Source of the DNA: Buxus sempervirens
Taxonomy: Eukaryota > Streptophyta > Magnoliopsida > Buxales > Buxaceae
DNA: 64,000 nucleotides
Direction: 5' to 3'
NCBI GenBank assembly: GCA_947561395.2
Contig: OX387184.1
Location: forward strand, 3,224,001 to 3,288,000
How positions within the stretch are numbered: the first letter of the stretch is position 1; the number at the start of each line of letters is the position of its first letter. This document shows, piece by piece, positions 1-64,000 of this stretch. A program made the translations under genes and the position numbers. The notes beneath the pieces are model-generated. The model ran no database searches. It was given only the letters and a program-made list of their open reading frames with translations, and was not told the origin of the DNA.

Positions 1-10
1 CGTGGCCTTT

Positions 11-1320
11 GAAACATTCTCTGAACAATCACCTGATGCTGCAATTATCACAATAGTGCTTGAAAACATAAGGCTATTGTACATTGGAAAGTAAACAGAG
101 CAACATGATACTAAGAAAATGCAATGTGAGGATCAGATGAACATGGACCTACCACGCAGTTGAATAAGTGACTGCAGATTTAAAGACTGATGAAAATATT
201 TGGAGTTGGTGGAATGTTTACTCAAACCAAAAGGTGCCTGTGGATTGTGTATCATTATGGCAACCTAAGGTTAGGTTAGGCATGTAAAAGCATCACAACC
301 CAACACAATTACTAGATGTTCATATTCTCTTGTCTTTATTTGTTATTATAATCTTTGTTAAACAGTAGACATATGCCATTTATATCTCTGAAAATAACCT
401 TGTTGGTTTTGTGGCAGTGACATGATTCAAACTACTTGATGCTCAAAGAAGAATCTGGCTTCTTATCATCTAGCTTTGCCATAAAATCTGTTCATGTGCT
501 CACATGTTTATATGTAAAGAATAATTACATAATTCTGTTTTGCAATCAACCTATAAGTCTTTATCAAAATTGCATCTAATAGAAACTTATTTTCTGTTAA
601 ACTTTAGGTCATTATCAAAGACCGAAATAGTGACTGAGAAGACCAATTTGTCTTTAATTAATAAAATATCTTTGAGGCAGAACATTCAAATATTTGGACG
701 ATGACCCAGTTTTGATGCAACTCAATTTACCCGAACTGGTAAAAATTAATGTGTGCTTGGATCAAGATTGAAGTCAAAGAGACTAATACAAGAAGTGCCT
801 CAGGAAAGATTTGAGAATTCAAGATGAAAGCTAAGAATTTACATTAAAATTCTAGTGAAATTGGAGAGACTTTTTGGTACTCTTCCCAACATTTACAAAA
901 TTAAAAGAATTTCTAAGGCTTCAACAAAATTGTTGAGTTAATGATCTGGCAGACCAGCCATTTTGCTGCTCTAGTTAATTTTCCTCATCCTTTCTGACAA
1001 GTCATTCAAACGAGAAGTGAGATCAATGAATGCATCTTCTTTGCATGGAATTGTAAGACCGCCCATCGGATGATTGAAACCAAATTCTTCCTCAGCACGA
1101 ATCAACATTTCTTGAAATGAAGGATGGTTCAAGTAGGATATTGGGACCACAAATCGCTTCTTACTGCAAAGTGGCCCTTTGGGACAACTGCTGTGGTTGT
1201 AATCGGAGATGATTGATTTCTGGTAAGAAGAGACTGTAGCTTGAAAATCTGCTTAGCTTGAAGTGCTACAGAAGGCAAACGAATACCCATGTCTATCCTT
1301 GGAAAATGAATTGTGATCAC
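11..1320. repeat. Left copy of a ~3 kb-spaced direct duplication (SAUR 3' flank plus SAUR body)
   Basis: This stretch matches 3000-4310 almost base for base at an offset of about 2990. Only scattered substitutions and a few single-base indels are visible in the first 950 bases. The repeat includes the shared 3' flank of a SAUR gene and runs into the coding region on the minus strand. The near identity of non-coding sequence points to a recent duplication, by unequal crossing-over or segmental duplication. The left limit may lie outside the window, because homology is already present from base 11. Confidence 0.9.
971..1290 (-). pseudogene. SAUR pseudogene (19-nt deletion in the SAUR core)
   Basis: The minus strand opens with [20 protein letters not shown] and reaches VPKGHFAV, the start of the SAUR domain. 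It then loses its frame. Compared with the intact copy at 3961-4299, 19 bases are missing between the codons for HFAV and KKRFVVP, near 1163. After the deletion the other frame continues with a normal SAUR body ([14 protein letters not shown], then the [12 protein letters not shown] region) to a stop at 971-973. Without the deletion it would be a roughly 112-aa SAUR. A TATA-like box at 1388-1395 and the upstream GGTCCC-type block near 1457 are retained, so it may still be transcribed. The deletion is visible directly; loss of function is inferred. Confidence 0.88.
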
Positions 1321-1387
1321 AAATAAACTGAAGGGCTGAGGTTGAGAGGTTGTGATGAAGTTTGAATTGGAAGGCTGGTTCTCTGTG

Positions 1388-1530
1388 TATTTATAGGGAC
1401 TTCTGCATTTCCATCCTTCTCAGGTGGAGTGTGTAACAGGAGATTGGAATTGGGTCCATTAAGGGACCTACTTCATCAAGGATCACATGCCTTTGCTAAT
1501 GTTAATGTCTCCTCTGTTTTCTGTCTGTAT
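1388..1530 (-). promoter_or_regulatory. SAUR-type promoter of the pseudogene at 971-1290
   Basis: Reading the minus strand, the block from about 1500 to 1457 carries the GATCCTTGATGAAGTAGGTC core found upstream of the other SAURs in this cluster, and a TATTTATA box (1388-1395, TATAAATA on the minus strand) lies about 100 bases before the ATG. Farther upstream (about 1577, 1680 and 1855) are three more short blocks shared with the paralogues. Confidence 0.6.
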
Positions 1531-2389
1531 TTCTCTCTCCGGTGCTTTTATCCATCTACCAAGAGATGTTGCAGCAGCCCTACATGTTCCTTCCAATATT
1601 TGTCCAAATAAAAACCCAATGCCATGTTTGGTGAGTTCTTGAAAAAGGCAAAAATATACCAGAAAACAAAGAGCAACTGATCCATGTGATGTTGTTGGGT
1701 TTACAGACAAAAATTATGTGAAGATGACATGAGTCTGGACCTACTAAAAAGGCAAAAGAAAGAGGGAAAAAGTATAGAAAACGATAAATGCATGATGTGA
1801 TCTTTCATAATGTTCTGAATTTGTTGGGAACACACCATATTGATAGATAGAAACATTAGACCCCAGTTGTCAAGTGTTTATCCATGTCTTGTTTCACTAT
1901 TCCAATTGTGTTTTGATTACACCTAAAAAAGCATCAACTTCATTTTTTAAGTTCTCAGGAATCATACCTTTTTAACCTCTATTTGCTTTTGGCATTCTTG
2001 TTCTTTTGTAATTTGTAATCATCAGAAAGGTATTCTAGTACAGCAATGGATTATTTTTAAGTGATCTATGGATAATGTTATGTCTATAAAATCCATGCTG
2101 TGGTCAAACTTGGTAGTGAAATGATTTGTAATAATCAGAAAGGTATTCTAGTACAAGGTTTTCAATAGTTTTCTGTACATGGATACAATGTCCTGTCTGC
2201 TATTAAGATCCCATATTTCTAGATTTAGAATAGATTCAAATTCAACAGACAAGACACTTCATTTAGTGTAAATTCTACAATTCAAGGTTTGAGTGGAATT
2301 AATGAGGTTTGCCAAAAACTTCGTCAAAAATGGCATGAATGGCTTTAGTGGGAAGACAATTTTGCTCCTATGTTTGCCGTTCTCCACTC

Positions 2390-2720
2390 TCACATGGATT
2401 TCATATTGGAACTGAGATAAATGAAGTTGGCTTCTTTGCATGGAAAGGTGAGACCACCCATTGGATGATTAGAACTAAACTCTTCTTTACCCAGAATTAA
2501 CAAAGTCTTGGTATGATGGATGGTTCAAGTAGGATATATAACCCACAAAAAGCCTTTCTTCAATCTCTCGAACATAAACTGCAAAGTGGCCTCTTGGGAT
2601 ATCTGCAGGGCTTGCCACTAGGGAGTAGGGAAAATAGACTTTTGTTCAGAAAACACTGTCGTTTGAGAATCTGAGAAACTCTTTGTTGTGATATCCATGA
2701 AAGGGCGAATGAAAACCCAT
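2390..2720 (-). pseudogene. Degenerate SAUR pseudogene
   Basis: The minus strand shows a decayed SAUR. It begins MGFHSPFHGY, keeps DIPRGHFAVYV and a degraded YLNHPSYQDFV core near 2500-2600, then meets an extra base near 2475. In the shifted frame it continues with [20 protein letters not shown] to a TGA at 2390-2392. The N-terminal third and the RFVVP segment are also altered. It is much more diverged than the 971-1290 copy, so it died earlier or evolves without constraint. The upstream GGTCCC block is recognisable only in degraded form near 2930. Confidence 0.8.
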
Positions 2721-2999
2721 GACAATCCTGGAAACAAATTGCAGTGATGATCGCAAATGGATTTGATAGGACCATGAATGTGAACTTAGCAGAGAAGAGA
2801 ATTTAGTGTATATTTGGACTTGGAGGCTTTCAGTGTTATTTTTTTTTGCAGAGAAAAAATTGCCATATCTACTAAACTTTCAAATGTGACCATATGTAGG
2901 TGAATATTGGCTGTTTGGTCTGTTGAGGAATATACCTCACTCAGGATCACAAGGTTTTGCCATTGTAATTCACCACATCTCTCACTAGTTTTCTTATCT

Positions 3000-4310
3000 G
3001 AAACATTCTCTGAACAATCACCTGATGCTGCAATTATCACAATAGTGCTTGAAAACATAAGGCTATTGTACATTGGAAATTAAACAGAGCAACATGATAC
3101 TAAGAAAATGCAATGTGAGGATCAGATGAACATGGACCTACCATGCAGTTGAATAAGTGACTGCAGATTTAAAGACTGATGAAAATATTTGGAGTTGGTG
3201 GAATGTTTACTCAAACCAAAAGGTGCCTGTGGATTGTGTATCATTATGGCAACCTAAGGTTAGGTTAGGCATGTAAAAGCATCACAGCCCAACACAATTA
3301 CTAGCTGTTCATATTCTTTTGTCTTTATTTGTTATTATAATATTTGTGAAACAGTAGACATATGCCATTTATATCTCTGAAAATAACCTTGTTGGTTTTG
3401 TGGCAGTGACATGATTCAAACTACTTGATGCTCAAAGAAGAATCTGGCTTCTTATCATCTAGTTTTGCCATAAAATCTGTTCATGTGCTCACATGTTTAT
3501 ATGTAAAGAATAATTACATGATTCTGATTTGCATTCAACCTACAAGTTTTTACCAAAATTGCATCTAATAGAAACTTATTTTCTGTTAAACTTTAGGTCA
3601 TTATCAAAGACAGAAATAGTGACTCAGAAGACCAATTTGTCTTTCATTAATAAAATTTCTTGGAGGCAGAACGTTCAAATATTTGGACGATGACCCAGTT
3701 TTGATGCAACTCAATTTACCCGAACTGGTAAAAATTAATGTGTGCTTGGATCAAGATTGAAGTCAAAAGAGACTAATACAAGAAGTGCCGCAAGAGAGAT
3801 TTGAGAATTCAAGATGAAAGCTAAGAATTTACATCAAAATTCTAGTGAAATTGGAGAGACTTTTTGGTACTCTTCCCAACATCTACAAAATTAAAAGAAT
3901 TTCAAAGGCTTCAACAAAATTGTTGAGTTAATGATCTAGCAGGCCAGCCATTTTGCTGCTCTAGTTAATTTTCCTCATCCTTTCTGACAAGTCATTCAAA
4001 CGAGAAGTGAGATCAATGAATGCATCTTCTTTGCATGGAATTGTAAGACCGCCCATCGGATGATTGAAACCGAACTCTTCCTCAGCACGGATTAGCAGGT
4101 CTTGGAATGAAGGATGGTTCAAGTAGGATATAGGGACAACAAATCGCTTCTTCCGGTCCTCTCCAACATAAACTGCAAAGTGGCCTTTTGGGACATCTGG
4201 TGTGGTTGCTACTGAAGATAGCTGATTTCTTCTTAGAAGAGATTGTAGCTTGTGAATGTGCTTAGCATGGAGAGCCAGAGAAGGCAAGCGGATACCCATG
4301 TTGATCGAAC
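3000..4310. repeat. Right copy of the ~3 kb-spaced direct duplication
   Basis: Partner of 11-1320. It contains the intact SAUR 3961-4299 and about 950 bases of 3' flank. The copies differ by a few percent or less in non-coding sequence, judged by eye. Confidence 0.9.
3961..4299 (-). CDS. SAUR family auxin-responsive protein (tandem cluster)
   Basis: Single-exon gene encoding 112 aa. The start is the ATG at 4299 giving [20 protein letters not shown], the usual N terminus of this SAUR clade; upstream in-frame codons lack an ATG. The SAUR domain covers about residues 38-100, with [29 protein letters not shown], the [13 protein letters not shown] block and [16 protein letters not shown]. The C-terminal tail ([11 protein letters not shown]) is longer than in the plus-strand copies because the shared reading frame stops later. 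Family knowledge: small auxin-induced proteins that inhibit PP2C.D phosphatases and promote acid growth. A TATA-like box lies at 4426-4433 and the shared upstream block near 4499-4542. It is divergent to the SAUR at 6946. Confidence 0.93.
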
Positions 4311-4425
4311 CTTGAAAAGTAAACGGTGATTGCAAATTAGTGATAAGTGACAGGAAAGGAACTGAAAGCCTTGGCAGTGAAGAGGGTGTGGTGAAGTTTG
4401 AGTTCCAAGGCTGGCTGTGGCTATG

Positions 4426-4545
4426 TATTTATAAAGAAAGGAACTCTATATTTCCACCTTTCTGAAATGGAGTGTATGAAGGGAAGATTTGGATTGGCTA
4501 CTCAAAGGGACCTACATCTTCAATGATCACATGGCTTTGCTCATA
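4426..4545 (-). promoter_or_regulatory. SAUR promoter (TATA box plus GGTCCC block)
   Basis: On the minus strand, TATAAATA (4426-4433) lies about 130 bases before the ATG at 4299. The block at 4499-4542 reads CATGTGATC...GATGTAGGTCCC and matches those before the SAURs at 6946 and 9184. A GGTCCC core has been reported in auxin-responsive elements of soybean SAUR promoters; its role here is inferred. Confidence 0.6.
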
Positions 4546-4569
4546 CAACTTAACAACCTCTCGTCCACA

Positions 4570-5111
4570 CATTAGCCTTTGAGGCAGAAGCCCTAGATGT
4601 CCTTTTGACAGGCCATTTTGTCCAAATTAACGCCTGTTTCTGCGCTCGCTTGTGGTTCTTTGAAAACAGAGAGCCATCCATGTGATGTTGTTTTTGTATA
4701 AACATACAATGTGGGGATTAAAATGAGTCCAGCCATACAACTAAAATGAAGACAAGGGAAACATAAGTGAAGGCCACTCTAACAAAGTAATAAATACCTG
4801 TTTCACTTTAACAAGGCATGGTTTCTCAGAAGAATTGTCCTGCATATGTAAGAAAGCGATCAAACTACAAAGACAGATGAAAACATTAGACCCGACCAGT
4901 CAAGTGCTCATCCATGATGCTTCTTTGATGTCCTAAGCTTGGATTAAGCCTATAAAGGCATCATCTTCCGCTTAAAATCTTCTCTACCCACTTATCTTGG
5001 TCTACGTTTAGCGGTCACAATTTATTGTTACCTTTTTTTTTTGGTTTTTTTCTTCTTCATTCGGATGGCTTGTTGCTGTAATGCGAGTTTGTCCAAGGCC
5101 AGGCCTGGAAA
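4570..5111. other. Distal upstream region of the SAUR at 3961-4299, no gene
   Basis: It holds more paralogue-shared short blocks: the ATGTCC-type block near 4587, CCATGTGATGTTG near 4680 and CATTAGACCC near 4885. Beyond about 4950 nothing is recognised. Confidence 0.45.
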
Positions 5112-5449
5112 GTTTTTAGTAGTGCTTTTTGAAAATAATTCAGATTAAATAATCCAATTATTTATTATTGATAATTAGTGATAATTTTTTTTAAATAATA
5201 GAGAACAAGTATCATTTTACAGTTCACAAAGAATCCTTCCAACAATACCCTTGTCAATCTTTTCTAATCATGGTTTTTTGCAACTATTAAAAAATGTTAA
5301 TAAGTCTTTTATGGGTATTTTTGGAAGAAAATCTGTGTGAACATTAAAATGATATTTGTTTTTAATTATTTAACAAATTATCATTTATTATTAATTATGA
5401 AGAATTGGATGACTGAATCTAAATTATTTTTAAAAAGCACAACTGCAAA
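5112..5449. mobile_element. Foldback MITE with long terminal inverted repeats
   Basis: The two halves are imperfect reverse complements. The left end around GTGCTTTTTGAAAATAATTC (5122-5141) is mirrored by the right end (5421-5440). Homology continues for over 100 bases into each arm, including paired TATCATTTT...GTTCACA blocks at about 5210-5226 and 5338-5357. It is AT-rich with no coding capacity, which fits a foldback MITE. Superfamily is unassigned and I could not fix the target-site duplication. Confidence 0.75.
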
Positions 5450-6420
5450 CCAATTTCCCCGTAACAGATCGTAGAAGCAGGGGCCAACGATAAATCAATT
5501 CCTTCATTTTTCAAGGGATAATTGTTGACGTCAATGGCCGTTCTTTAGGATCAGCGAAGACTTCAAGACTCAGGCATCCCTTTCTCGTTTAGGGGCAGTT
5601 TGAGCTGGCCTTTTCTCGCCCATGGTAATGCCCATAACTTAATAATTGCAAAACCAGCGGGACAGAGACTTCTCTCACGAGTCTCACCTTCACAAAAAAC
5701 ACAGGAGCACATGGTACCGGCGACTTAATCGTCCCCCACAGCTCAAAGTGAACGTGAAGGTCAACCACATGCGCCTCTGCAAAATCTTCATCCGCTTAAG
5801 ACGGGAACGCAGCAAAAGTACTACGAATTCGGGTACTTAAAATAGCGCCGCCATTGGCGACGTCCATTAATCATGAACACCACCGTTTCAGTTTCGTGTA
5901 AATTGACGTTGTTGGACTGCAACGGCGGTTGAATGCACATGTAAATTTGTATGTTTAATGTTTTTCAATTTTGGGTACGTCGTGGTAGTGTAGTTAAAGT
6001 AATATAAATCGAACCGACACAGCCTGGTTTGACACTGAACGATCATGGCAGCCAGGGATCTCCGCGTCTCCCATAACTCAAGCTGGCAATTTGGGGATTC
6101 GTCTCGGTTTTTGCACCGGCCTGTACTTTATTGTGTACTTTTGTGGCTCATATTTTATGGATTTGGATTTATTAAAGAGTTTCATTCCATCGTCTTCAGA
6201 GTTACTTCTGCAATATTTACTCTCACTGTAATAACCATCCCACTGAAATACAGGTTCAGCTCTTCTTTTCTTCGTTCTGATGATTTCAAGTAACAAAGCA
6301 TTAAACTGCCAAAAGCACACATTAAAATGAAGTGCATAGAAAGCTTTAGTAAGTGCAAGAATGATGCTTATATAGCTGGGCCTAATCCAATCTTTGGCTT
6401 GCAGAACAAGAAATCCAAGG
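5450..6420. other. Intergenic, moderate GC stretch without a recognised gene
   Basis: 5470-5930 is less AT-rich than its surroundings and has short open frames on both strands, but none shows a family motif or a start, splice and stop pattern I can support. 6045-6293 has an 82-codon open frame with hydrophobic stretches that I regard as chance. Confidence 0.3.
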
Positions 6421-6429
6421 ATAATTAAC

Positions 6430-6823
6430 AGTGGGGTCTAATGTTTTTAGCCGTCTTCTTAGTTTGATTCTTTCATACCCATGCATAAGATTGGGAGAAG
6501 CTCTGCAATGTTGAAGTGATAACATGCATACCCACTTTGTACGTATAGACAAGAACACCATCGCATGGATAAGTTGCTCTGTTTTCAAGAATTAATTGCA
6601 ATCAAAGCAATAGGTGTTTATTTTGGACATTTTTATCACAAAGGGGCATGTAGGGCTAGCTGCTGCATCATTGGCTCGTGGATGGATGAGAGGTTGTTGA
6701 GGTGCATGAGCAAGGCCATGTGATCCTTGAAGAGGTAGGTCCCGTGGAAGAGCCAATTTAAATCTCCTGTTCACACATTCCATTTGAAAAGTTGGAAATG
6801 TAGAGTTCCTTTCTTTATAAATA
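6430..6823 (+). promoter_or_regulatory. SAUR promoter region with four paralogue-conserved blocks and TATA box
   Basis: In order: GGGGTCTAATG at about 6433; CGCATGGATAAGTTGCTCT near 6553; GGCATGTAGGGCTAGCTGC near 6645; CATGTGATCCTTGAAGAGG followed by TAGGTCCC at about 6717-6744; TATAAATA at 6816-6823. The same order occurs before the other SAURs of the cluster in either orientation. Shared ancestry is clear; regulatory function is inferred. Confidence 0.6.
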
Positions 6824-6945
6824 CACAGACATAGCCAGCCTTGCAACTCAAGCTTCACCACAACCCCGCTCGACTCCTAAGGCTTTCATTTCCTTTACCA
6901 GTCACTCATTTGGGATCACCACTTGCATTTCAAGGTTTGATCGAC

Positions 6946-7260
6946 ATGGGTTTCCACCTACCTTCTGTGGTTCTTCATGTTAAGAGCATTCTCAAACTGC
7001 AATCTCTTTTAAGAAGAAATCATCTATCTTCAGTAGCAACAGCAGCAGATGTTCCCAAAGGTCACTTTGCAGTTTACGTTGGAGAGGATCAGAAGAAGCG
7101 ATTTGTGGTACCAATATCCTACTTGAACCATCCTTCATTCCAAGACTTGCTAATCCGTGCTGAGGAAGAGTTCGGCTTCAGTCATCCAATGGGTGGTCTT
7201 AGAATTCCATGCAAAGAAGATGCATTCATTGATCTCACTTCTCGTTTGAGTTACTTGTGA
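6946..7260 (+). CDS. SAUR family auxin-responsive protein (tandem cluster)
   Basis: Single-exon gene for 104 aa, from ATG 6946 (MGFHLPSVVLHVKSILKLQS) to TGA 7258-7260. The SAUR domain is complete: [60 protein letters not shown], ending in DLTSRLSYL. It differs from the 3961 copy mainly in the N-terminal 35 residues and in stopping earlier. TATAAATA lies 123 bases upstream of the ATG. Its 3' flank is a reverse-oriented relative of the flank of the minus-strand SAURs, so gene and flank were copied as one unit. Expected role: auxin-induced growth regulator acting on PP2C.D phosphatases. Confidence 0.94.
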   Translation: MGFHLPSVVLHVKSILKLQSLLRRNHLSSVATAADVPKGHFAVYVGEDQKKRFVVPISYLNHPSFQDLLIRAEEEFGFSHPMGGLRIPCKEDAFIDLTSRLSYL

Positions 7261-8020
7261 GAAGGGATTAAGAAGATTAACTAGAGCTGAAAAATGGTGG
7301 CCCGTTAGATCCATTCTATACAATTTTTGTGGGAGAATCCCCTTAACTAATTCTTTCGGTTTTGTAAATGAATGGGAAGAGTATCAAAACTTCTCTCCCA
7401 TTGCAATAGCATTAATTAGTGGAAATTCTTAGTTTTAATCTTCTAATTCTTCTTATGTCTCTGCTATCTCAGTTACTATTTACTCTCTGACTTCAATCAT
7501 CACCCAAGTACGCGTACATTAAGATTTACAGTTCTGTTGCAAGCTAAAAATCAGGCGCAAAAACTGGGTCAACCATCCAAATGTTTGAATTTTTCTGTCT
7601 CCAAGAAATAGTATGAATTCTAGATTCATTGGGCTCTTCTTAGTCATTATGCAAATATGATAATGGCTTAGAATTCAGAGAAGCATATAATTTGTACCCA
7701 GATTTGATCATGTTTACAAGATTTTATGACACAATTGGATAATAAGGAAAGCCAAATCATTCTTCAAGCACGAAGCAGTTGCTTAAATATATTAGAAATT
7801 TCTCGACTGCCACAAAATAAGGAATATTGTTTTCAGAGATATCTGTAGCATTTGCCTATTATTTTACAAATATAATAAATAACAATCCAAAATAAAGAAG
7901 ATGAACAGCTAGGAATTGTGTGGGAGAATGATGCTTTTTGAAGGCCTAAACCTAGCCTTCGATTCTCACCAGACACCTTTCAGTTTGAGTAAACGCTCGA
8001 CCAACTCCGTCTATATTGTC
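7261..8020. repeat. Inverted, older copy of the SAUR 3' flank
   Basis: Read in reverse complement, 7530-8010 aligns with 960-180 and with 3950-3170: for example AAACTGGGTCA...CCAAAT near 7561, the AACAGCTAGGAATTGTGTTG-like stretch near 7905, and the GAGTAAAC...CCAACTCC block near 7985. Identity is clearly lower than between the two direct copies. No gene is present. Confidence 0.7.
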
Positions 8021-8579
8021 ATTTCTCTAAATATTCAATCAATTATTCAACTATATAGTAGGTCCATGATCATGTTATTCTCAGTGTGTATTAGACCAAC
8101 AGTAACATGTATCTGGTTGGTCTCTATTTTCCAAATGTACAAAATCCTTCGGTTTTCTAGCATTAGTTGTAACCGCAGCATCAGGTTACGTTCAGAGGAT
8201 ATTTCAAAGGACATATAGGGATACTGGCACCATAGCATAGTGTGTTAGATGAGATTATTGGTGAACTATTGGTGAGGTACATCCCTCAATCCAACAGCCA
8301 ATATTCCCATCCTCAAATAATGGATTAGACCACAGGATGAAGTCTATAAGTTGAACATTATCCGGGAATTAATAGATGCAAACAATCTATCATTTTACTG
8401 CAATACCTTCTATTACTCTTTTATGATGATTTCAGGTTACAAAAGAAGAAGAATATTGCCAAAAGTAGATAGAGGTTAAGAAGTCAGGACTTCTGAACTT
8501 AAGGAGTGGAATTGATGCTTGTATATGTGCAATCCAAACACAAGTGGGGATAGTGAAACAAGACCATGGGTAAACACAG

Positions 8580-9081
8580 GACATCTGGGGTCTAATGCTT
8601 CCATGTGTCTTTATGCTGCAGTCTCTACAAGTGCAGAACACTTTGAGAGATCATATCATGTTGAACTTATATATGCAATTATCACTTTTCTATTTTTTTC
8701 CTTCTTTTATTTCCATGTTTTTAGTAGGTCCAGACTCATGTCATCTTCACATTATATTTGTCTGTAAACACAACACCATCACATGGATCAGCTGCTCTTG
8801 CTTTTCTAGTGGCCTGTTGCCATTTGTTTTCAAGGACTCAGCATGAACAGCACTGGGCTTCTATTTGAGCAGCTAAGGGACATGTAGGGCAGCTGCACCA
8901 TATGCTGGTGGATAGATATGAATAACAGAGAGGGACAAATAGACAGAGAGGAGGGATCTTCAGTTAGCAAAGATAATGTGATCCTAAATGTAGTAGGCCC
9001 TTGCAGGAGCCAAGTCCAATCTACCGTCACACAATGAATCTGAGAAATATGGACATACAGCAATCCCTTAGCCTATAAATA
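8580..9081 (+). promoter_or_regulatory. SAUR promoter region with conserved blocks and TATA box
   Basis: Contains GGGGTCTAATGCTTCC at about 8588, ATCACATGGATCAGCTGCTC at about 8779, GGACATGTAGGGCAGCTGC near 8878, GTGATCC...GTAGTAGGCCC near 8969-9000 (a variant of GGTAGGTCCC) and TATAAATA at 9074-9081, 103 bases before the ATG at 9184. Confidence 0.6.
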
Positions 9082-9183
9082 CATAAGAAAACAGCCTTTC
9101 AACTCAAACTCCATTGCATCCTCTGAATTGCTAAGCCCTTCAGTGTATTGCAATCACATTTTATTTTACTTCCAAAGGTAGAA

Positions 9184-9498
9184 ATGGGTATTCGTTTGCC
9201 TTCTATTCTTCTTCATGCAAAAAATATTTTCAGACCAAATCCTCGTCTGACCAAAAATCTGTTATCTCTAGTTGCAACCACAGCAGATGTCCCTAAAGGC
9301 CACTTTGCAGTTTATGTTGGCGAGGAACAGAAGAAGCGATTTGTGGTCCCATTGTCCTACCTGAACCATCCTTCATTCCAAGACTTGCTAATTTGTGCTG
9401 AGGAAGAATTTGGTTTCAGTCATCCAATGGGTGGTCTCACAATTCCATGCAAAGAAGCTGCATTCATCGATCTCACTTCTCGTTTAAGTGACTTGTGA
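9184..9498 (+). CDS. SAUR family auxin-responsive protein (tandem cluster)
   Basis: Single-exon gene for 104 aa from ATG 9184 ([20 protein letters not shown]). The SAUR domain is intact: [60 protein letters not shown], ending DLTSRLSDL. It lies in the same orientation 1.9 kb downstream of the 6946 gene. The first 80 bases of 3' flank (ATGGCTGGCCTGTTAAATCC near 9528) match that neighbour, so the pair arose by tandem duplication. The N-terminal linker (about residues 17-37) is the most diverged part, as usual for SAURs. Expected role as for the other cluster members. Confidence 0.94.
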
Positions 9499-10330
9499 GA
9501 GAGAAAGATTAACGAGAGCAGAAAAAATGGCTGGCCTGTTAAATCCAGTCTGTACAATTTTGAAAAGAGAGTCGCTTCTAATCCTTGTAAATTCTCACTT
9601 TGTAAATGACTGGGCAGAGTATTGTAAAATCTCTCCTTTTACTGCATCAATTTAGTAGAATTTTCACCTTTTCATCTTTCAATTCTAAGTTAATAACAGT
9701 TCTAGTGGCTCATCTGAGGACTCTAATCAGGATTCAGGCTCGTTTAAATTTAACTATGTTTACAAAGCCACATCTTGAAAAATATAAAACATTTACATCA
9801 TGTCTTACACATGATAGATGCCTTCCTCATAGTATCATAACCACCATGTTGGTCACATTCTTTGAGAGCCTTGTGAAAACAATTCCAAAGTCATCATCCC
9901 TGAAAAGTGTTGATATCTATCCCATAATGCTTGGTTTTTTCAGTCTTTAGTGGAATGTTCAACCAGATAAATATTTTTTACATTTTGCCTTCAAAAGAAT
10001 TTGAGTTCTAGACAAATTCATCTTGTTGAGATATTCATGCTGTACAATTTTGGTTTTTGACTTACAATCCCTCTCACCTAATTTTTTAGTTCCTATAATC
10101 CTATCTGCAAGGAAGTTAAAAAAACATTCTGTTAGGTTTCATTTTGCAGGGGACTGCACTCACCAATTGTCTAATATTTCCTTTTGTCCTTTTACTGTAA
10201 TCATAACTTATTCAACTCCTTATGACTGCCCAGTATACTGTCATACAAGACTCATTCATGCTATTAATAATTTGGATCTGTTTTGCCCTTTTCTTCTCAT
10301 TTGAGAAGCAGTAGTTGTCAATTGTCATAT
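9499..10330. other. Intergenic, no gene recognised
   Basis: The first 130 bases are SAUR 3' flank. The rest is AT-rich, with open frames of up to 114 codons on the plus strand that show no family motif. Confidence 0.35.
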
Positions 10331-10339
10331 ACCGTACCT

Positions 10340-10620
10340 GTCAGTACATAAACCCATCACATGGATCTGTTGCTTTCTTTTTTCTGGTGTATGTAATAGC
10401 CATATGTTTTCAATCATCTCTTATTAGCACAGTAGGAGGTGCTTATGAGAAACTACTTCAGAGGACATGTAGGGCTTTGCATTATAAATGATAAGTACCT
10501 AGAGAGAGAGAGAGATAGAGATTGTTGCTGAATAATATGAACAAGTCCATGTGACCCTTGATGAGGTAGGTCCCTTGGCAAACCCAATTTGAACTCTTAT
10601 ATTTTAGTAACAAGGGACAA
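10340..10620 (+). promoter_or_regulatory. Orphan SAUR-type promoter, gene missing
   Basis: CATCACATGGATCTGTTGC at about 10347, GGACATGTAGGGC at about 10458, and CATGTGACCCTTGATGAGG followed by TAGGTCCC at about 10549-10576 follow in the order and spacing of the SAUR promoters at 6.4-6.8 and 8.6-9.1 kb. No SAUR coding sequence follows; 10620-11400 holds nothing recognisable. I infer a former plus-strand SAUR whose body was deleted. Confidence 0.6.
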
Positions 10621-11409
10621 TCATCATGAATGAGCACTCCAAATGGGTACCCATCACATTGTTGTAGGACCTAATTTCTTATCGACACACGCAAACTGTG
10701 TCCCTTTCTGTACGATTGACCAGATAAACTCATCACAGTAGGGCAATAAAACAACTTAGCTGAGGAAAGGGAAAACAAAATTTGGTGGCAACAAGTATTT
10801 GTCAGGTACTTCCAACACCATTCAGCACAGAACATGTACAATGACATGTATTCTGGTTGGGCCACACCTGTTAAACCAATATGTCGCATCTTAATGATAA
10901 AACCCCGCATGGGCATAAAAAAATTTCAGGTCACATAGCAAACAGCCGATTATACTGAACAGATTGCTATCCACCATCAACTCTGCTTACAGCTTATCTT
11001 TATCCATTAAATTGCAGCAACATCTAGCTTTTAGTGTGCCTTTCAACACCTCACAAAACCTATAGGATCTATTACACAATGAATGGAATATTTGTTTAAT
11101 TTCTTATTGGAATAACTAGTCATGAGATGTGGGGTTGTGGCTTTTATTTGCAAAATTTATCAGCAGAAGCTAATGGATATTGTTATGAATTTAACAAGAT
11201 ATTCAAAACAAATACCGGGCATAGCCAAAGAATAAGAAGTTTCATGTTGGTGAAAGATTACTTTTGACACCCCATCTCATTTACAGATCATGAAAACGAT
11301 TTACAAAAAAATTGAGGAGATTGGTCTGAATGTCTGGCTGACGTTTTGACGATTAACCAGTCTCAGTTCACATATAGAATGCTCTCTCTGCTGCGCAAAC
11401 TTTATCTAT
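10621..11409. other. Intergenic, no gene recognised
   Basis: No open frame with family motifs. This is where a coding region should have followed the orphan SAUR promoter, and only the 3' side of the minus-strand SAUR at 11410 is present. Confidence 0.35.
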
Positions 11410-11718
11410 CTATGAAGAATTTAAGTGAGAAGTGATATAAATGAAGCTGTCAATGTCGCATGGAATTGTGATACCACCCATTGGATGATGAAAATCAAAT
11501 TCTTTCTCAGCCAAACTCAGTAACTCTTGGAACGAAGGATGGCTTAAGTAAGATACTGGAATAACAAACCGCTTCTTCTGTGTCTCTCCCACATACACGG
11601 CAAAGTGGCCCTTTGGGACGTCGGCCGTGGTGGAAGAAACCGACGGGCTTCTTGTCATTGAAAGAGTTCTTCGAAGAATCTGTTTTGCCTGAGCCATCCC
11701 AGGCAAGCCGATACCCAT
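11410..11718 (-). CDS. SAUR family auxin-responsive protein (diverged cluster member)
   Basis: Single-exon gene for 102 aa, ATG at 11718 (MGIGLPGMAQAKQILRRTLS), stop at 11410-11412. SAUR core: [60 protein letters not shown], ending IYITSHLNSS. It is the most diverged intact member: SHPSF replaces NHPSF, EKEFDFHH replaces EEEFGFSH, and IPCDIDSF replaces [17 protein letters not shown] box at 11815-11822 lies about 100 bases upstream on the minus strand. The GGTCCC-type block of the other members is not evident here, so its regulation may differ. Confidence 0.92.
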   Translation of the reverse strand: MGIGLPGMAQAKQILRRTLSMTRSPSVSSTTADVPKGHFAVYVGETQKKRFVIPVSYLSHPSFQELLSLAEKEFDFHHPMGGITIPCDIDSFIYITSHLNSS

Positions 11719-11904
11719 TTTTGATTCGAAGAACAACGACAGAAACTATGTCTCAAGGAGAGTCACAAAATTTATCAGGTCCAAACATGAGTGATTTTCT
11801 TCCAGTAATGTAGTATATATAGCCTGAGTGGAAGCAAAATCGTTTCAAAGCTCGTTAAGCATATCACATAAGTTACGTTCCAAGTTTTGTTAAAAGCCCA
11901 ACAG

Positions 11905-12023
11905 CATAAGAAGAGGGACCTCAACCTTAAAACCTACGCGTTTTATTGTTTTTTCTTGCGTTTTATTGTTTTTTCTTCCTTTTTTGATTTGTAGGAACTA
12001 AATCAAATGGTTCACAGTTTTCA
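11905..12023. repeat. Direct repeat, copy 1 (partner at 12229-12330)
   Basis: Shares CTCAACCTTAAAACCTA, GCGTTTTATT, and TTTTTTGATTTGTAGGAACT followed by AAATCAAAT with 12229-12330. Copy 1 also has an internal short duplication of the GCGTTTTATTGTTTTTTCTT segment. The pair flanks a 200-base spacer just left of the KRP inverted repeat. Confidence 0.75.
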
Positions 12024-12228
12024 CAATCAAAGACTTTTGACTTTTGGCATACATCAGGAGCACCAATTCGGCCCAAGATACAAGGGAAACAGCACCATGT
12101 GCCAAACCAGAACCATGAAGTTCACCAACCAAAATCTAGAAAAAATTAATGGAGTAAGCTCCCCAAACCAAAGGCAGGGACTCTATAAGCTATTATTATC
12201 AACAATGTAACAGCCTTAAAACCTAGGA

Positions 12229-12330
12229 ACTAAGAGGAGGGGTCTCAACCTTAAAACCTAGGCGTTTTATTTTCTTTTTCTTCCTTTTTTGATTTGTAGG
12301 AACTAAATCAAATCGTTTCACAATTTTCAC
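12229..12330. repeat. Direct repeat, copy 2, abutting the KRP inverted repeat
   Basis: Partner of 11905-12023. It ends where the left arm of the KRP inverted repeat begins (about 12329), so its end may mark a rearrangement breakpoint. Confidence 0.7.
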
Positions 12331-12394
12331 AAAAAACGCCTCGATTTCTTTCCTATATATTGAGTGGAGATTGTGTAGCGTGATTTGTACAAAC

Positions 12395-12676
12395 ATGGGG
12401 AAGTGTATGAGAAAAAGCAAAGAGATGAGTGAAATTGCAATAATGGAGGTTGCTCCGGTTGGTGTCAGGACGAGAGCCAGAACCCAAGCCTTGGCCTCCT
12501 CTAGCGCAAGCATAGGCAAGAGAAGGAAGATTGGTTCAGTAGAGATGGAGTCGCCTTCGTCGTTCCCTCGTCACCAAAGCGATCATCGTGTCGTTGTTAC
12601 ACCAGAGAAACCCACTTGGCCCGCGACGTATGGGAATTGTGGTAACGATGGCAAGTGGTCAATGCTCGAGCCCTGA
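12395..12676 (+). pseudogene. KRP/ICK CDK-inhibitor gene fragment (left arm)
   Basis: From ATG 12395 it encodes MGKCMRKSKEMSEIAIMEVA then PVGVRTRARTQALASSSAS, carrying the two N-terminal hallmarks of plant Kip-related proteins (MGKxxRKSK and VRTRART). It continues through KRRKIGSVEMESPSSFP and TPEKPTWPATYGNC. A two-base loss relative to the right arm near 12643 then shifts the frame, and it ends in WSMLEP* at 12676. The C-terminal cyclin/CDK-binding motif that defines KRP function is absent. It differs from the right arm at four of about 80 codons before the shift. I read it as a truncated duplicate, not a working inhibitor. Confidence 0.8.
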
Positions 12677-12770
12677 AAAAGGTTCAAACCGATGTACAAA
12701 ATTATAAAAACACACACACAATATTTGAACAGACAGTTTAAACGAAACATAATTTAACTTTCAATTTCAC

Positions 12771-13100
12771 CTCCAGATTCACGGATCTCAACATCTTACT
12801 GGCGAGCTCGATCGAACCGTTGCTCGAGCATTGACCACCTGCCATCGGTTGACTACAATTCCCAAACGTCGCGGGCCAAGTGGGTTTCTCTGGTGTAACA
12901 ACGACACGATGATCGCTTTGGTGACGAGGGAACGACGAAGGCGACTCCATCTCTACTGAACCAATCTTCCTTCTCTTGCCTGTGCTTGCGCTAGAGGAGG
13001 CGAAGGCTTGGGTTCTGGCTCTCGTCCTGACACCAACCGGAGCAACCTCCATTACTGCAATTTCACTCATCTCTTTGCTTTTTCTCATACACTTCCCCAT
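12771..13100 (-). pseudogene. KRP: KRP/ICK CDK-inhibitor first exon (right arm), rest of gene not found
   Basis: From ATG 13100 the minus strand encodes MGKCMRKSKEMSEIAVMEVA, PVGVRTRARTQAFASSSAST, GKRRKIGSVEMESPSSFP, then TPEKPTWPATFGNC, CSSNGSIELASKMLRSVNLE. The open frame runs on to 12738. A donor-like GAG|GTGAAA at 12771/12770 sits where KRP first exons commonly end, giving 110 codons in phase 0. No exon with the conserved C-terminal CDK/cyclin-binding motif (EIEEFF...EKYNFDPV type) is visible downstream, where the sequence instead enters the left arm. It is either an orphan exon or the 5' end of a gene broken by the inverted duplication. Family role: nuclear inhibitor of CDKA-CYCD complexes. 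Confidence 0.75.
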
Positions 13101-13171
13101 GTTTGTACAAATCACGCTACACAATCTCCACTCAATATATAGGAAAGAAATCGATCACAGGCGTTTTTTGT

Positions 13172-14055
13172 CCCACCTCCTTCTCTCTCGCGCCCAAATC
13201 CCATCTAATTCGCGCAATCACAATCTCCACTCCACCGCTCCCCTCTCACTCAAATCTCCATCGATCATGTTGCTAAAAAAAAACCCTTCAAAAGAATCTG
13301 GGTGATTTTCGAATATTCTCTCTCTCTCTGCTAATGGATCATGTTTATACTGGTTTCGGACTGCTGCATACTCCTGAAAAGAGTATCTTATTTTTTGATC
13401 TAAATATCTATTTTCTTCTTCATCTTTGTGCAGGATTAAAGGGCCGGATTACTGGTTTACAAAATCGAAAACAGTGAAATTCTTCTCGACTTTTTCTGAA
13501 TTTATTTCCATATATTTTTTTCCTCTTTTATGTCGAGTGCTATTCTACTTGCTATACTTGGCATACATGGAGGAAATTTTGCCTGTCTTTCCTTTCCTTG
13601 AACATAATCTTGTCCCGAGTTATCTAAATGGAATGTTCTTAATTCACAACCGAACAATTATTTTGATTATAATCCCAGAAAGCATATCCCTTTGTCTGAT
13701 CAGTCTAGAAGGAATGCTGGACACTTCGTTGCTTTAGGCGTGTGATTCTCCTACTCAAACTGAATCCTTTCCTACTTGTCACGCATGGAGCCCTAACTAC
13801 ATACTGACATTTAGGATTTTATCATTCCAACTTTCTTTTGCCATTTATTGCTTGTATGGATCCTTCTATAAGGACACCCTTTTCTTACAATCAGTAACAA
13901 TTAGTCACCATGTGAACATCTGCTAACGCTTCCAGTTCTTGATGCACTGGCATGTAATGAGGTGCATATTCTTCTTCATTTGGATGCTATTTCCTTGACA
14001 AAAATTTTTCCATGAAAGCATAGTTGCTTTTTTTTCACCTTTAGGATTGGATATT
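13172..14055. other. Intergenic, no gene recognised
   Basis: 13172-13300 is C-rich on the plus strand and resembles a gene leader (Y-rich, CT runs), possibly the original KRP upstream region. The rest is AT-rich with no supported gene. Confidence 0.3.
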
Positions 14056-14290
14056 GTTAACATGGTATCAGAGCGGGAGGTCTTGTGTTCAACTCGCGGG
14101 GGCAATTTTGCCTTGGCATTTGCTTGTGTACAGGATGTTCATACCCTGTGTTTGTCCTCCCTATATATGTTCCCGTGCGATATCGCCCGTGCGGGGGAAT
14201 ATTGAAATATTGTGTTTGGGCCCTTTGATATAAATTGCTGCGCCTTCACCTATAAGCTTAAGCTTTTAGGTATAACGGTTGTTAACAAGT
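14056..14290 (+). repeat. tRNA-iMet-like (PBS-type) repeat, SINE/TRIM or LTR fossil
   Basis: Starts at TTAACATGGTATCAGAGCGG, the motif complementary to the 3' end of initiator tRNA-Met that serves as primer-binding site in many plant LTR elements. GTCTTGTGTTCAACTCGC, which resembles a tRNA T-arm, follows. The unit ends near 14286 with TATAACGGTTGTTAACA, echoing the sequence just before the motif. I treat it as a degraded non-coding retroelement relic; class uncertain. Confidence 0.45.
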
Positions 14291-14790
14291 TTCAACATGT
14301 TTTATTTGCTGCAAGACATGCAAATAACTCTTCCTTCCTCTTGGGGGCACAGCAGGGATAACGCGGTTTTGGAAATTAGTAGCCCAGAGGTTTGAATTTT
14401 GAAAAGAAACAAACGTGAACCGGTGGTCAATAGCTTTTTGTTCCATGATTTCGGTGCAAACAATGTGGACGAAATCATAAGTTTGACTGAATTTCCCAGA
14501 AAAATGACAACCTTATTCAAAATTTGCAGATTTTTTTTTTGGATGAAAATTCAAAATTTGAAAAAAAAGAAAAGAAAAAATTTGCATATTCCCCTTAGAA
14601 AAAATTACCCAGTTATTACATGTTTCCGAAGCTACGATTTATTTAACGAGTGGTAAGGAAGAACGATTTACATTTTATCCACGTCACTCAACTTGTCTCT
14701 CGAATATTTGATGTTCTTATCATGTACACTTTACATTTTTTAGATTAATCATTAGTGAAAAAAATATATTCAATCCACTTTGGTTGAACC

Positions 14791-15697
14791 TAGGGCTGTC
14801 AATGGGTCGGAAAAAGATCCGAATCCCATCAGAACTCAACCTGATTATTCGAATATGGATCTTAGCTTTAGATCCGATTATCCTAATAAAGATTCAATTA
14901 TTTGAATCTGATTATATTCGGATTTGAATATGGTACTACCCATATTTGATCCGATAAAGATCCGACCGTTTATTTTATATGTATATTATATATTTTAAGG
15001 CTTTTTAAAATCTTTTTTATATATTAGTATAGAAGGAATCGGAATAGATTATACAAATAAGTAATTTTTAAAGATTTAAGGATACATATGTAATTCAGAA
15101 AAAGTTTTTAAAATACATTATGAAATCGTAATTGGAAAGCAAATCAATGATGGCGTCTTCTCCCTCTCCTCCCCTTCTACTTTAAATATATTATAAAAAA
15201 ATAAATACTTCAAGTCATTCGGCGGCTGCATCAGTACTTTCAATCGTAAAAAGTAATGATGGCGTCTTCTTCCCCACCCTAATGTAACCTCTTAGTTCGT
15301 GAGGGCGTTTTCTTCCTTCCCTCGCTTTCTATACTTCCAATGAAAATGAAGGCATCCTCCTAGCTCGTGATGGCGTCTTCTCCCTCTCCTTCCCTTCTAC
15401 TTTCCCGGTGAGAACAAAGGAATCTTCTTCGATCGTGATAGCCTCCTCTCTGTCCTCTTCCCTCCTGTTTTTTTAGTGAAAACAAAGGTATCTTCTTCAA
15501 GCCATTAGAATATTGAACGAATTTGAATATTGAACTGATTCGAATACAGTTCGTATAAATATAATTAGATTCGAACTCAGTAATCCATTTAAAAGATCCG
15601 TCGGATTTTAATCGAATAACAGATCCCCTACATATAATCGGATTCGAACTCGGATAAGCATAGATCTGATTCGAATCCGACCCGTTTACACCCCCAT
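14791..15697. mobile_element. hAT-like non-autonomous element (TAGGGCTG-type ends)
   Basis: The left end TAGGGCTGTCAATGGGTCGG mirrors the right end (TGGGGGTGTAAACGGGTCGG in reverse complement). Subterminal regions are dense in GATCCGAAT/ATTCGGAT motifs in both orientations, as in the shorter relative at 57981-58511. The middle holds three to four diverged copies of a unit beginning GATGGCGTCTTCT (15150, 15258, 15370, 15437). No transposase is seen and I could not match an 8-bp target duplication. Confidence 0.65.
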
Positions 15698-15940
15698 AAC
15701 CTGATTGTTCTATGGTTCAACCGATTAGGAGAGGTGGCATGTCAATAGGTGGGTTACCTTCGGGAAATCCTAACCCACCATTATAAATGTTTAGCCCATA
15801 CGAAACTTGTCCCTAGCCTTATGTTGGGTCAAGTTAACAAAAATCTTTTTGTTTATAAAATACCACATATTTGAATTTATTAAGGTCGAGTTCAACTAGG
15901 TTTAGGGTCGAGTCAAACTAACGCCTAACTCGACTTTAAG

Positions 15941-16056
15941 TCTTTAACCTAGTTTAAGAATTACCAAACCCTAACAATTAGGGACAGTCAAACGAATGCG
16001 TAACTCGACTTTAACCTAGTTTAAGAATTACCAAACCCTAACAATTAGGGACACAA
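15941..16056. repeat. Short tandem duplication (~65 bp unit)
   Basis: TTAACCTAGTTTAAGAATTA followed by CCAAACCCTAACAATTAGGG occurs twice, at about 15945 and 16012. Each copy carries AAACCCTAA, the telobox-like motif. It lies about 700 bases upstream of the YAF9 start; any regulatory meaning is open. Confidence 0.75.
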
Positions 16057-16747
16057 TGGAGCATGTTAAATAATTAATTCTCCTTGTTGCCATCCTAGGG
16101 AATACCCCTATCCCTATAGGTGCGACTGGTTAGTTGGAACTCACAAAAATTTAATCTTTTGCTTTTCTTCTACTACTCTAATCTACCACCAATTAAAATG
16201 AATCATGTGACATGTTTTGATAGGCCCTTTGTAATAATAATAATATTCATTAAAAGGCAGTAAGCTAAGGTGACAGGAAACGTGGGGTGGAGGATTCACA
16301 GTGGAACTTGCATAACCATATAGGGCCAACGCATTGGTGATTGGGTCTTACATGAATATTGGGCTGGGCTCAATTAGGATCTGGACAGCTATTTCTAGTT
16401 TCGGCTTGAGATTAAAGTTCGACGTTCCTACTTCCTAGTTCCTACTTCTGCTATGCTTAAAAAAGGCTCCTGCAGGGCTCAAGCCGGTTAAGACTTTTTT
16501 GGTCTCGGTTTTAGACGGGCGGCCTGGAGCACTGGGAAATTTGCAAAGCCCATGACCGGTGCCTACAAAATTCTAAAAACGAATTAAATATGTCATAGAA
16601 TCGAGTTAACGTGCCTGGAGCTCAATATCAACGCTCGAGAAACAAGAAAAAAAACCCTAGTTTCTAATGTTTCTCGAGAAAGAGGCGGTCTCCTTCTATG
16701 CTGACTTGATTTTTCTGTGATCGTTCGGAAGACGAGCTGCTGCTTAG

Positions 16748-19379
16748 ATGCCTCAAACTTCTTCTGGTAGAAAGCATGGCGGAGAACAGTCGGATGGAGC
16801 TGGTTCTGTCCCAAAATCTCAACGGGCTAAAATGGCGAGAGGTGCCGAAGACAGCGACAAAAAGGTAATATCCACTTCCTTTTTGAGTTTGAACGGTATC
16901 CTATTTTAAATTATTTCGGAAGAGATAGGCACAGACCTGAAACAGAATTTTGAACCCTTACAGCAGAGGAGTATGACGCCCTATTTTGAGATTTAAGAGG
17001 GGTTGCTTATTCGTGCAGGGTTCGAGCAAGAAACTCAAAGACGTGGAAATTAGTGTTCCGATAGCATATGGAACTATCTCATTCTGGCTTGGTAAGAAGG
17101 CAAGCGAGTAAGTGTTTTTCCGGTTAATGTGTTCTCGATTCGCCTTCCACAAGTTCGAATTATTACTGTAATACTATCTTTTTGTGTTTCCGCTGTCCTT
17201 CTCCACAAATTTAGGTATCATTCACATAAGTGGACTGTCTATGTTCGTGGGGCAACAAATGAAGATCTGGGTGTGGTGGTTAAGCGCGCAGTGTTCCAGT
17301 TACATCCCAGTTTTAATAATCCCACGAGGGTTGTAGAGTCACCCCCATTTGAGTTATCCGAATCTGGTTGGGGTGAATTTGAAATTGCCATTACCCTTTA
17401 TTTTCACAGCGATGTTTGTGATAAGCAGTTGGACTTGTGAGTTGTTACTTCCGTTTTCATTTTTTATCTTGTCAGTCGATCTAGATTGAAATGAATAGCC
17501 ATGTTGAAATATATCTGAACAATTTACAGGTATCATCATCTGAAGCTATACCCTGAGGATGAATCTGGTCCTCAGTCGACTAAGAAACCTGTTGTCGTAG
17601 AGTCCTATGATGAGATTGTTTTTCCGGAGCCTTCGGAGGCTTTCTATGCTCGTGTACAGAATCATCCAGCTGTAATAGTACCCAGGCTACCTGCTGGTTT
17701 TAGCCTACCTCCACCTGGTGAGGTTTCCTTCACGTTCTATTTTATGGATTTTTGTTGTACACATTCTTTAGAGGGATAAATTTGTCTTATCCTTGTGTAG
17801 TACCAATTGAAAATGCCAATGACAAGAAGAGGGGGGACACTCAAGATCATCCACTATGTCAATGGTTTATGAATTTCTCAGAGGCCGATGAGCTATTGAA
17901 ACTTGCAGCAGCTCGTCAAAAGGTCAGAATGAGCCCTCCAATATATATATTTTAAAATATAATCATTATTCAACATCAATCAAGTACTTGCACTTTAGGT
18001 TGACATATGAATATTATTATGCACGATCAGATAGGCTGGATTCAAATAGACGGTGCCCTTTTTGAAGTGCATAGGCATGAGAAATTTGAATGGGAAGCCA
18101 ACACCATCCACTGATTCATTTTTTATGTCTGTATACAGTAAAACAAAGAATCTGACTGTTGTTACATCCATGAAAGTGAGAAACATGTAGCGAGCAAAAA
18201 ATATCATCTAGTGGTTCACCTGTTGAGCACTTTTGCCCATACAGGGCTGTAGATTGAGCCAATTAATGGGCATACACACAAGAGAACATCAAACCTTTGA
18301 AACCAGTGAGCATGTGTACTTAAATCTACAGGTTTAGCTACCCTAGCTGGAATGGTTGCATTGTTCTCAATTGGATATTGGTAATAAAACCATCAGGATG
18401 TACTTGATCAATTGTTGGCAAAGCAAACGGCTATCTTTGGATTCTTAGAGCTTGCAGTTTGATTTCCAGATGCCCAGCAATCTGAATTTTGTTGATATAT
18501 ACCATTACACATTTTAAAAATAGTATGGTAACAAATGTGATTAGTATTATTCCAAGATGGGTCTCTAATGGGCATTATGTTAATGTTAACTCTTTCTGAA
18601 CCTGTTCAAATAGCTTACACTTTTTATATTATGGAACAAAAGACAGATGTCCTTTTTAGGTTGCTTTCAACCCCACTTGGAAAAGCCTAGCATGAACATA
18701 CTAAATCCATTTAGAGCACTAGAAAGAGTTTTGACAACAAACGGAAAGTTGGCAAATCAGATGTTTAGGACCATCCTTCATTTGATTTTTTTATAGGTCT
18801 TTGTGAATCCCTTTGAGTATCAAGAGAGAATTTGTTAGGCTCGATGGTTAAATTTGTCTGTTTAAAGTTCTTTCTGGCTTGGACTTTGTGAACCTCCTAT
18901 TAATGCCCGGTCATTCTTGCATCATCTTTAATATCTAAGCTGTTTGAGTTGATGTCATTTGAGCTATGAAATGATAAATTTCTTGATGGAATGTTCATGT
19001 CGCTCATTGCTGTGGAAAGTTGCTCCTGATGATATATTATGCCATGTGGTAGGTAGGACTTTCAACTGCCAGGTTTGAGCTAAATGAAATGTCCAATATT
19101 GTCTTGGATGTGAGGTTCTTGCATTTCATTCCTTGTTTTTTCGGTTTCTAATGATATCGGCCAATATATGTGGCAGTGGCTTTGGGCTTCTCCTTGTTAA
19201 CTTTATAAATATGATTTGATAAATGTTCACTGTTATGTTTGTAGAATGACAGTTGATTCATCAACTTTTTGACAGTTTATATATGGTGTCAGGTGCAAGC
19301 GCACATTGTTAAGCTCCGAAGACAGCTGAGTGTCATAGATGGACAGCCTCAACAATCGAAACTCACATCTGGCCAATGA
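16748..19379 (+). CDS. YAF9: YEATS-domain protein YAF9/GAS41 (SWR1/NuA4 subunit)
   Basis: Six exons: 16748-16864, 17019-17107, 17215-17436, 17530-17717, 17801-17922 and 19293-19379. All introns have GT-AG ends and compatible phases, giving 274 aa. The YEATS domain covers about residues 50-165: [77 protein letters not shown] and [13 protein letters not shown]. The HSHKW and GWGEFE segments build the acyl-lysine reader pocket in GAS41/YAF9. The C terminus ([20 protein letters not shown], then [10 protein letters not shown]) is the expected coiled coil. Length is close to Arabidopsis YAF9 proteins. Known role: H2A.Z deposition by SWR1 and H4 acetylation by NuA4 in the nucleus. Intron 5 is long (about 1370 bases) with no gene inside. 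Confidence 0.95.
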
Positions 19380-20269
19380 TTATAGACGAACCTAGTATAT
19401 TTTTGGAATATTTTTTTTTCAGGTGTTCCCTTGTGGAGTTATGGAGACGCTTTATAAGGAAGATAATTGATTTTCAAGGGCCTACTGGATTTTATTCCCT
19501 ATTCTCACCCACATTTGTTTCATTGTGTCCATTCTTTTCGGAAGAGTCTATGGTTGGATACTCAAAAACTTTGTTTTTCATCCCACGAGATGCTAAATTT
19601 GTCAACTTCTAGGTGGGATCTCAGGGTTGGTGACCATACCGAGCTGCATGGAATTTTGATAAGTGGATGGAGAACTAACAGAGAGTTTTAACGATGAGGG
19701 TGGAAGATTATTGACACATTTGATATAGGATGGAAGATTTTCAACCATTGTGGATATTGTCATATCTGATAGATCCTGGAAACATAGGTAGACTGTGCCT
19801 GCTGTTTAATAGTTTCCACTGGGAGGCTGTTCTTGGCGAAACATTTGTATGTATGGATCAAGAGTTAGTATTGTACTACTAAGTTTTTTGTATTTAATCA
19901 TTCCCTGTCACTAGTTTTTCTATTTGAAGATTAATTAGAAGAATCAGAAGTGTGTGATTGAGTGTCATAAGCATTTTGAATACTACGATTGTGCTGAGTT
20001 CCTGGGCTACAACTTTGACAACTTGTAGCTTCCTTACCGTATGCATTATTCCTCTTCATAAAAAAAACCATAGCCCTGCGAAATCCTTGGCCACCCTATA
20101 CGCAATCTTGATATAAGTTCCCGCTCTGATCTATGATCATGTGGTTTTTAGACCACATGGAGAAAATGACTATGATGTTTGCATAAAAAAAAATTTTTCT
20201 ACGTGGGATGGTGATAAAGCTTTGTGATGTTCATATCTAGTACATGAATTTGAAATCTACCTTCGGCCT
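19380..20269. other. YAF9 3' flank and intergenic
   Basis: About 500 bases after the stop are probably 3' untranslated and flanking sequence. No further gene is seen. Confidence 0.35.
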
Positions 20270-20656
20270 GTTACGGTCACTCTGCCAGCCCGAAGTGTTG
20301 CTAAGGTTTTTACGAAAGCATTTCCTCTAGAGCCAAAATGCGGTGGTTTCTTAAAACCACCTACTGGGATGGGGTTTGGATGCATGGGGTCCCCTCTGAC
20401 ATGGCCATCCATCCGTGCTTTTCACGCTAGCTCCAATGAATGGCAAGAGGTAAAACGCTCTTGGTTTTTACTGTTATTGTCACTCTGCCAGCCTGAAGTG
20501 TTGCTAAGGCTTTTAGGAAAACATTTCCTCTAGAGCCAAAATCCGATGAATCCGTAAAACCACCTATTAAGATGGGGTTTGGATGCGTGGGGTTCCCTCC
20601 TGACATGGGCATCCATCCGTACTTTTCACGCCAGCACCAAATGAATGGCAACAGGT
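20270..20656. repeat. Tandem pair of a dispersed repeat (family A)
   Basis: Two units, 20270-20452 and 20473-20656, share CACTCTGCCAGCC, TTTCCTCTAGAGCCAAAAT, CCACCTA, GATGGGGTTTGGATGC and GGCATCCATCCGT. Related fragments occur at 21506-21640 (inverted), 43925-44005 (inverted), 45430-45585 (direct) and, more weakly, 41785-41822. Element class is unknown; no coding capacity is visible. Confidence 0.8.
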
Positions 20657-21221
20657 GATTTCTACTCGGTATGATTCTATCCCTTGAGTGGATGAAATCC
20701 TTATTACGTTAGTACGGGGTTCGTGGATATGTACTCTTTGTTAGTACGGGGTTCATGGATATGTACTCTTGTCCCATCATGTCATGATCATGATGCTTAA
20801 CTATAGTTCTTTTAAGAACTAAAACATCTAATTCCATGTAAACAGTCCACATGGGTGTTAATGGTTGTTTGTTTTGTGAAGATGACACTTGATTAGATGT
20901 GTTTCTTCATTTTATTGGTTGTAGGTGCATCATCAGTCCCATCTCGTTTTTGTAACCTTATCCATACTTATCCGAAGAGCAGACATATTGTGTAATGTCA
21001 TCCTTAAAAAATTTCCCAGCATCAATATCAATTAGTATAGTCTAGTCGATTAAATGAAATTATATTTCGCCTACCAAAAAAAAAATGAAATTATATTTCA
21101 TTGTCTTTCAAATTACATCATCTTCAAGCTCTTCTTTAAAAAGATCATTAGCAGAGATATTTCTTTCTCTATAAAAATGTCTGACTATCCCTCAAATTAA
21201 ATTAAAGTTGATATTATATGA

Positions 21222-21375
21222 CTTGAAATCGGCTGGAGCCCCTTATTGGAAGATCTACTGGTCCAACGGTGAGTGGAGTGTACACGTTTGTAAATGATGT
21301 TGATGTGTATACCCTGCCCATTGTTGGACCAGCAAATCTTCCATTGTAGGTTCCAATTGATATGGCCTCATATTA
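21222..21375. mobile_element. Short foldback repeat (family D)
   Basis: GGAAGATCTACTGGTCCAAC (21248) is mirrored by GTTGGACCAGCAAATCTTCC (21324-21343), and pairing extends outward (GGCTGGAGCC against GGTTCCAATTGATAT). A diverged relative with the same layout is at 42545-42690. Length and structure fit a small MITE. Confidence 0.6.
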
Positions 21376-21505
21376 TATATGCATGATTTGGAATTAATGT
21401 AATGGTTCTTTTGTTGCCATTAATTTGATGTGCCGGTGAGGAGTCGGTTTCGGGGTTGTAATCTTGCCCTTTCAAGCGACGAGTTCACAAAGCCTTACTA
21501 TGGAG

Positions 21506-21640
21506 AGTGTTTCACGTGGTGCTACTCAGTGGTGCCGGTGTGAAACATACCGATGGATGCCCATGTCAAGAGGGGGTCCCACACATCCAACCTCCATCCT
21601 AGTCGGTGGTTTTACGGAACCACGGGATTTTGGCCCGGAA
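21506..21640. repeat. Family A repeat, inverted copy
   Basis: The reverse complement aligns with 20473-20656: GGATGGATGCCCATGTCA, CACACATCCAACCTCCATC and GGTGGTTTTACGGAACCAC. Confidence 0.75.
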
Positions 21641-24030
21641 ATGTTTTCCTTACTATGTTGTCTTTAATGGCGAGGATATATAACAGAACATGGTCTGCAT
21701 GTGCTTGAGGAAGTCACTCTCTCACCGACGATCACCATCAACCTCAGAAAATGCCTTCTGTTGATTAGCTATGTTAAGTCACTGTGTCTCTCTTGGTGAA
21801 TAGTGGTGGGTGGGACCCCGGACCCCTGACCTACTACTACTGTTTCTGTCAACCAATCTCATTCACAGAACATGGAGGGAGAGGGGAAATTAAGCTTCTT
21901 CCACTGCAAGCGCAATTCCAACTCTTCAATTTAGTTTCATGTCTACTTTAAAGCTTTGATTTTCCAGATCATCAACATGTTCCATCTTTTATGGAGCTGA
22001 ATCATCGACTCTTTTAAGGACGTGCAAATAATTTAAAAAAAAAAGGAAAAAGATATGAGGAAGGTCATGCACATGCATGTGTATACACGAATGGTTGTGT
22101 GTGTATGTGCATGAAAGAGTATATCTGTACTGAACGTACGACAGAAGGGATTTCCCAGAATGGGAAAACAAAAAGGAAAAACAAGAAACAAGAGGACAGA
22201 AAGACCGGACGTAGCCGTATGGGGGTATTGATTCCGGCTTTATCAGATCACTTTTTCTGGGCCTTAGAACATGGGGAGTAGCTTTTCTGCATCAAATCCT
22301 GCCAGGGTACTGGTAGAGATACCAGTGGTGCTCATTTCATTTTGGAATTTATGGATGGTTATAGCTCTTCTACTCTGTTGGTGGTTTAATTTTAGCTGTT
22401 GGACCACATAGGGAGGAAGTGGAGCCCTTCAATGGAGGGACACATCAACCTACTTGTGTACAAATTATCCCAGAAATGTCGCTTAAACAGTGTTCTTGGC
22501 TTTGATAGCAGAATAATCTTGCAGAATATTTCATTTTTTAGTAGATGGGTTGAAACCCATTTGTGGATATTATCTATATAAGCAACTGGAATTTTTAGAC
22601 TGAAAATTGCAGATAACAAGAATTGGTGAATTCTTTTGGCCAGTAACATATTACAGGACAAAGAAGATATTTGAATTGGGAATATTATCCATTTTGATGT
22701 AAGATACTAGAGAATGTAGAAGGGAAAAATGTGGTCCTGGAACCTAAAAAAAAATGCAAGAAATAATACATAATTTCTACCAGGAAAGGAAGAAGAATAC
22801 TCTGAAGATATTGGCATTTAGCCTTGAGTATCCCAGGCTGTGTAAACATTAAAGACAAACACTGTAGCAGAGAAGTATTGATTAGTGGAGTTCTAAGTAA
22901 AAGCTGCAAGCAGTAGGTGTCCACCACATGGCTTTCTGCAACATATAGTAGCCGAGTAAGTGCTGGTCTTCTGTCATTGAGTCCACAGAATCACGTAATA
23001 GAAGGAAAAGAGCCCCACAGCAAGGTGGTACTCACCAGTACATCCGTGAATCATGAAGTATGAGAGAGAGAGAGAAAGAGAGGTACAAAAGCTGTAGGGC
23101 ACTGATATTGCAAAATTAGGTTTTGCTGCTTATTGCCACCAAAATAATTTTAGAATCTTGAAAGCAAATAAACTTTATAAAAAATAGTAGTAAAGGCTGG
23201 CATTTGCATTGAAATTTTTTGAACATACCCATAAGTAAAAACTTGTCAGAATAAGAAAAAGTAATTTAGATTTATATATAGAACATATAAAGACTTGACA
23301 AACAGAGTCGCTGACAGGAGAGAGACTAACAGAAGGGAAATCTATGATGGGGAACTTGAAGGTTTAAACAAGGAAATTAAATAATGTGCAAGACACTCGA
23401 AAGAAGGGACAAAGCCAAATGAGCGTGACATTGAAACTTTGAAAATCAATCCCCAAAGAGAACAATCGAGTTGAAACTTGAAAGCAAGCAGAAAGTAGAG
23501 TTAGGTATCCCCTGAAACTTGAACCGATTGCACCGAAAGAGAATAATTGAGAAAGAGGAAACAAAAGACAATTGAATTTTGTGTGTGTGTTTGTGAGAGG
23601 GAGAGAGAGGGAGAGAGAGAGAGAGGGTGAAAGAAATCAACCATGTCTGCAAATCAAAACATTACTTTGTGTTAAATTGGGAAGCTTAAGACAGAGAAAA
23701 AGAAAAGATACCACTAAAGAAAAGAAGTAACAGGAAACAGATGAAAAAATTGTTTCTTTTCCAACGTGTAAATAGAGCGAAGACAACATGTTAGAAACTT
23801 GAAAGCTAAGGCCAACCCTCAGAGGGAGAGAGAGAGAGAGAGAGAAGGGGCCATGCTGTCCTTAGGAGGGCCAACAGGGACGAGTAAGAGCCAATGGGGT
23901 TAGATCCCACAATGTCCTTGCTGTTGCTGTTGCATAAACAGACAGGCACGCACACACGCCAAAACACCCGTGGTCTCTCTTTTGCTCCCAAGCCCACATG
24001 ACTGTGTTTACCCCTTCTTCCTTCAATTCC
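21641..24030. other. Intergenic, GA-rich tracts upstream of the SAUR50-type gene
   Basis: No gene recognised. It holds short GA/AG microsatellites at about 23052-23080, 23595-23628 and 23822-23845, and purine-rich sequence over the last 900 bases, often seen upstream of SAUR50-type genes. The orientation of any regulatory signal is unclear. Confidence 0.4.
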
Positions 24031-24033
24031 CTC

Positions 24034-24041
24034 CATAAATA
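24034..24041 (+). promoter_or_regulatory. TATA-like box of the SAUR50-type gene
   Basis: CATAAATA lies about 140 bases before the ATG at 24179, followed by a CA/CT-rich leader (about 24089-24120). Confidence 0.5.
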
Positions 24042-24178
24042 CCCTCCATCGCCCTTCAGTCCTGTCCACCACCTTTCACCTCTCCTTCCACACACACACA
24101 CTCTCTCTCTCTCTCTTATCTCAACCTTTGTTTCTTCTTGTTTCTTACCACACAAGTCCTAGCAAACCCAGAAAAAAA

Positions 24179-24493
24179 ATGGCTATCAGGAAATCAAATA
24201 AACTACCTCAAACAGCAGTTCTGAAGCAAATTCTCAAGAGATGCTCCAGCTTAGGAAAGAAACAGCACTACGACGAAGAAGGCCTTCCGGTTGACGTACC
24301 GAAAGGTCACTTCGTGGTCTATGTTGGGGAAAACAGAAGCAGATACATCGTTCCCATCTCCTTTTTAACTCATCCGGAGTTCCAAAGCCTGCTTCAAAGA
24401 GCAGAAGAGGAGTTCGGTTTCGATCATGACATGGGTCTCACAATTCCTTGCGAGGAAGTTGTTTTCCGCTCTCTAACATCGATGCTCAGATGA
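24179..24493 (+). CDS. SAUR50: SAUR50-type small auxin-up RNA protein
   Basis: Single-exon gene for 104 aa from ATG 24179. [20 protein letters not shown] followed by RCSSLGKKQ is the signature of the SAUR50/SAUR12-type clade. The core reads [40 protein letters not shown] and [20 protein letters not shown], ending FRSLTSMLR. It lacks the MGG motif of the 1-12 kb cluster and belongs to a different SAUR clade. The leader and the 3' region carry CT microsatellites (24553-24576). Members of this clade promote growth of cotyledons and hypocotyls through PP2C.D inhibition. The assignment to the clade is firm; the exact orthologue among its paralogues is not. Confidence 0.95.
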
Positions 24494-25394
24494 ACATGGG
24501 GGCTGTGATCGGTTTGTTTGGAGAAGATGATTAAAGATGGAGCTGCATCGCTGCTTCTCTCTCTCTCTCTCTCTCTCCTCCTCCATCTTGTTTCGTCACC
24601 TTTTTTTTTTCTGGGTTATGTTATATGACTGACTGGAAAAACCCATGAAAACTTTCTTGGTTAGATTTGTATATTACAAGTTCAATTTTTTCCTCAGTGT
24701 GGTGCTTGATTGCACCCTGTGAGAGAAGTGATTTTAAGGAAGCAAATGAATGATGGTTCTCCTATTTCTTATTCTCTCTCTCTCTCTCTCTCTCTCTGTT
24801 TTGGGTTTGGTTTCATGGTTCCGTTTCTGGTTTATTCGAACAAGCACTGAAGCCAGCACTGATTGGGACCGGGGAATTTGTTGAAATATTTTGTCAAATC
24901 AACAACAGTTAAATCTGTTAAAAAACCATCGCAGATCTACATGCGTAAGAACGGTATAAATCTGTCAGAGGGTGTTTATGGGAAATACCCATGCCTCAAT
25001 CATCACGGATTTCTTAGTGTTTTGAGCTTTCCAAAGAGAAAACAGTGATCTTGTGATCTTACTAGGTGTTTGATGCTATGCACTGAGCTCAGATCCTCTG
25101 TCACATAGCCTTGTATTTTTCTGTCATCTCTGTTTGAAGTAAATCTGGTAATTCTGTGGAGTAGATTTCTGGTTAACGTCAGGGATATTGGTCTTTCTGT
25201 GATCTTATGTAGAGCCAACCCGCCTAGTCAAGTGGGACTGACTACATAAATTAAGATGCCCATTGAGGTGATCCCATGGAATCTAAAACCCAGAAATCAG
25301 ATCACACTCATGACTTATAATCAGATTTTTTTTTTTCTCTTTTAAATTGTCCGACTAAAGTAACAAATCAAAACATTCGACGTATACACTCTTA
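24494..25394. other. 3' region of the SAUR50-type gene and intergenic
   Basis: Contains CT microsatellites at 24553-24576 and 24773-24799. No other gene is seen. Confidence 0.4.
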
Positions 25395-25636
25395 CAGTGG
25401 CGAATTAGGATCCCAAATTTGAGGGAGCAAAAAAAATTTTCAATTAACACTTATCATAAAATATAGAAATTTTAATGAGTTAGGGGGGTAAACCAGAAAT
25501 TTTAGAGGGACTAAAACATAAATTTCAATTAAAACATATAGGAAAAAATATGTTTTAAATTAAAAAAATAAAAATTTTAGGGGGGGGGGGGGGTGGGGGC
25601 AATTGTCCCCTCTAGCTCTAAGGTGGTTCCGCCACT
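25395..25636. mobile_element. hAT-like MITE, CAGTGGCG-type ends (copy 1, family B)
   Basis: Begins CAGTGGCGAATTAGG and ends GGTTCCGCCACTG (inverted ends). Its body matches the reverse complement of 53524-53742: GGGGGCAAAAAAAATTTTC-like, TTAACACTTAT, AACCAGAAATTTTAG and ACATAAATTTCAAT blocks. It includes a run of about 14 G. No clear target duplication is visible at this copy. Confidence 0.7.
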
Positions 25637-25679
25637 GCAAACGAATAGCACATATTAGGGATAAAATTGAGGAGAGTAA

Positions 25680-26498
25680 GGCTCCGTTTAGTAACGTTTT
25701 TGCTTTCTTGCTTTCAAAAACAAGAAATCAAAAAAGTAATTTTCTGCTTTTTAGGAGATTTTTTGTTGAAGCAAAGCTGTTTGGTAAATTTTTGCTTTGC
25801 TGCTAAGAAGCAAAAAAGCATGTTTGGTAATCGGATTCAACCCACCAACCCGATTAAAATGTTTTATTTTTTAATTATAAAAAAATCACCAATAGAAAAT
25901 AACATGAATTAGTGATACAATTTAGGGTTAAACGGGTCATTATCGAGTTAAACGGGTCATTATCGGGTTAAATGGATCATTATTGGGTTAAGCGGGTCAT
26001 TATCAGGTTAAATGAGTCATTATCAGGTTAAACGGGTGATTATCATGTTAAACAGACCATCATTGTATTAAACGGGTCATTATTGGGTTGAACGAATCAT
26101 TATCAGGTTAAGCGGGTCATTATCAAGTTAAACGAGTCATTATCAGGCTAGATTCGAATTGACCTGAATACGAATGAGTTACTAAATCCTCAATCCGAAG
26201 CCGATCCAACTATTACACGGGTCAACCTGAACCCATTTATTCGGGTTGGATTGGACATGATGGGTCAATCTTTTCCCGGTCTAGTTTTGTGTCGAGGGTT
26301 TTAGAAGCAAGAAAGTAAATTTATGGTTAAAGTGATAAGCAACATTTCTATGCTTCTTTTGAAAGCAAAGAAATTGTTTTTAGCTTCTTATAAATTGCTT
26401 CGTGTGTGCATAACCAAACAGCACTTTTGCTTTCAAAAACAATTTTTTGCTTTCAAAAGCAAAAAAAACACTTCTGAAAAGCGTTACCAAATGGTACC
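25680..26498. mobile_element. PIF/Harbinger-like MITE with internal minisatellite
   Basis: Flanked by TAA on both sides (25677-25679 and 26499-26501). The left end GGCTCCGTTTAGTAACG mirrors the right end GGTACCATTTGGTAACG (reverse complement), a common Harbinger/Tourist-like terminus. Subterminal TTGCTTTCAAAAACAA-type blocks pair across the element. Its centre is the minisatellite at 25925-26147. Confidence 0.7.
25925..26147. repeat. 20-bp minisatellite, about 11 units
   Basis: The unit GTTAAACGGGTCATTATCAG repeats about 11 times with point variation and no major length change. It lies wholly inside the Harbinger-like element. Confidence 0.9.
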
Positions 26499-29400
26499 TA
26501 AGTTAAGCACTAGAGATGCACTTGTAAGAAGGTGGGAAAAGATACATATCGAAGAGCCTAATAGATGAAGAGAAGTACCCAAATAAGAATGGATATATTT
26601 AAATAAAGCAATAATTATATAAACATACTGAAGATATAAATTTTGATAGAACATGACAGGAAGACAATATTGGTGTCGCCGATCCCACTCTGGTGGAAAC
26701 TGGCCCATGATGTTCATTTCTTGACTAAAGAAAAAGAATATCCCCTTTTTTGGCAATCCATTGATAGTCCACCAAATTCTATGATACAGAATGCACGGAT
26801 TGTTATTATCAAGATAGCCTTAACACACAGTCATCCTAAGTTAACTCTAACCCTTTAGTGTTTGTGTGTGCCATCCTTTGATAGATTCCCATTCTGATTG
26901 GATGCTTCTGACCGTCCAATGCATGAACTTTTGTTCATTGACTTGGTTTGTCTTTAGTGGTCCTTTATTCATGAAAATTAGTAAGTCAACATCTTCAGGT
27001 TAAGCTGATATTAAGTATTCCCCATGATTAACAGTCATGAGAGTGTAGGATCTGCTGTTGATAATGGACCTTTGGGTCCATCATCAAATGCAAAACCCTG
27101 CTTTCAAGTTTCAGCATATCATGATAAAGGGTAATTATGAAAGTGATAACACATGCATCCCCTTTAACTCCAATATTTCACAGAAGTCAGCTTCACTCCA
27201 AGCCTTTCATTTTTCTTTTGATTTTTCTTCTCTATCAGTAAACAGACATTTTGGAAAACAATTGCTTGAACCATTACTCATAAAGCATTGTTTGAGACAG
27301 GACCCGTTTGCCTTTTTTTTCTTTTCTTTTTTAAATAGGACCGATCAGGAGGAAGAAAAGAGTGCCTCAGGCTCACGTTAGCTGGGCCTCTTTTCCTTTC
27401 AAGAGTCCTTTTCAGCCTCTTTTGTTTTAGACCACAGAGTACTCTGACATAGACAGGTATTCTAATTAACTGCTTCGCCAACTTCCCCAAGGAATATCTT
27501 CTGTTACTACTGTTATCACTGAACTCCTTCCCCAACCCCTCCAACAAGAAATAACTATCTCCTCATCATTGCCCATTTTAAATACTCAAATTAGTGTTCC
27601 TCTTTATGCTTATCCCTTTCTCTTTCTCTCTCTCTCTCTCATGTGTAGTTATTTTTATTGGTCTTTTTTTTCAGGCACAAGGATTACAAGAATGATGAGA
27701 ATGGCTACTTCCATTTCTTTAAAAGCAGGGATGGAGAAAAGAAAACAAAAAGAAAAAAAAAGATGAAGGAAAAGTAAGCATGTAGGATACAGCTTACTAG
27801 GAATCAGATAGGAATCATTATCTGTTCACGAGAAGACATTCAAACTTGGGATTGAAGTTTATGCTTCTATACCAATCACCTGAGTCTGTGTTTTATAACA
27901 CTTTAGTGTCTTCACTTTTCTGGTTAAAGCATATTACCACCTCATATGACTATTTTCTGCAACTACAATGGTGTATATTGCTTTTCTTAGCATTTAAAAA
28001 TGACCCCAGCAGGCAACAATCAACAACCCATGTGTCAGTTCATTTGTGCCCTGTTTTCCATTCCTAACATGGTAGGCCAATAATACAATTCCTTCCATGT
28101 AATTTCCATAAGAAAATTCAACCTCGTGTTAGTGAAAACCAAAACCCATATTAACAAAGAACACAAGTGATTCTGGTATTAATTAGCCTTTGTTAAGGAA
28201 TCCAGATATTGCTTGTTATGAATTAATGACATAAGGCTTTGGTGCAAAGAAAGAGAACCCCACCACCTGCCCACTTCTGTTGGATGTGCAAACAAAGCTC
28301 ACATGTATAATAGTCTGATCAATTAAAGAGGTCATCAGCTTTCACATCTAATTTAGAGAGAGATTAGATTCTTATCCAAAGGGTACTTGAGTGACAGTTG
28401 GTTTGATGTTCTTTCAGCGTTTTTTATTCTTTCAGGTCCCATCGATGTTCCCTTCCTGTAAGCTTCAAATTTTTGACAGATTGTAAATTTGAATCTAAGT
28501 TTAGTCCCAAAGTTTGATTTCTCCACTTAGAAGGTAAACACAGAACATGATGGAAGATTATTGGTATATTGAAACAGATTCCTCTCCTTTTTCTATCTGC
28601 AAAACCTTTTACAGTGATCTACTACCCCTCCCCTTGGAGAAATTCAAAAGAAAAAAATCTGTATATCTTCATCTCATACAAACAGACAAGATGTATATTT
28701 TTAATCATCTCTTCCACAACTATCACCACTGGCATCTTTATTATATAATAATCAAAGATACAGGGTAAAAGTCCAATTCAAATTTCTTCTTTTCAATTTT
28801 GCATGGATGATATGGCTACTATTTCCAACCACCTTGCTTTATTGAAATTGGTTTTTCTGTGTTGCATTTGCTGATATTGATATTGACATTATTATATTTT
28901 CTATTTTTTGTCTTAGCTTTGAGAAGTAGGTGATGGACAAAAAAGGCGAGTTGTGCTGGGAGGTGAGCTGTGTTGTAGGGTAGACATGTTGGGTTCAGAT
29001 AAATGAGGAAGCTTGCTTGTGTCTGATTTAACTCTAACCCTCTTTCCTCATCTCATTTTCAACTTCCTCAGGCTTTTCCTGCCACAGAACTTGCTAACCT
29101 GACTGAAAACTTCAAAATTTACCAAAAAAGAAAAGTAAATCTTAGTTGTCCCCCAGCACTCAAATAAATGATAGAGTTATTGTATGCTTCCTTGCCTAGC
29201 AAAATTTACAATTTGCCAGTTTTTATTGCTTCTCCCCTCTTTTGTCTGTCCTAAAAATGTCTCAATGGTATCTTTGGAATTTCCTTTTCTTAGATATTTT
29301 ACCGTTCTTCAATCTGTCAAAGCCATTCCCATTTCACATATTTTCTAATGGTGGCATTGCATCTGATTAGATAACTCATAAATGACCACTCAACCTGCAG

Positions 29401-30110
29401 AAGTTTTCAGAGAACATATTATGAAATATCAGTTTCTTATGTAGCAATGCTGCACAAGTGAGACATAATAAAAGGCTTCAAGCTTCCAACAGGTTCTTGG
29501 ATTTATGGGGGAGGCAATAGAAGAAGAAACAGAGGCCTATGCCTTGAATTCCAATTCAAATTCTGCTTTTCCACAATAATCAGACACAAGTGGTACATGA
29601 ACAATGGCAGACAAAAAGTCTATCAACCTAAATGTAATCAGGACATGTCCATGACAATGACTAACTGTATCTAGACCTCATTATAAATGCATGAATCCTT
29701 TGAGTCAAAGATGGTGAGCTTTTGCTTCCCACTAGGAGCAATTTGACTTGGAGAGATCTCCCAGAAACTGCAAAGCAACAAATTCCACACAGGAGGTCTC
29801 AGATTCATGAACGGCAATAAACATTTATTTCATAAACGTTATGGTCATGGATTAAATGACATATTTGACTTCACGATGGATTAAATTACACCAGAAATTA
29901 AGAAAATTATAGTATAAATTAAATCAAATAAGTTTATTTGTTTTATTGGTTACATACATTTGTCAAGTCTTACACATAAACCTTATACCCAAAATTTTTA
30001 TTATTTGCTTCACCAACTTATGCTAGTCAGCCGAACAAGATTTATTATTATTATTTTTCCTTTTGTTTGTATATGGAAGAATGATTTGCCAATATAAAGG
30101 AAAAGATGCA
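26499..30110. other. Long intergenic stretch, no gene recognised
   Basis: AT-rich. Open frames are short and show no family motifs. A CT run (27618-27640) and scattered T-rich tracts are the only landmarks. I saw no tRNA or conserved miRNA sequence. Confidence 0.4.
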
Positions 30111-30111
30111 C

Positions 30112-30432
30112 TACTTTGGTTCGATTTTTCGGATACTATGCAACTTGGTTCGATTTGGTCCAAGTTGACATCAATCCAAGACAAACCGAGGTTTGTGACT
30201 GTTGACCAAAAATTGAAACGACCAAATTGAGAGCCAATCACTCCAACCCAAAAACCGAACCGGCTATATATATATATATGCATATATATATGTTCAGTTT
30301 GGTTCAGTCCAATTTAGTATAGCATTTTTCTAATTCGGGTTTTGGTTAATTAATTCAGTTTATAGATTTTAGAACCAAAACCAAACCATGGGCAAAACCT
30401 AATTGGTTTTCAGTTTTTAACCGAACCAAGTT
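30112..30432. repeat. Putative MITE rich in TTGGTTCGGTT motifs
   Basis: TTGGTTCGATTT-type motifs at the left (30117, 30142) are mirrored by AACCGAACCAAGTTGCG at the right. A TATATA tract lies centrally (30265-30290). Ends and target duplication are not fixed. A similar AACCGAACC/GGTTTGGTTT repeat sits at 61737-61935. Confidence 0.4.
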
Positions 30433-31578
30433 GCGCTGCTATTATTTGTCATGTAAATGATATTTCAACCCAGATAATACTCAGCAACACTGCACATGTA
30501 TTAGGTTGGAAAAATTGGGGCCCAATGCCCGTTGATGCTGTTAAACTAAACTATTCGGCCCAAAGATGAATATGAGAACAACAACACTGGACTGGAGGCT
30601 TTGTCCTCCCATGGGATCTTGTAGATGGTCAGGATGGTTTTATATCTCGTTGTGGGTTTCCCAGTGTTACTTCATAATTGTGAATCTTTGGACAGGGCTG
30701 ATTAGCACATGACCATTACCCTACTTTGCCTCTAACCACACAACATCCTTGAAGTGGGTCGGACAGATGTGGTTTTGGATCTGAATTCTCTCTTAGTTTA
30801 CTTGTCGCATTGGCTAAAAATTCCACATCACTGCGAAGATAGCGGGTGAGGATTTTGGAATCACTCATCTTAAGTTTTTCCAATCAATGATCCTCTCAGT
30901 TTTAGTATAGATGACACATTTTTAGTATAAAAAACTCATTAGAAGCCTTATGCCGCTAAGCTGCGCGCAAATAATTTGGTAGTAGAAAAAAAAAATCGAA
31001 ATTAATTTACTTGTATGAACAGTATATACAACCATTTTAATTGTTGGGTGGAGGGGAGGGAAAGAAGAAAACCACTTGATAGAACAATATAAGCGACTGA
31101 CGAGGGTTTCTACCCACACTAGTGAACTTAACTTATTTTTCATCCTTCAATCATAATGCACTTTAGTGCAAGTTGCTAACAATGCAACATTTTTCCCAGA
31201 GGTTACAAGTCTCTCTGCCCAAATCCAAATTCCAAAAGAATTGGAACAATAGATTCAGACAAAAGGATTTCCAGTTTTCCATGGAAATGATTCATGTGGA
31301 AGTCGTCTGTACATCGCCCATATCGAACTACAATCTTATCCACACGGTTTCAAGCTTGACAAAAATCCGGTCCTTCCTCCAGAGGCAGGATTCTAGCTAG
31401 GAGAATTCTTTTAAGATACAGAAAGCGGAAGCCAGTCAGAATGCAATCAGTCTCATCGCTTTATGATCAGATGTGGGCTACTTAAATAACCAAATTCCTG
31501 TATCTACAAATTTCTGCCTCTGCCACTGCTATTCCAACGTACAAAGTAGCTTCACGTCAAGAGTTGTAAGTATAACAG
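30433..31578. other. Intergenic and FPP 3' flank
   Basis: No gene is recognised. The last 100-200 bases are probably 3' untranslated sequence of the minus-strand FPP gene. Confidence 0.35.
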
Positions 31579-34500
31579 CTACCGGCTATTCTTTCCCTTC
31601 GACGAGAAGAATCTGCTAAAACCACGTGAATTTTTCTCCAATGTCAGGGCAGAGGAGGCAAAGGAATTTGATTTGGTGGGATTGGGTTTGGGATGCTTGG
31701 AGTTACTTGGGGATCTCCCTAGCACATTTGCATCAGTGTCAGAGGGACTGAATGGAGAACCATACAGATCCGAGGGAGAGTCACTACCCACTCCGCGCTC
31801 ATTAGACAAAGCGGCAGGGCACATCTCGGCTTGATCAAAATCCATCGAACCTTGCAAACTTCGTGGGTTTAAGTCTCTAGGACTTGGTTCTTCCATGAAA
31901 GCTTCACCTGTTTGATGCCACTGTCTATCTGAGGAACCCTTCATTCCTGCTGAAGGATGTAAAGCTTTCAACTGCTTACCAAGAATAAATATGGTCTCTT
32001 GACACTCTGCAAGTTTCTCTGCCGCAGCTTTTATCTCTCTCTCCTGCAGCAATTAAAGAGAAAAATTTCAGGTTTACAGATTCTTTCATCAGTATGAGAG
32101 GCATCTTTTAGAAGCACATATTTGTAAATGTGAAAATCACAATAAGCCAACATAGGAAAAAGAACACTAATTTGAGAAGAACTTAAATTTTGATCAAACT
32201 CAAGTACCATCACTGTCCATGCTTTTATTGATCTTCATAAAACCGAAAAAATAAAAATAATGAAAAGAAAGAAAAAGAAGAAAGAAGACATAACAATCAC
32301 AGCAAGAAAGAAAGAAGGAATAGTTGTGAGTTTTGATTCTTAAATCCATATCCTCAAGAGAATCAAAAACAATTTGCACATACAACTTTAATTTTTTGGA
32401 AACACGGGCCGGGTTTCACTACACACCTGTTTGGTCTTGATGTCAACCTCAGCTGATAAGGACAGTAAGCAGCTTTCATTCCTTCACAAAATCAGGATAG
32501 AAAATCATGGCAGAAATAAAAACATCAGACCAAAGCTAAAAATATAAAGATATCTGATAGACGAAGTTGACTAGCAATATTATATGAATACACTACTAAT
32601 TAGGTTAAATCAAGACTAATGATTTACTTTATATGGTCAAGGTTTTAAAGTCTCAAATGAAAATGCAACATATCAACTGGGTTGGTTGTGGAGACCATCA
32701 GAATAATGTGACAACTAAATCCAAACTCACATAGGAGTTTCAAATGACACAAGGATCTAGCCAACTAAAACCTGGTCACGATCAATAAAGTTATTAGAGA
32801 AGGCAGTTTAATGCTAACCTTTGCACCTTTTCTTCAAGATCCTTACATCTGGCCAAAGCATCCTGATGATTCCGTTTCTCATCTTGCAGTTCATTACCTA
32901 GAGTTTCTGTTTTTTCTCGCAAAAGAATCACTTCAGCTTCAAACTCTTGTGCACGTGTTTCAAGCGACTTGTAAGACTCTGCCATACATTTCAACTGTGT
33001 CTCAGCCAAGCTGTTTGACTTTTGACAAGATGCCAATTCTGATTTTAATTCTAACAAAAGCTGCTCTGTTTCCTGTAAGTGAGACTCTGTGTTTTTCAGA
33101 TTTTCAGTGCATCTTGCGAGATCCATTGCTGTTTTATCTTTCTCTAATTTCAGCTGTTCAACCTCCTCTGATAAGCATTTGCAAGATGCGGCATTTAAAT
33201 CATAGCCCAGGCTTATATTTACTTCTTGAGGAACCTCAGGATGAGAAGAGGATCGAGAAATGTGGGAGCAAGAATTAGAAAATCTTTCTCTCAATGAGTC
33301 TTCATGAATGACCTTATTCTCTAGTAAAGTTACCTTGTCTATGCAATCAGAAATGTTGGTTTCTGCCTCATTGCCCTTGTAACCAAGAACACTAAAGCTG
33401 AGTTCACTGGCATTTGAAAAAACACAAGAAAGATCAAGAATAAAATTGACCAAGCTCATCTGGTTGTGTAAAACTTTATTAACAGAAGAAGAGAACTCCT
33501 CAAATTTTTGAATCAATCCATGTCCGTAAGGAGAAGTGTCCTGGACTGCCATAGCTTTCTTGCCTATTGATATGACAAAGTCATGGATCAGAGAAATTGC
33601 AGCTGCCAATTCTTGATTGACAATATGCTCGGAATCTGTATTTGTTTTACAATCTTGTTTCAAGATGGTCAGACTCTCTGCAGTTTCCCCCTTCTCTTGA
33701 GGACAAGACTGCTGATTACATGTAACATCAGAAGAATGTGTTTCCACAAAGTTGCAAGTTACAGATTGCTGGGAAAGAGTACCCTGTGCATCCTGGAATA
33801 CACGCTTGATGTCCTCCAAAATATTCAACACATCACCGTCCTTAGATTTGGCCTCAAGTACCATAGAAATTCTGCTTCGGAGCTCTGACAAGGGCACTTG
33901 ATCTGTTTCATATTCAGGCTGCGCAGCTGACAATACAACATCCGCAGAAATCTGATCAGATTTTGCATTCAACTCTGGTTGATCTGCTGACTGGACAGCG
34001 CTATTCTTTGAGACATCAACTAAAATTTTGTTTTCAATGTACTCAAATCCTTTGTTGTTTATGCTGTCAGGAACAGAGATGGTTCCATTGGAGTCAGTTG
34101 ATAAACAGGCCAATCTCTCCATCTCAAGAAAGTCATCCATAAGCTCCAGATGATTTGTATTGTCAGCCTTGTTAGAATTATTAATGCTCCTTTCCTTCTT
34201 GAAGTGAGAGAGTTCAGATATCAAAGCTGTAGCCCAGGACTCAGCACAACTCCCTTCCTCATCAATTCCATCTTCAGACATGGAGGTCAAGCTCGGGGGA
34301 TTACTTGCATTTTGACTCAGGGAGCGTTCAATCGGGATATCAATAGTTGGTTTCAGAGAACTCCTCTGCTGATTCAGATTCTGCACTTGTGCTTCTAAGC
34401 TCCGAAGTTTGCTATTTGTTTTAGCACACAGGTTTCTTGAAGCCTGCAATTCACTGTTACGTTTTGCCAAAGCTTCTTTCAGCATCTTTGTCTCTTCTTC

Positions 34501-36317
34501 CATGGCCAGTAAACGTGCAGTGAGAAACTCAGTCTCCTTGTGACATTGCTGTGTATTGTCAATAGAAAATTCAGGCAAAGGAGCTAAGTGTGGGCTAGAG
34601 CTTTTAACAGGAGACTTGCGTAGTCGAGGTTCAGCATAATCCCGGCCTAAATTCTCAACTTCCAGCCTCATTTGGGCCAATGCAGCTGGTCCAGGCAACT
34701 TTTTTCGAACAAGTCCCCGTAATCTCTGGCTCTCTGCTTCTAATTTAGCAATTTTCTTGACGCCCTCAAGATGCTGCTTGTTTGCTACTTCTGCAGATCT
34801 TATACTCATGTTCTTTTCTTCATTTCGGATTTCAAGCTCCTTAGATATTACATGGAGCTCATATTTAAGTGAATTTGTTTCCCTTTCAAATGACTGAATA
34901 TTGCCCTTCAAAATTTCAATCTCGGTCTCAGCTTGAGATTTCTCTTCACTAATCTTCATTAGCATATCAGAATGCTCTTGTAATGACCTTGAAAGTGCAG
35001 AATTTTCAGCTGATGACCTGAGAAGTTCTTGGTCTAAGTCAACTATCTTTGACTCTAGCTCCAGCTTAATTTTGTCCCATTGCTTGGTTTTTGTAAGAAC
35101 AACATCATGCAATTTTTGATCATGTTCTTCCTTCACATTTCTTATCTGCCTCATGCACTCTTTAAGAGCACCATCCAGATGGGAAGCTCGATCTTCAGCA
35201 GTAAGCTTCAGAAGTGTGACAGATTCAAATTGATGCTTTAATGCCAAAGCCTCTGCTTCAGCCTTCTCCCAACCTGCAATGAACATAAGTTATAATTGAT
35301 ATGCAAAATCTGATCAATTAGGCCTCAGAAATGTGGTAACTGCTCTTTCCTTTTCTTATCTTTTCTAGACTTTAAAGACCTAACTGCATATGAGAAAATA
35401 ATTTCTTAAAAACTGCTCAATGATAAAGGACATGCCATAGTAAAAATATTTCCATCGCTCATAAATGATACTTTCACATAGTTAAAGCAAACAGTGAAGC
35501 CACACCTGAGACGGCTTCTTCAGCTACTTTTGCATGTTGTTTAACCAAGTTGTCTTTAGTAGTCATCTCCGAATGGGCGAAAGATAGCTTTTCATTCAAT
35601 TCCTTAATTTGATCCTCCATTGTTTTAACTTGATCCTCCAACCCAGTTAGATGTGAATATGTCTCCATGGAAATTTGGACATAGTTTACTTTTTTGTGTT
35701 CCTGGCCACAGGAATAAGGAAATTCACAAAGAAAACAATTAACCAGCTAGAGCAACGTGCAGAATCAAAAGCCAAGAAAGCAAGATGATAAGTAGTGATA
35801 GTGGCTAACAATGGTAGCATCCTCCATGCAGCATACCAAAGAGGGGAAAAAAAAAGGACGAACTTTAATCGTTTCATCTGTATATCACTAAAAGGAATCA
35901 AGATTAAAAAACATTGTCCATTCAGAGTTTGCATTTACTGCTTCTGCTTCCTCAAGGATAGAGTCTCCTTAAATACGTCACTGCCTTCTGTTCTAAAGTA
36001 GAAAGCTAATTTGATTATGAATTTTATAACTCAAACAAGAAGAGAAACATTGTAATTTCAAAATTTAGGCTTGTAAATGGATTTGCAACATGCGTAGAGT
36101 ATGCCCAACTTTTATGTTCTACCAAGTTAAGAACTATGATCAAAGGAGAATGCAATCTAGTGAAACTCTGTATAAGAGTCACATAACATCTGCTGTAATT
36201 AAGAATTTAGATTAACAAACAAAATTTCCTTTGGCTTCTTCAGAAGCATTTTGAAAGGTGAAAGATTTCTTTGATCAGTATGGCTTGTGACCATGTTCAG
36301 AAGGACTTTGGAAGCAT

Positions 36318-36370
<53 letters not shown>

Positions 36371-36615
36371 ATCTGCAATATATTAGTAGAAGAAATTGTT
36401 GCAAATAAATTTGTTAAAGCCACTAAAAAACTGCAAAATACATATGTATATAACAACAACCACAACAGTATTAATAAATCTGATAACAAACAGACCTGAT
36501 CCCTTTGAGATCCAGCTGAAACCAAAGAAGCACCAGCAGAGTCTGATGCTACCACAGTCTTCTCATTTGATTTATCAGAAGACTTTTTCTTCCAAGGCCA
36601 ACTACGCCGGTCCAT
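31579..36615 (-). CDS. FPP: Filament-like plant protein (FPP, DUF869 coiled-coil)
   Basis: Five coding exons in transcript order: 36615-36496, 35701-35506, 35273-32819, 32481-32427 and 32043-31579. All have GT-AG borders and compatible phases, giving 1096 aa. The N terminus MDRRSWPWKKKSSDKSNEKT is typical of FPPs. Heptad-rich coiled coils follow: LEDQVKTMEDQIKELNEKLS, HAKVAEEAVSG|WEKAEAEALA, DGALKECMRQIRNVKEEHDQ, and a second region near residues 700-900 containing CKCLSEEVEQLKLEKDK. The Ser-rich tail ends GFSRFFSSKGKNSR. The second half of the conserved region, KTKQ|EREIKAAAEKLAECQETIF, spans the last intron. Family knowledge: FPPs are long coiled-coil proteins related by sequence to MAG-binding tomato MFP1/MAF1 partners and linked to microtubule-associated secondary-wall patterning and vesicle functions; the role here is inferred from family only. 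A 5' leader intron is likely (acceptor at about 36630). Confidence 0.95.
36321..36367. repeat. (AG)n microsatellite in FPP intron 1
   Basis: About 23 uninterrupted AG units. It lies in the first coding intron of the FPP gene, where the transcript would carry CU repeats near the middle of the intron. Confidence 0.95.
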
Positions 36616-39326
36616 TTTGGGATGTATGGCTGCGCATATATGAATTGAAGACAAATAATGGACAATAAGAACATGGTCATATCATAAGAAACTAGAAACA
36701 GCAAGAAACCAATTGATCAAGTAACTCTGAGATTAAAAAAAAAAATATCAACCGTTGCATAAAACACAAATATTCCTGCGATCACTGATCATTTTTCATG
36801 TTTTCCTAATGTGACCACATTTTTCGGTGTAAATGACAATTAACTCATCTGAGACTCTCATTTTGACTCAATAAGGCCGATTATAAAGAAAATTGATTCA
36901 CGTGTACTGGCTGGGGAATTGGACATAATGCATCTAACGTTACAGAAGAAATATCATAGTAAAATCTAAAATGAAAATGCAAGTGAATGGGGACCAACAA
37001 CGAGACTCCGATTAAGAGAGAAATAAGGACAGATCTGAAACAAATCGGTATCCTCAGCAAACTAAAAGATCCCGTGACAATCTCAAGGCTGAGATAATTG
37101 ACAAGGCAATAGCAACGGCACTCCAAATCTGATCCCTGTATTGTCCAGAACTCTCTCTCCTTATTCACATAGATGATGCATGCGGCGAAACGAAAATCTG
37201 CATCCGCTTCAAAATTAGAAACTCCAGAGTCCTGATATCCAATTAGATAACATCTTTAACTGTTCAGCATGTCCACTTCAGGAAGTTCATTTCGATAACA
37301 GAGTGCAGATAGACGACGTTTGAGGTACTCCATCTTCTTTAGGAAATTACAGAATGAAAATGGTGCTATGGAATAAAATTTCACAAAGACCTCGCATTAT
37401 CATATTAAAAGAAGTTCTATAAAATCAACTTCTAAATGCAGCCTCAATTATCCGAGAGACTGCCAAGCACGGTGAGAGAAGGAGCGAAAAAATATAAGGC
37501 AAAAACAATAGCGTTGTTTCCAATACCGAAATAAAAAATTTTTTTTGAAGAAACAATGTTCCACTTTTCCCGCATTGATCGCCAAGAATCGGCAAACGAA
37601 ACAGTGAAAAACAGAAAAAAGGCCGTAAAGACGAAAAACAAAAAGAGTCCGAAAGAGAACCTTCACCGACACAATAGAAAACAGAAAACTCCAACAGAAC
37701 AAATGCTTTAATAAATAAACTCGAAACGCAAATGCTTTGGCTTCCTTTTTCTCACACGCAACAATCGACTCCTGGAAACGATCACTGATCAAACGCCATG
37801 AATGACCAGAACAACGAATTAGAAACAGAGAGAGACGAATATAAATACAAAATAGAAGATATAAATAGAGAAAATAAAACGATCCGAGCGAAAAAAATCC
37901 ATAAACCGAGAAATCGCACTTACAAGAACAAATGCAGCGTCTGCCAGATCGAAACTGCAAACACAGATCTGCTGAAGAGAAAATGTGAAGTTGCAAAATC
38001 GAAGTTCTTCAAGAATCAGGAATGATTTTAAAATCCAAAATCGTCGTAGAATAGGGCTTTTTTTTCTTCTTGGTTGTTCTTTACTTGTTCAGTTGCAGAG
38101 ATATAGAGAGAGAGAGAGAGTAAGTGGCGAAGGTGGAGGTGAAGGTGCTGGATGGTCTAAAAAATATTCGCGTTAGGTGTCACTTAAGGCTGGACGTTGG
38201 AGAGCCTCCAAAACATCGCCCTTCGTCATGATTCAAAATATATCTCCAATATCGGAAATCAAAAAACTTAAAAGCGATTTCTTCTCATTAATTAGCTTAG
38301 TTTGCATTATCATTGAAAAGACCGTAATACCCTTATTAACGTATCCAATGTACGATGAAGTTCCTTGCACCAACCGGTAATAAAAACCTAAATTTGGACC
38401 AGACTCACTCCGCTCCACGAGTCGCTCGGATTGCTAAAATCGACACCGTACACATGTCCAAAACGATCGCAGCCGTTGAAAGGGTAAACTTATTAGTTGT
38501 GAGACTTGGAATTTGGCATTTAGCGTTGTTAGATTGGGGGTATCCTAGCGGAGGGAATATTTATTTATTTACCAAAAGAAAATATTAAGGGAGGGGCACT
38601 TCGATCGTTTTCTATAAATTGGGGGGTCTATTTCGGTTACCAGAAAGGTCAAAAGGGGGTTGCTTTTGGTCTCAGAAACATTTCCCGCTTTGGATGCTAA
38701 GTCCTTTCTACGTGTACAACGACACAAGCAAAACGCTCTCAACGACGAGGTCATTTTCGTCATAACGGAACAGCGCATGCGTCATGCGTGTTTCCACCAA
38801 AATAAATTTCCTCCAATAATAGCAAGACGAGATGATACGAAACGGGACCCACCTCACCGAGTTACAACGTAACCCCTGCCTTTAAACGAGCCCATAACGC
38901 GTGGCTTCCATTTTTTTAAAATTTACGAAGATAGGCTCCCTTGAGGTGGCTGTCTATTTAATATTTTCCGGACAAAAATATCCCTGTATGTAAAAAAATA
39001 ACAACCACCGGTGGGCGCTAATAATTCGTCCGTTGCTACATTGTACGATTTGTCAGGGTTATTTTTGTCTGGAAGGATAGACTACAAAGTGCGACGCTGT
39101 ATGAAACCAGATTGCGTGTACTGCACCATCTTTGGATCTAAGTCATAAAAGTCTGCGATTTCTGACGATCTTAGAATTTCGTTACATGACAGTGTCTGGT
39201 TGACAGTAGGAGCGCGTTCAGGACCCACCACCGAAAGGGTCCCACAGAGGATACGCGACAGGTCTTCGTGAGATTTAGCCTCATGAGATTTAGCCGCACA
39301 TTACTGGCACTTGGTTCCAATTCGAT
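36616..39326. other. FPP 5' leader and promoter region, then intergenic
   Basis: On the minus strand an acceptor-like ATATGCGCAG precedes CCATACATCCCAAAATGG at the FPP start, so a leader intron is likely. A CT-rich, leader-like stretch (38060-38150 in reverse) about 1.5 kb upstream is the best candidate for the first exon. 38180-39326 holds no recognised gene. Confidence 0.45.
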
Positions 39327-39891
39327 CAGGGACGGCTTAAACTTTTTGTGCTTACTATAATATTAAATCATAAATTTATGTCTTGAATTTTTAGATGCAA
39401 AATTTCTAATTAAACTTTTGTATTCGAGTTTAACCAATAAATCATTTCCGATAGATAAAATTGATAAACCATTAAGGCGATTAGTGTCCCGTATTGATAC
39501 TTTTGCTCAATGCATGGGTAACGACACCTTCGCTTCTAGCATTTAACGGTCGGAGCTATTTTCTAGTAAATCAGTAACGTGCACTTGAATACTGGTCTAA
39601 AGGCAAACTCAATAGCAATGTCACTCTTTGATTTTATAAGCAAATAAGAAGAAAAGATGGGTGTAAGAAGATGAGTCTTTTATTTTTTACAAAGATAGAA
39701 ACCCTAATCTCCCTTTTTCCCTTTTTTTAAAAATGAAAGAGAGAGAAAGCAATGGGGGGCTTTACTCATTGGGCGATAGCCTTAGTGAGGGATGGGGTCC
39801 ACCAAAACTTTTTTTGCCTTAGTGAAGAGCCTTTATAGTTGGGGGACCTTAGGCAGTAGCCTGAGTGGCCTACCCCTTTGAGCCGCCCCTG
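39327..39891. mobile_element. hAT-like non-autonomous element (CAGGG-CGGCT ends)
   Basis: The left end CAGGGACGGCTTAAA mirrors the right end CAGGGGCGGCTCAAA (reverse complement). Flanks AATTCGAT (39319-39326) and AACTGGAT (39892-39899) look like a decayed 8-bp target duplication (six of eight match). No transposase is seen. Confidence 0.6.
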
Positions 39892-39994
39892 AACTGGATG
39901 AGTATTTAGGTCCTTTTTTTTTGGTAGTATGAGTATTTAGGTCTTGAGGACAAGGATTGTAATAAGGGTTCTTTATTCCTAAATAAATTAGCCA

Positions 39995-40450
39995 CGTGAC
40001 AGACAAGAAAAGAGTCCACCAAAAGAGCCTCACACGGAACTTCAAGGATGCAAATCGTCTGCCATGCTTCCTTGATTTGTTCACTGGCGTGGTCATGAAA
40101 TGCTGCCATGTGGAGCATGTCATGGCCAATGCTTTTTCCATGTGGGACTCATCTAAAATATTTACAACATTCAAATAAGACTGACTGTGAGAAGCTTCAC
40201 ATGACACCATCTCACCGTCACATCTGGGATCAAATCAAGACGATTTCATTTCGAACTTGATTGATAGACAAGCACCATACTAAGGAATGGAATCTTTTGT
40301 GGCCTTCCCCTGAGACTGCTCCTGTTGCAACCATGAGATGTTGCCATGCGGGGTATCTCATGGCCAATGTTTTATCATGTGGGTCCCACTTATCATCTCA
40401 CGGTCGCATCAGGCACTGTTTCAAAGAAAGGCGACAGACGATGTCTTCCC
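39995..40450. repeat. Diverged tandem duplication (~240-bp unit)
   Basis: ATGCTGCCATGTGGAGCATG, TCATGGCCAATG and CATGTGGG near 40097-40148 recur near 40335-40385 in the same order, as do ATCTCACCGTCACATC and ATCTCACGGTCGCATC (40209 and 40394). Class unknown. Confidence 0.6.
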
Positions 40451-40837
40451 CCATACTTCCCCCATTATAATATCTGTTGACTTTTAATATAGTTAATTTC
40501 CCATTAATCCCCATATCGCGGTGAATCCGTGAGAACAAATTCTCTATGTACAACTCAATGGGTAACTACAAGACATGTTTTCATCATAAGACGTTAAATC
40601 TTGTTTTCATATATGATAAAATGAGATTATTTATTTCAGTTGGACCATTTGATCTCATTCCAAGAACCCATCCGAGAATTCCAAGACATTACCAATAGAT
40701 ATGTTGAATTTGTCTTGAAGTCGTCCTCTTGGCTTTCTTGCAAGCATACGGCTATCTGTTAACGCCTATTAATTTTCGAGCTCATAATTTTTACGCCTAA
40801 GGTCCTAATCTATTTAGTAATTTTACCATAGTTGGTA

Positions 40838-41235
40838 TTAGAGCTGGCAACAGGTCGGGTTGGATCGGGTCATAATCAAGTTGGGGTTAATCGGGTTGTG
40901 TTCGGGTCAGACTCGATTGTGGCGGGTTGGAAAACCCCAACCCAAACTCAACCCATTAATCCGTTTATTATTATTTTTTTATTTTTCAAAAAAATATGAT
41001 TAGAATAGGGTTAATTGGGTCGGGTTGTACTAGGTTCGGTTTGGGGTTGAGTGTTAATCGAGTTGGGACATGACACTTTTGCCACTTTTTTTTTTAATCG
41101 AGTTATCCGTCGGTTGACCTGATTAGTGGCAGGTTGGGGAAACCCCAATCTAATTAATATACGGGTCAACCCAAACCCGTTTAATCGGGTCTGTTCAGGT
41201 TGACCCGTCAGGTTGGGTCACATTTTGTCACCTTT
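40838..41235. mobile_element. hAT-like MITE with 8-bp target duplication
   Basis: Flanked by AGTTGGTA on both sides (40830-40837 and 41236-41243). Ends TTAGAGCTGGCAAC and AAAGGTGACAA (reverse complement of the right) resemble the TAGGGCTGGCAA type. The interior is rich in GGGTTGACCCG-like motifs in both orientations. Confidence 0.75.
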
Positions 41236-42544
41236 AGTTGGTACATTCATTAATTTACAATGTTCCCAACGGGAAAAAAAAAAAAAAAAAAAATCTCCTT
41301 GTGGTTCATGTGATAGCATTCCCCCCAAAGTGTGCATGACTACAATAGAGAAGTGCATACTATCCCACATTTTTCCAACCCAAACACTAGTTTTTACTCC
41401 CCATAAACAATGCTGAGGTCGTTACTTGTCCAAGTAATCAAAACATCGCACATCCACCACTAAGCTTTCTCACAAAGCACATGTATGCATTTGGTTAGCA
41501 CACTCTACATAGAGTATTGTAGAATGCTATGGTCATAATATGTTGCAATGACCGCTGAAATTTTCTGCCACTGATTTATGGAGCATCTCATGGTGGGTCC
41601 TTTTTCATATTAAATCTTTTTTTTAAACACCTGTCGCGTGATTGCATCTCAACTCGGTGGCAGGTTTTGTTGCGAGATCATGTAGTGCATGTACAAAAAG
41701 AGATCGTTTTCTCTAATGCCAATATCAATACCAATGTGTAACGGATGGATGGATGCTTCATTTCAATTACGGGATTATTATCTTATTAAACCACGGGGTT
41801 TTAGCACCATAAGAAATGCGTTCGTACAAAAAATATCCCTCTAATTACAAATTTCACCGCGTGCATTCAAAATGGAATTTTTTTTTCTTTTTCCCGGTAA
41901 TCACTCAAGAGGAATTTGGGTTCATGACCGCTGGCGCTGAGAGGCAGACTCGAAACCAATCATGCCTCTTGAAATAGTGAGTGTCACAGGATCATTAAAT
42001 TACTCCTGACCTCATTGGATACTGAACCTTGGTGATGTGACAACTGACACAATTTGCTTCTAGACCAGTTTCCTCCATTCCATTACAGACTTTACAGTTG
42101 CGTTTTGGACGTTTACGGTTTAACCAACGTGCAAAACCAGAAATCAAACTGCAACTTGCAAAGGAACGACGGCAGGTCGTTATCAAAGTCTAATGGGTAT
42201 GAGGCTAAAATGCAATTTAAGTTCAATTAGCCCTGGGATCCTGGCTAGGCTGGGATGTGGCCCACAGGAGCGTCGTCACAGAGATCTTCCAGACTCGCTG
42301 AGCCTTAGACCACGACCGCGAGACAGCGTCGCGAAAAGACTGGTGCGAAGGGGAGCGTCCAAGGACGTAACGACATGTGGCCCCCACTCACGCCCCCACT
42401 TTCTCTGTCGCATGCTCTTTTGCTTTTTTTGCTTTTTCTTGCGCGGACCACCTTTGTACTACCCGCAGGCTCTTTCAAGTTACAGGTGTCATGACAAAAC
42501 GACAACCCTTTCGGCCTTTAAGAACTTAATTCCAGCGACTTAAA
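41236..42544. other. Intergenic, with a Cys-rich exon-like fragment at 41995-42186 (minus)
   Basis: The minus strand at 41995-42186 reads ARWLNRKRPKRNCKVCNG...EANCVSCH with paired CxxC motifs, reminiscent of a DnaJ-type zinc-finger exon. It has no visible splice context or ATG and I cannot assign it. A poly-A run at 41272-41292 and a family A scrap at 41785-41822 are also present. Confidence 0.35.
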
Positions 42545-42690
42545 TCTGCTAGAGCCTTGACTCGTAAGATTTGCTGGTCCAATAATGATATGTGTATCCA
42601 CATAAGTGTATGAAGCCAATGTGTACACACCTTCCACCGTTGGATTAGTAAATCTTCCAACGTGAGAGACCAGCTGATAATGACCTCAAT
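42545..42690. mobile_element. Short foldback repeat (family D, second copy)
   Basis: GTAAGATTTGCTGGTCCAA (42567) pairs with TTGGATTAGTAAATCTTCCA (42641), in the same layout as 21222-21375, with flanking CTAGAGCC and GAGACCAGCTGATAAT parts also matching. Confidence 0.55.
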
Positions 42691-43850
42691 TCCAATCGCG
42701 ACAAAATGACACCGCACCGGGAGTGAGACGAAGTTGCAAACGTCGTATGAGCAAACTATATATACTAATTGAAAAAAGGAGCATCTATGTGTACATATAT
42801 ACAAGACTAGCTTATATCTCATATACTAGGAGGGTGTACATATAGTTTGCACGTATAAATAAAAAGGTTGGAGAGGGAGCTGTTTTGTAATAAATTATTA
42901 AGATTTTAAAAAAATTCAGACAATTTTGACTATTATACCCTTAAAAAACTTCACGATGATATATAAGGGCTGTTTTTGAAAATTTGCACATTTTGAGTAG
43001 CATGACTCTCAAGGGGCTAATTCTCTTTATATATAGTATATAGATATAAGAACTAAATAATAAAAAATTTAAAAGACAAATACACTTTATTTTTTTGGGG
43101 TAGGAAATAATGAAGGGGGCTACCAGCGTGGACAACCCCTTGGGCGCGACCATAGGGACTTCCTGGTTAATATGTAATCAACTACATAAAATTCCCTTTT
43201 TTTTCCAATGCTTAACATCTACAACGTCTATCTTTTTAAATATATTTTTTTTAATTTTACTGACTGACTTAACTTTTGATATTTCTTATGCCATGTAGAA
43301 AATAAATTTTGTTAATAAGCAACTTGGAATTAGCATATAAAGAAGGGAGAGGCTAGCTCTTTAAATAAAATTTTACATGCATATATGGAAGCAAAAATGT
43401 CTAGTAAATCAGCATAAATTTTGAAAACGACCCAAAGGTAGACTCAACTCAAATCAAGATATTTGACTCCGAAGGCCGGCTACTTAGGGTTACAAAATTA
43501 GAATTTGAACGTTACAATCACCAACTGAACTGGTGTTAACGTTTGAGCGACCTTATTCTCCATCACCATGCCACAATATTTTTAATAACAACGCCACCAA
43601 ACGTTAGGAATGACCCATATACTAAACACTCATTTCTTAATGCAGACGTTGAATCCTTTATTAATTTCTTTTAGATTTCATAAAGCATAAAACTAATCAA
43701 AATCAAAATTAGTCGTTGCTTTCAACTAAAAGATAAGGAAAAAAAGCACGTATCACACATCTAAAATGACGTACCCTATGGCAGAAAATTATTAACAATT
43801 CCATACCCTATATTAGTTAATTGCATTACATCCCAAGTCCTTAGTGTGTT
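42691..43850. other. Intergenic, AT-rich, no gene recognised
   Basis: No supported gene, repeat pair or RNA gene seen. Confidence 0.35.

Positions 43851-43853
<3 letters not shown>

Positions 43854-43899
<46 letters not shown>
43854..43899. repeat. (TA)n microsatellite
   Basis: About 22 TA units, followed by CATATATATG. Confidence 0.95.
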
Positions 43900-43904
<5 letters not shown>

Positions 43905-43924
43905 TATGTGCAAACACGTACACA

Positions 43925-44005
43925 CATAGGTTGTCCACATCCGGAAATGCATCCTAGCCTGTGGTTTCATTGAACCACCGGATTTTGGCTCTAGAAAAAA
44001 TGCTC
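43925..44005. repeat. Family A repeat fragment, inverted
   Basis: CATCCGGAAATGCATCC, TGTGGTTTCATTGAACCACC and GGATTTTGGCTCTAGAAAA match the reverse complement of 20270-20656. Confidence 0.65.
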
Positions 44006-45429
44006 ACCACCTTAAAGAAAAAGGTTCCAACTCATAAAACTGCCAACTCCTTAATGTGATCCATACCATATATAATATACCATCTAAAGCAAATATTTTA
44101 ATTGGAGATGGCATCAGACAAGCTGGCAATTGAACCTCTCTTTAGAATGCGGAAATTTTGGAACTTCTCTGTCAATCCCTTTTATCTCTTTTTCTTTATT
44201 GGAGTTTATTTATGTATTCGGTATACGTACTGTTGAATAATATAACATATTCAAATGATACCCACCCGGTTTTATCGAGATTAAAAGGTTTAGAGATGAT
44301 GTGAGCTGAGGCCTCCTTAATTTGTGGGTCGTCGTCGTGGGTGAGAAGCATGAATGATTGCTACCTCAATTTCATACAGTCAATAATTACAAAAACATAC
44401 ATGCTTCCTGTTTTATACGTGTTTACTTTTGCTTTTCTAGCTTGCTTTGCTTCCATGGTAAGAAAGCAGTTCACGAGGATGGAGAGAAGAATATAACTAT
44501 AAATGCAGAGGTCCCACAGCCAAGCCAAAACCACCTACCTATCTTTTCTTCTCCGTTCGTTGCTGCAGGTCGAATCCGTTGCACACGACATATATCGTCT
44601 TTCACTTCGAAAGTGCTTTCTGATTTTCTGAGCTTCATTCAAGTGGGGTTTAATTAGCCTCATAAGATGTGATTTGATTAAGCAGTCATTAACAAATGCT
44701 AAAGGGACGTCCCTCCAACCAACACAAGCACTTTTTAGGTTGCAGCTTCTCCATTTTTTGCCACCTGCCAGGTGACTGGGGGACCCAAATTAAAGCAGAA
44801 TAAGCTGCTTTTAAGCATGAGCCTAGGTCCTAATGGTAAGCTAGTGCTTTCCCAGTTGATGAATCGCCTTTAAAACAGAATATATATATATAGTGATTTA
44901 GTACCTTCTTTTACCTTTGGATAGATATACATAAGAATGGGCTAGGGCTAGGGCTAGCTATATAGGCTTGATGCTCCCTTATAGATCATGCAAGCTATGC
45001 TTCATATAGGGTTAGACGAGAAGGGTAGGTTAGCTCTATATTGTCAGGGATGGAGCCTACCGGCTTTAATTGATTTGTTCTTAGCATCAGATCAATGTTA
45101 CGGATGCCTGGGTCGTGACAAACACGGCATGTTCTCTTAGCGTTTATGTTTGAAATACATAAGTTGTACATTTGTACTCTATAGATGACTCTTCATACAT
45201 ATCAAGCAAGAAGGCAAAACACAACAAGCAAATGAGTCATCCTTTACATTTACCTAACCTTTTAACCATGTAAGTAATTTTAGGAAACCTAGGTAGCTAC
45301 AAAAGTGTCCAAGGTTCATTGCATTGCTGTCGTACATGTTAAATCACAATTGTGTTGGCAATGATCATCATTCCCAAGTAGAAATTAAATCCCCAAATTT
45401 TTGTTCCTCGTAACTTGAATAAATAGAAA
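44006..45429. other. Intergenic, no gene recognised
   Basis: AT-rich. A 99-codon open frame at 44358-44657 has no family motif. GGGCTA triplicate at about 44940. Confidence 0.35.
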
Positions 45430-45585
45430 GCATTTCCTCTAGAACTAAAATCCGGTGGTTCCGTAAAACCATTGGTTGGGATGGAGTTTGGATGTGCGGG
45501 GCTCTCTCTTGACGCGGGCATCCATCCGTGCGTTGCATACTAGCATCACTGAGTGGTACCAAGTGAAACGCTTTTATCATTAGAT
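45430..45585. repeat. Family A repeat, direct copy
   Basis: CATTTCCTCTAGAACTAAAA, TCCGGTGGTTCCGTAAAACC, GGGATGGAGTTTGGATG and GGGCATCCATCCGTGC match 20473-20656 in order. Confidence 0.75.
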
Positions 45586-47011
45586 TGTGCAATGGATCAC
45601 TTCACTAGTTCAAAAACGAACAAAACAATCTCACTTTTATTTGATGCTAGCTGGATCATCAAACCATATCCTTATTAAATTAGGCATTAAATTAATCCAC
45701 AAAACCAAAAAGCCAAGACCTAACCATATCTTTTGCCCATTATGACATGGATTGCTAGTGCTCATCAAGATCAAGCAAAGAATATAAACAAAAGTTCACA
45801 AGTACCTTACTCCTAATGTAAATTTACCCACATCCCAATTGATTTTACCCGGGACAAGTTGAGTCACAAGACTCACAATTCAAATTGATGTCACCGTGAC
45901 CTCATATCGAGATTGCATTACTCGGCACCCGATGACTTGTCGCAAGGGCATTAAGCGCTAATTTGTACCCATATATTGCCTGCTGCATTGTCCTTTTTTC
46001 TGGCCAAATTACAGTTTGTGGTTCACATGTGCAAGCTTCTGTGGAGTTTGTACCAAAGTACGTTTGGTCTCAAGCACTACACGAGCTTCACAAGAGCAGC
46101 CACAAGTCCCCTACTTGACAGGGACCACGAGCATGAGTTACAAGTTACAACGTTAATTGGGGGATATTGTTTGGTTTGGTAACGAGATTGCGTATCCATG
46201 ACTAAATTGAAACGATTTTGACAGAGAATTTTTCAGTCCCGTTCATCCTTTGCTTATTATCTTCCACCGATCAAAAGAGAGAAAAACGGAATTTGACTTT
46301 TGTGGCAAGCTTGCTTACAGGTCTATAACTACGGCCTACTGTATCTGTATGTACACACAAATCCGAAAAACATGGATCTGAATTGAAATGGATCTCGACA
46401 GTCTGCATTGTCCTGATTCACTCATCCCCTACCCTCCATTCTCCATCCATTTTGAATTATTATCAGCTCTCAATCATCAGGGATAGCGATAGCCTAGCCG
46501 GTTTTAATTATTAACATATGTGCAAGGTCGTCTTTTGAGTCCGTTAGATTAAAGCCCAAACCATTAAATTAATCGACTGAGTTAATTTAAGGCTGTCAAG
46601 GACCAAAGCCCATCCGAACTTTGCCTATGCTTGCATGTGATTTACGTCGAGCAAAGCTTGAGGCCCAAGTACCGATCCCGATCCCGGTTGTAAAGCTGAT
46701 CAAACTGAAACTTGGGCTCACGCTAGATGTTAAAGACATAGCCACAGCTGCCAAGCTAGCTTGTTGATACCTCAAATGGAATTTCCATACGATATAGTAT
46801 CTTCTTATATTTCTCTTAAAGATAATGAAAGGAAGATAACTTTACGTTAATCGTGTGAAAGACTCCAAATGGATGTGACTCTTTATTTTTTTTGAAATTG
46901 ACACATAAAGTTGGCAAAGCCTAATTGATCCATTTATTCCTCTACAGTATCACCCTTCATTCTCAGTGTCACTCTCTAAATGTCATGTCACACTTGTTTA
47001 ATTAGGGATGG
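45586..47011. other. Intergenic, no gene recognised
   Basis: AT-rich sequence with no supported gene, repeat pair or RNA gene. Confidence 0.35.
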
Positions 47012-47107
47012 GCATTGTCTACAGCGTGCACTGTAGATAGCCCCTCACATGTATGGGGTGGGGCCCTCCCACTGAATGTGAGGGGCTGTATGTAGCACAT
47101 GCTACAG
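47012..47107. repeat. ~95-bp foldback
   Basis: CTACAGCGTGCACTGTAGAT followed by AGCCCCTCACAT pairs with ATGTGAGGGGCT followed by GTATGTAGCACATGCTACAG. It may be a MITE remnant or an RNA hairpin; nothing separates these from sequence alone. Confidence 0.6.
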
Positions 47108-50100
47108 AGGATGAAAGTCTTCTAATTAGTCTGTCGTGAAGACATATAGGATTAGGAACTTATTATTAATTAATAAATATATATCTATACCATATATAAA
47201 GGGAAGCGCCCTCTTGGTATATAAGCTTGTAAAAACCGTATCCTTTTTTTTCTTTCCATAATGTCCTTATAAATCATTTTTAAAGTTCATTAATATCGAT
47301 ATATAGATGTCTTTTTCTCTCAAATATAATTCCTAAATCTGAACAGTTACAAAAGGTTCCCATTTCTCCGGCGATCGAGTTGTCTAACTCCCTTTACTTT
47401 TAGCTGCACGTATACGTGCTATTGCACATGCACCCCACTAGTATATATGTATATGTATATTTGTTTACATACAAATATATGTATATGTAAATGTGTACTA
47501 CTGCACGTGCATCCTACTAACTAGAAAAGTCTGTGTAGCATATCATATATCCGCGTATGAGAGACACTAGTGAACCTCTTGTGTTCTCTTTGGGACAGCT
47601 TCCTTCTTCTAGTACATTTCATGGCATCTAACTATGAATTGCAGGACGTAAGGCCCATGGTAATTACGGGGCCTACACCATCTCAATTGGATAGCGGCTT
47701 CAACGTACCAGAGATGAAATGCTTTCGTCTTGTTTCAGCTAATTAATGATGAGAAATGAGAAAGCAGGCCCACTTGAGAAATCAGTTCTGTAAAATGACC
47801 TTCGGCATTTGGGCATCATCTCCAATTGGGGCTTATCAGCCGAGCTCCCGTTGGCCCGCGTCGAAATCTGAACTAGGAAACTCGAGAAGGACGGCTCATA
47901 CTGATAAGGTGGTTGAGTTTGAGTCTGGAGGATAGAACCACGATCGGTGGTGCAAACTGCAAAGCAGATTAGAAAACTAGACACAGCGCGCCGCGGATAA
48001 AAAGGTGATTGGGAGGTTTTTGGCAAACAAACAGATGCTTCATGTAGCAACATCAAAGCTTCTTTCACCAACACTCTTGACTTCGACACCTACCCAACCT
48101 TGGACGATTGTGGCTGGAGGGCATTTCCAAACGAAGGCGACTGCTCCTCCAATCCTTCTGCAACATATATCGCCATTTCCTCTTCTGGTTAGATTCCTCC
48201 TCCCCTTCACTTCTTTCGGTTCGATAGACCCTCGCTATCACTCCCATAAATAGAAAACAATGCAGAGAACCCGCGCCCATTGTCTCCGCGTCTTGTCACT
48301 CATACATCGCTCCAACGTCAATTAAGAACCTGCAACACGCAGAGGGGCTTGTCATTCTGATGGAAAACTTAAAAAGAGTTTTGATCGGTGTAGTCACAAA
48401 TCCTTTCTCCAACCACAACCCCCCATCCATATACCGTTTTTTTTTTTTTTTTTTTTTAAGTTTTTTCATTTAATCTTCGTTAGATTGCATGAGTACTAAA
48501 ACTTATAATGCAGGCATCAAAATTGTGCAAGGAACAAAACCCACATTTGTAAATAGGTTTGTAAAAAAACAATTTATTAAGCGAAAATTGTGAGCTTATA
48601 TCCCATAAGATAAATATGTGATATTTTAATTTAAAATTTGTTATTTATCCCTTGAGGGGTAAATTTGTCAGTTCCATATAATTTTAGCTCTATAAATAGG
48701 GGGTTTGGTTACAAAGAAGACACAAATCAGATCAAGAAGATCAAAGCTTTGGATAAATTCTCTTGAAGAGAAAACCCTTCATTTGAAGAGAAGTAGATCA
48801 AAAAATTCTTGGAGAAATTCTCTTGAAAAGAAAACAAATCAAAGATGAAAATCCTCTTTCAAGCCAATAGCAAAGCTTAAACAAACACAAAACCCAGAGC
48901 TGAAACAAACACAAAACCTATATAGTGAAGAACACCTACTACTACTCTGAAGTTCAAGAACGTCATCTGGCATTCGTTTACATCAAATCACTTGTCAATT
49001 AGAGGATGCTCATGTGATTAAGCACAAAGAGAGTAAAATCCGGCGCATATTATCGGGGCCCTCTCCATGTGACCACTAAATTGAACTTAACACGATACTT
49101 ATTGGATTTGAAATAAGTTTTGTCATATCTAGCTAAAGAAAACTAACACGTAACAGATGTATGAAAAGGCCGCAAGGGAACATGAGTAACTGTTTGGAAT
49201 GTGAAAGGCTCCGAAAGCACATAGAGTTTAGAATCTCTACTATAATTATCATAATTTTTTTGAATTTTTCAATAATAAACATATTATATTTATGAGAGGC
49301 ATTTCCACGAAAAAGAAATAGAAGGTCATTTTAAAACAACAATTGAGATATGATCATAACATGTTGTCATGTAAAGCATCTTACAGTCAGTTCTTTTTTC
49401 ATTGTTGCACATTAATCTCAGATTGAGGTTATCTTTATAGATTCAGTGTGGCAAGGAGTACAAGATTTTTGTACCAAATCGTTGACTAGACAAAGCAAAA
49501 TTTAGTCATAAGTGGGCACTTGTTAAAGCTACTTTAGTAATTCTAAAATTGAAATGAAATCTTCTGTTATATTTAATTACCTTAATTAGTTTGCCCCATC
49601 TTCGGCTGTGAGATGCTAGTCAATGTTCTTTTATGTGAGTCTACTAGAAACATTTCTAACATTGAAAAAAACATGATCATGAGATGCTCTATATGGCATG
49701 GCAGCATGTAAAAGATTTCATTCCTCTAAAATTGGATTTGAACCCATCACAAAGAGGGTGCACGGAGAGGAGTTGCATCCGTACAGTACGCTGTAAGCTG
49801 CCATGCATAAGCATAAAATATCAAAAGCTTTGCACGCGCGAAGGGGAAGAGTGATTGTTTGGACTTTGGAGGAGTGGAAAGGAAAAAAAACGAAAATAAC
49901 TGTTGGTGTGCTTTTTATCAAAAAGCGCAGAGGGCGCGTCACCTTTTCAGGACCCGCATCTTTAACTGAAACTAAAAAGGCCGATGGACCACTTTCACGT
50001 GGCTGTGGGCCATTACTCCCCATCACGGTTAAGATAAGACCAAAATATTTTAGAAGCCAAAGAGCACTCAAACTCAAGCATGTTCGCATTCCTCTTACGT

Positions 50101-50495
50101 ATATTCCCATTAAATATTAATTAGTCAAATAAATCACAAAATTTACAGACACGTAGATCTCAGACCGGACCAAACAGATACTCAATTCCGTTAATTTCGC
50201 CTACGAAATTTTCCTCTCTCCAATTCGAAGTTCGAACTCGATCGGGACGACTCGGTCGAAAGGGGGAACTCACCCTTTATGCCATCTCCAGAGGATCGAA
50301 ATTAACGGACAGACTCTCAAACAAATTCCCCCAGGTCGTCTACAGAATCATCTTCTCCAAACATATAATAATCAGACCAAGTAACAAAATAATCTCTAAC
50401 GTTAGTCGGCCCAACCCGGTAAACTCCGTTGAGCCGGAATAATTGGAGGGGTCAATATCACTTCCTCGAGTGAGGTATTCCATGTCATGTTCGGC
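47108..50495. other. Intergenic; GC-raised, ORF-dense patch at 47740-48300
   Basis: 47740-48300 has raised GC and overlapping open frames on both strands (116 codons minus, 82 codons plus) but no recognised motif. It could be a decayed gene fragment. A poly-T run of about 23 bases lies at 48436-48458. The rest is AT-rich. Confidence 0.3.
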
Positions 50496-50966
50496 TTACC
50501 AGATCGATTTCTTGGCAACCCCGTGAAGGAGAGGCCGGGACTCGGCCCGAAAATCCAGATTGCTTCTGACGCCCCCGCGACAGTGCCTCTGGAAATCCTC
50601 GAGGTTGACGAGGCGAGACGAGTTGTTAGACTCGTACCGGGAAAGGAACCGGAGAATTTCTTCGAAGACGGACTCGTCGCAGGGAATCGCTAGGGGGCCA
50701 TGGTTGGCGAAGCCGTACTCTTCCTCGGCTTGGACGAGCAGCTTCTTGAAGACCGGGTGGTTCAGGTACGCCATCCGCACAACGAATCTCCGGCAGTTGG
50801 TGCCCACAGAGATCGCCACATGCCCGGCGGGAACATCGGAGGGGACTCGACCGGCTCCGGCCGAGATACGAGCCTCCAATGCGGCTTTGCTGCGCCACCG
50901 CCGAAGCATTTGGCGGAGTTTCACAATGTACCGGATCTTGCTACACTTTCCGATCCCGGTTGGCAT
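50496..50966 (-). CDS. Long SAUR protein (SAUR52/53-like clade)
   Basis: Single-exon gene for 156 aa, ATG at 50966, TAA at 50496-50498. The N terminus MPTGIGKCSKIRYIVKLRQM followed by LRRWRSKAA is typical of the SAUR49/52/53 clade. The core is VPSDVPAGHVAISVGTNCRR, FVVRMAYLNHPVFKKLLVQA and EEEYGFANHGPLAIPCDESV, then FEEILRFLSRYE. A conserved extension (LEDFQRHCRGG...ESRPLLHGVAKKSIW) follows. Codon use is much more GC-rich than in the 1-12 kb SAURs and the surrounding DNA. A TTTATAAA box at 51113-51120 lies about 150 bases upstream on the minus strand. The nearest intact gene on the minus-strand downstream side is the FPP gene. Expected role: growth-related SAUR; this clade is less studied. 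Confidence 0.94.
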   Translation of the reverse strand: MPTGIGKCSKIRYIVKLRQMLRRWRSKAALEARISAGAGRVPSDVPAGHVAISVGTNCRRFVVRMAYLNHPVFKKLLVQAEEEYGFANHGPLAIPCDESVFEEILRFLSRYESNNSSRLVNLEDFQRHCRGGVRSNLDFRAESRPLLHGVAKKSIW

Positions 50967-51112
50967 CTAGACCCGTCAGAAAAGAGAGCTAACGAAGGAG
51001 AGAGGAGTCCTCTCTGTCCACTGATTCGCGTCGTGGCGTAGAAAGCAAAGATTCAGAAAAAGAGGAAAAGCAGCTGGCGAGCGAGGGTTTGGAGGGAGTG
51101 GTGAAAAGGCCG

Positions 51113-51120
51113 TTTTATAA
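51113..51120 (-). promoter_or_regulatory. TATA box of the SAUR at 50496-50966
   Basis: On the minus strand CCTTTATAAAACGG lies about 150 bases before the ATG at 50966. Confidence 0.6.
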
Positions 51121-52615
51121 AGGCAGGAACACCATAATGCCCTTCCTTTTGGAGATAATTACAAATTCATAGCCTTTTTAACTTTTATGATTCCTGAAAC
51201 AGTGTGAAACCGGTTTTTTGGTAAACCAACCAACAAACGGGCATTACTAGAATCACCACTCGCTGGATTGTTCAAATATTGGGTCATAGAATCGGGTTAC
51301 CCGATATAACTGCCCGCACAGAACGATTCGGTGCGGGTGTGTATTTGTTGTTGCGTGACCCTGCAAAGTCGAAAGTCGGAACACTCCAAAAAACCCCCCC
51401 ACATGCGAAGTGGACAAACACAACACGAGAATCTCTCTGTTTTTCACTCACGAATCGCACTTTTTTCTGTTAGCCAAGGCCGTTAAGAGTCCAACAACTC
51501 TTCGGACCATTTTTCAAAATAAACAAAATAAGAATATATTTTTGGACCGTACCTACGGCCCATGTGCGAGGATGCCCCAGTCACTCCTCCCCTGAGAAAT
51601 TCCGGTACAAACTGCCAAGAACGTACATCCCAGCTGGTAAAAAGTACGTAATCTACTCCAGTTATTTAGGCTCCTCTTCGTTTACCTGCTCTCTGTCTCC
51701 ACTCTCCACCACACTTGTATATTGTAATGTCTATAGATAAGGCAGGTCAAAAGTCAAGAAGAAATTGAATCATCGACTGCATTCATCTTCTCCCAAATGC
51801 CTCCTGAATTAAGAATCAGTTCACGTTGGGTTTTGGAGTGAGAGGAAAGAAGGGTTAATGGCTAATATTGGCCAGTTGAGCCACACATCATTGACTTTGA
51901 AGATATATAAGCTCAATCATCAGAATTCAGAATAGAAAAGAAAAAGGGATCTTAACCTCCAAATCTAGAGCTAAAATTTCGATTTCAAAGCCCAATAGTG
52001 GTCTTTATGTAACATGATTGAGACACAGAGAGCGAAAAGTAAGCAGCAAGGAAGGGAGTACAAGCTAGCATAGATAGAGACAAACATGGAAGAAAGTGAA
52101 CAAGCATTAATAAGGGGGGCACAAAGAAAGTGTGGAATATGTTTTAGTCTAAGTAATAGAAGTCCTGGACATATGTACTGTACTTGCATATGGCTTTATC
52201 CTTTTTATCCGCAAAGCTTTTTGGTGGTTAGTTAATTAAGTCATCAGATCAATGCCAAATTAAGATCCATATATTTTTATTGTATATTTCTTGGATTAGT
52301 AGGAAGAAGGCCATGGGAGCTGTTTTTATGTCTTTTCTTATAGGCAGATATGCACATAAAGTGGTGAAGATGGTCCATACACCGAACTCAGACCAAAATT
52401 CAGGAGGGGTTGACATGGATCCAAGGAATTAGGTAGTTAAAAGAGGGGACAGTAAAACAAAGACTACCCCCAAGTTACGGTGTCTAACTGCCTTGTGTTG
52501 GCACCAATCTGAACATAAAGAAATTTGTACCATAATTTACGATCCCCTGTCATTTTAACTGCTCTTCCTCACGTGTGGGCCGGACTCGAACCCATTCTTA
52601 AGGAGGCCTTACACG
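51121..52615. other. Intergenic, no gene recognised
   Basis: No supported gene. Short open frames without motifs. Confidence 0.35.
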
Positions 52616-52800
52616 TGAAATATTTTTTTCTTAATGGATGGAATAGAGGTTTGAACCCAAGACCTCGATGTTCGTTTAAGGCTCTGATACCATGTAGAAC
52701 ATTATTCCTACTAAAAGCTGAAACTTAAACTGATTAGTAGATGTGAATTTTATATATTTAATATATTTTTTACCACACTGGATATTGATTAAATTTATGA
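52616..52800 (-). repeat. tRNA-iMet-like (PBS-type) repeat, second copy
   Basis: The minus strand reads ATGGTATCAGAGCCTTAAAC then GAGGTCTTGGGTTCAAACC (T-arm-like), with ATTTCACGTGTAAGGC farther on. It resembles the relic at 14056-14290. Retroelement-derived fossil; class uncertain. Confidence 0.45.
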
Positions 52801-53523
52801 GCTTCAGTCGTCACCGGAAAGTAGAAACAACCTCAACCTCAACACAAACTGTTTTAAGATTTATTTAAGTCAACGCATGCCCATGCACACAAGCCACGTG
52901 TAGTGAGTAGTTTCCAGCTTCTCCAGATAAGGAGAATGAAAGTTGAACAGAATCCCAAACCGAAGCCCACTGATTTAGAAGACAAAAGAGAGAGAGATAG
53001 AGCTGTAAAGAGAGCGAGTGACCGCTGTGCAGTGGAGAAAATATAAATGTTTACATGCAGCCGTTGGAGTACCGTACCGCCTTTAAGGGCTCAACGTGGG
53101 CGTTTTTTCCAATGCAAGGCCAATTCAGCAGCAACAGCAAGCCAATCAGCTTATCCAAATCATCTATAAAGCATCAACTATAAGTGGTGATAGCGGCGGT
53201 GGTACGTGGCTGAGCTCAGCTGAAATGTAATCGATCATTCCCGAGAAATCCGTACTCACACTTCATACTTTCAAGCTTTTTCTTCAACGCCGCCCCCTGT
53301 ATTCAGCTAGCTACCCCCCTCACTGCCCAACTTGAATTAACATGACAGAATAAATGCCAAGAAAATATCCGCAATGGATCACATTCACTTCACCTGTTAG
53401 CTGTACAATCACTTCACTTTCTTGTATCTACTTCTCTCCCCATTTTAAGAAATCTATTAGTTCCCAAGTCTTACCTCACCAAAAACAAAAAAAAGATAGA
53501 AAAATATAGTTCTTAATCAGGGG

Positions 53524-53742
53524 CAGTGGCGGAACTAGCCTTTAGCTAGTTCTATATTAAATTTTTATTTTTTAATTAAATATACATATTTTTCTATATT
53601 TTTTTATTGAAATTTATGTTTTGCCCTCCCTAAAATTTCTGGTTTGCCCCTCTAATTCCTTGAATCTTTTATATTTCATGTATAAGTGTTAATAGAAAAT
53701 TTTTTTTGCCCCCTCCAATTTGGACTCCTGGTTCCGCCACTG
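53524..53742. mobile_element. hAT-like MITE, CAGTGGCGG ends, 8-bp target duplication (copy 2, family B)
   Basis: CAGTGGCGGAACTAG at the left mirrors CTGGTTCCGCCACTG at the right. ATCAGGGG occurs directly on both sides (53516-53523 and 53743-53750), an 8-bp target duplication as made by hAT transposases. The body is homologous to 25395-25636 in inverse orientation. No coding capacity. Confidence 0.9.
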
Positions 53743-55375
53743 ATCAGGGGAAATGCATGTGCTATGCTCGTAGCAAAAAAATTACATAAGTGGTTATAAT
53801 TGATTGGGAGATAAAAGAAAAAATAAATTGAAGGACAGTTATAGAAACAGTTATATGTGTAAAGATATAAAAATAAATAGAATTGAATGTAAAGGGTATT
53901 TTGAATAATATAATGTCGTTATATAAGCGTAAGTTAGTTAAGGAGATGGTATAGATATATATAAGCTTTTCATGTTTAGTTTTCCATTCCATGGATTCCA
54001 TTTCCCTCATGGTAACATCATTACTCGTATTTGAACCAAACAACCGCATGTACACGATGATGATGGTGACCAACATTGGCTGCTAAGAAAAGATGCCACT
54101 TCCATTAGTTCTACTAAGTCTCAAACTTTTTAATTGGAACCAAAAGGTAGTTGAAAAAAAGATTGGCAAAAGCCTTAATTACTAAATTGTCGTGGCGGTT
54201 TTCACACCCCAGCTAATGTCTTTGTAAGACTACGTATATTAAACAAAGATTTTATAACATAAATGAAGGTGTGAATATAACAGCCAAGATGGACTTGATA
54301 TAAGACCTAATTACCACTAAACAAATGGAAGCTTCCCAAATAGGTACTATTGATTATGGCTATTAATTTATTGTACTTTTCAACAGGAGATCATTATGAT
54401 ATTTTGGGCTATGACCCTATGAGCAGTGTTTTTCTTCCAAGTGTGCGGTGTACGGTTACTTTCGATTATTAAAGTCTTCAATTTAATTTGATCGCGGGTC
54501 ATATTCATCATTCAGTTCCTTACTCATTTAAATGCATATATATATATATATATCTATTTACAAGTGTTTTGACAGCTTGCTCTGTAGTTGATAAATTTCC
54601 TATCTCCATTTTTTCTTTGTTCTGGTAAAGTAAAATAATATAAATAATAATGTAGTATCGAACATGTTCTAGGCCGAATTATTCGAGAAAATTTTCTTCT
54701 AGTATGAAAAGTACTATTATTAAGAATTAGTGTTGCATGGAGCATGTTGGAAGAGACTAAGGGCCTGATTGGTAAGAGAATATGGAACATGTTCTAGGCC
54801 GGATTATAGGAGAAATTTTGTAACAAAATTCACTGCATTTGTCTGATTATAATAACCAAAATGCACATGGGGTAGCTGGAGAGAGGAACAGAGCATTATT
54901 CACCAACCTGAGAACTCCAAGCTTCTCCTATTCGTATCTCATAACTCCAATGATTTTGATTCTAATTTTTTTTTATTTCTCTGGCTTTGAAAACAGAAGT
55001 AAAAGGAATATGGAGATTTTTCGAAAGAAACCCCATACCTGATGATGATTTCCTCATATGGGTGTGCTCTGTATTATAATCAGCCTCACTCTATAGATAC
55101 ATATAAATATACTTTGCAGCAGCTTGGTTGTGGTGGCTATGATTCAAGAGCATTATGTTCTTGGCCCACCACCCAAATCTCCCTTCAATAATTACCACAT
55201 TCAGGCCAAGCTTTTATATTTGAACAATTTATTGGATCCCATATCAAAAAGGATAAGGGTATATATTCCATCTTTGTCAGAGGCTGAAGCATTCACAAGG
55301 TTGTGGGACGCTATTAAGAGGATCCCACCCGCCCAAGAGATACAGTAGGCCAAATGGGGCTTTCATTGCTGAATT
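53743..55375. other. Intergenic; partial Harbinger-like terminus near 54763
   Basis: TAAGGGCCTGATTGGTAAGAG at about 54759-54779 looks like a MITE terminus with a TAA flank, but I found no matching right end. ACATGTTCTAGGCCG occurs twice (54663 and 54787). No gene. Confidence 0.35.
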
Positions 55376-55672
55376 CTGAGTTAAGGACTCCAATGAACAT
55401 TGTTTATTGTGTTGAGTTGTGTGGCGAAAATTCGCATAAGGGTATTTCAAGTATTTCCATTGTATTAAGGTTATATTTTCTTTATGTATCGTTTTATCCT
55501 TGTAAGTTTCTACTATTCAGAAAAGATAGTGAAATAGAACCAGCGACTGTAGACATAGTCCTATTCTACGGTGAACCACGTAAAATCTCTATATTTTCTT
55601 CTTGTTTGATTCTTTCTGTCGTTTTTTTTTATTTCTCACGATCTCTAGGAATTAGGTCGGATTCCTAACACA
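55376..55672 (+). mobile_element. Fossil Ty1/copia-type LTR fragment
   Basis: The sequence from about 55540 to 55672 (GTGAACCACGTAAAATCTC, T-rich stretch, terminal TTCCTAACA) resembles the 3' part of copia LTRs in plants. No matching left end or internal region was found, so it looks like a broken remnant. Age cannot be set from one end. Confidence 0.4.
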
Positions 55673-57980
55673 TTGCAATATCTACCTTTTTTTTTTTTGG
55701 TAGTCTAATAAATTAATCCACTTTGACTAGTCTAGGGATTTCCATCCTTGGATGTAATCAAAGATGAAGTCCATTACAAACGCTGAAGTAAATACACAAG
55801 TCCTTATTTAAGTTCAATATATGTTTAGCTGGCTAAAGCATCAACCACAACATTCCTTCCCTATAAGTGTGTGAAAACTGCTATTCCCATGCTCTTCCAA
55901 GAAGTTTCTTAATGTCTCTTAACATGCTTGCATTTGAGTCTAGTTCTCTAGGTTCTCGCATTTATCCCATGAAGACTTGCAGCAGTGTGTGTTTGAATCT
56001 CCACTTTACTAGATTAACCGGTAAGTAGCGAGCTGTCGTACTTATGTGCAATCTTAGAGCTTTCATATCGAACATATTCCATAATGTTCTCTAACCATCC
56101 AAAATCGTATCAAGGCTTATGATCATCCTTATAAAATTTTCTTTACATAAACACAGATGCAATGCCACAAATTTAACAGAAGCTAATTGATGAGACTGAT
56201 AAATCGGGTGCTTGTGTCACTTCCATATGTGTTTTCGTGTACTCTAAAGAGTTAGCCGACCAACAAAATTAACAATGTAACGATATGATTTGGAAGTTGC
56301 TGTGATCACCATTTTAAGTATTTATTTAAATTAAAAAAAAATGTGCTCCTCTAATCGGTTCAGAAATTTCAAACTCATATGCTTAAAGGGACATCAAAAC
56401 ACGGGATGGGATCATTCGGATCCCATGCATTGAAGACTTGACTGGAGTTCCATAATAGCAATAACCATGTTGCAGATAATACAAGTGGATCCTGGCATTT
56501 GTTACAGAAAAAGAACAGTCGACATTGTCCTCCAATCTATGCTTTGTAGAACCTAACCCCATCCGACCTGTCTTAACATTTGGGATGGCAGCATGATAGA
56601 GAACCAAAGCTTTTTGATATTGATCATCTTAAGTGGAACAAATGAGGAGAAGTAAACAAGCAGAGAAGAGCACCTCAGAGACACAAGGCATTATTTTTTG
56701 ATCTGCATGTTGGGTATCATTTCTTGTGCCAACCTGATGGAAGTTCTATCCTGTCAACGTTTTTATCACCTTCCTTCGTGTATTCCAAGCATAACACTCG
56801 GTTTTGTTGTTGAACCCACATATATAAGGTTGCCGACCCGCAAGGACAACTATTTGTTAAATCAAGCAGCAAAACGAGAATCCATAAATCTTCAAAAAGA
56901 AAGATATTATACCAAAAACCTTGCATTAATAAGAATGTTTGCAAACCCATTGCACCTGTTTCAATGGAACAAGAAAAGGTTTTCTAAAGTTGTTATTTCA
57001 TTACAGAAATATAAAATTCTAAGTTCTTCTAAAAGAAAGGAAAAACTTAGGGCAAATAGAAACAAAAAGAAAAGTAAATAGACCACCATTAGCTGCATTT
57101 CATCCATAAGGAGATAAGTAAGGATGTCAATCAGTCACAGAAGCTTCTAATTCAGTTTTATTTTTTATTTTTTTCTGAAATTTAAAATATTACATTAAAT
57201 GGAAAGATATTTTCATATGCAAGTGTTTACAGTTCTTGGCTGAACCAGCTGTTACTTCATTTGGTCATTAACCTCTTCCTACTCCACAGTTTTATATTTA
57301 AACACAAAGGGCAGTTACCTTTGTCCAGAGTTTTAAACAGAAAAGAGGCAATTCCTATTTTAAATACCACTTTTTGACCTCTAAACAGAAGGGACTCTGA
57401 AGTTACAGCTGTTGGTTCAAGAATATTGCTCATTGGGTCAACCTTTTCTAGAGTTACTAACATCTAAAATAGCATATTAGCTTTTGAATTTTCACCACAA
57501 AAGGTTTTCAGCAGATAATATTGTCAAGCAAATCAATATCTTGTTTATACATACATGAAGCACTTCATAAGGAATAATATTATTTAACCTAAGATATATC
57601 ATTAATTTATTATCTAGATCCTATTCTCTGTCCACAAACTGCGATTATCAAATTTGCTCATGTCAATCTGACATTATTTACTCTTTTCTACTACATTACT
57701 TAAATATCATGCATCCACAAACTTCAATTTATTGAATTTGCAGAATCCAATGACAAATATATCTGTCAAATACTGTATATGTAAAATTCTAGCATTAATA
57801 CCCTTAATTAATAACATGGAAAGATTATCATGGAGGTACATGACCTGGTTAACCACCTTTTTTGAAATGAAAATCACTATTTTATCAATGTTACAAAAAG
57901 GTAAAACCAAGAAGGCAGTAAGAGCCAAAGACAAAAACCAGCAAACCATGGAAAACCAAATAATAGCTATCTGTTACAAC
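55673..57980. other. Intergenic, no gene recognised
   Basis: Open frames up to 127 codons (56698-57081, plus) lack family motifs and look like chance. Confidence 0.35.
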
Positions 57981-58511
57981 TAGGGCTGGCAATGGGTCGG
58001 ATATATATCCGAATCCGACCCGAATCCGATCCGAAAATATAGATCCGTGGTTCGAATACGGATATCGGATTTCGGATCCGACCGAATTCGGATCCGAATC
58101 TGAATCTGTCCATATCCGATCCGAAAAAGATCCGAACCGAAATCAACATATACTTTTCATTACATCATTGGTAAACTTTGTATAAACCATGGTTGAACTA
58201 TCCTTATTCATATCTTGCTTTAATATTTATATGGCTCATTAGTTTTGATAATTAAAATTTGCTTTAATAATTAAACTTGACTTTTGAATTTTAAGTTCAA
58301 ATCAGATCTAATTCGGATCGAATTCGGATTTCGGTTATTTATTCGGTCGAATTTCGAATTCGGATACAGTATATAAATTCGGTTTCGAATTCGGATTCAC
58401 ATATAAAAGATCCGTCGGATTTCGGATCGAATTCGGATATCGGATTTTTATTTTCGGTTCGGATTCGGATCATGACAGATCCGTACCGTATTCGACCCGT
58501 TGCCAGCCCTA
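57981..58511. mobile_element. hAT-like MITE (TAGGGCTGGCAA ends) with 8-bp target duplication
   Basis: Left TAGGGCTGGCAATGGGTCGG and right TAGGGCTGGCAACGGGTCG (reverse complement) are near-perfect terminal inverted repeats. GTTACAAC stands directly outside each end (57973-57980 and 58512-58519), an 8-bp duplication. Subterminal ATCCGAAT/ATTCGGAT arrays are typical for such elements. 531 bases, no transposase. Confidence 0.93.
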
Positions 58512-59267
58512 GTTACAACCCTCTCTAGCTAGACAAACGGCAGTTCATTGGCTGACCTAAGCACATGGTGGAATGAGGTATTCAAACCACTTGCTAGGAG
58601 TCTAGCAAAATGTAAAAGGATCCAAGGATCGTCTCATTATCATGAGCTCCATAGATCATTAATAATGAGGCAGATTTATTGCTAAAAGAGGAGCTTCTTA
58701 CCAAACAATTGTATTAAGGTGTGGCAGAGTTGGAGTAAATGTATGCTGAGGCTGATTCTAGCTGATGATGAGGATGGCTTTACTAGAGTGGAAGTTCTTC
58801 CCAAGAAGTCCAAAAAGAAAGAGAAAGCTAGTGTGTTTTATGCCCAACCCTGTTGTTATGTACTTCCCTTTCCTTTTTCTACCAAAAATTGGAGCCCTGG
58901 TTGTAATACCATATCAATTTTTTTTGGGGATCAATAGTAATATCATATCTGTTAGCAATGTTGAGTATCAGGGATACCGCATCCAAAAGGTGGCACACCA
59001 ATTTAACTAGATATCAGACTTCAAATAATGAACCACCCTTGAAATATTAATTTCTGTGAAGAAGCTTTCATGTTAATAATTCTCACATGTGAGAGACATA
59101 ACGAAGGCTCGATTGAGATGTTTGATAGAGTGCAACCGCCAAATCATACATAGGCTTCAAGATCACATAGTTATAGACATCTGATAATGTTTTGCAGTAA
59201 CAATATGACTGGAAAAATCATTACCTGGAAACAAGAATATAAGTAACAGCTTCAAGCTTCTACAGAA
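58512..59267. other. Intergenic and RPA43 3' flank
   Basis: No gene recognised. The last part is probably 3' untranslated sequence of the minus-strand gene. Confidence 0.35.
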
Positions 59268-61680
59268 TTAGGACTCTTCGTAAGTTTTCCGCCTCTTTGA
59301 CTTCTTTGGCTGATGATCATTGTCTACATTGTTTTCTATCATGTTACCCAGGCTATGCTCCTGCAAATCCCTTCCACTTTTGCTTTTGCTCTGTTTCTTG
59401 GTACTGCATTTGTTGACAAAGCACTAAGAGTCAATTGGGTAAATTTGGTTTACAAAAGAAGCTACAGCATTCTAATTTAGTTCTGAATAGAAAGTAACTA
59501 GCTCATTTAGCAGAAGAAAGAAATAATTAAGTAAATTATGTTACACGAAGATACAACAGCATGTTATTCGAGAAAGGGCAGTTTAAAACCTGTCCATTTG
59601 CGAAACTTCTTCCATGTATTTATCTAGCCAGCGAATGCTTCCTGTGTGGGTTGGAATCAGAGATCCAGAAATGTACATAATTTCCTCGTCGAAACTACAA
59701 GGAAATATCAATCTCACATCATCCCTAAATTTTAAGAGACCTGAGTAAACTAGCTCATACCAGAACATAATCGGAGTATGAAAGCAGCCAACATATCATG
59801 AGAGGCATGAGCATCAGATATACTATGGACCTCAGATTGCATAAAAGAAGTAATCCATAGTGGGGACAACAACAAAATGCCTTCGATTAATATAATATTC
59901 TGTTGTTATTTATTGAAGAAAAAAAAAAGGACAAAAACATCAACAATGCCTTATCTTACTATCATTCTTTACATAAATCTATTTTGTTTGGTGTATTAAG
60001 ACCACAAGTCTTCAAAAATTTGCAGAATCTGGAATAACAATTAAATATTTTGAAGAGGGAGGTGCATATAACCACGGAAGACAAACCATCATTTGCATTG
60101 AGTATTTAAATATCATAAAAGCAACATAATACCTCTTGACTAAAAATCGAAGCATGGTCCCAACCTTGATAACATGTCGCTTGTGCAATGTACTTGCAAA
60201 CACTTCTTCGCCATGTTTCTGAGACCCAAAAAGAAAAGAAAAAAAAAACATTCCAGGTAAAATTTCTAAGCCAAATGATCTGACCACAGAAACTGTAAAT
60301 AAAATGCACTTTATAGGAATCCTTACAATTTTATATTTGAATTCTTGACGGATGTCTTCTTCAGAAATGACAGCAGATGAAAACCCCAGAACAATGACAT
60401 GAATAAAGTCTTTGACAATCTTCACTACCTTTCCTTCTAGATTAATATACAGAAAAGATATGTCAACAGATCAATTTAAGTACAAATACTTCTAAAAAGT
60501 GCTGTTAAAAGAAAGTGTCTCTAAATGCATTCCAAAGGATAACAGAGGAAAAGTTCTATGTCAAATGAACCAGAATGGTTTTGATAAACTAATGCAAAAG
60601 GGAAATATAATAGTAGAATTGCAAATGGAAGTGCAAGAACTACCTAAAAGCATCTCTGGCTTTGGATAAAAAAGTAACAATTTTGCCTTCAGTCGCACAC
60701 CAAAATACGGATGTATTCCAGGAATAATCTTCGCAACTTTATCTCGAATATTAACATCATAAGCCAACACAACACCATCAAATATTTCACTGAACCTGCA
60801 GAATAAAATCACAAAATCAAGTCATTGGATCTCATATCTGAGTTGCCACTTCTTAGCGATTGGAAGGACCAAAGAAAAATTCACATTCAATTACAACAAT
60901 GACTCCTGTTGCACCAACAGGCTTCAATCAAATCAAGACATTTAGATGCAAGCAACATAAAACAACATATGGGTGGAGCATGCCATCCTGCCATTAGCAC
61001 TTGTTTTCATCAGTAGTTTCCCCTTGAACATACCCTTTTCCATATTCGCACTCAATCAAAATGGAACAGTAAATTTTACCTCCCAAAGCTTATAAGGAAA
61101 AGTCAGGGAGGCAATCGACAGAAGTCTATGTTAATTTAGTGACAGATTAATTGTTCTCTTAGTTCATCACATCAACAGTTGACATTCTCTTTCAATAAGT
61201 CTGAGGGAAATTCCAATCCTCATCTAGCTGAGAGTACAGCATTAAGGAATTGTATTTTCCAAGCTAGTGTTTACGGATCCCATAAACACTGGGTTAATGG
61301 ATAATCCACGTAGACAAGTAGTTATCTTGACACCACAGAAAAACAAGAGTCTGATTCAAATAAACCAGTTCTTCACTAAGAACTAAAAGAATCGCCAGTA
61401 CCCCATGCTCTCCATTCACAGTCATGGAAATGAAGGCAAGTAAATGAACAGGCCATTAAAGTGATCAAAACGGTCTGCATTGGATTAACAAGATCACCAA
61501 TCAAGAACACTGATCTAACGTCAACGGGCTATAATCGAACAAATGAATGGTTCGGGAAGGGGAAACCTACTTGAACAGCAACGAGCTAAGCTCTCGGAGA
61601 ATTGCTAGGGAAACCCTGTCCGCCTTCGATGGATGTACGTAGACAACCAGATTCGCGTCAGAAACCTTCAATCCCTCCAT
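59268..61680 (-). CDS. RPA43: RNA polymerase I subunit RPA43-like (RPB7-family stalk protein)
   Basis: Six exons in transcript order: 61680-61571, 60795-60644, 60436-60327, 60218-60133, 59694-59590 and 59403-59268. All have GT-AG borders and compatible phases, giving 232 aa. The N-terminal Rpb7-type region reads MEGLKVSDANLVVYVHPSKA, LAILRELSSLLFK|FSEIFDG, VVLAYDVNIRDKVAKIIPGI, HPYFGVRLKAKLLLFYPKPE. An OB-fold-type region follows: EGKVVKIVKDFIHVIVLGFS, SAVISEEDIRQEFKYKI, KHGEEVFASTLHKRHVIKVG, SFDEEIMYISGSLIPTHTGS, IRWLDKYMEEV. The tail is basic (QPKKSKRRKTYEES), a likely nuclear signal. RPA43 pairs with RPA14-type partners and binds the initiation factor RRN3 to recruit Pol I to rDNA. The HPYFG and PTHTG blocks separate it from RPB7 and RPC25; the subunit call is confident but from memory. 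Confidence 0.9.
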
Positions 61681-62878
61681 TGAAGCAAGAAAAGCAAACA
61701 CAGGACCCCTAAACAGGAACAACAAAACGCATTAATAATTTGGTTTGGATTGTTCGGTTTTAGGGTTTTAGTTTTAATTTTCGGGTGTAATTCGGTCGGT
61801 TTGGTTTGGTTTATATTTCAATTCTAAACCAAACCGAATTTAATCGATGAAAATTAAAAACCGAACCAAATCGAACCACAAAATTCGAAGTAAAAATTTA
61901 AGACTGAAAACCTAACCCAAAACCAAACCACAAAATCCGAAGTTATGTTATGAACTGATCAAGGAGATGTTGCAGTTGCAGTTGGACTACCGAGAATCTA
62001 CTGAATACCTGCAAAGAAGTCCAGAAAAGAAAGGTGTAAACGTTTAGGATATCGAAATTTCCCAATCTAAGGTTAGGGTTTTCTTGATTTTCCCGTATTC
62101 AGGGTTTTCTTAACTTCGTTTGGTTGTTATTTTTTTTTTCTGAATTATCAAAATTGTTCAGGCCTTCAGTTTAGATGAAAGGTTGTTGCTTACAGTGAAT
62201 AGCAGATGAAAACTATCTTGTCCCAGTACACAATTGGAAGCAAATCAATAAGTTTCCACTTTCGACAAGTATTGCAACAATATTTTTTCCCGATTTGTTA
62301 GTGACTCTTTGCTTAATTGTTCAGAGACTCCTAAATATTGAAGCAAAGGTAGGGGATATGGGCAAACGAGGGAAAAAAAATTACTTGTTGACACCAGATC
62401 TAGGGGTAGCCGGCAATGGCAAGTACTTGGTTCCAATTTGGTTTATAATATAAAGGGTCGGATTTCGGTTCGGTTCGGTTCGGTTAGTACATCTTGACAG
62501 TGGCATGGCTGGTCTATGTGTCAAGTAGGTCCAACCGTACTTTCGCATTCTCCGATCCCGGGATCAAAATCCCCAAATGTCAAATACCAGATTCGCCGTT
62601 GCAAACACAATTAAGAGGAAGCCAGTGAAGGCACCACCAAGTGAGAAATACAAAAACATTCTTATCAAAAAACAAAGGAGAAATCCAAAAAAAAACCAGC
62701 GGGAGGAGAGAGAGACAGAGAGGGAGGGAGTTTCAAATTCGAATGCATCACCTCATCCCTCATCGGATGCATTTACAGCAACCCCAACTCACTTCATCAT
62801 CCATGGCCCGCCGTCTCCCTCGAACAAAGCGTCGTCAACAACCTCTGCAGCTCGTGCTCTATCGTTGGAAGAACATCA
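61681..62878. other. Divergent intergenic region between RPA43 and RBFA
   Basis: Shared upstream region of two divergent genes. 61737-61935 holds a repeat rich in GGTTTGGTTT/AACCAAACC motifs, and GGTTCGGTTCGGTTCGGTTA lies at about 62467. The 62695-62730 GA-rich tract is probably RBFA leader. Confidence 0.5.
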
Positions 62879-63130
62879 ATGTCGTCGGTCAGGGCAGAAA
62901 AAGCTATTAATATTCTGCGCCCACCACTGCGGGATTGGAGAGTGCGGTGCATGGCAAATCCTCGAAGGGTGAAAATGGTGGCGAAACAAATACGGAGGGA
63001 GCTATCCGACATGCTCCTCACCGATAAGGTGCTCCAGTACGCGGTCCTCCCGGAGTCCGCTCTTGGTGCTGATCGTTATCTTTCTTCTCTCACCACCATT
63101 AGTGACGTCGAAGTCTCCGCTGACTTGCAG
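62879..63130 (+). CDS. RBFA: Ribosome-binding factor A, chloroplast type, first exon (gene runs off the window)
   Basis: From the only in-frame ATG (62879) it reads MSSVRAEKAINILRPPLRDW, RVRCMANPRRVKMVAKQIRR, ELSDMLLTDKVLQYAVLPES, ALGADRYLSSLTTISDVEVS, ADLQ, then GT donor at 63131. KMVAKQIRRELSDML and ISDVEVSADLQ are typical RBFA blocks; RCMANPRRVK is the usual site before the mature plant protein. Later exons lie beyond 64000. RBFA binds 30S precursors and aids 16S rRNA 5' maturation, here presumably in plastids. The frame upstream of 62879 is open from 62645 and reads like a transit peptide (CIYSNPNSLHHPWPAVSLEQ) but has no ATG, while an ATG at 62743 opens MHHLIPHRMHL in another frame. The true start is therefore uncertain. 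Confidence 0.85.
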
Positions 63131-64000
63131 GTAATGCTGGGCGTCTTTAAATCGGTAAAATAAACCCTAATTTGAGATACGTGGACGATTTTTTTTCCCA
63201 GTTTAACTTCCAAACTCGGAAATCACTGGATGTGTATGTCTTGTGAATCGATTCAATATCAGTGAAAGCCGTAATGATTTTTTATGGATATAAAATCAGG
63301 ATTAGAAATTTATGAAGGTCGACAAGCTGTTTATATCTTTATATTAATAATTCAGAAATATATTTGAGTCTTTTCCAGTTTTCCTTCTCATTCCTTTTCT
63401 TTTTAAAACAATGAATGCTTAACGAAAAATGATTTAACACTTTGGAGTTGAACGTGTGACGTGTGACGTGTATTGAAGCTCTAAAAACATTTTGGTGTTC
63501 ATTAGTGTATATAATCAACGATCAACATTTTGAACTGTTGAAGTTTGGAGATGAATTGCACATGAATGACAGATTTTTGACATGACAACAACTAGGATAA
63601 TGCAAAGCTACCATAAGTACGAGAAACACTATTTGCGGCCTGTAATTTTAGTAGGTTCTAGGGAGAATTTATATACTGGAAAGAAGATCTGTATAAGCAC
63701 ATTTAGCACATCAAGATTAGTAACATTTTTGGCTGGCATATTTATATGGTTTTTATTGCTCAAGGAATGCTTTTTTCTTTAAGTTCGGTGTGCATGCCCC
63801 TCAAAATCTAGGGAAATTTTGTGTAATTCTTGGAGTTTAGAAGATGTTGTGACTTTTTTTTTCTACTCGTTTTGTTTTTCTTTTTGAAGATGTTGTCACT
63901 ATCCTTCCTAAGAAGTTAAAGATTGTCTCTTTATTAACCTTTAAATCTAGCTTTTTAAATCCAGTTTGAGAATTTAGCTAATGCCAATGACCGTTTTGGC
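63131..64000 (+). other. RBFA: RBFA intron 1 (open at window end)
   Basis: Starts with GTAATG after the DLQ codons. No acceptor joined to the expected continuation (VVKVYVSVFGDE type) was found before base 64000. Confidence 0.6.

Follow-up and report, generated by a model that had tools for sequence, protein, structure and literature searches.

Facing copies of a KRP3-like gene fragment in Buxus sempervirens, a candidate hairpin-RNA locus

In this stretch of Buxus sempervirens DNA, two copies of the beginning of a gene resembling the KRP family of CDK inhibitors face each other across a short spacer, and the question is whether such an arrangement serves as a source of small RNAs directed at the parental gene or is only what a rearrangement left behind. 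The most likely reading is that of a young pseudogenic inverted duplication, which would act as a source of hairpin siRNAs against its parental KRP if it is transcribed. All positions refer to the window, by which we mean the whole 64-kb stretch of DNA that was analyzed.

Setting, architecture, and origin of the inverted repeat

By its gene content, the window is plant nuclear DNA. It contains SAUR genes that match the Pfam family Auxin_inducible (for example at 11410–11736 on the minus strand, 24128–24493 on the plus strand, and 50496–50966 on the minus strand), a YEATS gene with coding parts between 16748 and 19379 on the plus strand, a gene for a long FPP coiled-coil protein (open frame 32794–35286, minus strand), and, near the right end, an RBFA match that falls below the Pfam cut-off; a tRNA scan found none. 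Several repeats are present as well. The SAUR cluster includes a tandem duplication (10–1297 and 2999–4306, with a period of approximately 2.99 kb) whose blocks are 99%, 97%, and 80% alike, and one SAUR copy at about 958–1304 (minus strand), which has no frame of at least 80 aa in the ORF list, may be broken. The SAUR genes at 3948–4343, 6902–7297, and 9184–9508 lie in opposite orientations and form long inverted pairs (83–87% over 325–396 nt), a second inverted-repeat landscape within the window. An array at 25887–26170 is built of 20-base tandem units (10 overlapping 104-nt registers, nine of them at 66–85% to the reference), and related 60–130-nt repeats found in both orientations at 20268–20639, 21506–21634, 43945–44004, and 45426–45572 perhaps represent a small mobile element. 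The segment 14024–14260 is perhaps a retroelement remnant, as it contains TGGTATCAGAGC, which is similar to the primer site for tRNA-Met in plant LTR elements.

The inverted repeat lies between the SAUR gene at 11410–11736 and the YEATS gene, and consists of a left arm (12329–12671, plus strand, 343 nt), a right arm (12822–13171, minus strand, 350 nt), and a spacer of 150 nt (12672–12821) that the first-pass annotation had put at 152 bases. Its description of an inverted duplication with facing, near-identical arms holds, as 337 of the 350 columns in the arm alignment are identical and the remainder comprise six substitutions and seven gap columns (three gaps). The arms pair by blastn at 96.0% over 350 (E = 7.6e-163), and the high identity that had been noted comes to 98.3% across 343 aligned bases. 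Between 11700 and 14100 the longest perfect inverted match is 116 nt, compared with at most 20 nt in 200 mononucleotide shuffles of the same stretch and 44 nt in 2.4-kb tiles of the window (one every 600 bases) that are clear of the locus; the inverted repeat at 12329–13171 is therefore not a product of chance. The least probable of the explanations that we weighed is an assembly artifact, in which a chimeric or fold-back read entered the contig. Short palindromes are typical error sites, but a fold-back read would make near-identical arms, whereas those observed differ by six substitutions and three gaps; furthermore, the spacer is asymmetric, and the match ends at both outer arm ends.

Long inverted arms flanking a short middle also look like the terminal repeats of a fold-back transposable element, or of an element such as a Pack-MULE or Helitron that has captured a gene fragment. 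The stretch that adjoins the right arm (13172–13480) could be further foreign sequence, perhaps another captured fragment: it is CT-rich, has by eye the look of a 5'UTR with a possible small intron, and resembles no other part of the window at E 0.01. Nevertheless, a transposable origin has a very slim chance, as simple scans found no target-site duplication of 5–12 bases lying 4 bases or less from the arm ends and, on the plus strand of 11700–14100, no Helitron-like 3' end, and a blastn search of 11700–14100 against the 64-kb window returned no further copies of the arms. The right flank, from 13172 on, was separately considered as the 5' end of the YEATS gene, a proposal that was rejected because the coding region of that gene starts at 16748.

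A short shared sequence at a joint beside a duplicated flank is a mark of replication template switching. Upstream of the SAUR gene, a direct-repeat copy at 11907–12026 (plus strand) recurs at 12231–12332 (plus strand), where it and the left arm, at the outer end of the latter, share the four bases ACAA, and we infer that the left-arm joint arose by such switching. Six differences separate the two flank copies over 101 aligned bases, and six separate the arms over 343 (Fisher p = 0.034, from a gappy poly-T alignment), so the two pairs may not share a single event; they may differ in age, or gene conversion may have kept the arms alike. Taken at face value, the arm divergence of six substitutions in 343 aligned bases (1.75%) would correspond to approximately 0.6–1.25 million years at assumed plant rates of 0.7–1.5e-8 per site per year. 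This age is uncertain, since gene conversion between close inverted arms also preserves likeness and could lower the apparent age, so that of the earlier claim of a young locus the likeness of the arms stands while the date remains loose. Comparison of the right-copy protein with viral and with bacterial/archaeal contigs gave 14 and 84 pattern matches, respectively, none of which was confirmed, and the lack of a relative in these groups is expected for a plant sequence.

KRP-like content and state of the two copies

Each arm carries a leader followed by the start of a KRP-like coding region, with the ATG placed 66 bases from the arm start on the left (12395) and 71 bases on the right (13100), and both translate to MGKCMRKSKEMSEIA[I/V]MEVAPVGVRTRART. 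In a search confined to the window, an Arabidopsis KRP3 query matches both arms with an E of 3.6e-4 and reaches at best 0.10 outside them. The KRP hallmarks named in the first-pass annotation are found in both arms and correspond to two N-terminal motifs of the KRP3-like class, MGKY(L/M)RK, here in the shape MGKxxRK, and GVRTRA. Motifs 2 (MGKYLRK) and 4 (PLGVRTRAKVLALQR) as described for pepper ICK/KRP proteins (PMC13408456) are matched, by hand count, at 5 of 7 positions in the arms for motif 2 and, for motif 4, at 8 of 15 positions in the right arm and 9 of 15 in the left. A query that concatenates five of the pepper motifs gives weak matches to the arms (E = 0.099 and 0.34), and an E of at least 1.6 elsewhere in the window. 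The KRP identity that we propose is of modest strength, combining a modest score against Arabidopsis KRP3 with short motifs.

The Pfam domain of KRP proteins, CDI, is located C-terminally. This CDK/cyclin-binding domain was not found in the window with a six-frame pattern scan or with the KRP3 and pepper-motif queries; the pattern scan yielded two isolated YNF[DE] matches (9553 and 20008), neither with a partner match of the G-R-Y-E-W type. Additionally, the six frames of the window lack the YLQLRSRR motif, and a search of them for TRESTPC returned only a chance-level TRETAPC at 12068–12100. Neither arm matches a Pfam family at E up to 1, and an intact parental KRP was not found within the window. 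As no CDI domain was found in the window, neither arm, as read here, can encode a whole CDK inhibitor, and with CDI, YLQLRSRR, and Pfam matches all not found, the locus, by these scans, holds two copies of the N-terminal part of a KRP3-like gene and nothing more of it. It thus resembles the KRP3-like members of the plant ICK/KRP CDK inhibitors in the N-terminal motifs of its arms but, with neither a CDI domain nor YLQLRSRR detected, would be no working member of that family.

The two copies differ in their state. The open frame of the right copy (12738–13100, minus strand) begins with MGKCMRKSK and is maintained through CSSNGSIELASKMLRSVNLE, crossing an unduplicated end of the KRP-like exon (12771–12821, minus strand) up to AG/GTGAAA, a donor-like site at 12770, after which it runs 10 residues into an intron-like stretch before a stop. 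The left copy, by comparison, is truncated, and two single bases are absent near its inner end, which shifts the frame and leads to a stop at 12674–12676, just beyond the arm; five leader bases are absent as well. At codon 16 the right copy has V, in agreement with Arabidopsis KRP3, and the left copy has I. From the maintained frame and the V on one side, and the frameshift and missing bases on the other, we infer that the right copy is closer to the parent. The earlier label of a "first exon" consequently suits the right copy, which extends to the donor-like end, and not the left arm, which ends before it. Over codons 1–82 (54.7 silent and 191.3 non-silent sites), four codons differ between the arms, all of them changing the amino acid and none silent, a pattern that fits an absence of constraint but is too small in number to test selection.

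These features can be accounted for by an inert pseudogenic palindrome, that is, the scar of a rearrangement that is untranscribed or whose transcripts have no effect. Most pseudogene fragments are probably without function, and we regard this explanation as quite possible, if short of an even chance: the truncation, the one frameshifted copy, and the CDI domain not being found all fit it, as do the exclusively non-silent codon differences, few as they are, and the other duplications nearby, including the one of approximately 2.99 kb, whose most similar blocks are 99% alike. Set against it are the fold, which arms 98.3% alike over 343 aligned bases leave intact, and the precedent that transcribed inverted gene copies are known sources of siRNAs (PMC9636151, PMC7048303). 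Alternatively, the right copy might be translated into a short KRP N-terminal peptide without the CDK-binding part, which would compete with or stabilize partners. Its frame is open from the ATG at 13100 to the donor-like site and for 10 codons more; however, the left copy is frameshifted and the transcript would be locked in a strong hairpin, which leaves a short protein only faintly probable.

The predicted hairpin and its loop

Folding in silico, which had been proposed as a check on the locus, returns a near-perfect long hairpin on either strand. The predicted energy is -695.3 kcal/mol for the plus-strand RNA, against a shuffle mean of -228.8 (sd 6.3), and -707.9 kcal/mol for the minus-strand RNA, against -243.1 (sd 7.1), with 0 of 20 shuffles as good in either case. 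Each strand is predicted to form one stem of approximately 340 bp, in which 207, 204, and 198 windows of 21, 22, and 24 nt, respectively, are perfect duplexes. A stem of approximately 343 bp and a loop of 150 nt lie within the structural limits set for hairpin small-RNA loci in a rice study (stem >100 bp, loop <2 kb), which also required small-RNA reads (PMC2708354). In structural terms, this recent-looking duplication, which as a gene is pseudogenic, has the full shape of a hairpin-siRNA locus.

The first-pass annotation had left the type of locus between siRNA and young miRNA. The long stem and its 198 perfect 24-nt windows fit the production of many siRNAs, and a single miRNA fits worse. 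Such stems are expected to be sources of siRNA populations and not of one precise duplex, nor to be MIRNA precursors. A young MIRNA locus that arose by inverted duplication and gives one dominant miRNA against KRP is accordingly very unlikely, even though the inverted-duplication model of MIRNA origin (PMC3237417) and a hairpin made of target-gene sequence would both suit it, as the stem of approximately 340 bp has only six mismatched columns and three gaps and no Rfam family is matched in the window at the gathering threshold.

Within the loop, a 98-nt intron-like stretch (12673–12770, minus strand, 72% A+T, GTGAAA...TTTTTCAG) has the form GT...CAG on the minus strand, with an acceptor that ends one base from the left arm. 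Its position, following a presumed exon end, is in favor of an intron. On a simple score, however, splice pairs of equal or better quality turn up in 7.4% of dinucleotide shuffles (2000 made) and in 49 of the 852 real stretches of 221 nt that were taken from the window, so the pair is no better than chance at the 5% level and the loop intron is a candidate; on the same counts it was downgraded as proof of a natural intron-spaced hairpin RNA (ihpRNA). Most soybean KRP genes are reported to have three or four exons, which does not settle where intron 1 lies. Splicing of the candidate would leave a loop of 52 nt in place of 150 and give the locus the plan of an ihpRNA construct. Hairpins spaced by an intron are reported to have the highest silencing efficiency in plants (PMC3364983), and these engineered constructs, like the locus described here, place a spacer with an intron or intron-like sequence between inverted gene fragments; the locus differs in being natural and in having an intron that is a candidate.

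Known counterparts and possible function

Loci of this kind are already known, and the closest analogues are the ARR17 copies of poplar and OGI of persimmon. In these published cases partial or inverted gene copies silence the parent (poplar, PMC9636151 and PMC7674411; persimmon, PMC7048303), which bears out the earlier statement on inverted duplications of gene fragments. In Populus euphratica, two inverted segments among partial ARR17 copies are described as forming a hairpin, and exon-1 copies as being under relaxed constraint (PMC9636151); in P. deltoides, FERR-R consists of rearranged pieces in which some promoter and exon 1 occur more than once, and methylation as well as cleavage of FERR has been linked to the siRNAs that it yields (PMC7674411). 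The Buxus locus is like these Y-linked loci in comprising partial copies of a regulatory gene, including exon 1, apart from the intact gene. It differs in that the poplar studies report transcripts, siRNAs, or, at the parent, male-specific methylation, all of which would be hypothetical here, and in that its parent would be a KRP, with no known sex linkage. Persimmon OGI is a Y-encoded pseudogene paralogue with an inverted repeat that represses MeGI via a small RNA (PMC7048303); the pseudogenic copy and the inverted repeat are shared, but the gene family is another, and repression, which is reported for OGI, would be hypothetical for the KRP-like locus. A rice study reports hairpin small RNAs from two pairs of pseudogenes in inverted orientation, at 83% and 96% identity (PMC2708354). 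Like the locus described here, each pair consists of two adjacent inverted fragments of one parent and fits the same structural limits; unlike it, the rice pairs also had to show small-RNA reads. A natural hairpin locus against KRP was not among the matches listed for literature on KRP with hairpin, inverted repeat, or siRNA.

The explanation that we prefer, with a confidence that falls just short of even, is that a KRP3-like fragment was copied head-to-head and that hairpin siRNAs from it act on the parental KRP. A fragment of a KRP3-like CDK-inhibitor gene, comprising the leader, the N-terminal exon, and probably all or the beginning of intron 1, would have come to lie on the minus strand (13171–12673), and its first ~350 bases would then have been copied head-to-head to give the left arm, probably through template switching. 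Read-through RNA of either strand would fold into the ~340-bp stem, and splicing may remove the loop from the minus-strand RNA, much as it removes the intron from an ihpRNA. The stem would be diced by DCL enzymes into siRNAs of 21–24 nt that match the parental KRP over its 5' leader and first exon. Because the arms span the leader and exon 1, both cleavage of the KRP mRNA and methylation directed to the 5' end of the gene are conceivable effects. This sequence of events assumes transcription and dicing, an intact parent, and repression of that parent; we counted against it that the nearest identified gene to the right has its coding start at 16748, 3.6 kb off. Overall, a functioning siRNA source and an inert scar are about equally likely.

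A bolder version, which we consider unlikely, is a natural intron-spliced hairpin gene. Its minus-strand transcript would lose the loop intron of 98 nt and be exported as a compact dsRNA of approximately 340 bp, which would control the dosage of a KRP3-class CDK inhibitor; the gene might also segregate within the species. If true, the plant would have made its own RNAi brake for a protein that is itself a brake on the cell cycle. As it stands, the locus is an ordinary, if neat, inverted duplication of a gene fragment. If it is transcribed, it would in effect be a ready-made RNAi construct targeting a cell-cycle inhibitor, and its presence or absence would offer a natural experiment on how newly formed hairpin loci come to control the genes from which they derive.
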